Made by a program: the position numbers and the translations under genes. A stretch of 64,000 nt of DNA from Apostichopus japonicus (Eukaryota > Echinodermata > Holothuroidea > Aspidochirotida > Stichopodidae), in assembly GCF_037975245.1 (NCBI RefSeq), contig NC_092580.1, positions 24,073,001 to 24,137,000 on the forward strand. The letters are read 5' to 3'. Position 1 is the first letter of the stretch. The number at the start of each line of letters is the position of its first letter. The notes under the pieces are model-generated. The model saw only the letters and a list, made by a program, of their open reading frames with translations. It was not told the origin of the DNA and did no database searches. This document shows, one piece after another, positions 1-64,000 of this stretch.

Positions 1-216
1 GAATCCCACTGGTATGAAGCCAAACATATTAAGCTCTGAGTTATAATTTCTGTATTGAAAAGAACAGATATGCTTGAGTGTATTTCTATATGATATTTCT
101 GATTATGGATTCATATTAATATATATCATCACAATAATTTTAAAACGCTATGTATTTAACGTTTATTCTTTTTTCAGTTTTTCTATAAATATCTTTTTTT
201 TCATGTTACTTTACAG

Positions 217-3200
217 GAAACCAGAGAAAGGTATCAAATTTCTGGTGGAAAACAAATTCTTAGACAACTCTCCCAACGAAGTCGCCAAATTCTTGCTAAC
301 TCATTCCGGTTTCTGCAAACAGAAGATCGGAGAATATCTGGGAAATTTACAGAAAGATTTCAACATGATGGTCTTAGAGTAAGTAAATCAATTCTGATCT
401 GAGATAAGGATTCCCTGATCGCCTTTAATTCACAAGCAGTCTAAGTAAAGGGAGGAGGGAGGAGGGGGAGGGAGAGGGAGAGGGAGAGGGGAAGGGGAGT
501 TGGAGGTGAGGCAGTGGGAGTGGTTTGAGGAGGAGGGAGTGGTGAGGTTGTAACTGTCAGATCTTGACACACGGCTATCATTTCAGCTGGGACAGAAAAT
601 GGTCATTAAGAGTCTGTTATAAAATTTGAATATTCAGCACAAAAAAAGCAAGTTGCTATGACTCTATTGTTTTGTGAATATGAATATACTGATAATGCAA
701 AATACATTAATTTTGATAAAGAGTGCTATATTCTGTTATCAGTTGATTGTGCTTCTAAATACCATTTACCTTGGACCTGATGGTAAATACGCTATCGTGG
801 TATAACCACGAAAGGAAGTAAAGGCTTTTAGGCCTTCACCATTAGTGGTACCGAGGAAGGATTTCAGGAAATGAATCAAGTTGTATCAGGGCTATTGCGT
901 GTCGGGGTATTAGCATCAAACCACGCACAAAGTTGTCGGATTAGTCGGAAACCTTTTTTCTTGCGACATTGCCTACCTGGTACCACGGTCTGTTTGTCTT
1001 TTCACTCTCCCCTGATCCTCATTAAACATTGGTTTGTCCTGTTTTTTATTGTGATTGACCCAAAAATATGCTGAATGAGAGGTTTTTTTATTCCAAGAAT
1101 ACATTGTCATTATGACACTTTGGAATAACTTACGGACCATAAGTTATGGTACACATTCAGACAAATAGTGGTTCACTTCCCAGTGATTAAAGGAACAAAG
1201 TATTTGGTGACGCTGAACGAACCCATCACATGACCGCACCAATATCCAGTGAAGACCGTCCTGCCCAGTTTACAGGTCACCATCTCAAATTGATGCAAAG
1301 ATTGTCACAAAATCATGAATACCTTATCAATTAGATATTCCTGAAAGCAGTAATAATTCCTTCAAAGTTGTTGATGGAACAGTTTTTGTGTTTATATTAT
1401 ATTACCGAAAGGATTGCAAATGCCTCCCGCAAACAGCACAACTTACATCGTATTACTATAGGTTACTTAATAGAATGATTATAGTCTAGTTTGTTTAATT
1501 ATAACATCTGACATCGTTAAGTGCTTTCACTTCCTTCATGATGTAGGGCATGCATTGTCTAAAGCTTTCCCTTTCTATAGTCCTGCCTTTTAAGTCTCAA
1601 AGGATTCTTCCTCTTTATGATAGTTCCTCCTTATAGCATAGTTATAGACTTTGTGAATCGATGAGTTTTCCATCAGAAGGGGGAAGCCTTGATGAGACAT
1701 CCTGTTCAGTCTAATTGGCCTTAATCCCTTTCTTGGCAAAAGTTTAAAGTCCTCAGTCATCTCAACTCCTGTTACCTTTGTATCTACAGCTTCTTATTTT
1801 TGTTTCCCGAAAGGTGAAAATATGTAGCAACTCTTGCAGACCTTTGCATAATTTGTGAGGGGGGACAGCAGATTGCAAAGTCGGCAAAGACTATAACCCC
1901 GGTCGCAATGTCGGTAATTACTGTTACAGTTTATAGATTCGTCGAACACGACAGCATACAGAAACGTTGTACTCAAAACCGAAGCCAACGTGAATTAATT
2001 AGGTCACTCATCCGGAGTCTTTGTTAACTACTTCAATACCGCCCTCATTAACATTTGAGGAAGCATTTCATACTGTAGTTTTGCTGTACATGTATTTCTT
2101 TGAATACAATCAACACACTCACCTAAGACCTAGATATTATACAGAGATTGGGAAAGATTTAGGTGGATGGTTTCAGGGTTCACAATGTAAACTGCAATAG
2201 AGCACAGCAACAAAAGTGTCCGACTGACCTGTGAATGTAACATACTATCATTCTGAACTCGACTTAAAAACATGGCTCATTGGTTGCGGATGTCTGGCAA
2301 TCTATTGGCTGCCAAGTAGGCAAATTCTGAAGGGTGGGGAGAGGGGGAGGCAACCAAAAAAAATTGACAAAAACCGTTCTTATGAGGGTGCAAATGACAT
2401 AGAGCATTACATCCTGAATCGATGATGCTAGCATTGCAGTTTTTTCACTGAAACAAAAACAAAAATACAACACAATACAAATAAAATTAATTTAGTTAAT
2501 ATGTTTGTGCAATGATAAGGTAGATCATACAAAACCACTGGAGCATGGAATACTCATTAATGCCAGTCAACTTTCTTCTATGGTAACCAATGAATCCACA
2601 CACATACAGATACACAGAATAAACCTATCCTTCCTGAATAGTCTGCAAGGGTGATTAAGAGAGATTTATCTTTCAAAAACAAGATGCAATTATAACCTCA
2701 ATTAACCCTGTTACAACAGGCTGATACCTTGAAGCTGATTGATGTCTGCATTTGATTGGCAAACCAGGTGATATTTTACAAATATTCCCTCCACACTATA
2801 TTTATTTTGCTGTTTGTTTTTCTTTTCTCAGATGCTATGTGGCAGAAATGAACTTCAAAGGTCTTCCCATAGATGAGGCCCTGAGGAAGTTTCAGTCAAC
2901 TTTCAGGATGCCAGGAGAGGCTCAAAAAATTGAACGATTGATGGAGGTGAGAAAATTGTAGACACTGTGAAGGAAGAGATACTGCACAGAATGAAGTGAA
3001 TTGGCAAAGAGTAACATTCGGCATAGAGATGCTTAAACTTGGAGAAAAAATTGCCCTTCAACAAAATTATTCTGTGATTGAGTTTCCTTTCAGGGAAAGG
3101 AAAATGAAAGTCAGGAAGTGTTAAACAGAAGACATTTCGTCATTAATGATCATAAGATGTGAAAACTGTCGGCTTCTCAATGTGCGCAAAAGGGAAAATG

Positions 3201-6200
3201 AAACTTCTCTTGGCTTAGATGTAGATCCCACTTCTGACACCACATGTAACGAAAATGATTGGCACTTGCCAATGTCACTTGGGGTCTTGAACTGGTGTAA
3301 TACTGGACACTTGACCTGTATAAATGTGCTTGTATGGCAGAAAGTAATTCTTTAAATCATCTCCATTTAGAGAAGTGTTAGTGTAATGTGTGTGTCGCTG
3401 CTAAAGGTATAATCTACAGTGAAAGAGAAATATATTTGATAAGCACAACACTGTAAACTGTTGAAATTTTGCATTGGAAGTGAAGGGTTGCTATATAAAG
3501 TTTGTCTTCCGGGGGGCTAAATTGATCAAGGCAAATATCTTAATCAGTGAAGGTGACTAAAACAATTATCAAAGGATGACAGACGAAAATTAATGCGTAT
3601 TGATTAATTTCATATGTAGCGTCCAGGGAAACAGAAGAGAGAGCCCGGTTTTAATCAATATTTAGTTAGTGGATCAATCTCTGACTATTGGAATGGATCA
3701 ATTTATGTTATTCTCTGTCGTCAACAAAAAAAGTGGGATTTATTTGTAAGATCTGTTAAAATAAGTTGTAAGAGATGAACAGTTTCAAAACAGTGTATAT
3801 ATATATATTTTTCAGTGGTTTGTATTTGTTGATAATTTGCAATAGTGAACATTTTATAGTTTTTTTTCATGTTATCATATAATAAGTACCTTTGATAGGA
3901 CATTAACGTAAATTCCTGCAACATCAATCGAAGAAACTTCTGGGTGATTATCACGTGAGTGGAAATTTAGTCGTTCCATTACGGCTAATTTATTGACGAT
4001 CGTGCGACCAATTGATTGAATTGTGAAATGAGGCATTATTACTCTTCTCGATGTATTCAGATCTTACAGAGATCAAGTCATTTCTTCAACAAAGTGTTAA
4101 TAAAGCAGATTTAACGCGTAACTTGCAAACTAGTATTAAACACAGTCGCATTTAGCTATGGAAAAACATTGTGTCTTGTGGTGTGAAGTGTTTGGTGTTT
4201 GCCTAGAGTCAAATCAAAAGGTTGTTTCTACATCGTTTATGCAGAAACTTGACATAATTGTCTTTTGTAGTACCTCTCTTTTGCTCTGTATGACTGATCC
4301 TTCGTACAGTTTGAAACCGTCAAAACTTCCATCATGATTAGGGGATTTTATTATAACCTCTGATTTGACACGCTGAATGAAGTACTTACAGTTTCATATC
4401 ATATTTATCTGATACTAGCGATGAGTGAAAAATATTGCATGATCTCAAACCATGCATGCTCACCGTAGGATTCTGGGGGTTTTGAAATTCATGTTACTTT
4501 CCATTTTACAAAAATTGTGAAGCTTTTTCCTTGTAATGAATTCTATACTATTTCCTAGAATTTTATTGAAGATACAAAAGGAAGGGAATATATTTATGAA
4601 CAATATTTGTGAAAATGGTAAAGTGAAAATTCATGTGAGACATGAATACATTTACCCTGGGTTTTTTTTTTGGGGGGGTACATAGAAAATCTCTGCAGTG
4701 CATGTGATGGTCATGTCAAATTAAATAATGGTTACATAAAAGTGACTAGCCTGTGTCGTTACTGACAGACAGTGATATGACCTTTGACCTGTCATTGATA
4801 TCCCACTCAGGCTTTCTCTCAGCGGTACTGCGTGTGCAATACAGACTCCATCAGGAATTTCCGCAGCGCGGACACGTTCTTCATCCTGGCGTTTGCTATA
4901 ATCATGCTGAACACAGACCTCCACAGTCCAAACGTTAAATCGGAAAGGAGAATGAAGCTAGATGATTTTATTAAAAATTTATCTGGTAAGTATCGGGCAG
5001 TGGTGTTTGACCAGCCAACTTAACCAGTAATCTATGCTACTCACCGTCCGCACAATAGTTCATCCAAATTTTGTTTTCATGAAACGATAACCTCAAACTC
5101 TTTCTAAATCATTTGTCCGACATTTGTTCTCTTTCACCTTGACGACATGCCCAACCTTTCTCATCCATAGTGTTTTATCGACTTCCTCAGATTCTCAAAT
5201 TTTACCCGAATTAATTTCCACACATCTTTGTCTCGTCTGTTGAAGTGATTTATGAAAAAATTGAACCCTCTGTGGTTTAGCGACTTTTGCTCTCCAATAA
5301 CCATCTATTCATCGTCGCTGCTGGAGTATACGGTGTCTTTTACATTGCCGTCTTCCGGTAGCGTGGTCCGGTTTTGAAGATCTCAAAGAGGATACAATTC
5401 CGTGTATTAACGAGGCCATTCCATCTCTTTGCAATAAATAGGTTGTTGGAAAGGGTCATAATTGACCAATCAGGGACAGGTATTGTCTTTGATGATCTTT
5501 ATAGGATGCTCTGGAAGGACAAATAGTTCCTTCAGTAGAGTTAATGGGTTATCTGTCCGTAGCGATGATAAAGAAGTCTGCCCTCAGACAGGTTTCGACT
5601 TGCTAATCTCTTTGACAGTGCCTGCTACATTAAAATCTGTGGAATGAAAAAAAAAAGAGTATAAATTACCCTTATGTGTGACAGACATATGAGGCACTTC
5701 CATGGTTTGGATATTCTCAAATGAACTAGTTACTCATCTCAAACAGAACTGCTAGATGAAGGTAGGCACACTATAGCCAGAGTGTGATAGTTGTGTTGAG
5801 ACATGTAAGGGGTAATATTAGGAGAGGAATGGGAGTAGAATGAAGGAGGAGTTCTACTAGTTGTTTAGTAGTGAAACAATCCTGGTGGCTTTAAGATAAC
5901 CTAACCGTCTACAACAACAAAAATGGTAACACTTGCGATATTCTTGAAGTAAAATGGACTGGAAAATGTTAGTATTATCTTTCACCAGAATTCTAATTTA
6001 TAGATAGATAGAGTATCTTTCTCATTTTGTTGTGTTTAGCTACTTTATGATACCTCTATGTCTAAATTGCCACCAACGAATGGCTCGATAGCTTAGACAG
6101 TGAAGCGCTGTGCTTGTAACCCAGAAGTCACTGATTCCAATCCCGTTCTATCCAAGAAATTCTCTGCTCTCTTCCATTTATTTATAATTTCCCTGTCAGT

Positions 6201-9200
6201 TTTTCCTGTTGTATCTTTTATTTATGTAACTACATTATTGATGTTTCTTTTTGTTAGGTATCGACGATAACTGTGATGTGGATAGGGAATACCTAGAGGG
6301 AATTTATATGCGGATCAAACAGAAACCTTATCAACCTGCTGAGGATCACACCAACACCGTCATCAGACTAGAGAGAAGTGTCATCGGAGAGAGACCGGTA
6401 GGTTGAAACAGCAGTGTGCCTCCTGCAAAGGGCTACACTCATACATACAACATAGTATTAGTCATCATTAAACTGTTTGATTTATTATATAGCTGGGAAA
6501 TATTTATTACCACCAGGTGTAAGAAAGTCTGTGGTGCAATCATTTCTAATTCAATGACAAAGCTATCAATTTCAAGTTGTCTGACTCTTGGTATAACCCA
6601 ATAATAATATTGGGTATCATACACCTACATTAAGCTAGTGGTCACTCTATAGTTGACAAAAACAAAAGAACACTGGTGTCAGTACAGCCATTGGTCATAC
6701 CGCCCTGCCAAACTGGACCTTAAGTGTTAGTGGTACCTGTACTGCATGGTGTTGGTGAAACAACTGGTCATATCGCCCTACCACACCGGACCTTAAGTGT
6801 TAGTGGTACCTGTACAGCTGACAAAATACCACATGATGTAAATTAGTAAATGGTCATATTGTCCTACCAAACTGAACCTAAAGTGCCAGTACTGCATTGT
6901 GTTGACATGACAACTGGTCTTAGCGTCCTTCCACACAGTACAGCTGTGAATACAGTGCAGTGTCACTACAATCACTTAACATGGTTTGGATTACTTTACC
7001 AATCCCAGGTACATTTTAACAGCAGGCAATAATTAATGCATTATTGATCTTACAAAAGGTCTGTTATACGACGTCAGCAACCGTACAGCACTCTTGTTGC
7101 ATTTGTATGAATTCCTTCACCATCATGCTTACATTCGCATGACTTCGTTGCAGAGAGTGATTAGGTATCAAGCATAGCAATAGTTTAGCTCCAGTGTGTA
7201 ACTAAAGGGTCATATGTGATGGTAATATCTGGGGGGGGGGTAGGGGGACAGGCCCGATCAAGCAGAAAGTTTATTAAGAAGACCAGACTAGTATTAGTTA
7301 TTACAAAGGTAAGGGTTAAGAAGACAGCCAGTATTTACAGAATGAAAGCTCTATTAAAACCTATGACAAGGAGAAGCGTACAATACTGGGAGGCTGCCCT
7401 TAGACCTGGCAGTACCACCCTCTCGGGAGGAGAACTAAGCTTAGAATAAAAGATGAAGGAAACTTGTTATATTTCCTCCTTAAGCGACTCCTAGTTGTTA
7501 TCAGTGACCACTTTTCACACTCGATGTGTTCACATATTGTGTCACAGAGTTTATTAAGGCAATCCTAGACTTGCTGAAGTATGGGAAAGGTTTTTTCCTG
7601 CAAGTTCTGACTCAGCCGAATCATTCCCAGAAGAAATGTTAAACCACACAATTACAAATTTTGGCAGTGCTTAGAGGGTTCAGATATAAACAGGATTATT
7701 CCTGGTATCAGCATCGGTGACCATTAATTGACTTTCTAGCCTATATGCTGATGACCTTGTCAGCCATGACTGCAGTTTTTCACAGGCTTGTTTCCTGCAA
7801 ACTTCCTGCAGGTAATTGAATGAGAAGAAGTATGTCAGTGTTGTGTTTTTTTTTCTGTGTAGGGTGTTACTTGGTACTAAGGATTGCGTAGTTCTCTGTC
7901 AGACAACAGGATGTGCGTAACTGCTACTTCACAGAACTAGAAGGGTTGCGTCGATGTAAAAGTACTTTTATGAAACAACTTTTGACAATAATGTCATCAG
8001 TATAATCATCAGTAACCAGTATCTTTTCCTGTTTACTTTATTTATGATTACATTAATTAATAAAAAACAAATGAAGATAAATTTGCTAGATTTTATTTCT
8101 AACTTATTTCAGTATCTTGATTAGTTTCTATGTGTGTATATCAATTAATTTTATAAATTGCATAGACACATTTCTTTAAAAACGGTATTTCATGTTTTTG
8201 ATTTCCTTTGCACATGGGTGCATTCACCCATTCATCCCAAAATGGTAACTTTTATGAGATATCTTGCCGTTTATCCAATAGTTCATTTTTTTTTAAATCG
8301 GCAACAGATGTCAAAAAACATATTAAGTCCTCTTAAGTTTGAAGTTAGAAGCTGCCGCAGAGGTAGTCCCTAATCTGCTAAAAATCACATGAATTTTGGG
8401 GTACAATTTCGAAGGTTTTTCAAATATCTTAGCCTGCAAGTGGCAAACATTCCCCTCCTCAATCTCTTGTGAGGGGAAAATGTGCCATTCAGGTTGAAAT
8501 AATGGAGGTATGAGAGTTCAATATCTATGTTCGTTTTGTGGCTACTAAGATATCAATAAACTCCCAACAGAAATAGTCAGTCAACAGCCTAACAGCAGAT
8601 CATACATGTATTCTGTACAAACACATCATGTATAGGTTAATTTCCATGGTTATCATGCTGGGTTACTAATAGCATATTTCATTTGCACCGTGTTAGCCCA
8701 CTTTCACAAACTGTTGGCTTTGCAACATCTTCGACCAATCTCTAGACTGTCTTCTCAGGGTAGTCTATCAACGTGGAGGAAATTATCATATCCCTAGATG
8801 AATAAGAGCATTGGTTTCAAAACAAGAGAATTAATCTCAGCTTACAACACTTTGATCGTATCTATATTATGAAGACATTGAACCTATTCATGTTCACGTT
8901 ACAGTGTCTTCGAAAATGACTGCTGTCATGAACAGTTTTAGGAAATTATAAAAAAGGTAAATTTCTTTTTAATGATGTAAATTATTCCATCATCGTAAAA
9001 TGTTTTGTTCTACTTTGGTAGATGTTGGCTGAACCTCATCGACGTCTGGTCAGCTCCTGCAGTCTCCTGGAGATCAACGATCCGACCAAGAAAGATAAAA
9101 AACACATCAGAGAAGTGTTTCTACTCAATGACATGCTGCTGGTAGGTCATGTGACCACATATCAATGGTGGCACAGCATCATAACATTTCCATTTAAAAA

Positions 9201-12200
9201 TGTTTTCATTTGAAAAAGGAATCCATCATAGTTTGCATGTTAGTTAGAATAATATTCAGCACACTAACACTAAACATTTTTGTTGTTTTGGACAAGAAAC
9301 TTGTAACTGGTTATGACTTATGCAATTCCCTGTCTTCTCACAACAACTGCACTGTCTCTCTCTCTCTTTACCATGTCTAGAGAATTTGGTAACCTTTTAG
9401 GGCTGTCCTATTTTCTTTTTTTTTGGCCTTTTTATGGAATAACTCTTTGATTCTCTCTGAGTTTTATACTGTTAGGAAGGTATTATGTGTTCATAAAACG
9501 TTTGGGAGTTAAAAATAATTGCAACTGAAATCATAGTTTTTTCAGCAATACTTTGAAAGTCTTTCAACATTTGCTATTTAGCACAATCCAAAATGCAAGG
9601 GAATAAATGTCAGGATTTTAAATATGTTTTTGAGAACCTACGGCACAATTGTAGCATCCTGCTATTAGTCGTCTACCGTGCCTGATAAACCTTTTTATTA
9701 CCATTACCGGCATGTAACAGTTTCCTTATTTTCATATCGAAATCTTCTTTTGAATCTACTCAACAGATTACCAAACAGTACCGCAAGAAGCAAACAGTGC
9801 AATTTGGCTACAAGAAACATTTCTCACTTCAGGGTACCAATGCTTTAGAATTTTCAACTGCCTGTAAGTATTTTTCCCCCTTCTGCCTGAAAAAACTCTC
9901 TACCTTAATTCTTAATACTGAGTTGGTCGGTGAGGGGATGGAAGATGGCTGGAGTAAGTGGGGATGCTGGAGAGCAGGTTGAAATTGAGAGATAGCTTCA
10001 ATGTCTGTTGAATTGTTTATGACCACACTTGATGAACGTTTGTTTACATGTCGTCTGAAGTTAATCCAATTCAAACAGAACAGCATATCATCATTACAGC
10101 CACCGACTATAGCAATAGAAAGTAAACCAGTTGAGTACAGGAAATGCTAGGTTAGAACTAGGTTCCTGTTATGAAGTTTATTCCAATGTTGATTTGGTTT
10201 CATTACTGTTGTTTTGCTCTAATATTAGCTGAACATGCTGTAAATTATTGACAAAGTCTGTCTTCATATTTCAACTTCTTTTTTTTTTTTTGGGGGGGGG
10301 GGGGCTTTTGACTATCAAAGTAGTGATTTACCTGTTTGAAGTATCAAGTTTGACATTTTGGATAACATTAGGCCAAATGTGATATGGCTGTTGTCAATAG
10401 TCAGTGATGTGCATAGTGGGTCTATAGTTATATAGTATATTAACTTACATCAGTAAAGCAAAAATCAGCAACCTACATAAGTACTGTTGCCATGGTAATG
10501 ATGATAAGAGACAGCATCCCGATCTATTGTGAAATATTTTTGAAGATAACACAAGGCAAACGTTATCTGAATGTTATCAGGTGTCAGTGAGCTAATGTAC
10601 AAGAGCACAGGTGGGCGAAGTAGTGCATGCGAGTCAAATGCAGTCCACAATTAAAAAATTCCTGCTGCTAGCGAGAAGGCTTTCAGATCCTGATTAAATT
10701 ACGGCCCCATGTGTAAGCAAGGGAAGACAAACTTCCAAAATATATCTTATTTCATGTAGCTCTACTTGGGAGCTTTTTATTTCTCATATTAAATAGATTT
10801 GTCCAGTTTTGCCACAGGAGTAAGTTCATCACACATAGTGTTGTGTCACCCGGAGTGGGTAAAAAGTTTTTTAACTGCCGCCCGGAAAATCAGTTTTTTA
10901 CCCACCCATTCCTGGTTTAAAATTTTATAGTAGTGAGCCGTATATATGGCCCATGTCATATCAATGTTGTTGGTATCACTTTCGAGCCATGTTTTATCCT
11001 ACATGTTGTCAAGCACATGCATTTTTTTTCTTTTTTTACCGCTTTTTTTGGTGTGAATGTTAAAACAAATATAAGAGTATGACTATCTCTCTCTCCTCAA
11101 TTCTATTACAGACTACCCATTTGGTATCAGGCTGGTTTCAACCATCAATGAAAAGGTCCTCGCTACTTTCTGTGCCGGTCATCCAGACGATCGGCATAAA
11201 TTTGTCTCTGATTTGAGGGAAACGATACAGGAGTGTGCAGAAATGGAGGAAATAAGAATTGGCAGTAAGTATGGACACAAAAACAAAATTGGTGGCAGCA
11301 TTCAGAAATTATGTCCTCGATGCTTCTCAGTGTTGCATGTTTGATATATAAAGCTTATTATTTTTACAAACTGATGCATTTGATTGTTATTATGATTATA
11401 TCACAAGGTAGAATAGAATAAGCTGTTGGTGCTTTTAAGAAAAGTGCATCTCCAATCACTTGGCTGGCCCAGAGTTGCTATTTTATGTTGCTCTTATGTA
11501 GCATTGAAGTCAGGTTGCATAAAGAGGGAGAAAAAAAAGAAGATAAAAATAAGCAGCTTTTATATGCATAGACTTCATAGATTTAGCAATTACGCTCAGT
11601 TGGAATGCAGTTGTGAAACCTTGAATCAATCTGTAGGTGAAATGGGCTACTTATAAACAGATGTGTCTGATTTTAGAATCGATTTGCAATATCTGTATTC
11701 ATCATAGATTTTATGTGGACCTAATACGATCATATTCTCAGTCGATATGAAATAGAAGGGGGTTTTTATAATCACAAGTAACTGCACTTTACTTTCACCA
11801 TAATACCTTTCAACTCTCATGAAAGTAGAAGTTAGTTCACACAGTCTCAATCATCATCACTCCCTGATAGATTACACCCCATTCTAATAAATAGTTAGAA
11901 TTATCCTACAAAGACAAACAAGAAATGCTATGTCTTTCACTTTCTGTATGAAGCTGTATACACAGAGGAGGTACTGTGGTTTTCACCTCGTTGAGCCTGC
12001 GTTATGTGATCTTTGTTGGCTACTCATTCATGATCTCAGTTTAGCTTGAAACAGTTAGCTTAAGTTTAGCTTGAAACTTATCATGCAAACTTATTATGGA
12101 AACATTTAAATTTGCTTGAAACATAGTATAGAAACTTATTATGGAAATGTTTAGCTTGAAACTTGTTATAGAAACTTGTTATGGAAATGTTTAGCTTGAA

Positions 12201-15200
12201 ACTTGTTATAGACACTTGTTATGGAAATGTTTAGCTTGAAACTTATCAGAGACACTTAATATGAAAATGTTTCACTTGAGACTTGTTATAGAAACTTATA
12301 ATGGAAAAAGTTTAGCTTGAAACTTATCACAGGAATTTATTATGGAAACGTTGAGCTTGAAACTTATCATAGGTACTTATGATAGAAATTTATTATGGAC
12401 AGTTCAGCTTAACTTCATTTAAGAAAGTCCAGCAATAAATGAGAGGTAAACGTTTCTACTTGTTTAATTATAGAGCTTACACAGTGATTTATCTGAGAGG
12501 AAGTGTCATATTAAGTATGTTATAACACCTTTTCAGGACCTCACTATTTTACTTTAAATTGTTCGATATGTTTGGAATATCTTCCACTGTAAAACAAACT
12601 GTTACAAAATCTGATTCTTGAAAGTTGAAAAAACAATGAAAATCCATCGCTGTTGTAGAAAGAAAATCAGCTTTGGGTTGACACACACCAAAACTTACAG
12701 TTTGTTATGTGACCTGTTGCCTGTAAAGTTTCATATTAATTCACATAAATGAAAGAATTCCTCCTTCCTTTTTCCGTTTTAGTGGGTGTTTTATTTTTTA
12801 GTCGTCTTTACTTGCATGCACGTTCTTTTCCTTTATTATTTTCTCATTCCGCTTTACGTTTCCAATTTAGTTCAATTGCCAGTGCAGAAGAGTGAGTGGG
12901 AAGGTGAGGGCGCACTCCTGTTTGATTTTTTTTGCATGCATGCACCGCACCCCCCCCCCACCGTTCCCTGCCACCACCACGCACCGAACCTTAACATTTT
13001 TCAGCACCTGTTAGCTTTTAGCGATAGTGTCGCACTCAGGTATAAGAGAGGCAAACTGTCAGTTTAGCAAGGATACATGTTTTGTTTTCTTGCATGTGTT
13101 TTGCCCCCTTTTTTTCTTCTATGCTCATTGGATAATATTGTCTGTGTTTGCAGGTACAGAATGTTGAAGGGTAATTTTGAAATATCACACTCCCAATAAC
13201 ATAATCGTTGTATGTGTTTTCATCGCATTAGTATTGAAATTTTCAAGTTTAAGCTTATCTGTGTGATCAGTTGTCTGTTTAATTACATTCGGTTGTAAAC
13301 TGTACTGCTAAGTATGGTCTATTTCTCTCCTAACCTATTTACATACATGTATTTCCCTAATTGCCTGTAATTACTATCTGGCAGAGTAGGCTTTGTCTTT
13401 GCTTTGTAGAAAAATTCTTTTGCGTTCGAACCTTTTTTCCCGCCTCGATTGAACATTGGTAGCAGTTTTCTTTGTAGTTCTTTGTGCAGCTCTCTAGTAT
13501 TCCTGTATTGTTCTGTCATATTCGTTAATAGTATCTGTGATGACTTCAGCATATGTTTGTAACAGGATGAGATGACCAGGTTCATATCTGTATGTGAGTG
13601 GTTATAATGGCCTTACTGTTTAGGGGCCAGACGTCCTGGCCGGAATAACTACTGGTTAATACTGTTTGTTGGTTAGGACAATTGCAGTGATCGATCATCA
13701 AATCATGAAATTATCTAGAAAAATTCCCATTGGCCATTGATCGTGACAGCTGCAGCTACCATTCAAAACTGCTAAACAAATTTTTTTGATAGGTCTGGTT
13801 GCCTTGGAGACTCATTGAAGTAACATGAAGTGTTTCCTTTGTTGATGGTAATGGAGGAGGGAGAGGGGATATCACACTTGAAAAGTTATGTCAATTCTCA
13901 ATTGAAAATAATGGAATAATCTCAACGTATAAGTGTTACTGTGGCTACATTGGGGTTTTAATCATTTGAAGTGTTAGGTCTGCCTTTGTATGTACCATAT
14001 CAAAATGAAAGACTGCAGCAGCTGGGTTAGATTCCCTGCAGTAAGAACCAATCAATATCAAGCAAAAGAGGTTATCTGCAGAGCAGCAGAGTCTGGTATG
14101 TGCAACTGGAGATCACAAAAGATTATGTCCTGGCTGCACCTAACCTCAAACTACACCCTCCACCCCTTCTCGACATCGTACTTTTGACAAATTTCCTCAA
14201 ACCATAATAATAAGCAGCATTTCTACATATCATTTCATGTAGTCTTTTTTCATGAAAAGTATCTGATTGCTTCCTTTCTTTCAATCTACTTCTAGCTTTA
14301 AAAGTTTCTATTGATTAAACTACCTTTCAGTGACAGCTAGCATATATGTGTAGACTGCAAAAAAATTCTTAAAATTCTATGCAAACAGTTTCCAGCTCAT
14401 ATGTTATTCTGTTACATAAGCTTATTTATCTATCCGTCTGTTTCGTAAAGCTTTCCAATTAGAGTCTGCGCACTTTGCTCTGGCCAGGTTTATAGCAAGT
14501 GTCTGGCTGTTGGTTCATTTGGGATGTTTTTGGTCATTCTATGATTATTTGTGAGGTGGGTTTGCACCATAGAGGCATGAATATGCATTAGGTCAGTAGG
14601 TGGGGTTCTGTTTGCATCATACTGTTACCAAACCCTGTGTGAGCAGTATAGTAACACTAACATTTAACAAAAGGCTTTATCTCGATAGATGGTTAAAGAA
14701 TGGGAAAGTAAACATTTTTCTGGTCAACGTTGCATTTGAATGTAATACAAATTATTAACATAAAAAATTACATTTTATGAAATTATTAAATTGTATGACC
14801 TTGTTTCAAAACCAAATTTCTTATATTTATCCGATAACTTGTGATTTGTGACTATACTCAGTAAAAATTCTTTATTTATCAGTTGACCATTTTAGCAAAT
14901 CTAAACTTTACTACGAAAGTATCAGTGGGTGAAACATGTGAAGTGACTACTAATTGCTACCACAGCTTTTTACATATTTTGTAGTAAAATATGCAAACCC
15001 TTTAGAATTTAGTAGTAGAATTTTTTAGAATTTTGCATAATTAATAGCAAGAATTAAAAGAACTTCTGCATTCCCCCCCCCCCCCCTGCCATTACCTTGG
15101 GTTTTGGTTGTGGGTTATTTTGCTGCTTGTGTCAGTGTGGTACATGATTTCTCACTTTCTTGTAATATGTAAAAGAATTAAACATAATTGCCTTTGAAAT

Positions 15201-17969
15201 CAGGGAATTTGTCAAAATTGTGAGATAAATTCACAGAAAGAGGCATTGAGGGTTTAATTTTAATGAAATAAAGACAAAATTAAATATCTATAGTTTAGTT
15301 CTCCCATTGAACACTTGTAGGCATTATAACAATAATAATATACTCAGCTGTACTTAGCTTTCCATTACACATTATAATATCCTATTGAGTTTTCAATCTC
15401 TTCCTTCACTACCGCTTTGTGTATCAAGTTCCATCATCTTTCAATATTTAGTTCTTTGTTCCAGGAGAGGCTGACTCTCAACTAGCTTGTTAGATTAATG
15501 GGGGGGGGGGGGGGGAGAAAGTGTAGCATAGGTCTGTGCTCTACATTTTGAGACACGCTAAATCACAGATTTTATACCTACCGTGACTGATATTTAATAA
15601 GAGAAAGTACCACTGAATCTGATTTCAAGATGGCAGTATGGTCACTATCAAGACTGCTGTTGACTTGCAATTTAATACAGGGCTTAATTTTCAGTTAAAA
15701 TATAGAACTATATTGCGAGTAAGGTTCTCTGCAATTTCAACGGAGAAAAGTTTGACAAACTTAGAGAAATAGGCTGTCCAAAAAATTGTGCATCATAAGA
15801 GGATAATTTTATGGTTGCTAAACATCTCTTTGAAATGATCAATGATGGCAGGAAGAACATTGTATCCATTGTTGCTTGATTTGTTGATTTATCAATAGTT
15901 TAATAATGTACGAGATGGTAGTAGAACATATACACTGGATTGGAAAGCTTTTTACAGGTTTTACCAGAGAAGAAGATAATGAAGAGAGATCTTCTCCCTC
16001 CCTCTATCTCAGGAAATTATTTCTATAGACTCTCATAAATGTTAACTGCCTTTAATATTTGCTCTTCTTTACCATGAATTTTTGGATGTCAAACAGTGAT
16101 AATTATTTTTAATTATTCTTTAATTGAAATCTCAGCCGAGTTGGAAAGACAGAAGAATATACGGAAAAGTCAGAATAGCAACACAGACTCCGGGGTTGGT
16201 CTAGACACCGCAAGCCTAGCCAGTAATCCTAACCTTAGCGGAAGTATGGATTCCTTAGCTCCAGGACTCAGCGAAGCAGCTCTCAAGAGGACCAGTTTGT
16301 CCAACTCACTCATAGATATCAAGGAAGCTTCCGGTGAGTTGAAGGGGCCGAGGCAATGGGTGCTAATTAATTTGGTCAGATTTACGCAATTATTTTCATT
16401 GACTGCCATCACTCTTGATCCCCCGATCTGAATTTTTCCGAGACCGCAAATATTTCACTCCACATCTTTCATGTACGCTTACATTGGATCCTCCACGAGT
16501 GATCAAACCACAAGTTAGCAATCATCAAACAGAACGTCGTCGAGGAAGACAGCAAGTGGTTTGAATGTTTCCCACATAATATAATAGCTGCATGCTCCCT
16601 TGTATTAGATACAAGCGGTGCAAGAAAAGAAAACAGGACATGACATCACATGTCATTGTGATCTCTGGTCACTGTAATCCACAGAACTTGTTATTTTGAT
16701 CTCCCCCGAAAGGAGGATCAAGATCTCAGGGTCAGATCTTTAATTACAAGAGCCAGCTTTCACACTGAGAAGTTGATTTCAAGTGGAGGGATCAGATCTG
16801 GATCAGATCCCCTGCTGGAGGTTTAGTGTCACTTGGTGGCTAATTGTTAATAGACACAGGGAGGTGGAGTCGGTGGTCAGTTTTTGTCAGGTTTGAAGCA
16901 GCTTGTAAATCTACCTTAAAACTGATTATTTTGTATGGCATCGGTTTTAACACTTCTGGGGAACTGTTTGAAACGGTCCAATGGCATTGGATTTGTAATA
17001 CTTTTAGTTACTCATTCATCATCAGTTCATACTTGTAATCTTGTTGAGTGAAAATGATGATAAATTATATGAAGTGGAAAGTAGTATATTAATATTGCTT
17101 TGTTTATTTTTCTTCAGCCCTGTCTGTTCACAGAAGTAGTGCCACATCTCTAGACAGTGGAGTATCTGTGAGTAAACCATCGTCAGTAATATTATAAGAG
17201 TATATGATATCACTTATTCTCATCTATACAGAGTTCAGAGTAGAATAAACGGTGTAAAAGGGTCTGTTTTGTGCATTGCAGAAGTATGACATACTAAATT
17301 TTCTGATGCTCCTCACAAAATATCATTCAAAATGCAACCAACCACAAATTGCGTTTAGAAGGAAGGGTGAAGAGAGGGGGGGGGGAAGGGGGCTGATTGT
17401 TTTGTTGTATAGGATTTGCTTGATATTTGTGATAGGAAAGAATTTAGGAAAGAATGTACTACATTGCACTGCTATTTTGGTAGGTAGGTAGGTAGGTAGG
17501 TATAGATAGGTAGGTCTAGTAGGCCAGGCATTTTTTATCTCTCCAAATTTGGTGGGAGATAGAACCCATTGTGATGTGTGATTGTAGGCTACCTACCAGC
17601 AGGAGTTGGTGTGGGTTAACATCATTGGATATTAGCTATTAATTGGGTATGATGGAATGGGGGGGGGGGGGGAGGGGGAGTGTTGGGAGTCCACACTTCA
17701 TGGAACTAAAGACCTGATGTAATGTCAAAAATACCTACATAATGTAACATTATGTATCCATACTGCAATACACAGATGATACATATAACGATATTCTAGC
17801 TAATAATAATCTAGTGAATATCATTATTCTCCTTCTGTTCTTGCAGCCAATTGATATCAACGCTACGATGCCTCTTCCAAAGAAAAGCCGAGCTCCCATC
17901 CCACAAGACTTCAAGTCCGGTCGAAGGCACGGAGAGAGCAGACATTATCCAGACATTGCGGAAACGTGA
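217..17969 (+). CDS. IQSEC: IQSEC/BRAG-family Arf guanine-nucleotide exchange factor, 3' part (5' end outside window)
   Basis: Exons seen: 217-378, 2832-2946, 4811-4985, 6258-6397, 9022-9141, 9767-9863, 11112-11264, 16136-16333, 17118-17167, 17847-17969 (stop TGA 17967-17969). All have AG/GT borders and phases agree throughout, giving 443 residues after a split Arg codon. Exons 1-4 encode most of a Sec7 domain, including the GEAQK motif whose Glu (fragment residue 83) is the catalytic 'glutamic finger', and the [11 protein letters not shown] helix. Exons 4-7 encode the PH domain ([23 protein letters not shown]). The order and wording match vertebrate IQSEC1-3 and fly Schizo/Loner. The family loads GTP on Arf6/Arf1 at membranes and synapses. 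The C-terminal exons are Ser-rich ([24 protein letters not shown]) and the tail is short; no PDZ ligand is evident. The IQ motif and N-terminus must lie upstream of base 1. The single invertebrate gene is co-orthologous to IQSEC1/2/3. Confidence 0.93.
6082..6153 (+). repeat. tRNA-Thr(TGT)-like sequence: SINE head or tRNA pseudogene
   Basis: The block starts GGCTCGATAGCTTA, close to the start of animal tRNA-Thr, and has an A-box-like TAGCTTAGACAGT, an anticodon-arm-like GCTTGTAACCC (anticodon TGT in the expected place) and a B-box-like GATTCCAATCCC. The T stem does not pair properly and no CCA-proximal acceptor stem closes, so it is not an intact tRNA. It lies about 100 bp upstream of IQSEC exon 4, in the sense orientation. 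The downstream sequence is T-rich. A tRNA-derived SINE with RNA polymerase III promoter boxes is the likeliest reading; a lone pseudogene is possible. Confidence 0.55.
6640..6950. repeat. Degenerate tandem repeat in IQSEC intron 4
   Basis: The motif CTGGTCATATCGCCCTACC and variants recur near 6691, 6765, 6850 and 6914, followed by CCTTAAGTG-type sequence and GGTACCTGTACTGCA. Unit length varies from about 64 to 85 bp. No coding sense is seen. Confidence 0.6.
12040..12400. repeat. 40-bp minisatellite in IQSEC intron 7
   Basis: About nine imperfect copies of a 40-bp unit built from TTAGCTTGAAACTTGTTATA and GAAACTTGTTATGGAAATG. Copies between 12140 and 12260 are nearly identical and the flanks are more decayed. 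Each unit contains two diverged half units (GAAACTTRTTATRG), suggesting an older period of about 20 bp. Confidence 0.85.
17479..17516. repeat. GGTA tetranucleotide microsatellite
   Basis: Perfect run of GGTA/TAGG units followed by TATAGATAGG variants, in the last IQSEC intron. Confidence 0.9.
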
Positions 17970-20900
17970 ACAAATAATCGTTAAAAACGATGGAACTATT
18001 TTCATGGTGCTCATAAATGCAACGAAGAAACGTCTACTCTGCTGAGGCACCTCTTCAAGAGTGGAGCAAACGTGGTCGAATGTCACAGGCCGTGTCCGTC
18101 GAGCCGATGTGTCGACACAAGATTTCCCTACGTTGACGGGTTGGATAGCACCACAGACATAAACAATGTACCATAGTAACAGTTTAAACATGCTCTCACA
18201 AGTGCATTGACCCCTGAGCGGTAGAGAGACTGGGTCAGGTTTGCACGTATATTGGTCTTGGAGTACTGTTGTAAAAAGATACTCTTAAAGCTCGCTTAAA
18301 ACAAAATCTGGGATATTTCCAGCTATTTTCTATCAAGTGCGACCAATTATTATGTACTTATGCACAAATTTATTGGATATACAGTAATGTTAAACTTACA
18401 TTAAAATATCATTGGTTACATCAGAAATCTAGAGTATTTCCTTTCGATGATATGGAGATACCTGGGATACACATATCATGGAAGCTCTCAATGCCAGTGT
18501 GTTTGAGAGCTATAAACCTCCATGAAAACTTTTGGGTCCTTTTTCCCCACCTCATCATTGAGGGCTTCAGTAATATCTCTTGTTAGCTTTAAGCGAAATG
18601 TTTTGGAAATTGCATGCCAGAAACATGTTTTGAAATAACTACCTCTGTACATTATGTTTAAGTATTACTTTAAATATCGAGCAAGGAATGTTGTTAACAG
18701 TGTTATTGATATGTTGTACTATTCCTGCAGGATGTGGATACTCTTAATATAGCAGTGCACCCTCTGTACAGGATAGACCTAATAATTATTAGTTACCTAA
18801 TCGAAAGGAGCGTGACAGCTAGATGGATGTCGTCATCGCCTTCTCTCTTCTCTCAACTGTTACATTTTAATTTCCGCAGGAATATAACATTTAATGTGTG
18901 CTAAACTGTCATTCAGTTCCCCATCTATGAACATTCGGGAATTAGTTTACAGAGCAGCGGCTCAAGTGAAAAGCATCTTCAAATCTGTGATTTGTCTTGT
19001 ACTTCAGGGGAAACAGGAATATAAAAGATTATGACACTTTCCAGGTCTTTATTTTACATCTACAAACCTTATAGAAAGTGAGTGCTTTATAGATATCCAG
19101 CAGTGCAAAACTAAGCTGAACAATGCCCCCCCTCTCTCCACCCTCACCCCCGGGTATAACCAATATCACTCACCGTACAAGTATATTCATCTCCATTCTT
19201 GCTGTAAAAGTCAGAGATTGTTTGTTTTTGACAAATATGATCAGTCATGGTTCAGTAAACATTAAGTGTTTCAGGTTTGGTTGTTGAAAGGTCTTCAGTA
19301 TAGCTTCCTAATATGCTAGAAAAGTCAAATAATGGTCACTTGGCATCTTAACCTCAAGAAGCAATTTACTGTAATTACTCTGAAATACCGAATATAAAAT
19401 AAGGTTGACAGTGGTGATACAGAGTACTAATTAAAGGACAGGATTACAGTCAACAAATTAGTTAACAGAGTTGTGGAGGCGAGCCATGGATATTTTAGCA
19501 AACCACAACAACCAAAAACGATAATAAATAAGAATAATAATATTTTTGCAGTGCTGCATTCATGTTTAGTCATGTAATAAAATTCAAGATATCATTTTTA
19601 ACCTGAAACAGGTTTATGAAAATGGTAAGTTATATTACCATAGTAAAATACAATTTCAAATTTATTCTATGTAGAAAAACAGATGAAAAGAAACATAAGC
19701 ATGAGCTGACCCCACAATTTTTTCGTTCCCTTGGAACAAATAGTCAAATACTCCAATTTTTTCATCACTTTATGAGGGAAAGTCCATGCAAGACTATTTG
19801 TCACATTTCAGATGTAAATATATACATTTCACAAGGCAAATGAAATAATTCCAAACTTTTAGAAAAGAAGATATCACACAAACTTTGAATGACTGCACAT
19901 TTCTAAGAAATAGATAAAAAAGAAAAAGGAAAAAAAAGACCACCTTATTTTTCACAACATGCATTTTCCGTGGGTGTGTATAAAAAATTTGGGTAAATTT
20001 AACGGTGATATATGATAAGAGACCTGTCAGGGCATTTCAGTGGGGCTAAATGTGTCCTCTCTGGGAGGTTCTCAAGTACCAGGATGTAGAATGGATGTTT
20101 TATCTCTGCAACAGGAACTTTTATTAAAAATGACCAGCCATCATTGTCTGGAGCCATTAAAAACTTTGAGAAGAAACTATGCTATGGCACCATTTAAACC
20201 CTTGCCTGTAGTATTAGCTTTAGTATATTAAAAGACTTGCCAAAAAATATAAGATAATGAAGGACATGTTCTGTGAGAACAGGATAAAGTTACTCGGAGG
20301 GTGAAAAACTTCTAAAGCAAAAATTACTATTCACAAACTAACCATACATATTTTACAACATGGCAAGTGAAGTGTTTGATTTTGTTATGTTCTTTGGACT
20401 TCTTTGTTAACTTTACTAAATACATCTAGTTTTCTTCTCTGATGATAATTTCTGTTTTGAAATACTTTTCATTTTGTACTCTGTATTAACAATATAAGGC
20501 TAATACTTTATCATCTATGTCACAGAACTGTATCAATGCATTTTTAACTCAGCTCTACCATTTTGCATTATACATCGTATGATAATTACTCATTGAAGTC
20601 CCTGGGTGTGGTCTTTTTGTGAGATATTCCATGTGTATGAGAAATGGTCATCCTAGCATGTGATGTAACCATTAGCAACAGTAAGAAACTTCAAAACTTT
20701 ATGTACAACTCCAATGTCTAACAAAACACTTGACATTTATAATCGCCTCTTTTCAGGTTCATGTAACAGCTTTATCAAAAACTACAAATATTTCTAAAAA
20801 TTCTGTCCATTAGTCTTCTATTTGACTGAAATTGTATTGCTAATGTTAGTTTTCACCTTCTCTTTTCTCAAGTCAGATTTTGGAAACATTTGCATGTCCA

Positions 20901-22718
20901 TAACATGAGATTTGCACAGTGCAGATGTTGCTAGGTAACATTCTGTTGCTATTGTGAAGCATGAAGACAGTGTTAGCAACTATGTCTATAACCTAGAAAG
21001 AACTAGTTGAAATGTTCTTTACATTTCTACTAAATATATAAGTCTAGCGTATACTTTGCCAATACCACTTATTTTTGGGCAGAATTGTTAGTTGTTACTT
21101 GTCATTAAATGTTGAATAAATATCAGCAGCTGTATGAAGCAATGCTAGAACTGATAGCATTTAGTGAGTATTGGAACATGGTTACACATTGTCGGCACAA
21201 TGAATTGACGTAACAGTTGTTTAGAGCTTGATAGCACTTTTCAGAATCAGGGACAGATTTAAGGGTTTCCTGAAGGAGGGGAGAGCGGTGGCCCCGGGGT
21301 TGTTGAAAGCTGACTCCCATTGTATGGGGTCTATGGGCATCCTCCCCCAGGTATTAATGCAAGGTTGTTCTAAAACTAGGAATTAAAAACATTCCCTGGA
21401 TCTGAACTTGAAAAAAATCATCTATTAATAGAATGCTGTACCATATCATAAGTGGATTGAAGGGCTGCTAAGCAACACTGTAAAGAGAAAAATAAATAAA
21501 TAAAAATTCAAAATAGTAAGTCTTGTGGGTTTGAACTTAGTGATGTATCAATGGATGTTAAGTTTCAAACTGTCCGTTATCAAAAAAATCTGCTGAAACA
21601 AAGAAATTGCTCCAACTGTCTGAAACCATGGTGATATCCCAAATCAGCTGCTAAAATTTGTGGCATATCTTTCTTTCTTTTTTCTCTTTTCTTTTTAGTT
21701 AAAACTTTTTTTTCTTAGAGGATGAGGAGAGCAAGCTAACTATGCCATTGTATATGAATATTAGCCATTTGTTTTTCCCCTTTAAAGAGCCATGTAACTT
21801 CTGTTTATGTTAACTCAGAATTCACTTGTATTTTATGTCACCCTTTGTGTTTAAATGGGTACACAGATTTAAAGAGATATATCAAATAATTTATCTTAAT
21901 ATATGTTACATTTTTGTTGTCTCCTGGTGAGAAATTTGTTCTTTTTTTTTTTTATGATATATATATAATTTTCACCCTTTTTTTTGTACAACTTTGAAAA
22001 AGAATTTAATTAGTTTTTGAAAAGCATACAAAATATTAATGAGAGGGCTAAAAACTCATCGACAAATGTGTTTATCATTCAACAACAAAAACTTGTGCAA
22101 TTTGTCAATATCAGCGAAAAATAACAAAAAAACGAGAGAGATGAATAAACAAAATGAGTATCAAACCCCAAACTTGTGAAAGTAAAATGCTGAGAAAAAT
22201 AAAAATGTTGCACATATAACGACCTTTTGTATAAAAGAGAAAAATGATCATTTCAAGTTTATTTAAACTAAAATTTGTATTATTGTTATTATTTTTTTTT
22301 TTTAAACAATAGGGTTTACTCACAAAGAAATTATGCCAATTAGTACCCTTCTTTGTTTATTATATTTTGGTGTGTGAGGTGACAAATGCATGCTACTGTT
22401 TGTGTAAAGCATCGGTCTTGTCTGTTAACTAGTTTGTCCTCTCTTGGCCAGTGAATTGAAAGCACAGGATGTGTGCTTCATATTGCAGAAGTTTATGAAA
22501 ATATAGACGCATGGGTTTCTAATTGTACCACACCAAAACGAATCCTTTCTGTTGTTCGTGTATTTATTTTTTTTCCTTTATATTCTCTTCCTTTAATAAC
22601 AATGGTTACTAGGTTAGGTCTACTCCAGTCAATATGTTTTGAATCGTGATATATCTGAGATGTTCAAATTCAAAGATACTGGCAGCCATCCTTAGATGGC
22701 TAAATTAACCTCTAGTTT

Positions 22719-23315
22719 TATCATACACAACATTGTGTCCTAGTGCATTTAGTTTGTTCATCATATGCACCATTGTGTCCTAGTGCATTTATTTGTTGAT
22801 CATACTTTGATCATATATTGTTGATCATACGCACCATTGTCCTAGTGCATTTATTTTGTTGATCATACGCACCATTGTGTCCTAGTGCATTTATTTTGTT
22901 GATCATATGCACCATTGTGTCCTAGTGCAATTATTTTGTTGATCGTATGCACCATTGTGTCCTAGTGCATTTATTTTGTTGATCATGCGCACCATTGTGT
23001 CCTAGTGCAATTATTTTGTTGATCGTATGCACCATTGTGTCCTAGTGCATTTATTTTGTTGATCATACGCACCATTGTGTCCTAGTGCATTTGTTTTGTT
23101 GATCATATGCACCATTGTGTCCTAGTGCATTTATTTTGTTGATCATAATACGCACCAATGTGTCCTAGTGCATTTATTTTGTTGATCATATGCACCATTG
23201 TGTCCTAGTGCATTTATTTTGTTGATCATAATACGCACCAATGTGTCCTAGTGCATTTATTTGGTTGATCACAATATGCACCATTGTGTCCTAGTGCATT
23301 TATTTTGGTGATGAT
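22719..23315. repeat. 40-bp minisatellite, about 14 copies
   Basis: The unit is built from GTTGATCATATGCACCATTG plus TGTCCTAGTGCATTTATTTT. Copies between 22855 and 23150 are spaced exactly 40 bp, with ATATGC/ATACGC alternation. Some copies carry a 3-4 bp insertion (ATAATACGC) and the first copies are more diverged. It lies between the convergent gene ends. Confidence 0.95.
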
Positions 23316-23718
23316 TGACCCTTGTATACAGGAAGGTGGTTCTGCCTTTTAGCTGGTTGCTCACAAATGTAACTTGGGAATTAGAACAACACATTAAACA
23401 CACATTCTTCAAACTGTGAAGGTTAGGTTAAAGCCATATAATTGGAATGAAAATTCCTGCCTTATTAAACTAAAACAAGGTTTGTTCCCAAACATAACAC
23501 ACAGCTTCGAGGATATACTTCTCCTATGAGTACAAGGCTATCATTAAGTCTCACAAAAGGAAGCCTCTGTTATGGATGCATCTTTTGTTTTTCCAACAGG
23601 TAAGCCTATAGATATATTGCTGGCTTCCTGGTCATACAACCACAGCTCTGCTGATAGGCTTGAAAACAACTCAAAAACAAATAATTGAAATTCTTTTGCA
23701 TTAAAATATGCTACATTC

Positions 23719-23724
23719 TTTATT
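23719..23724 (-). terminator. Candidate polyadenylation signal of CCDC77
   Basis: AATAAA on the minus strand, about 420 bases past the CCDC77 stop codon. It is the first such hexamer noticed downstream. No transcript evidence. Confidence 0.3.
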
Positions 23725-24143
23725 CAACAAGTCTTTTAAAAGAAGACGAAATGTTCTAGTTATAAATTCTCCAAACAGTCTGGTAGAAAAGGACTGGTTA
23801 AAATTTGTATATATTTTACAAGTAAAAGATTAATACCGTTTCAAAAAAACTCTCTCTAAACTCTTGACCTCATGTCATTGTTACTATTTTAAAAGGCATC
23901 ACATCATAAACTTCACACTTTAAATTCTTTGGTCCTTTTTAAAATCTGCAAATGTAACCATACAATGGCAGTTCCTCTAAAAGAAGAAGAAAAAAACAAC
24001 AACAGCCTGCAACTGTATCGCAACTTGCCTGGTTGAGAGCTCACACCTGCATGAGAATTCTCTGAATACATATAAAGGTTTATAAATAAATAATCAGCTG
24101 ATATAAAAAACAAGAAGATTTTGATTTACACGCTTGGTAGATG

Positions 24144-31216
<7,073 letters not shown>

Positions 31217-31286
31217 CTAGAGAAGAAAGAAAAGGTAATATATATATTCACAGGGCTAAACAGAACCAATAAGTGTACATGGGATA

Positions 31287-31997
31287 GGTTTCAGTTGTTT
31301 TCCGCATACGTTACTTTCTGCTGATTACTTTCCGCTGAAAAAATTCTCTGCGGAAAACACCTTTTTTTTCACCTTCCTGTATACTATATTTTCCGCATAT
31401 TTTAGGATACCAAATTCAGGCAGGATGATTAAAATAACATGAGAAAGTATCAAAGAACGTCGATAAAGGTTGGATAGACTGAGTTCATGTCAGAAAAGTT
31501 AAGCTGCTTATAATACAGAGGAGGCTTGGGGTGTGTAATTAGGGATTATTAAAGAAGTATGTGGTGGTCGGCCGATAAAAGGGCAAAGGGACACCCGCGT
31601 TATGAAGGATTGACTATCTAATAAAGTATTAAAACTGCGGTCCGCGTAATGATAGTTTAAAAAAAAAATTGTAAAAGGCGGTATCTTTGATTTTCGCTGG
31701 AAATGGCTGTATAAGTAAGGGCTGTTTTAATAGTCGAACACGCATTTTGCACCACCTTTCTTACGAGTTACATCTAAAATCATGGCCGATTTATCCTGTT
31801 ACAGTTAAATCCTATCTTCTCCACCTTCCTAAATCATTCCATGTGCCAATTCAGTAAGTTATTCTGTCCCTCAAAAAAAAAAAAAAAAAACGTTACTTTC
31901 CGCTGAAAAAAAAGTTGTTTTCCGCTGACAAATTTGTTTGCGGAAAACACCGTTTTGTTTCAGCGGAAAGTAACGTGTGCGGAAAACAACGGTACCC
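31287..31997. mobile_element. 711-bp terminal-inverted-repeat element with 9-bp target duplication (MULE-like?)
   Basis: The direct repeat CATGGGATA flanks it exactly (31278-31286 and 31998-32006). The left end GGTTTCAGTTGTTTTCCGCA and the reverse complement of the right end (GGTACCGTTGTTTTCCGCA after the last base) match over about 35 bp. Next to the ends are further inverted copies of TTTTCCGCTGA and TTTGCGGAAAACACC, so each end can fold on itself. No transposase ORF is present. A 9-bp duplication with longish inverted repeats suits Mutator-like MITEs; the superfamily is an inference. It sits in the intron upstream of the CCDC77 start codon. Confidence 0.8.
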
Positions 31998-32300
31998 CAT
32001 GGGATAAACAAAACTCCACAGCAAAGAAGCAAGTCAGACAAAATGCACGGTAGCCTCTAGCCTATTTTATAAATTCTGCAACAGCTTTTACAGTTTCATT
32101 TAACTAAGTGAGGCACTTTAAGGTTAGTTAGTATTTTGACACTAATTGTTTTCCTCTCGGTAAATTGGTCAAATTTCAGGAAATACTGGTAGGCCTAGTC
32201 TAGGTCTTAGTCGGTTGTATCTAATTCTAACGTAAGGCCTATGGCTAAGTTAGGCCAGGCCTAGCCTACTGTATCTAAAGGCAAAATCATATAAACTCAC

Positions 32301-32450
32301 AACTTCTCTCGTGCAGCCGCCCTTGCCTTTCGTGCTTTATGAAGTAAATGATGATTGTACTGCTCGTTTTCATTTGTTTCCAACTTTCGTCACTATAGTT
32401 TCAAACTTTAACTCGAAGACTTTTACCGTGTAAACCTATGTGACTTGTAA
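32301..32450 (-). other. CCDC77: Probable 5'UTR exon of CCDC77 (5' end uncertain)
   Basis: The first coding exon of CCDC77 begins with ATG right after a pyrimidine tract and AG, so a leader exon is needed upstream. On the minus strand a good donor (AGAAGTT then GTGAGT) lies at 32301/32300. The first-exon 3' border is therefore proposed at 32301; the transcription start is not determined. The 711-bp inverted-repeat element lies in the resulting intron. Confidence 0.4.
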
Positions 32451-33448
32451 CCTAAGCTATGCCACCAATACATGTAGCCTTACGTATAAAGTGTGTTAGG
32501 CAATCGATTCGCACTCTAGGAATTCTGTAAGACCAAGAAAACATTTTAAAAACGCCGCAATTTGGTTAAGAGGGCGCTCGATCGAAATAACAAGCACAGT
32601 TTTTACTCTGAAAGTAAACTACGAGATTGAGGCTACGAGATTCCGTGACCTGGTGACGTAATCGACCATGAAAATCGCCGATGGTTTTCACATTTATTTC
32701 CGTACATTTCCCTTATCAAATACCAATCCATAAGGAATCTCATATAATATGACAATGACACAAGTTCATTTATGGTTATGTGGAGAAACCTTTATTTTAT
32801 GGTGGGTTTAAAATGATTTGTCATATTCAGTTGTGGTAGGCGGAACGTTCTGAAATAAAATGTTGGAATTATCGGAATAAGTCCAAATATCAACATCATA
32901 AATTGAATTCTTGGATAAAGTTGGTGATCTGGGATCAAATAGTTGAAATTACACGATAAGAAAACAAATGTGCTGGAAGTAATTTTCGAAATTTTTTGGA
33001 AAAAAAGTTTAAAAAGTACAATACTATATAAATTACCTTTGTGAAAAAAGATGTCAAAAATAACATTGAGATCAAATAGTCAAAATTTTGAGATAAAATG
33101 TTCAAGTTTTCTTTGGCCCATCTCTGGATTCCCAAAGTGGTTTCCTTTCCCCTCCCCCGTTGTCGGCAGCTTCCTTACTACCCCACTGCTGTTTGTGCTC
33201 CAGTTTGACTTTGAGTCCACAGAGACCAGTTTGAGAAATCTTGTTCTCAGCCTGCCCCCCCCCCCTCCCCCAACCCAAATCAAAGTTGGCTCCACCATTC
33301 CTGGTTTTTTGTACAATATTTGCTTTTAAATCTGCTTTGCAAATAGTAAGGATTTGTACTATTTTTCTCTGCATTGGGAAATGTTGGTTATTGCAATTTA
33401 CATATAACAAGACAACACAACAATACTGTGTACATTTTATTTCATAAG
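32451..33448. other. Gene-poor spacer between CCDC77 and the first zinc-finger gene
   Basis: It should hold the CCDC77 promoter on the minus strand and the end of the downstream-transcribed zinc-finger 3'UTR. It is AT-rich apart from a C run near 33256. No gene or element could be recognised. Confidence 0.4.
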
Positions 33449-33454
33449 TTTATT
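33449..33454 (-). terminator. Candidate polyadenylation signal of the H2C2/C2H2 gene
   Basis: AATAAA on the minus strand, 355 bases past the stop codon at 33809. A second hexamer lies at 33436-33441. Confidence 0.45.
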
Positions 33455-33808
33455 CAATCTACATGTCAAAATTACACATATACATACCATCATTAATAAA
33501 ATCATTCTACTTGCCTTTAAGTATTTATAGAACCTTGGTTTTACAAACTAACATTAAACCATTCCAATCCACCTCCCCTCCTCCTCCACCATATGCATCC
33601 ACCCATCTTCCCACTAAACTTGTGAATTCTGCCCCATCAAAACAATACTAAAAATATACATATCTTCTGTCCTGTTCTTCACTTTATAATGCCACAGAAA
33701 CACTACAATGAAAAAGCATTTTTGTCTTTCACATTAAAATCTCTATTCTGAAATATATATTAACTATAAAAGCCCACTAGGTTAAGAACATAAAAACTGA
33801 CAATGCCT

Positions 33809-36800
33809 TCATTCCTTTCCAGAAATTCTCAAAGGACAAGACTTGCTCACATGGTCGTCTAGGTAGTCCTTTCGATGAAATGACCGTAAACAAAATTGGC
33901 ACTGGTAGGGCTTTTCTCCCAAGTGAGCGAGTTCGTGCCTCTTCAGGCTGTGTGTGGCACTGAATAATTTACCACAGAAACAACACACAAATACTGGCTT
34001 CTCTTTCTTTACTAGGTGACTTGCTTCGTGGGCTTCAAGAAATCTTGGCACCTGATATTTCTTACCACAGAGCTTACACGTGAGGTTCAATTTTGGCTTT
34101 TCATGATTGCTCTTTTCATGGCTATTTCTTTCTCCAGTTACTCTGAAGCGTTTATCGCAGTAATTACACTGAAAGGGCTTTTCTCCGGTATGAATTCTCT
34201 CGTGCTTTTTGCGATCACCTCCCTCTCTGAACGCTCTGCCACAAAAGTTGCACTTGTATGGTTTTTCGCCGGTGTGGATCCTATTGTGCCTTCTGAGTGC
34301 ACTCATGCTTTCATGGGAACTCCCACAAATTTCGCAAGTAGGTCTCTCTTTGACATTCTTGACTGGAGGATTGATGTGGTAACGTTGTTCGTGTCGCCTG
34401 TGAAGCATAGCATTGATGAATGCCTTACCGCAGTACATGCATTTGTGGGGGCTCTCTCCTGTGTGGCTCCAAACATGCTCTTTCAGGTCCCTAGCTGTCG
34501 AATATATCTTAGAGCAGTGAGTACACTTAAACGGTCTCTCTTTTGTGCGACTCTTGACGTGGCCAGTTGAGAGTGATGGAAATGAAAAACCAAAGCCTAC
34601 TTGACAAATATTACAATTATATCTACTGCTGCCATGCTTCGTCTTGAAGTGTTCGTTGCATTTACTCATCGTTAGAAACGTTATCCCGCAATGATGACAA
34701 AGGAATGGTAAACCTCTCTGATGTAGTCTCTTGTGAGTTTCCAAAGCCGAATTAGACCTGAAAGCTTTGCTACAATGGTCACAATGGAAATTATTTCCAT
34801 ATAACTGGTGAGACTTCTCATGAGTTTCCCACTCCACACAGGATGTGTAAACCTCTTCGCAAAATTGACACCTGTATGACATTTCACCCACGTGAATCTT
34901 TTCGTGTATCTTGTGTGCAGCTTTCGACGAAAATCTCACCCCACAGTGCTTGCATGGGTGTGGCTTGCCGAGTCTATGATACCTGTGATGCATATTTCTC
35001 TCTCCTCTGGAATGGAACTTTCTACTGCAAAATTTACACTGATACATATCGTCAGGCAGGTGGGTGCTTCTGTGTTCTAAACAGGAAACTGCGTCCCTGA
35101 AACTGAGATTACAAAACTCGCAATTCCATGCAATCTTATTTTTATGAGCCTTCAAATGTTTTTCAAGGCAGTCCTCGGATTTGAAAACTTTATCGCAGTA
35201 TATACATTTCTGCCTGACAGATCCATTTGGCACAGAGCTAAGAACGACATCTGTACACTTGTGCTGCTGGAACTTTCCCCTGATCTTGTAAACCGTGTGA
35301 CATCGTTGACATTCGTGGAATTTCTCAGCATGAGCCAGCTCGTGATTCCTGCGATCAACATGTCTGCTGAATCGCTTGTTGCATATCTTACAAGGGAAAG
35401 GTTTCATTGAGTGAATTCGGGCATGCAATCTCCGTCCCGCACACGTGTCGAATGACTTTTTGCAGTGCTTGCAGGGGTAAAGCTTTTCTTGTTTGGGGCT
35501 TGCTTCATGTTTAAGAAGCAGAGACGGAGAAGATGCAGTCGTTGAATGGTTTCTGCAAGGGTCGTACCTCTTACTACTACTTCCCATCGTCTGATCATTG
35601 GTTTCCACATCATTAAACAAGTCACTCACTGCTTTTGCACTTTCTATTACAAAGGAGACAAAAAATAAGGTAATGACACTAGCATGCTGCTCATTGTCAT
35701 GTGCAAAAGGGGAGGGGCAGGGGGCCTGGCCCCCACCTCTACAATCAGTCTGGGGTAAAAACTAGCAGTTGGAGAATTTATTTCACATTCAAAAGTATTA
35801 TTTATTAGCAAAACCCTGTGTTAGACCTAATTCATAGTCTAAATATGCCTCAGAATGCACCAAACTAATCTTTTAAATTTTTCTAGGCAAGTACCCCTGC
35901 ATGGGATTGGCATTCAACCACCCCACTCCAAACCATTTCTTCCAAAAAAACATTTTCAGCCTACAGTGTACTCCTAATTTTGACCTGTACTGACTTTGGA
36001 ACTGATTATAATGTTATAGACATTTTTTTTTGGTATGTCAGGAAGCAACATATTAAACATGGACAAAATAAACTTTGTCACTTTTACTTCATCAGATATC
36101 GCACCTAAAAACATTACATTTTCTGAGTTTAACCTCTGTCAATTAGGTGTCATTGTTAAACCTCAGATATTGTGTCCAAAACCTGCCTTAACATGCATGC
36201 ACATTCATTGTTACATACATTCTCACTTGCACACTTGATTGCAAAAGTTACTAGCCTTCTTATTTAAGGCTAGTAAACCAAAGCAATACTCTGGCACCTT
36301 ACATATATATTTATATATATTGTTATAGTTTATACTAGTTTTGATGTACCTGCATGATTGTCTGAGAATGTCTCTTCGGGCATTTTCATTTCTCCTCCTT
36401 TCCTTCCCCCACCTTCATCTGCATCTGATTTTGTATTAGTGATATCTTCCATGCTTATATCCTCAATCACTTTCTCTGGACTACCATCGCAGGATTCCAC
36501 TTCTATCTGCAAAGTGACCAAGGGTGCAATATCCGGGGGCCAAGCTCCATGATTCACTGAATGATTCTGTGACACAAATATGAAAGATGTACATGTATAT
36601 GCAAAATTAGGAAAAGACACTAAACTACGGTATCAACCAGAAATAAAGTAGAGTAGAGAATTACATGTAGGCTAACGCATGGTCCAAAACTTTCCTAATT
36701 TTATATACAAACAGTAGTCCACACTACAAACCTCGATTGATGATTGCTTAGACAAGAAGTTTATCTCCCCCCCCCCCCCCCAGAAAGAACATGTACAGCA

Positions 36801-39174
36801 TTTTATAAACTACTGTAATGTAGGCCTATCAGGGATTACAACCAGAATGATACATTAAGTTTATTTTGAGTTAAAATGTACCTCCCCCGCCACCCCCACA
36901 TTATTTACAGCATTTTAGCAACTGTGTAGACATATAGGGGATCACAACCAGTGAATTGTTATTTCACAATTTGAAAAGTCTACATAATTTTAAGCTTAAG
37001 TGCCCAACCCCCCCCCCCTAACGTCCCCTCAACAATTCCCTTTTTGTTTAAAATGACTGAATAATCCTACTATTTCACACCAGATCCTATTAATAAACCT
37101 ACTCTAGGTAATTTGTTTGTGGCAATGACAAAACAGACAATCTAAAAGGAATTGGAGGCCACATTTGACACATAGGAGCACATTGAAGGATTTCTGGTTT
37201 GCAAGACTTTGTTCAAAATACTCATATTATTTATGCAGCATTTGCTTAGTTATCACATTTAAAATTTAGTTACTGTATGAGAAACAAAATTAATAACATT
37301 ATCACATACGCGAGCAGAGACCTCAACCTCAAAGGCAATTGTTTCATCGAAAACAATCGCAGAATCAACATAAGAATGTAGCATCAAAAACACATGCACC
37401 CCAATTTAAAGGAAGGTTTGCCATGTTAAAAGCTATTGTAATTTATTAAACACACATCCTGTAATATTGAAAACCATTGCATAATTAATCATAATAATAA
37501 ACAGAGTAAGGCAACTGGACACACATTCAGTATGGAATATAACCCACAACATCAAAAATTATACACACTGGAACATTTGAAAGTTAGAAACATGCATGAC
37601 CATGCAGAGCTATGTATTCTTCATATCATTGAATGGTTTCTGAAAACAGTCAGAGCATTTTGGCAAGTTGTTTTTTCTTTCACTTTCGTTTCATCCTCAC
37701 AATTACCTGTTCCTGTGTTTGAGATTTCAGCTCTTTTGGCTTGTTTTTTGGTACTTTTAAACATTCCCGGCACTTTTGACATTTCTTGATAAAATTATCC
37801 ACATCCTTCCAAATGCCCTTCCAAAAGTACAAGGATGTTAGCTTGTGAACTGTCTTGTCTCTCCCCAAATGACTGTCTGAAATACAACACAGAAGATACA
37901 AGTGTTACAATTAGTGTAAGTATATGCCTACAGCTCTGTCTAAGTATGTACAGGTCTCTAAAAAAGTGCACAATTGTACCTAATTTTTCCAGGTTCAGAG
38001 TTTTTGTTTTAAGGATTGGCCAACTGAAATCATCAATGCTGACAGTGGTGCTGACACATAATTCCTGCATTCAGCTGATATATCCAATTTCATTGATACT
38101 GTCCTCTCCTAATCATTCTTCCAAGCAATCATACTGACAGTATGAGCAGCTCCTAAGCATTATTTGATAGCAACAGGATATTCATACTGTTCATACTGTC
38201 CGCACAATTGCTTCACAGCATGACATGAAAGTAAAATTTGCACAAAAAATTAAAAATGCTGGCTGCAATATGTTACTTCAAAATGTACTGTATATTCATG
38301 ATATGTGTCGTGATAAATGAATATTGATGTTTGTCAAGCACTTATCAGTCATAATGTAATTCCATGGTAACCAATTACATTAAAAAATTATGATTCAAAC
38401 ACTGAAATATTATCATGTAGAGTATAGTTATTATTGTATGCTATGCATGTCATTGTATTAGATGTTAAGCAATATTATGTAACCTGCACTTGCACTGCTG
38501 TGATGATGAACAGAATACAGTCAGTGGAGCACAGATCTTCAAACTGTGTACTTTCATTGCTTGTCCTTCCATCTCTCACTTCTCTACAACATCAAGCAGC
38601 AACCAACATCAACCTTCGGTGTGGGATTAGCACCAAAGGATCGCGTACTAAATCGACAGTCCGATAAAAAGTAAGAATGTTTCATAATTGAACCGATGTG
38701 TGGGTAAAGAAGCTCCAGATCAACGCTTATTGATGATAGGGTGAATAGTTCCACCATTTCCCTATTCGGCCGGCAGACATGAATAATGAGGGCACGTCTT
38801 ATTCGTCCGTTCGCCGGGAGAATAACATAACGCAGCGCTAACTTTTGATTCGCGAAATTGATACCACTATTCCAGGTATGTTATACCAGGGAGTTGTTAT
38901 GGAAGTCCTCTACGTAAACTAAAGTATAGGTTATTATGTAGTTAAGCTACTGACCTGTACTTTCGTGCACCAGCCGTGTAAGACGGAACCGTTCCTCTGA
39001 ATTGCTGACCACTCTCGTTCCTTTTACAGTCATAAGGAAGCCATCATTGTTAATAGTAAAGCTCTCGCTTCTCTTTCGAATACTTCTTTTCTCGTTTTTA
39101 GTCGATTTCGCTGGGTAACTGCTGTATTTAAGGAACTCGAGAACATTTTTCATGTCAGTTTCGAACTTATCCAT
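33809..39174 (-). CDS. Integrase H2C2-domain / poly-C2H2 zinc-finger fusion protein (813 aa)
   Basis: Exons in transcript order: 39174-38955, 37876-37707, 36566-36350, 35643-33809. Junction phases are 1/1, 0/0 and 1/1 and all splice sites are AG/GT. The ATG at 39174 has G at -3 and +4. Residues 1-120 resemble the N-terminal H2C2 zinc-binding part of gypsy/Ginger integrases: H70, H76, C106, C109 in an H-x5-H-x29-C-x2-C pattern, with the hallmark HLGRDKT and YFWKGIWKDV strings. Exon 3 is acidic (ESCDGSPEKVIEDISMEDI). The last exon encodes about 19 finger units from residue 258: some 16 canonical C2H2, two that end HxnC (third and last), and one lacking a ligand (YNCNICQVGF unit). Linkers of the TGEKP type occur in the C-terminal half. 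Predicted nuclear DNA-binding factor, target unknown. No integrase catalytic core is encoded. I do not recognise a named orthologue. Confidence 0.85.
37707..39174 (-). other. Two-exon integrase H2C2 zinc-binding module at the N-terminus of the zinc-finger gene
   Basis: Exons 39174-38955 and 37876-37707 (intron 38954-37877). The intron splits the module between the two His ligands: H70 is in the first exon; H76, C106 and C109 are in the second. The region before H70 (KNEKRSIRKRSESFTINND) matches the basic strand that precedes the HHCC domain in gypsy and Ginger integrases and in the domesticated gene GIN1. There is no DDE core, reverse transcriptase or long terminal repeat nearby, so it is a captured domain rather than a retroelement copy. 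Confidence 0.8.
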
Positions 39175-39320
39175 GTCTGAGCGTAGACTGCTGCTGATAA
39201 GAGTTCGTCCTATGGCAAGCCAAATGCTGAACAATTGGATAAACCTGGACTTGATCTAAAGGTGATATCTCGGCAAAATTTGATTTGTATTTTTGTTGTC
39301 TTAAATTACTATCAGTAATG

Positions 39321-39689
39321 CAGTGGCGTAGGAAGGTAATTTTGAGTGGGGGGGGGGGGGGCTGAAGATTGATGGCCGGCCTGGGGGAGGGGTCTAAGGG
39401 GAGGGAGTGTCCCCCTCCCCTTTGGAAATTTTTGCATTTCCAGGTGGCTTCAGATGCAATTTGGTGCAATATAGCACACTTCAACATCCCACTCCATTTT
39501 GTAAATAATTTTGCATTTTCACCTGGCCTTAGATGCAATTTGGTGCTCCAAATGAGATTTTTATCTCATTTGGAAATGAAAAAGGGGTTTTTTGACTTGC
39601 GGAGCGGGGGGCGAAATGATACTTCCTCCCCCCATATTTTTCACCAGGGGGGCTGGCGCCCCCCAGCCCCCCCGGTTCCTACACCCTTG
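39321..39689. mobile_element. hAT-like MITE, 369 bp, perfect 8-bp target duplication
   Basis: The direct repeat CAGTAATG lies at 39313-39320 and 39690-39697. The left end CAGTGGCGTAGGAA matches the reverse complement of the right end (CAAGGGTGTAGGAA) at 11 of 14 positions. Inside are a G run, a C/G-rich right part and two copies of a CAGATGCAATTTGGTGC-type segment about 80 bp apart. No ORF of note. It lies 147 bp upstream of the start codon of the H2C2/C2H2 gene, within its promoter or leader. Confidence 0.9.
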
Positions 39690-39697
39690 CAGTAATG

Positions 39698-42025
39698 TCA
39701 TGGGCATCAGGTATGCTTTTACCTGCATAAGGGATGGACGGCGTAGAAATTCCGCTTGGTTTTGAAAAATAAATGTATATAATGCTTGTCATTGTTTCCA
39801 AAGTTCTATTAAGTTCTCTGATGTTTACATTCTGTTAAAAACTCTGTTAAAGATCTTGTTTCAGCCGGATTAAGATTACGTTAGCAGTCCATATCAAGTT
39901 GGATGAAGCGTTTTATACAATTATGGTAGTTTGCCAAGCAAAGAAAATTTCCTCCATAATCTTAACCAGTTGCGTGCGCTGAAGGGAGGGGGATCCTCAC
40001 CTTCATTGTCAATCGGGGTTCAACGTTTAGTCAAGGGATGTATCCAAAATTCAAAAGTATGTAATAAGCACAACCATGCGTTTATACCTCAGTTTAGACC
40101 ATATTTATAGGTGAAGACCCACAGAGCCCCTACATCAACCCCAGTCACCTCCCTCACAAAAAAAATGCCTCTTACAAAGTCAGTTGAGAGAGAGAGGGTG
40201 GGGATGGAATTTCCCCTCCTAGGGAAATGAAGTAAAAGGCTGCATTTGAAAATGAAGAAGATAAATGATGACATCAATCCAAAATCTGACTTTTCGTTTA
40301 CACTGACCACATGTATTATCACAGTGAAGCACCATATGAAGCCGAGGAAGGTATAGACATGTGTTTTTTTTAACTTCTTGTGCATGTTTATTCCATCTAC
40401 TCAATGTTTCAAAAAGGTACAAATGATAAAGAGAGAAAACATATAGCACATCTACACTCTCCGTTGCCATGCGAACTAATACTTCATTGGTATTCAATGA
40501 CTGAACTTCAAGAAAGATTTATAGAAAGAATACCAATTTTCACTGGATCCCCCACCCCCCCCCCCCCAAATCAGCATGTATTGCACTACACCATGATCAA
40601 AGCCAGTGATAAAATAGGCCTTGTAACAGACCGAGATAATAACGAGTAATTATTTCAAGACTTTTATGGGAAGATTCTATAGATTACTTCTTGCTTCATA
40701 CATAGCAATGACTACTTCACATCTTTGTCCTGTTCCTTATACTTATATACTCTACAGACACCTCTCCCATATTTTCTCACAGTCATATAATTTCACAAGT
40801 GATGAATATGCATATTTTATTGAGTGCGGCTTGTGATACAACGTTTAATGAGCGGGTATATATATATACATTATACATATAAGTTATTGACATGTTTTAC
40901 TATTGTAAATGACAGATCCCAATATATAGCAACTTTTGCAATTGTAAATAAAGATGTTTTTGGAAGGGTATAAATATGAACAAATAGCTTGGAAGGAGTC
41001 ATGACTCACTTGAACCATATTTCAATATTTGTAAACTAGAAATTTCTGAAGCCTTTACCTCATTGGCCTCAAATGACACTCGACCTCCACATAAGACCAA
41101 ATAATGTACTCAATAAGTCAGATCTAGATGTACAAGCTACTTGGTTTTCATGGAGCTGGATGTGCCTGCAAAGAGCAAATTTTAATAAAGCTTAGCTTTC
41201 TGAGTTATTGTATCGACAACATTGGCAAACCTTGACCTAGTATATTGACCTCAGATGGCATTTGACCTCCATAAAAACTATAGGATTTTTGTACCCCTTA
41301 AGGTGAATCCACATACAAAATATGTAGTCCATTTGAGATATAACTTTGCAGCTATTTTGTTCAAAAATGGTTTCAGACTTACATTTCTGTTGACCTCAAA
41401 ATGGATTTCTTGTACTCACTAAGCTGGATTTTTTTACAAAGCATCAAACTCAAGTATTGCCTCCAAAATTAAGTTTGCTAAAAATAGGCTGTTAAAATTT
41501 TAACACGTTATGAGTAATGTTTCCCTCTCCTTATCTTTAGAAGACTATATATATATATTTAGCAGGTTATAAACCTGTGAGTTCGACATTTAGATGTAAT
41601 CTATGATGAGAGATGTGTGTTTCATTGCAACAAAACAAGGTAAAAATGCCTCAGAATTTGTCTCTGAAATGTTTTTAGGCTACAAAAATAAGTTGTAAAC
41701 AGTTCCATGAGGTACCCATTGACAAAATTTCAAAAGAATTACCCAAGATATATGGCAGCAGAAGCGAGAAAACCATATAATATCCAGATAAGAATTGTTT
41801 GTACCCTTGTCCAAATCAATATAATATTTCTCTGACACGAGTTTGCAAACACATAGCATTACGTGTAATGCATAGGCTACTTCTAACTACCATCCATCCA
41901 TCAATCTATCTCCCCACCCCACCCCACCCCACCCCACCCCACCCCACCCCACCCCACCCCTCCCTCCCCCTACTTAAACAATACTTTATATTTGTTTCTT
42001 TCATCTTGTCACTTTGCATTCCTTT
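39698..42025. other. Spacer between the two zinc-finger genes
   Basis: No gene seen. It has a C run near 40552, an AT dinucleotide run near 40858 and, at 41040-41500, several TGACCTC/GACCTCA strings at irregular spacing that hint at a decayed dispersed repeat. It must include the upstream region of the H2C2/C2H2 gene and the end of the second zinc-finger transcript. Confidence 0.4.
41911..41960. repeat. CCCCA pentanucleotide microsatellite
   Basis: Uninterrupted CCCCA units, about ten copies, ending in TCCCTCCCCC. Confidence 0.95.
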
Positions 42026-42031
42026 TTTATT
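42026..42031 (-). terminator. Candidate polyadenylation signal of the second zinc-finger gene
   Basis: AATAAA on the minus strand, about 157 bases past the stop codon at 42188. Confidence 0.45.
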
Positions 42032-42187
42032 CACAACATATCTTGTCAACCTTGTATATTACAATACTTGACCTGACTTTAACGTTTCTTTCATTTTGCA
42101 CAGTTCATATGGAAAATGGAAAAAAAAACAAAAAAAACATCAAACTGGCATCCATGCTTGCAAAGTTTACTCCTATGAATACAAACT

Positions 42188-45100
42188 TCAAGTACCTTTT
42201 GAAGGGCAAGACTTGCTTTCATGCTCATCACAATAATCTTTCCTAATGAAATGTTTTTGGCAATACTGACATTGAAAGGGTCTATCTCCAGTGTGATTTC
42301 GCTCATGACGATGGAGAGAGTGCATTGTTGTGTAACTCTTCCCACAGAAGTGACAGACGCATGATGGCTTCACCTTGACGTTCTCGTGCTTTTTCTCGTG
42401 CAAGTCGCGGTAACTTTCAATCTGATACTCCTTGCCGCAATGTTTACACGGGTACATAGACTTCTGCTTCTCGTGGCGGGTCCGCTGGTGGTTGTTGCGA
42501 GTCCCCGTCCTGGCAAATGATTTATCGCAATATTTGCAAGGATACGGTTTTTCCCCGGTGTGAGTCCTCTCATGCTTTTTTCGGTCCGTTCGATTGGAAA
42601 AGGCTTTTTCACAAAATTCACATTTAAACGGTTTCACACCAGCGGCTAACCTCTTTTCATGTTTGGTGAAACCCAACGGATTATTTGACACCGATTTGCA
42701 GACAGAGCAACCCTTTCCAGGTTGGCACACTTTATGGTTTCTTGTTTCATGAGGTCTCCTGGAATTTGACGTGAGAAAGCCCATCTCGCACTCTGAGTGT
42801 CGACACGGATACGGATATACCCCCGTGTGTATCCAAGTGTGTTTATTAAGATAACGTCTGTAGAGAAACTGTTTCTCACAAAACTGACATTTGAAAGGTT
42901 TCTCACCTGTATGGATCCTTATGTGGGTCTTCAAACCAGACTTATACAACAGAATCTTTCCACAGATATGACACACGTTCGTCTCCTCGTGGATCATTTT
43001 AATGTGGTCTTTGCAAGTGTCTTCGGACCTGAATGATTTACCACAGGTATGACAAAGGTATGGCTTCTCTCCAGTGTGTACTCGTTCATGAGTGACCAAC
43101 TTTCTCTCCCACTGGAAAGCCTTACCGCAATAGCAGCACAGGAAACGTTTCCCTTGCTTGTGCATTCGTTCGTGACTTTGCCAGTACAGTCGAGAGTGGA
43201 ACATTTTATCACAGACACCACACTTGAAGGGTTTTTCACCAGAGTGGACATTCTCATGGCTTTCACACGCTTGCTTGGATGCAAATCTCACTCCGCAGTT
43301 CTTGCATATATGCTTCTTCATGACGCTGACACGGTGCCATCCCTCGTGCCTTCTCCTAACAGCTTTGGTAGGGAATCCTTTGCTACATACCTTACACTGG
43401 AATACGTCATTTTTCAATTGGTGATTGTAGGTATGTTTCTGCCATACCTCTAAATCCTCAAATCTCTCATTACAATATTCGCAATGCCACTCTGTCTGAC
43501 TTTCGTGGACTTTCTGGTGCTTTTCAAGGCTTTTAGCAGACATGATATTTTTGATATTACAGTAACGGCATTTAAGAGGACTCTTGCTATATTTTCTGTC
43601 TTCGTTAACTTTGCATCCATCTACACATTTGTGATACTCAAACCACGTCTTTGCCTTGAACTCTCGATTGCATTTGTCACATTTATAACGTTCTCTCAGG
43701 TGAACCTGCTTGTGTCTTCTGTGAGATCTCTTTGAGTTAAACCTCCGGTCGCACACCTGGCAGACGTATGGCCTTTCTTTAGTGTGAGTAAGTTCATGCT
43801 CTTTCAGATGCGTAGAGGCCAGAAATCCCTTTCCACAGAATTGGCATAAGTGTGGCCGCTCTCGTGAATGGGTAAGCAAGTGCTTTCTCCATGCTGAATC
43901 CTTCTCAAAACTTGCCTTGCAATGCTTACATTGCCTTTGAGTCTTCACAGGTTTGCACACATGTGTTTTTAATGATAACCGATACTTATATAGTCGACTG
44001 CAGACTCCACATTTGAAGCGTTCCTCTGAATGAGTCTGTTTGTGCCTCCTATGCGCTCTCTTTGAGTTCAATCTCTTCCCGCAGGTTTCGCATGCATAGG
44101 GACGCTCCTTTGTATGAACCAGTTCGTGTTCTTTACGATTGACACTGCTATCAAATGCCTTCCCACAATACTGACAGAGGTGCTTGTGATCCTTTGAATG
44201 GCCCCTTATATGACTTTTCAAACCACAGGTGTTCTTCAATATCTTGTCACAGAGTTGACATTGATATGCATGTCTCTGTGGCGTTCTTCTGTCCACTTTT
44301 TGCTTACAGCGACTTTGCGATGCAGCTTCCAGAGTCCAATCACCGTCAGATTCATTGGATTTTGCTTCTGTATAAGAGACCAAAAGAGCAGCTAGATTAC
44401 AGGCATCATAGATATTTTTATGTACCAGGCTGTTGTATAAGGAAGGATTACCTTCTTTTTAGTAGATCCCCTCAAAAAGTAGACCACTTAAGTCCATGTT
44501 TTAAGCCATTTTGGACCTCAGCTGTGCCTTAAACTGTTCTTCTCTTACAGTTGTATCAAATTCAAGCTATTGATAAGCAGACTGGCACAGCAAACCAATT
44601 AAAACGATGTCTTCAATTTATCCCCAACACCATCCCCTTACAACTTCCACGTGGTCCTACTACTGTACCTAACTACTCAATGGAATCCCTTCGGTGCATA
44701 TCCCCACTGGCTATTTTCATACTTTTAACCTAATGACCCGTTCACTTTACTGACTCAATTTACTTACCTACACCCACTTATTATATAAGACTGCAAGGAA
44801 ACGAGTTTGTAAGTAGTTTTACCTTCTACTTGCCACGAATAAAATCTGACCTCCACCTAGGAACATAATGAGTTGTTTTCCATGTTATAGTAAAACAAAT
44901 TGTATATGGTACAGCAATTGATAGCAAAATACTAACCAATAATAAATGCAACCAAACTCAGCAAGGGGCATCAAAACACCAGATGCAAAGTTCCTGCAAG
45001 CTGGAGATGGTTTACAAACAACGATTTCCCATTCAAAAGCATGTATATAACACTCACATGCGAGATGTACTTTGTTGTCAACAAAGGAATATTAATTAAA

Positions 45101-45883
45101 AGCAAGGGTGACAGAGAAAGGTTTGCAAGTTGAAACATAATTGATTGCAAATTTTGCACATCACTTTTAAAAGCATCTGAAGATTATCAAAAAGTATCAC
45201 AATATTGAGGTTGGGTGTTACTGTGATTTATAAATCATTTGAGTTATAATTTGCAAAGCATTTTCCATGCTACACTATATTCTCCTAAGTTGGTGTCACT
45301 GGTAAACACTTTGGGTATTTTAGCATACATTACTGTGGGCATTTTCATATTCAGTGTAATACCTCCATCATCAGAGGAAGTTTCCTTCTCATCTGAAAGC
45401 TCTTCTTCCATTGTTCTTTTCTGGTCCTTGACATTCTCATCAAATTGTCCCTCATTGGCTGCATTGTTTTGTTCAAGAACCGCCACTTCCATAAGAAGTG
45501 GAAAGTTAGGGGTTGTGCCTGTCAGGATATAAATAGAACAATTCATAAAAAATCCTGATTTGAAATTATCTAATCTCTAGGTAAATATCCAATTTGGTTG
45601 TACCCTATTCTTCCCGACCCTATCCGACCCCCCCCCCTTACCCACACACATGCAGAACATTTGTTCCATGGAACTGAATATTTTATCTTCAGTTATATGG
45701 CTGAAATTACATATTCATAGCTATAGCCTGATATAGTATAAGGTAGGTCTAGTAGTCTATAGGACTAGCATTTCTAGTAGTAGTAAGTAGTAAGCTAAAG
45801 GAAAATAGGCTAAATCATAAATGACGCCTGTGGTTAGGCCTAAGTTAGCATACATGTATACCTTTGATTTTTTCTGTCTCCAT
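42188..45883 (-). CDS. Poly-C2H2 zinc-finger protein, paralogue of its neighbour (785 aa)
   Basis: Exons in transcript order: 45883-45862 (METEKIK plus a split Gly codon), 45518-45363, 44367-42188; both junctions are phase 1. The ATG has G at -3 and +4. Exon 2 is acidic (SDEKETSSDDG). Exon 3 carries about 24 finger units from residue 94 to the end. Most are canonical C2H2. Units 4, 8 and 24 end in Cys rather than His, unit 18 has C-x4-C spacing (CRHSEC), and unit 19 lacks its second His. The last unit (FQCQYC...ESKSCP) and the order of the final eight units parallel those of the neighbouring gene, so the two are tandem duplicates. No KRAB, SCAN, BTB or ZAD domain and no integrase module is seen. 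Likely a nuclear DNA-binding regulator; target unknown. Confidence 0.88.
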
Positions 45884-46307
45884 TGCGATGACTAAACGAA
45901 GAATTATTTTGAGTGTATTCACAAATGGAAGAGTTGGAGTGTTAGAAAATCATTCTTCGATGAAAAATTAAAACCTCTTTACATGAATGACTGTTTCGTT
46001 GGCTAGATATTTCGTGGAATTGGGCCAGTCAACCCTCTACGCCAGGGGACGGTAACGTATGGTAGGCCGTTTTTGCAATAAATAGTTGTAAGATCCAGGA
46101 GTTGCAATAAATAGAGTTCGTAATATATCCAAGTCCAACTGCATTTATTTTAAAGACAACATAGTGACCTGGCGAGTCTATGGTGTAGGGGATATTCGAG
46201 ATTTAACCCCCTCAAAACTGTGATAATTAAGACCCCTAAATTTCAAATATTTCATCTATAGACAATCCATAACGTCATAGGGAACATCAATTGACTATAG
46301 CTCAAGA

Positions 46308-47710
46308 CAGGGTTGGCATTTTCCCTGGAAAAACCTGTTTTTCCCACTAAGCGGTAAAAACCAGGTAAAAACCGGGAAAAACTGGTAAATACCGGTAAAA
46401 ACCGCCTCCGTCTCGAAAACTAGTATTAATTGTCCGTAAAATGCAGGGTCATCAGTAGGCACGATATTGTTTCATGACAGGCATATTTTATTGACTATGG
46501 GAGTTTCTTAGCTTCATTTTGAGCTATTTTATCACGTTCTTATTCTACTTTTTGTGGAAAAAAGAGTATTTTTCGTATTGCACATGTATAGTTCTGTCAC
46601 GATCTCTTTAGCAGTATGCATTGCCTATTGCCCAAACCATTATAGGTCTACACTGGGACATTCACCCCTCCTAAATTCTTCAGGCCTATTATGTGGCATG
46701 AACAGCGGAGGATAGAACGAAGTGGCGAACCATGGCATCCAAAGCCTCAAAGGGACAAGGAACCATATAATAATATAATATTATGTGCTCAGACAGTTCA
46801 TTCCATTAATACAGTAGGCAACAGTCTATTGAGGTGAACTTCAATCCAGGGGGCTCAATAGAAACTGCTTTGAAACTTTGTAAGGCACATGGGCCCAATT
46901 AAAGTATTAAACGCACAATGGCCCTATGGAGCCATTCACACAACCAAACTGTTTACCTTGATGCAAACATGGTCCAATTATTATACAAATTCATGCATGA
47001 GTGATTACACACTTTGAGGTGGACAGGTGAGGTGATACTGGGCACTTCCTGTGTATAGGCTAACTGAAGAGGTAGGAGTATCAACAACACAAGTAACTGT
47101 TCCAATTGTTACTTATTCTCAAATTAGTTGATGTCACAACAGTCACTTAGTACAGTGCCTATTAGCAATATAAGCATAGTACAGTGCCTAGTGCGAAGTG
47201 TGAACAGAGTACAATTTATCGCAGACATGAAGTGATCGTTCTTGGATGTGAATCATCATTTGGATCTGAGCAGACTAATGTGGCATGTATAATATGACGA
47301 ACCATAGCCCTATAGGAGGCACCAACAGTTTGATACGAGTCCATTCTCTAGATAATGGAATTATGCATCTCGATAGGAAAATAAAGTTGGTTGATTTGAG
47401 CATCCAATATATTATTTATTTGAATTATTTATAATACTGTAGTCTAATCGGTAAACTTACAAGTTATAGATCATAGCTGTTCTTTGGATGTAACCCAACC
47501 CCCTACCATAAGATGCCATTTACTTGTAGATTCTATGCTCCTCCACAAGTTCCACATGAGTTTTTAGGAATTCTATATAATTTGAGGTTTTTCCCGGTTT
47601 TTCCCAGTTTTTCCCACTTATAGGTGGGAAAAACCTCCCGGTAAAAACCGGTAAAAAACTTGTTTTTACCGGGGCGGTAAAAACCGCCCGGTAAAAACCG
47701 GCCAACCCTG
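46308..47710. mobile_element. Non-autonomous hAT-like element, 1403 bp, perfect 8-bp target duplication
   Basis: GCTCAAGA lies at 46300-46307 and 47711-47718. The left end CAGGGTTGGC is exactly mirrored by GCCAACCCTG at the right end. Both ends hold clusters of GGTAAAAACC and GGGAAAAAC in both orientations (about 46330-46405 and 47585-47700), like subterminal transposase-binding repeats. The interior is AT-rich and has no transposase reading frame. Confidence 0.92.
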
Positions 47711-48402
47711 GCTCAAGATGATGCAAATCTTACAAAGGCTGCCATTGAAGACTGAAATTAAGGAGACCAAAGTTTTTCCAATCAGCTGAACATCATATCA
47801 ATAAGTATCGAGTTTTCTTCTAAAGGCGGGGTCTAGTCCTGCTCTGAAAAAGAAAGACCCCAAATGATGAACGGATTATTATCCACTGTTTAATTGTTTA
47901 TGCTAAATGAGACTTACGTTTTTGTTAGTCTTCCTCTTTAAATGAAAAAAAAACGAATGTTAAGAGTGTTTATCATGAATCATAATGAAGATCAATTGAG
48001 CTAGCTTGGGGTCGAGAACCAATTTGATCCACTCTCAAATCTTTCCCAAGTTGCATCGAGACTGGCAATGTGATCATCGTCAAAAGTGTATCGCGACTCC
48101 TTTCATTACGAACCGGTACTACACATTTGACGGAGAACAATTTAGATACTACCACGCAATTATTGCGTGGAGACCGGTTGAAATTTAGGCGAACTTGGGC
48201 TGAGAAACAATTATTCCAATGTGTAGCATAGGGCATATTTTGAATAGAGTGTGCATGCGTTTGTTACTGTATTATTATTATTATAGGAGTGTGTGTTTGT
48301 TGACCAATAGCGCACCAGCCTGTTAATGACTCACGTCGATCGTATTACTAGTAGACTTCCTCAACCTTTTTACTCCTCTTTACAACCACGTTAGTCACGG
48401 AG

Positions 48403-49047
48403 CAAGGGCGGTGGAACCGGGGGCACAGGGGGCTTGTGCCCCCCCCCACTTTTCCTCAGGTTAAAAATGTGCCCTTTTTCTACATAAAAATTGAGGTGTC
48501 TCAAGTTAGCAAGAGAACCAGAATGAACACTCGGGAAGGGCCGTTTCCGGCCATCTGAGGGGTTTGTAAAACCAAAAATTATTTTGTACGCTCCGCGCCA
48601 ACCGATGGTGGCGCTCCGCTCAGATAGTCGTGCATACAACTTTGCAAATCCTGTAACGCCCCTGACTTTTAATGAATCTCTGTGGGTCAAATTCAAAGCT
48701 ATTTCGACTGCAGGGAAACTTTGTTTAGATACTTACAAGAAATAAACTCTAATCCGGAAGATTCCTACATTAGCAACTAGCATGATATCACCTCATTTGG
48801 TCTCAAAAGAAAGCTACTTCCTTGTTTCCCAATTTGCACATTGGATATTGCAGTGCTAGCATACAAATGTTCCTTCAGGAGGGGGGGGGGGGGTTGATGG
48901 AGTGATGTGTATACGCAAATAAGATAATACAATAAGAGTTATAAAGGGTGCTAAATATAAGGCTGCATCAGTCGAATCGAATTTCTGCAAAGTGCCCTTT
49001 GATGTCGGTGCCCCCCCCCCAGATTAAAAGTGCTTCCGCCGCCCTTG
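48403..49047. mobile_element. hAT-like MITE, 645 bp, degenerate 8-bp target duplication
   Basis: The left end CAAGGGCGGTGGAA matches the reverse complement of the right end (CAAGGGCGGCGGAA) at 13 of 14 positions. Flanks TCACGGAG (48395-48402) and CTACGGAG (49048-49055) agree at 6 of 8 bases. Both ends carry C/G runs. The stretch around 48535-48610 shares TTCCGGCCATCT and TGTACGCTCCGCGCCAACC-like strings with the element at 62574-62952. Confidence 0.8.
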
Positions 49048-49554
49048 CTACGGAGACGCCTTTGGTCAGATTGGATATTATAATCCGAAGAAGAACGGTC
49101 TCATAATTACTTTCATTGCTGAATGATATTTCTACGTGTGATGTGAGTTTTTATCTGAACAATCGATAACTTTACATTAGAGAGATGGAGAAGAGATTAT
49201 GATCAACGGAAAGTCGGAAACCATTCAGGGACCCAGTTTCACTCGTTTATTTGGATTCACCAATCGGTAACTAACATGGGACTTCAAAGGCTTTCTTCCA
49301 ATTACCCCCAGGGACGCATGATCCGTTATCAACGTGTCCTCTACCCTACGGTACCGGGAGCTCTATCCCGTTGTATACTTAGAGATATCACATTCATAAA
49401 CTTTATTTCAACCTTCTGTATCATTTTCAGTCGGATACTTATCAAAATAAAGCTGTGAAATTAATTGCTAATGTAACTTTCACTGAAGCATTTGTTCAAG
49501 TCTTGAATGTTGGATAATCACTATAACATGTATATTCTTGCATGTATGTACGCC

Positions 49555-49706
49555 GAGAGCCAGGTCCGGGCCCCGGCGACGAGAAAATCATAATTTATAT
49601 TGCAATCGATGGCGTATAGGGCTAGAACCTGTCTGGTAAAAGGAAACCCTGACGGCGATCACTCATATCACTCGTTCCCCGTGATTGACCTCGGACCCGG
49701 GCTCTG
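49555..49706. repeat. GC-rich imperfect inverted repeat
   Basis: GAGAGCCAGGTCCGGG at 49555-49570 pairs with TCGGACCCGGGCTCTG at 49691-49706 (13 of 16 positions). The enclosed 120 bases are not recognised. No target duplication is found. Confidence 0.4.
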
Positions 49707-50274
49707 ACTCCACTTGACCCACCCCTCGTCAGACCTGTCTGCTTGTATCTGGCCAGAATACGGTCGTTCAGTCCGCCCCTGAATGCTACCTTCTATGTTC
49801 TGAATAGCTGATTGTTGTCCAATCTCTGAGAATTAACTGTCATGCAGGAATTCATTATCTGTCCTGCATGAAATTACCAACACCACTTTTTCAGAGCTTG
49901 GACGGCCGTCCTTCCGGTCGAGCGCCACCTATTTCTCTGGGAGTGGCCACTTCACCCTTACTTGCGGATGAATTATTGTGAACATGATTAATCTTTGGTT
50001 ACTTAACAATGGAACATTGAAGACTTTGCTTCTGTTGTAATTGTTTGTGATACTTATTCACATTCTATTTTCATCCAAATTCTCTTTTAGCTCAAAAGTT
50101 CATAATCTATGGTAAAACATATTTGGACTATTTTAATTAGTGCTGTTCACTATTACTCTTGGATGCGTTTGCGTTCAGCTTGATCACTTTGACACCTGGT
50201 GACTCTTCCTCCAAAGGCTGACCAGAATTACCTGATTTTTCCGAAGAGTTTTGGAAAGATTCTTGACTGAAATC

Positions 50275-53200
50275 ATGAATGAAGAATACGATGTTATTGT
50301 ACTTGGGACGGGCCTCAAGGTAATTTATATTTATATTTATATTGTGGTGGTTTGAAGGACAGATGGAGTTAGCCTGTAAGCTAGTGACGTTAATAAGACT
50401 GGTGTACAGTGATGTAACCTGTGTAATCTCTGTGTACATTTATTAGCCTAACATAGCCTAGGTCGAGGTACCCTATTGCCCACCCTCGCTCTGAATGTAT
50501 ATTGCTAACAGTACACAATGTTCACCTAGTCTAAGTTTTAGTATTTTGTATAAGAGAAAGGCAAGAACATTACACGGCCAAATAGTCCGTCTAACGAAGC
50601 ATTCAAATTTCGGGTAAATATACATTTCCTGTTTTATTTATCATGCCCTATTGAAATGAAATGCTATTCAAGGCTTTAACATTAGAATGAGGTAGGCCTA
50701 GGCTGTCTCACAGATGTTTCGTCAAAAACAGATTTAATAACAGTACACCAATTAAGGCAACCTGTTAGTTTAGTATTGTTTATCCCAAGGGTTAGAGAGA
50801 TGGTACAGATAGTAGCAAGGTCAGTTTGTAATTGTGGCATCCATTCATGCTCTTGGGACAGCTAGGCCTTCTTAACATTCCCATCTGATGGATGAGAGTG
50901 TACCTCAGCATCTGAACACTTTCTCAAGCACCGAGGGAGATGAAGGTACTCCGTTTATCATCACTGCAGTGTAGCAATGGTGGACATAGTTGTTTCCAAA
51001 CCAATGAAACAAGAGAATCAACCCCAGTTCACAACCAGCAATACAAAGATCCACTAATGACTCCCCTGAACAACACTGCCAAGTAGCGATTGGAATAGAT
51101 CAGGATAGTTTGTTCCTGATGAGGATTTCAACAGAGACCTAATGATTGTGAGGGGGAAACTCTTTTGTGCTACTTCCCACCTTAACCAGTCTATAAATTT
51201 GTATACCTTGTTCAGTAATGTTATTAGTGAAAGAAAGTTTGCGTCCCATGGACGCAAGCCCCAGAAAAAGTGCGTCCCGTAAAAAAAGCTTGCGTCCCAA
51301 TCGAAAACCAATTACGTTTATTGTATGACCTACTGTTACTAATACTAGTGTAGTATCAGAGCCTATACTTTGTGAAAGTTATACACGATATAGGGCAGAA
51401 ATGCTCAGTGCCTTAACTTCGCTCCTTTCAATCACCCTGCCGTTTCAACCCATTTTCACCCCCAGCCCCCCCCTTCATCCGTCCCTCTACTGCCCTACTC
51501 GCTAACTCCTTAGTACTAGATCCATGCTTTGACCTTGCAGCGATTCCAAAAAACAAATCTTCAAAAATCCCAGTACCTACATTGTGCACATCTTTCGCTA
51601 AATTCCAGTTCACTGTACTACTGCATGTACATGCTTGTTAGAGCTTCATTTTCAATTACACATGTGCAATCCTTCAAATCTGATCCAACATTTATCCTGG
51701 CTCTTTGCATGCAATCATCTTTACAAAAATTACAGTAGGTCTATGTGAATAGTTTTGTAGGCAATGTAGATTTAAAAAAAATCAGTACAATGTTCTTAAG
51801 TACGGTAGTTTACACACGAATGTTGCGCCAAAATAGCATTTACTGAAGCACTGCACTTAACTGGACCGCGAAAAATGTTTGCAACAGAAACTACTGATGG
51901 TAAGAATGCACATTTCACATTAGCAACTAATTTAATACAGTGAGAAGAAACATACTGTGAGCTGAAATATCCTGTTCAGGATCAGAGATGTTAGCTTCCC
52001 ACAAAATTCATAGAATGTCTCCACTCATTAACATTTTCTGATCAAAACAATGATTAAAATATTACGAAGCCTCTTCGTTGTCAAAAGGTATACGTACTGT
52101 ATGTGACAAGGCCGAACGTTAAGATATTGGAGTGCACACACATGATAGCCTGTACCGCAAAACACTTCACTATCTCTATACAGGGGAAAGTAAGTTGCAA
52201 GTAATTGTTTTTAAACAACATACTCCGTGTTCACTGAGCACCACAGGTGCAAGAATTTTCACAGACAATGGATGGGGACTTATAACCAATCAAATCACAG
52301 GAATTTGGGGATACCATCATTGTCTATTTTTAGCATGAAAATCTCCGTAATGGGGCGTTGTTAACCCTGTACCTTGCGGTTGATTGTTATGATATATTTA
52401 TTTTCAAACAAGTTCAATGATCAGTTGGAGTAGGGGAACTTTTGCTTCTTGTTAGAAGTTGTGGTTTTTGAAAAGAAATAATGTTCCGTTCCAAAATGTG
52501 TTTTGACAGTTTTGTTACGTTTTCCGTTGACCTAGTTGTGAGTGTATACTTGGGGTTTGTTTCTCAAAAAAAAGTCTGCGTCCGCTGGACGCACGCAATT
52601 TGAAGATTTTGCGTCCCTGGCCAAAACATTGCGTCCCGGACGCAGAATCCTGCGTTCGTAACAATCCTGCCTTGTTATACATAAGTTGCTTCACTGATAG
52701 ATGCTGCAATTGAAATTTGTCAATTTTGTTTTGTTTTGTTGGCAAGTTTAATCTCTACCTTTACTTAAGCCTTAATGGAACGGACAAAATTATTAGACCT
52801 ATATGGAGTAAAAGAAAGCTTGTTATTTTGAAGATTTTTTTATGACTACCTACAGACGACTTTTTAATGATTTTGTAACCTCTATGGTTCAAAAGTAGAC
52901 TATAATCTTGGAGATTATTGCCTAAGGTCTACCATGCAATTGACCAACTCTGAAATACATGGTATGCAAAGTAAGCAAAAATGCAGTTTTGTTACCCTGG
53001 TTTTGCTCAACTGTGTTTTATATGTATGATTGCTTTCTTTCTTTGTCCGATTTAACTGTCTGTCCATCTCTGTCTCTAAATGTGTTCTTAGTTTGTTTTT
53101 CATTTAGCGTTTGAAGAAGATCCTGCTAGGATCGAAAGGTCAGGCCCATCTAATTTTTACATATTTACCTACACAGGCTTTTTGTAGTAGATAAGCTATT

Positions 53201-56200
53201 TGCTAACACTTCTTTACTCTCTTCTTTCTTTCTGGCAAGGAATGTGTTCTAAGTGGTCTGTTGTCGGTTGCTGGCAAGAAGGTATTGCACATGGACCGCA
53301 ACTCTTATTATGGTGGTGAAAGTACTTCGATGACCCCTTTAGCTGAGGTATTTATGCCATCTCAATCCTATCAGTTACTTCTTTGTTCTCTCCTTTTGTT
53401 TGTATTTTGAACAGAATGCCTCTACTGGAAAGTTCACCTAATCCCACAAATATACATTTTTTCACTGACTTTATTATCAATTAAGCATTTCTGGAAACAA
53501 GTAGTTCCTGCAATTTGGTTGTACAACATTTAACATGAAAGGTAACCCTGAATAACAAGTCCTAATGTCTTGCTCAGACTGTGTTTACTGCCTGACAAAG
53601 TTTCATTGTAACTATAATTTTATAAATAATTGTGAAAAACGGTTTCCTTGCTACCTATTATTAATTTTGTTCACATGTTCTTTTTTTTTTTTATTTTATT
53701 TTCAGCTCTACAAACATTTTAAGCAGGATCCCAGCTTTGCATCGAAATCTGAGAAGGATTGGAATGTGGATCTTATTCCAAAGTTTTTGATGGCCAATGG
53801 CAAGTAGAAATATGCCTTTCAAGTTGAATACTTTTTAGTATTGTATGAGGAGATTCTACCTTGCATATTTCAGCTTGATAAACATACTTGATATGTACAA
53901 CCTACCTTAGAAAGAAAGCTAATTGTTTTATGTGGTGGTCAACAGTTGTTTTAGGCCGATAGATCGTTTGCACTCAATAAAGGCCAATGTCTGAAAGAAA
54001 ATGATTTGTCAGCTCCAAAACTCAACCTTGGAAAAACTTCATACTTGGTATGTAGATCTACATTGGATGCAAGAACCTTGCTGTCAGCTATCGTCAAGAC
54101 TAAATGTGTGCGGCAATATAATTAAAACTTTTCATTTGAGGAAAAAATGTGGCAAGGAATAACGAAGCCTTTGGCTTTTTGGTAGCCATTCTTGTTTGTC
54201 ACATAATTGTTCACCTATTGCTGTGTCAATGAATTTTTCGTCCAAATAATGAGAAAAAGATCAATGTAAAATGAAACGGGTGAGTGCATTCTTCCATGTC
54301 TGTAACAAATGTAGAAACCTGTTTTACACTCTCCTGCCATATATATATATCTTCTCACGTCTGTTCAAATATGTGTAAGCCACTAATTTCTGCCCCACCA
54401 AACATAGTAACATTAGTAAGATAATCAACAGCGATATTTAATGTTTCTTCTCTAACCTACTGACAGGCCAGCTTGTGAAGCTACTCATCCACAGTGAAGT
54501 TACCAGATATTTAGAATTCAAAAGTGTAGAAGGAAGTTTCGTCTTCAAAGGTGGCAAAGTCTACAAGGTCCCTAGCACCGACAAGGAAGCTCTGTCTTCA
54601 TGTGAGTGGAAGAAATTTGTTTCTTTAACCTTGAAGAATTTCTTTTCTGTGTGTGTGTTTACAAGGAAGTGGTTCACCATTCTGTCTTCGTTGGGCATAA
54701 AGTACCCTCTAAAATTAGTTCTTCTGATATCAGTGAATAATTAATCCGGTACCACCAGCATTGTAAGGAATGCAGGATTCTGCATCTGGGATGTAATCTT
54801 TTAGCCAGAGATGCAAAACCTTCAAACTTGTTTTCGTCCGGCAGACAAAACTGTTTTTGGGAGAAAACAAACCCCAAGTACACACATTCACAGCTAGGCC
54901 TATGCAAAACAAAACAAACACTTCTTTGAATGAATATCTTTCTTTCTTTTTGCAAAAAACAACTTCTTTTCAAATGAACCAAAGTTTCTTCCAATCCTTT
55001 GTACAGATGATTGAATTTGTTTGAAAATAAATCAATCATAAAATTCAACGGCAAGGTACAGAGTAAGCAGTTCCATTACAGAGATGTACATGCTGAAAAT
55101 AGTGAATGATGCATTCCAATTTCCTGTGATTTGATTGGATAGGAGTCCCTTACCCATTGTCTGGAAACGTTCTTGCATCTTTGTTGCTCAATGAACATAA
55201 ATTATGTTGTTTAAATGCAACTACTTTTAATGTTACTGTCCCCTATGTAGAGATAGCTAAGTTTGTGCTATTGGCTATCATGTGTGCACTCAGATATCAT
55301 AATGTTAGGCCTTGCTGACACATATTTCGACAAGAAGTGCTATAAGTTATATTTTCTACACCATCGAAGGGCCTCAGTTAAATCAGTTAAAAGTGGGTAT
55401 ATTTATTCTTGCATTTTCTCTCTAGGTACTCATTTTACTTTACATTGGTTCCTGACATCCACAGCATATTTTCTAGCTCATAACATTTTCATGCACATGT
55501 TTTTTTTTTGTGCACATTAAAGACCTATCACTATAGGCTTCTGTTGCACACAAGCCAATGTGTTGTCAGGGGTCATTAGTATTGTGCATTCCTGTAGAGG
55601 TATTTTAAAGTGCATGTTTTCGTGGAGGACTTTTTTTGTCCATTTTTTCTTTGAGTGGACGTAAACATTTATAAGATGTTGCATCCCGTGGATGCAACTT
55701 TTAAAAACCCTAGTAAAAATACTGCATCATTTATTGTACACACAGGCTTGTGAGAGTAGCCTAATAATATTTGCTGAAAATATGCAGTAATACTAAGTTT
55801 ATGTTGGGTATGAAAATCATGCCAATTATTGTGTATAAAATTAACTGCCATACACTAGTATAGTAGACTAAAGACAGGAGTCAGGACTTAATGCATTCTT
55901 ACAAGGCATTCAATTACTTGTAAAATCTTACATGGAAATGTTTTTGTGCTTGGAAGAAAAAGTTGAGTCCACTGATGACTAAGTTCATAAAGGGACAATT
56001 TGTGACACAAATATTTGCTTAATGAATTTGTTATGGCCTCAAAGTTCAGAATGTTGTTAAACATTGGAAGTATACGTTTGCAGCTTTGGAATAACTCTCT
56101 GCTTGGTGTCATGTAAAATTGGTAGATCTATAAGTGGTCACAAGTTTTTCATGGTGACATGCAAAAAAAATTGAACAAACTGAGTATTCATTGAAGGTGA

Positions 56201-59200
56201 AGTTTGGTACCACAAAGTGATGTTTCTTTTTCGTCACTTTACAGTCCTTTTGACTTTACAGTGACATAGTTTTAGCAATGTAAAAGCTGGAAAGACCTAA
56301 AACAGTGAGGGTTGCGTTATTGGATAATATTGGATATTTGATAATGTTATTTTACATTCCACAGTAGGTGCAGTATTACACATTTTGAAATATTTCTCAT
56401 TGAGGTTTGAATGAAGTGCAGTACACAGTACGTGTGTAAGTAATACATTGGTATTATGCTATCTTCTTCAGCTTTGATGGGTATATTTGAGAAGAGGAGA
56501 TGTGCAAATTTTTTTAAGTTCTGTTACGGTTACAACCCAGACGATCCCAAAACCCACAAGGGTGTGACTGAGAAAACAACCATGAAGGAACTCTTCGACA
56601 TGCACAATCTGGATAAGACAACCCAGGACTTTACTGGTCATGCGCTAGCTCTGTACAGAGAAGACAGGTAGGTGAACAGACGGAATTGAAAACAATCAAT
56701 TGTCATGAATGCAAATACCCTATTGTTTTCCTATAGATGTCAAAGGTCATTTGCAGGTAAAAACACATCAAAAGTATGAAAACCTTGTTATCCCACAAAC
56801 TTTCAAAAGTACTGTAAAACGTGAATGACGTTTGTGCTGTAGTGCTAGGATAGCCTAGATGATCCCTTGATGTCAGTAACAGGCGAAACTTAATCATGTA
56901 AAATGTTGCAAGGATTCACCTAGCCTGTAGGCTCTCTGGTTAAAGGAAAGACAGACCTAGTCATCATCTACGACAGAGTTCGGTGTGAAGAACGACTTTC
57001 CCCTACAGCTAAGAATAAACCTTGTTCCATTTGGGAGATATCCTGGTTTAAAGGTCTAGCCAGGAGAGCTGTCATGTTATAAGTCTCTGATGTCATAGTG
57101 TCACTAGGATCTCAAACCTTTTACTTTCTCTTTGCTTTTCTTTTCATATTTTCGAGTTACAATGTCGACAGTGTTGGCACTGAACCCAATGCCATCATTA
57201 GGTCATGTTTTAAAAAGTTCAATATTTTAATTTCAGTATTTCCACGACCCATCTCCATTATACGACTATTTGCAGACCTCGCAGCGAAACCTTTAAACCG
57301 TTACAAAACCGTTTATTTAAAAAACAGCTCTTTAACTTTAAAAAAATACTCTTTAAAACCTTTAAAAACCTATCTTTTTATTTTAAGTTAAAAAAAAATA
57401 TTTTAAAGACTTAGAGTAAATGTATTGTATTCAGTCAGGCTAACCATTGGCCATCAAGTTTTGTGGACAGCTAGGCATGATTCATGCAGTGATACTAAAC
57501 AGACTCACAAACAACAGTTAATGTAAGTCGGGTATTTTAAATGAGGGCCACAGATGATGTAAAAATGGGCAAAGATGGTGAGTATATTACAAATAAACTC
57601 CATTTTGGACCTTTAAAAACCTTTATTTCTCCATTTACAACCTTTAAAAAATACATTATTTTGTTGAAGAGGAGCTGGGAGTCTGCTATTGTAAGAGCGT
57701 ATAACATAAAAGCACATGTGGCTTGGTGATGTCATATTTAGACTTCATCGAGTCTTCAGACTGTGATAGAATATTAAATCTGTGATGTCTCCCCGAAAGC
57801 GGAAAGATATATTTTCTGGGCTGTTACTGCAAGTTTTTCACGACAGTTAATCTCTGTTAACGAGACTATTAATGAAAGTTGGTTCCGTGTCTATTGTAAT
57901 TACGTCCCCATATCAAAATAACTGTCCATGGCGACGGTGTTGTGTGTCGGAAAATGCTTTCGTCAGCCTTCACTTAATAAATTAATAATGAAGTTTGCAG
58001 AGGAGTTATGTCCTTTTATGGAAATCCAATTCTAATGCTCCCGCATGTGAGGATTAATATTTGAAATACTTTGAAAGCACTTAAATTTAACAGTGAGTAT
58101 GAAACCGAAAGTTTAGTATCAAAGAGTGGCATTGTGCATCACTGCAGATCACGCTATCAAGAGTCGCAAATAAGTTGTGAGACATGTTAACACTGACCAC
58201 TAATGAAGTAAATAACTCAAGTTAAAAAAAAGGCATTAAATTAATACATTTTAATAAAATGAGAAAATTAATAAGAACTGCTGATTTTGATCTCAGGTTT
58301 GTTGTTTGTCCAGCTAATTAACAGTATTTAAGATGAGTGTTTTTAGTATAAAATGAAGAAGTTGTTAAATACTCCCCAGAGGTATTGTTTGGTATTTTTA
58401 GAACACCTTTTAAGTTAAAAAGAAATGTACCTATTATAAGGAGAGCATTAGGTCAGTTCCCAGATAAATCACAAAAGCTCTGTGGGAAAATGTACAATTG
58501 TTATGGCCTCAAAGGACTCCTTTACAATGCATTGCAAATTGATCAAGGACAGATGGGTGATGATTGTTATCCAATGGTCCTCCATCGTTATATGAAGTTG
58601 CTAGAATGTGTTTTGGTTGAGCTATTACAGATTGTAAAAAAAATATTAAAGTACACACTTTGACCCCTTACTGAGGTGCTGATGTCATCAACTAAGCATT
58701 AAAGGAGCTTTACAGAAAATAAGTTTTTTCAAATGGGTGAATTATGTTGAAAACTAGATAGATAGAAACATCAGTACTCAATTTTTTTCTTCCTTCTTTG
58801 ACAATTTAGCAAGGCTAAAATTCTGCCTAAAGTTTTCCTTCAGAAACCATCCTGGAAGATGATGTTATACCATTTACATACCTCCAACTTTTGTGTTTGG
58901 TGGTATATGTATATATTTTGGTTGCAGAAATACTTTGGCCACTACAGAGAGATGGAAATTGCAACTCTTGCACTCTGCACTCTATTGTCTTTTTCTTCTG
59001 TTGCCAAACAGTGAAATTAACTAACATTTAGCCAATAAATGGCCTGGATTTTGAGAGCCTGAGACATGCACATTGTTTGGAAAATGTTTTCTATATTGCC
59101 CTCATGTTTTAGCCTTGAATTGGAAGGCTAAGTTTCCAATTTTAACAAGAGTTGTGCTAAATACTTATGAATGTTCTATATATTCATGTTATGACAAACC

Positions 59201-62200
59201 TAAGTTATCTTAACTTGTTGAAAATTGGCTGCTTGTTTTGAGGAAACAAAGACATTTATTTGAAAATTAGTATTTGGGACATTATAACTGTTGTTTGCTT
59301 TGTGTTCAATTTTGGTACAAAACATATCAACTCCAACAGTTTCGTTACTTGCATAGATGATAAATCCTACTCTTTTATCTCTTACAGTTATTTGGAAAAA
59401 TCATGTATTGAAACTATCCGTAGGATCCAATTGTACACTCAGTCACTGGAACGCTACGGTAAATCTCCTTACCTCTACCCTCTGTATGGCCTGGGAGAGC
59501 TACCACAAGGATTTGCCAGGTGAGTCATCTGCTGACTGGGTACCTGATTATGATTCAGTATTAAAGATATGCGATTGGAATTTGACCTTATCAATCGATT
59601 TGTTTGCTGGTTTTCTTTAGAGTGGAAACGATATGTTAGGACTGTAGGATATATATATATGTATATATATATAATGCATGATGAAATGTTCCCGTGTTGG
59701 ATAGAAATAATAGTAGAAAAGATAAGGACTACATGTAATGTCTTTAAATGCAACATAGTATTTAGAATAGATATAACTACACGCTACACAAATTTTCAGA
59801 CACCCTGGTCCTTCATCAGGTGTAAAAAGAGTGATTGAAATCTACCGTAAGTCTACCGTAAGCCCCAGACTGCTCAAAGTGCTTGAACCTGGAAAGAAAA
59901 GCCATATCCCTATTGAGACCATGACAGTGTGAACGTTACTTTAAGGATCAACTCTTTAAGGATCAACTCTCAACTCTTTAAGAATCAACTCGTTAAGGAT
60001 CAACGTTACTTTAAGGATCAACTTCCTTCAAGTTTCTTTTATTATGGTCAGACAAATTACCCAGGATTATGGCAAACTTAAGACAGTCGATATTGTGTTG
60101 TAGAAGATTAAAATGTTCATCCACTGGAAAACTGGTTTTGTTGAGTCTGATTGTGCTTTTGTGATTATTAAGTCGAAGACAAAAGGAGTGGAGGTTTGGC
60201 CAATGTATTGTATATCAGGACAGAGAACACAAGTGATAAGATATATCACAAAGGGAGTGTCACAATTGTATGGACGTGGATGTAAACACCCCCCCCCCTC
60301 CCGAGTGATTGACAGTTGCAGCAGATCCTCAGTGATAGTAGTCTACTACATCAAAGAGCATGAACCTGTTCCTCTTTTTGTCTGGAATATAGCTTACCTA
60401 GTTGATCACCCTTTGCGTTGCTCTGCCATTGGTTGACAGAGATCTTTAGTCTGATGTCCCTTGTTGATTCTGTCCAAGATTTGTTTACTGACTCTTCCTA
60501 GTTCACTCTTTGCTGGGTTGATGAGTCTGCAAGAGAGGTTCTGCAGGAAGTTTTCTTTGTGGTATTTCAGGGTTATAAAAGCTTACCTTTTTACCAATGG
60601 GTTTATTCTCCTATTTTGTGCTTCCTTGCTAAGCTGTGCATCTTGTTTGTGATGTTGATTTAGGATTGCGTGTAATAAATTTCAGCATAATTTGCGGGAG
60701 TTGGCGTTCATTTGTAGTGTAATTTTTGTGGTCTGAAGTTTCAAAAGGTAACGCATGCAATGCCGTGTGTTTGTGTTTATAAGTGTACTATATGTGTGTG
60801 TGACACCTTGGCTTGTAAAGACAACTCAAATAGCACATGGTGGTTCAATTTTATACTCTGTATGTGGATGTTTCTTAGTGACTAGCAGAATCCAATCATT
60901 ATCTGCACCAGTCAGAGGTCATTTGTGATCGACAGAGGTCGAAGTCTGATAACGTTTTTACCAACGATAACTGAATGAAAACAAAGGGTTTAACTCTTTG
61001 AAAAACCTTATGAACCAGTCCAGATTGATGCAAAGCACCTTGCTGATCATGTGCATTCAGCAGTCTTGAAATTTGAAATCTTGTCTACAGTGCTGCATTA
61101 AATAAAGGGATCACTGAGCAATCTTGCTTTTTGGGGGGTTCAAATTTTAAAGTTACGTAAAGCATTTGTTTGTTTGTCTTTGTTGACACTTTTAGACTTT
61201 CTGCCATCTACGGGGGTACGTATATGCTCAACAAGCCATTTGAAGGTGTCACCATGGGAGAGAACGGCCAGGTGACGGGGGTGACATCGGAAGGGGAGAC
61301 AGCCAAGTGTGGAGTGGTGATTGGAGACCCGTCCTACTTCCCAGACAAGGTCAAGGAGGTCGGTAAAGTTGTCCGTTGCATCTGTATACTAAACCACCCG
61401 ATTCCAAACACGAACGACGGCCTGTCGTGTCAAATCATCATTCCCCAGAACCAAGTCGGACGCACCTGCGGTACGTGTTTGATCTGTATTTTGTGGAATC
61501 AATGTTAGCGGTTTTGGGAAGTTTTTTGAATTTTGTTTGGTTTTGTCTACACAAAAACTGCAAAACATCTCTGCATATGTGTGTAGTCAAGAGCAGCATT
61601 GACTGAAATGTAAATTTCTAGTAGTTCTCACAATGACTTTACCTGTGATGCAAGAGACAACAAGCTTTTGGAAAGATAGAAGATTAAAGTTGGGAACAAG
61701 ACAAACAAAAAATTTGTGATATATGTTTATCCACATGTTCTCACTCATTGGACTGTGGTGTACCTTTTGAAGACTTTTGTTGTGGCTTACCATCGACAGA
61801 GTATTTTGACTGAAACTTCAGACTCTTCTTGACTTTGTATATGATCTTGTGTCGTGGTCATCTCTCTCCATCTAAAGATACCAAAAGCTTTAAAATACAG
61901 TAAAGTTTTAATAAGCAGTCATTCTCAGATTTGGGTACATTTTCATCAAATGCCTCAAGTTTCATCAAATTTCATCAAATGTCTTTTGCTTTACCACAGA
62001 TATCTATGTATCATGCGTGTCATATTCCCATAACGTTGCCGAGAAGGGCTTTTACATCGCCACCGTCTCAACAACAGTAGAGACAGATAATCCCGAGAAG
62101 GAATTAGAACCAGGGCTGAAACTGCTGGGACCAATCTCAGAAAAATTTGTGTCCGTTAGCTCTCTCTTTGAGCCTATAGATGATGGCTCTGAAAGCAAGG

Positions 62201-63818
62201 TTCGGAAACTTATCAGTTTTTTTGAAGGCATAGGCGTAGGAGCTGGGGGGGCTGCAGCCTCCCCAACCAATTTTTTTTGGTGAAAATTCGGGCAATATGC
62301 TTAGAATTTTTCGGGCACCTACTGGAAGAATAATAATTTGCAATGTGTTTTTCATTTTTTTGGTGAAAATTCGGCAATATGCTGAGAATTATTTGGGCAT
62401 CTACTGAAAGAATAATAATTTGCAATGTGTTTTTCAATATTTTGGTGAAAATTCGGGCAATATGCTGAGAATTTTTTCGGGCACCTACTGCAAGAATAAT
62501 AATTTGCATTTTTTTTCCAATTTTTTTTGGTGAAAATTTTTTGCAATATGCTGAGAATTTTGCATGCACCTACCAGTGGCAGAGCGTCCATACAGTCAAA
62601 GGGGGCGGATGCCCCCCTGACGGACTCAAATGGACTGCTGGCGCCCTTTCAGCTTTTTACCACTTTTTACTTATTCGTGATTATTGACTCAGCTCTTTTA
62701 TTGCGCTCTCAAATACCTATTGACATTTGTCACATTTTGTTGGTGCAATTTTCTGACAAATGGCGATGACACCTATTTATTCTTCGTTTATCTGCAAATT
62801 AGCAAGGCCCGGAAAGGGTCATTTCCGGCGATCTAGGGAGTAACTTTACTCAAAAAATTTCTGTACGCTCCGCGCCAACCTGTGCGCCCCTACTGTACAG
62901 ACCATTCTCTCCCCCCGCCCCCCCCGACCAATACCCCCTAGCTCTGCCACTGGCACCTAGTGAAAGATGAAGAATTTGCAATGTGTTTTTCAATGGTTAA
63001 ACTTATATTATTATTATTATCATTATTGTTGTAACAACTTCCCCAATAATTCTAACCAATATGGAAAGGTAATAACACGGAAAATGATTTTATGTTATTG
63101 GCAGGTGATGTAATAACTGATGGATGCCTATATGATATTTTTGGTTATATTTTTCGGGCAAGTCGTTACAGCCCCCCCAAATCAAATGAGGCTCCTACGC
63201 CAATGCTCGAAGGGGATGATGAAGCCCAAGACCTAAGACCCAAGAAGAAATATAAAATAAATATTGTGCAATTCCCCATCTTGACAGCTTCTTGTGTTGC
63301 TCAGATATAAAGTTGTTCTGAAATGGAATGGTTTAATGGATTTGTTACAGTTCCAAATCCTTGATTTTAAAGAAAAGCAACAGCTGTTATTGCTCCAGTC
63401 TGTGAATTGACATTGAAATTATGGAACTGTACTGTCATCTAAATAAAATGAATATAATCTACAAATATTCTAGATATAAACTGCTTTGAAGCTGGGAGTT
63501 TTGGTCGATGTGTTTCATTCCACAAGCTCTTTCTATATATTGGTAAATTTCAGACTTCCCGTTCTGTCATATTTCTGTTGATGTAGTTTGCTACAAACGT
63601 TGACTTAGTATTAGCCTGCCCCCTTAAATTTTTTATGCTGGAGATATATCTAATGTTCTCTTTCTTGTTCCCCCCAGATTTTCATTTCTTCTTCCTTTGA
63701 TGCAACCACTCACTTTGAGACAACTTGTGACGACATCGTGTCCATGTACAAGAGGATCACAGGAACGGACTTTGACTTCAGTAAGATGAAGTCGACGGTT
63801 GATTCCGTGGAAGGTTAA
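50275..63818 (+). CDS. GDI: Rab GDP-dissociation inhibitor (complete, 441 aa)
   Basis: Exons: 50275-50319, 53240-53347, 53706-53799, 54467-54601, 56472-56667, 59388-59519, 61196-61470, 62000-62199, 63678-63818 (stop TAA 63816-63818). Phases agree throughout and the length is close to human GDI1/GDI2 (about 445 aa). GDI extracts GDP-bound, prenylated Rab proteins from membranes and keeps them soluble in the cytosol. The N-terminal dinucleotide-fold-like start [14 protein letters not shown] is conserved. The Rab-binding platform is intact: D34-R35-N36, Y38-Y39-G40-G41, then E230, R237, T245 and M247 in the [19 protein letters not shown] segment. The C-terminus ([15 protein letters not shown]) differs from the vertebrate tail. 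Exon 3 ends in G followed by GCAAGT, so intron 3 is read as GC-AG. One gene stands for both vertebrate GDI1 and GDI2. Confidence 0.96.
51239..52656. repeat. Two clusters of TGCGTCC hairpin motifs in GDI intron 1
   Basis: 51239-51300 has three TGCGTCCC strings, one in GCGTCCCATGGACGC. 52575-52656 has four more, including GCGTCCGCTGGACGC and GCGTCCCGGACGC. The clusters could be subterminal repeats of one 1.4-kb element, but no clear inverted ends or target duplication were found. A related hairpin, TTGCATCCCGTGGATGCAA, lies at about 55679-55697. Confidence 0.45.
59936..60026. repeat. Short tandem repeat of AAGGATCAAC units
   Basis: CTTTAAGGATCAACT recurs five times at irregular 16-27 bp spacing in GDI intron 6, next to the Penelope-like fragment. 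It may be the repeat tail of that element. Confidence 0.6.
60035..60660 (-). mobile_element. Decayed Penelope-like retroelement 3' fragment with GIY-YIG endonuclease motif
   Basis: On the minus strand at about 60255-60170 the frame reads [20 protein letters not shown], the signature start of the GIY-YIG endonuclease with CxxC-type cysteines found at the end of Penelope-like element proteins. The continuation, typical of this domain (HK...RLNKT, HFN), appears only after shifting frame near 60180, so the copy is broken. Sequence up to about 60660 on the same strand is compatible with the upstream part but carries stops. The reverse-transcriptase part is not seen. It lies antisense inside GDI intron 6. 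Confidence 0.6.
62270..62999. repeat. 83-bp tandem repeat, four copies, fourth split by a transposon
   Basis: The units begin TTTTGGTGAAAATTCGGGCA and contain ATATGCTGAGAATTTT, GGGCACCTACTG and AATTTGCAATGTGTTTTTCA. GGTGAAAATT marks lie at 62279, 62362, 62444 and 62529 (82-85 bp apart). The fourth unit runs to 62573, is interrupted by the element at 62574-62952, and resumes with GCACCTAGTGAAAG to about 62999. Confidence 0.9.
62574..62952. mobile_element. Inner hAT-like MITE, 379 bp, nested insertion
   Basis: CAGTGGCAGAGC at the left is exactly mirrored by GCTCTGCCACTG at the right. Flanks GCACCTAC (62566-62573) and GCACCTAG (62953-62960) agree at 7 of 8 bases and derive from the GGGCACCTACTG segment of the surrounding tandem repeat. 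The interior shares strings (TTTCCGGCGATCT, GTACGCTCCGCGCCAACC) with the element at 48403-49047. Confidence 0.92.
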
Positions 63819-64000
63819 ACAGTTACAGCACTTTACCACTGATTTCATTCTTAGCTCTATACTCGTAAGTATCTCAGTGCACCAAGTTGCTCTTACGCTC
63901 CTTGCCCTCTACTCCTACTGCTCTGTATGTAGCTTGTCGGGGTAGGTGGTTTACAATAGTCTGGGAATCATCGATCCAGTATCGCATCGCAGACTGCTAC
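63819..64000 (+). other. GDI: Start of GDI 3'UTR
   Basis: Sequence after the GDI stop. No AATAAA is seen before the window ends, so the transcript end lies further right. Confidence 0.5.

What the first reader, a model, noticed from the sequence alone, without database searches (positions are those of the whole stretch)
33809..39174. Captured retroelement integrase zinc-binding domain spliced onto a C2H2 zinc-finger protein
Seen: two exons encode an H-x5-H-x29-C-x2-C module (H70, H76, C106, C109) with HLGRDKT and YFWKGIWKDV, followed in matching splice phase by an acidic exon and a 19-unit zinc-finger exon. Known: this module is the N-terminal domain of gypsy/Ginger integrases and occurs in domesticated genes such as GIN1 and KRBA2. 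Inferred: a host zinc-finger gene acquired the domain, perhaps for multimerisation or for recognising related elements. An intron now lies between the two His ligands, which suggests old domestication rather than a fresh insertion.
Basis: partly seen in the sequence, partly recalled or inferred. Interest (0 to 1): 0.85.

Follow-up and report, generated by a model that had tools for sequence, protein, structure and literature searches.

The report
Transposase-derived domain on zinc-finger gene
In what looks like a sea-cucumber genome, the first two coding exons of a jumping gene's integrase appear to have become the front end of a many-fingered DNA-binding protein; a similar arrangement is known in the vertebrate gene ZBTB11, and no transcript has yet been seen that proves the join.

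Summary
Four exons (39174-38955, 37876-37707, 36566-36350, 35643-33809, minus strand) join with GT-AG sites in matching phase into 813 residues. Residues 59-111 match Pfam Integrase_H2C2 at E=7e-14. Seventeen finger units fit a pattern (16 C2H2, one C2HC); two degenerate units make 19.

The interpretation changes in two ways. First, the best source is an intron-bearing, multi-copy element of the same genome with the protein signature of a Ginger1 DNA transposon (YPYY, H2C2, DDE, GPY/F), not a gypsy retroelement. Second, that element has a phase-1 intron at the same codon between the two His ligands and a phase-0 donor after the next exon. The window gene thus holds the first two exons of a Ginger1-type gene with both boundaries kept; the intron was inherited and does not show age. 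Divergence (36-37% identity with an open frame) does.

Vertebrate ZBTB11 has a similar layout plus BTB. Missing BTB and the finger array give no support for orthology, so I favour independent capture by one of two tandem finger genes. The splice from exon 2 to exon 3 is inferred; no RNA was available.

The parts
38955..39174 (-). coding exon 1: start ATG (G at -3 and +4), YPYY-like block (residues 11-50), first His ligand H70; ends phase 1
   Evidence: 47.5% identity over residues 11-50 to exon 1 of the C17 Ginger1-like copy, 45% in the C12 and C9 copies
37877..38954 (-). intron 1, phase 1, between the two His ligands; same codon position and phase as predicted in the Ginger1-like copies
37707..37876 (-). 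coding exon 2: second His H76 and C106/C109; ends phase 0 like exon 2 of the element
36567..37706 (-). intron 2; no significant match to the element's DDE or GPY/F stretches
   Evidence: tblastn of element pieces against the whole window, best E 0.12 and 0.36, neither in this intron
36350..36566 (-). coding exon 3, acidic, no Pfam match; phase 0 in, phase 1 out, so it is needed to keep the frame between exon 2 and exon 4
33809..35643 (-). coding exon 4: finger array, 17 units by pattern (16 C2H2, last one C2HC) plus 2 degenerate by eye; stop codon ends at 33809
42188..45883 (-). neighbouring tandem paralogue (predicted exons 45883-45862, 45518-45363, 44367-42188; 785 residues, 22 finger units by pattern); no H2C2 match

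Best explanation
The locus is a host gene for a C2H2 zinc-finger DNA-binding protein. Its 5' end is the first two coding exons of a Ginger1-type cut-and-paste transposase, kept with their original exon boundaries. Proposed history: a Ginger1-type copy lay upstream of one of two tandem finger genes; its second exon, which ends in phase 0, was spliced to a phase-0 acceptor of the finger gene; the catalytic exons were lost. Proposed action: the fingers choose DNA sites, and the zinc-bound N-terminal module serves as a self-association or partner-binding surface, most likely for repression, by analogy with ZBTB11. Shown here: exon frames and phases, domain, element relatives, shared predicted intron, tandem paralogue without the domain. 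Inferred: the splice from exon 2 to exon 3, expression, self-association, repression.
For: Exon join and phases. Integrase_H2C2 E=7e-14. The loci found to match both exons in order are element copies on C17, C12 and C9. They carry a YPYY-like block, H2C2, two stretches of the DDE core (VGVDMIGPL; SDQGGEF with NGLDERFN; residue roles recalled) and GPY/F in L015 and L017 (L014, where the C17 copy would have it, was not searched for it). They are 94-97% identical over kilobases, introns included; their left end gave 40 matches, all 40 that were scored of 81 candidates. Intron 1 has the same codon and phase, and the exon-2 donor is phase 0 in both. No later element exon matched in the window. 129 aligned codons: aa identity 36-37%, nt identity 48-49%; mutating the element at random sites to the same nt difference gives mean aa identity 19-21% (maximum 30-32%) and an open frame in 8, 15 and 9 of 4000 runs. 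The closest relative of the finger tail is the next gene (52%; 150 of 1061 candidates scored), which has no H2C2 match. [quoted passage not shown] Zbtb11 forms a complex with itself (PMC11290676, passages).
Against: No transcript; the element's splice sites are predictions too. The constraint seen may have acted in the element's own lineage before capture. Exon 3's acceptor has no clear counterpart in the paralogue, whose acidic exon is phase 1 in, phase 1 out. In Zbtb11, deletion of the N terminus, and likewise of the fingers, still allowed rescue, so the module's role even there is not simple; its self-association could rest on BTB, absent here. The exon 2 to exon 3 phase match alone has a one-in-three chance. 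The fourth YPYY aromatic is not in the aligned column (T49).
Confidence: 0.66

Rival explanations
1. Exons 1-2 are a leftover of an old Ginger1-type copy, or a small separate gene, beside the finger gene; they are not spliced to it.
For: No RNA. Copies are common in this genome, many matching only exon 1 (150 of 777 candidates scored). Exon 3 has no homology that ties it to exon 2.
Against: Frame, all four ligands and canonical splice sites survive at about 63% protein divergence; a simple neutral model keeps the frame in under 0.4% of runs. Phases fit through to the finger exon.
Confidence: 0.2
2. The gene is the echinoderm orthologue of ZBTB11 (old deuterostome fusion) that lost, or never had, the BTB domain.
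For: Same order (YPYY-like block, HHCC at residues 70-109 against 79-119, acidic stretch, finger array). With a ZBTB11 N terminus typed from recall, window exon 2 is the best match outside seven frames of 527-1361 residues (E=9.5e-5, row 8 of 47). The N-terminal tree leaves window, ZBTB11 and Ginger1 unresolved (support 38 and 0.51).
Against: No BTB in the predicted protein. Recalled ZBTB11 fingers match many other places better; the two window genes first appear at rows 44 and 54 of 116. None of 5 matches to the recalled BTB lies on C20. The window N terminus is closer to the element (75.9 bits) than to ZBTB11 (50.8), and ZBTB11 is closer to the element (56.2) than to the window.
Confidence: 0.11
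3. The domain came from a gypsy LTR integrase.
For: Integrase_H2C2 is common in this genome, and most of the best of the 150 scored matches (1237 candidates) lie in long uninterrupted frames. Single-exon scores overlap: 39.7-45.4 bits for six other loci against 45.4-50.4 for exon 2 of four split loci.
Against: The split loci add 35.8-38.1 bits from exon 1 in three cases and share the intron; the tree places the window outside the gypsy-like ORFs.
Confidence: 0.03

Closest known systems
ZBTB11 (vertebrates; HHCC + BTB + 12 C2H2 fingers)
   Same: N-terminal integrase-like HHCC module (HX6H X29 CX2C there; HX5H X29 CX2C here), then a finger array
   Different: no BTB here, 17 units by pattern or 19, finger arrays not specifically related, N terminus closer to Ginger1-like copies of its own genome
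Gin-1/Gin-2 and Imagin (domesticated Ginger1 genes)
   Same: Ginger1 origin, retained H2C2, introns traced to the element (passages of PMC2836005, PMC3424704, PMC12863088)
   Different: Gin genes and decapod Imagin keep an integrase core (amphipod Imagin lost it); the passages seen mention no finger array
Host-transposase fusion transcription factors (Cosby et al. 2021, recalled; cited in passages of PMC12062965)
   Same: transposase part joined to a host regulatory gene
   Different: here the transposon part is the 5' end and supplies H2C2, while the host part supplies the DNA-binding fingers
Ginger1 DNA transposon, as found in this genome
   Same: YPYY-like block, H2C2, intron 1 position and phase, phase-0 end of exon 2
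   Different: no DDE or GPY/F match in the window

Membership tests
Integrase zinc-binding domain (Pfam Integrase_H2C2) | profile score above the curated cut-off and HX3-7H X23-32 CX2C ligands | tested here: met
   52.1 bits against 25.5; H70, H76, C106, C109; spacing rule from passages of PMC5384227
Ginger1 lineage (source of the N terminus) | YPYY motif just upstream of H2C2 | tested here: inconclusive
   Residues 11-50 align with exon 1 of the element at 45-47.5%; Y20-P21 and F39 are present, the fourth aromatic is T49 in the aligned column; the motif figure was not seen
Ginger1 lineage (source of the N terminus) | intron position and phase shared with the Ginger1-type genes of this genome (predicted sites) | tested here: met
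   three long copies; the acceptor falls at the same place in L018, L019 and L020
Ginger1 transposon (the window gene itself) | DDE core and GPY/F motif | tested here: not met
   no significant match in the window; a derivative, not a transposon. In one search the DNA of the C17 locus, ends included, matched the window only at three short stretches far from the gene
Ginger1 transposon (relatives on C17, C12, C9) | YPYY, H2C2, DDE and GPY/F with introns | tested here: met
   GPY/F seen in L015 and L017 only, L014 not searched for it
Ginger1 transposon (relatives on C17, C12, C9) | terminal inverted repeats, TGTNR ends, CCGG/CCGT target duplication | tested here: inconclusive
   left end TGTGG fits TGTNR; the four bases before it are CCGG in 2 of 9 copies looked at, other 4-mers in 7 of 9; right end and inverted repeat not found
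Ginger1 transposon (relatives on C17, C12, C9) | C-terminal OTU or Ulp1 protease domain | not tested
   no search was made
C2H2 zinc-finger proteins | tandem C2H2 units over Pfam cut-off | tested here: met
ZBTB11 orthologue | BTB domain between HHCC and fingers | tested here: not met
   no BTB match in the 813-residue product
ZBTB11 orthologue | finger array most similar to ZBTB11 fingers | tested here: not met
   rows 44 and 54 of 116, with a sequence typed from recall
Expressed host-transposase fusion gene | a transcript joining transposon and host exons | not testable with these tools

The most novel reading that the evidence does not exclude
A finger gene took over the first exons, and perhaps the promoter, of a Ginger1 transposon, giving a protein whose integrase-type N terminus can join the transposase multimer of Ginger1 copies that moved fairly recently in the same genome and silence or poison them, while its fingers hold it at chosen DNA sites: a self-made, dominant-negative guard against its own source.
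Probability: 0.08. Interest if true: 0.8.

Novelty: new variant of a known kind. Interest (0 to 1): 0.48.

Why it matters
If transcripts confirm the join, this is a second, apparently independent case in which the zinc-binding N terminus of an integrase sits at the head of a C2H2 array, after vertebrate ZBTB11. Repeated selection of the same pairing would suggest that the module is useful to transcription factors in itself. The case also suggests how such a fusion can form with no new splice site on the transposon side: an intron-bearing transposon brings ready exons with fixed phases. It also warns that an intron inside a transposon-derived domain does not prove age.

Tried and rejected
Rejected: gypsy origin. 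Rejected: intron as a sign of age. Judged unsupported: ZBTB11 orthology, by BTB and fingers; the N terminus alone cannot decide.

Led nowhere: in viral contigs 20 stretches matched a peptide pattern but none encodes a relative. The right end and inverted repeat of the element were not found. A blastn of the regions upstream of the two finger genes found no shared promoter or first exon (best E 0.027). In 6 of 6 other split-intron loci fetched, no open stretch held a unit of a strict C2H2 pattern within 10-20 kb, so no second fusion of this kind was found; only 150 of 580 candidates were scored, so others are not excluded. No structure was predicted because the spliced protein is not a letter-for-letter translation of the window, which the tool requires. 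One of the pieces used (the first) probably lies in an element intron; the first DDE stretch proper was tested.

The first attempt at the exon limits was one base off at several limits and gave stops; one search has the right limits.
Full report
WHERE IT IS. The window is G000:C20:24073001-24137000 in an assembly of 671,581,487 bases and 35 contigs. Total size and largest contig seen (C16, 46,036,110 bases) are very close to the published Apostichopus japonicus assembly (671.6 Mb, 34 scaffolds, 23 chromosomes of 18.21-46.02 Mb; passages of PMC10344927). I infer a sea cucumber; no call names the species.

THE OBSERVATION. Exons 39174-38955, 37876-37707, 36566-36350 and 35643-33809 on the minus strand have GT-AG borders and matching phases and give 813 residues without a stop. 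Pfam Integrase_H2C2 matches residues 59-111 at E=7.4e-14; the other three families over the threshold for the whole protein are C2H2 models; zf-H2C2 (PF09337) falls just short of its cut-off with residues 1-130. The best solved relatives are foamy-virus integrases, E=1.2e-4 over residues 50-110.

SOURCE OF THE DOMAIN. The genome was searched with residues 1-130 (150 of 580 candidates scored). Apart from the window itself, the best matches fall into two kinds: frames of hundreds to over a thousand residues, which I call gypsy-like without having classified them, and short frames that begin just before the second His. By score for one exon the two kinds are close (38.4 and 37.9 bits for the best of each; 45.4-50.4 against 39.7-45.4). 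Six of the second kind were fetched. Three, on C17, C12 and C9, are copies of one element, 94-97% identical over kilobases with their introns. Each has a first exon related to residues 11-50 of the window protein, besides the second exon, then two stretches of the DDE core; GPY/F was found in the C12 and C9 copies, and the part of the C17 locus where it would lie was not searched for it. YPYY, H2C2, DDE and GPY/F together are the protein signature of Ginger1 transposases, some of which have one to four introns (passages of PMC2836005). The left end starts TGTGG, as the TGTNR pattern of Ginger ends asks, and gave 40 matches, all that were scored of 81 candidates. The four bases before it are CCGG in 2 of 9 copies looked at. 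The right end and inverted repeat were not found, so the transposon class rests on the protein.

THE SHARED INTRON. In the element the first exon ends in G and the second begins GT GGT CAC (completing Gly, then Gly-His); in the window the first ends in G and the second begins AC AGT CAT (completing Asp, then Ser-His). Both are phase 1, with one codon between the split codon and the second His. The acceptor falls at the same place in L018, L019 and the more distant L020. The second exon ends in phase 0 in both window and element. All these sites are predictions from sequence. The intron is therefore best read as a property of the source. Published work says that three introns of one Hydra Ginger1 are kept in Gin-1 and Gin-2; I did not see that figure and cannot say that this is one of them. 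The Imagin paper draws a similar lesson for its own gene.

AGE AND CONSTRAINT. Over 129 aligned codons the window and three element copies agree at 36-37% of residues and 48-49% of bases, with differences by codon position of 62-67, 53 and 81-83. When the element is mutated at random sites to the same difference, residues agree at 19-21% on average and never above 32%, and the frame stays open in 8, 15 and 9 of 4000 runs. The model is simple: no indels and uniform change. It says that the sequence was under coding constraint for much of the time since the two parted, but not whether the constraint lay in a transposon or in the host gene. No significant DDE or GPY/F match was found in the window.

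THE HOST GENE. The finger tail has one close relative, the next gene in the window (52% over 84 residues; next best 45% at E=4e-12; 150 of 1061 candidates scored). That neighbour has a predicted short first exon, an acidic exon and a finger exon, 785 residues, and no H2C2 match; no further H2C2 or YPYY exon was found in the window. The simplest history is a tandem pair of finger genes of which one gained the Ginger1 exons. Exon 3 converts phase 0 to phase 1 and is needed for the frame to reach the fingers.

CLOSEST KNOWN CASE. ZBTB11 of vertebrates has an integrase-like HHCC module, a BTB domain and 12 fingers; [quoted passage not shown] Xenopus Zbtb11 forms a complex with itself (passages of PMC11290676). 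A survey reports 828 BTB plus integrase-zinc-binding proteins, 808 of them in chordates (passages of PMC12062965). In a tree of 10 short sequences, window, Ginger1-like copies and ZBTB11 part from five gypsy-like ORFs with support 96 and 0.97, but their order is unresolved (38 and 0.51). ZBTB11's fingers and BTB find no orthologue at the window locus; I did not look for HHCC beside the five BTB matches. I therefore treat the two as alike in build and probably separate in origin, and give the opposite view 0.11.

WHAT IT PROBABLY DOES. Fingers bind DNA; the N-terminal zinc module probably binds itself or a partner and helps repression. This rests on the ZBTB11 parallel and on the role of this module in integrase multimers; none of it is shown here. 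A bolder reading, that the protein interferes with the Ginger1 transposase of its own genome, is not excluded: copies of 94-97% identity suggest fairly recent movement.

NOVELTY. Searches listed no paper whose title or abstract start reports a Ginger1-C2H2 fusion or one in an echinoderm. I saw only the top rows (20 of 177, 15 of 24,644, 12 of 2,041, 10 of 23, 3 of 3 and 10 of 86), and passages of eight papers, no whole text; subscription journals are largely missing. New variant of a known kind.

Noticed in passing
G000:C17:21014425, C12:11101394, C9:19181815 and 37 more scored left ends: A multi-copy, intron-bearing Ginger1-like element family: three long copies, and many places that match only exon 1, a good part of them with one in-frame TAG.
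   Followed up: partly
L020 4795-9407 (C4): A second, divergent Ginger1-like family (46-51% to the first) with the same acceptor before the second His; its core stretch carries a stop.
   Followed up: partly
window 42188-45883, minus strand: Tandem finger gene with 22 finger units by pattern and a predicted 22-base first coding exon.
   Followed up: partly
window about 46300-47710: A block between the two finger genes is bounded by GGTTTTTACCGG-type repeats at both ends; perhaps a small transposon. Read by eye.
   Followed up: no
window 48533-48628, 56723-56783, 62797-62878: Short stretches at 73-79% identity to sequence in the right part of the C17 Ginger1-like locus; probably a common interspersed repeat.
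   Followed up: no
G000:C17 about 1.38-1.77 Mb and C1 about 19.77-19.94 Mb: Clusters of many C2H2 finger matches.
   Followed up: no
L033 1-214 against L031 3016-3230: Sequence outside the left end of one element copy matches the inside of another in reverse, so copies may be nested or inverted pairs.
   Followed up: no
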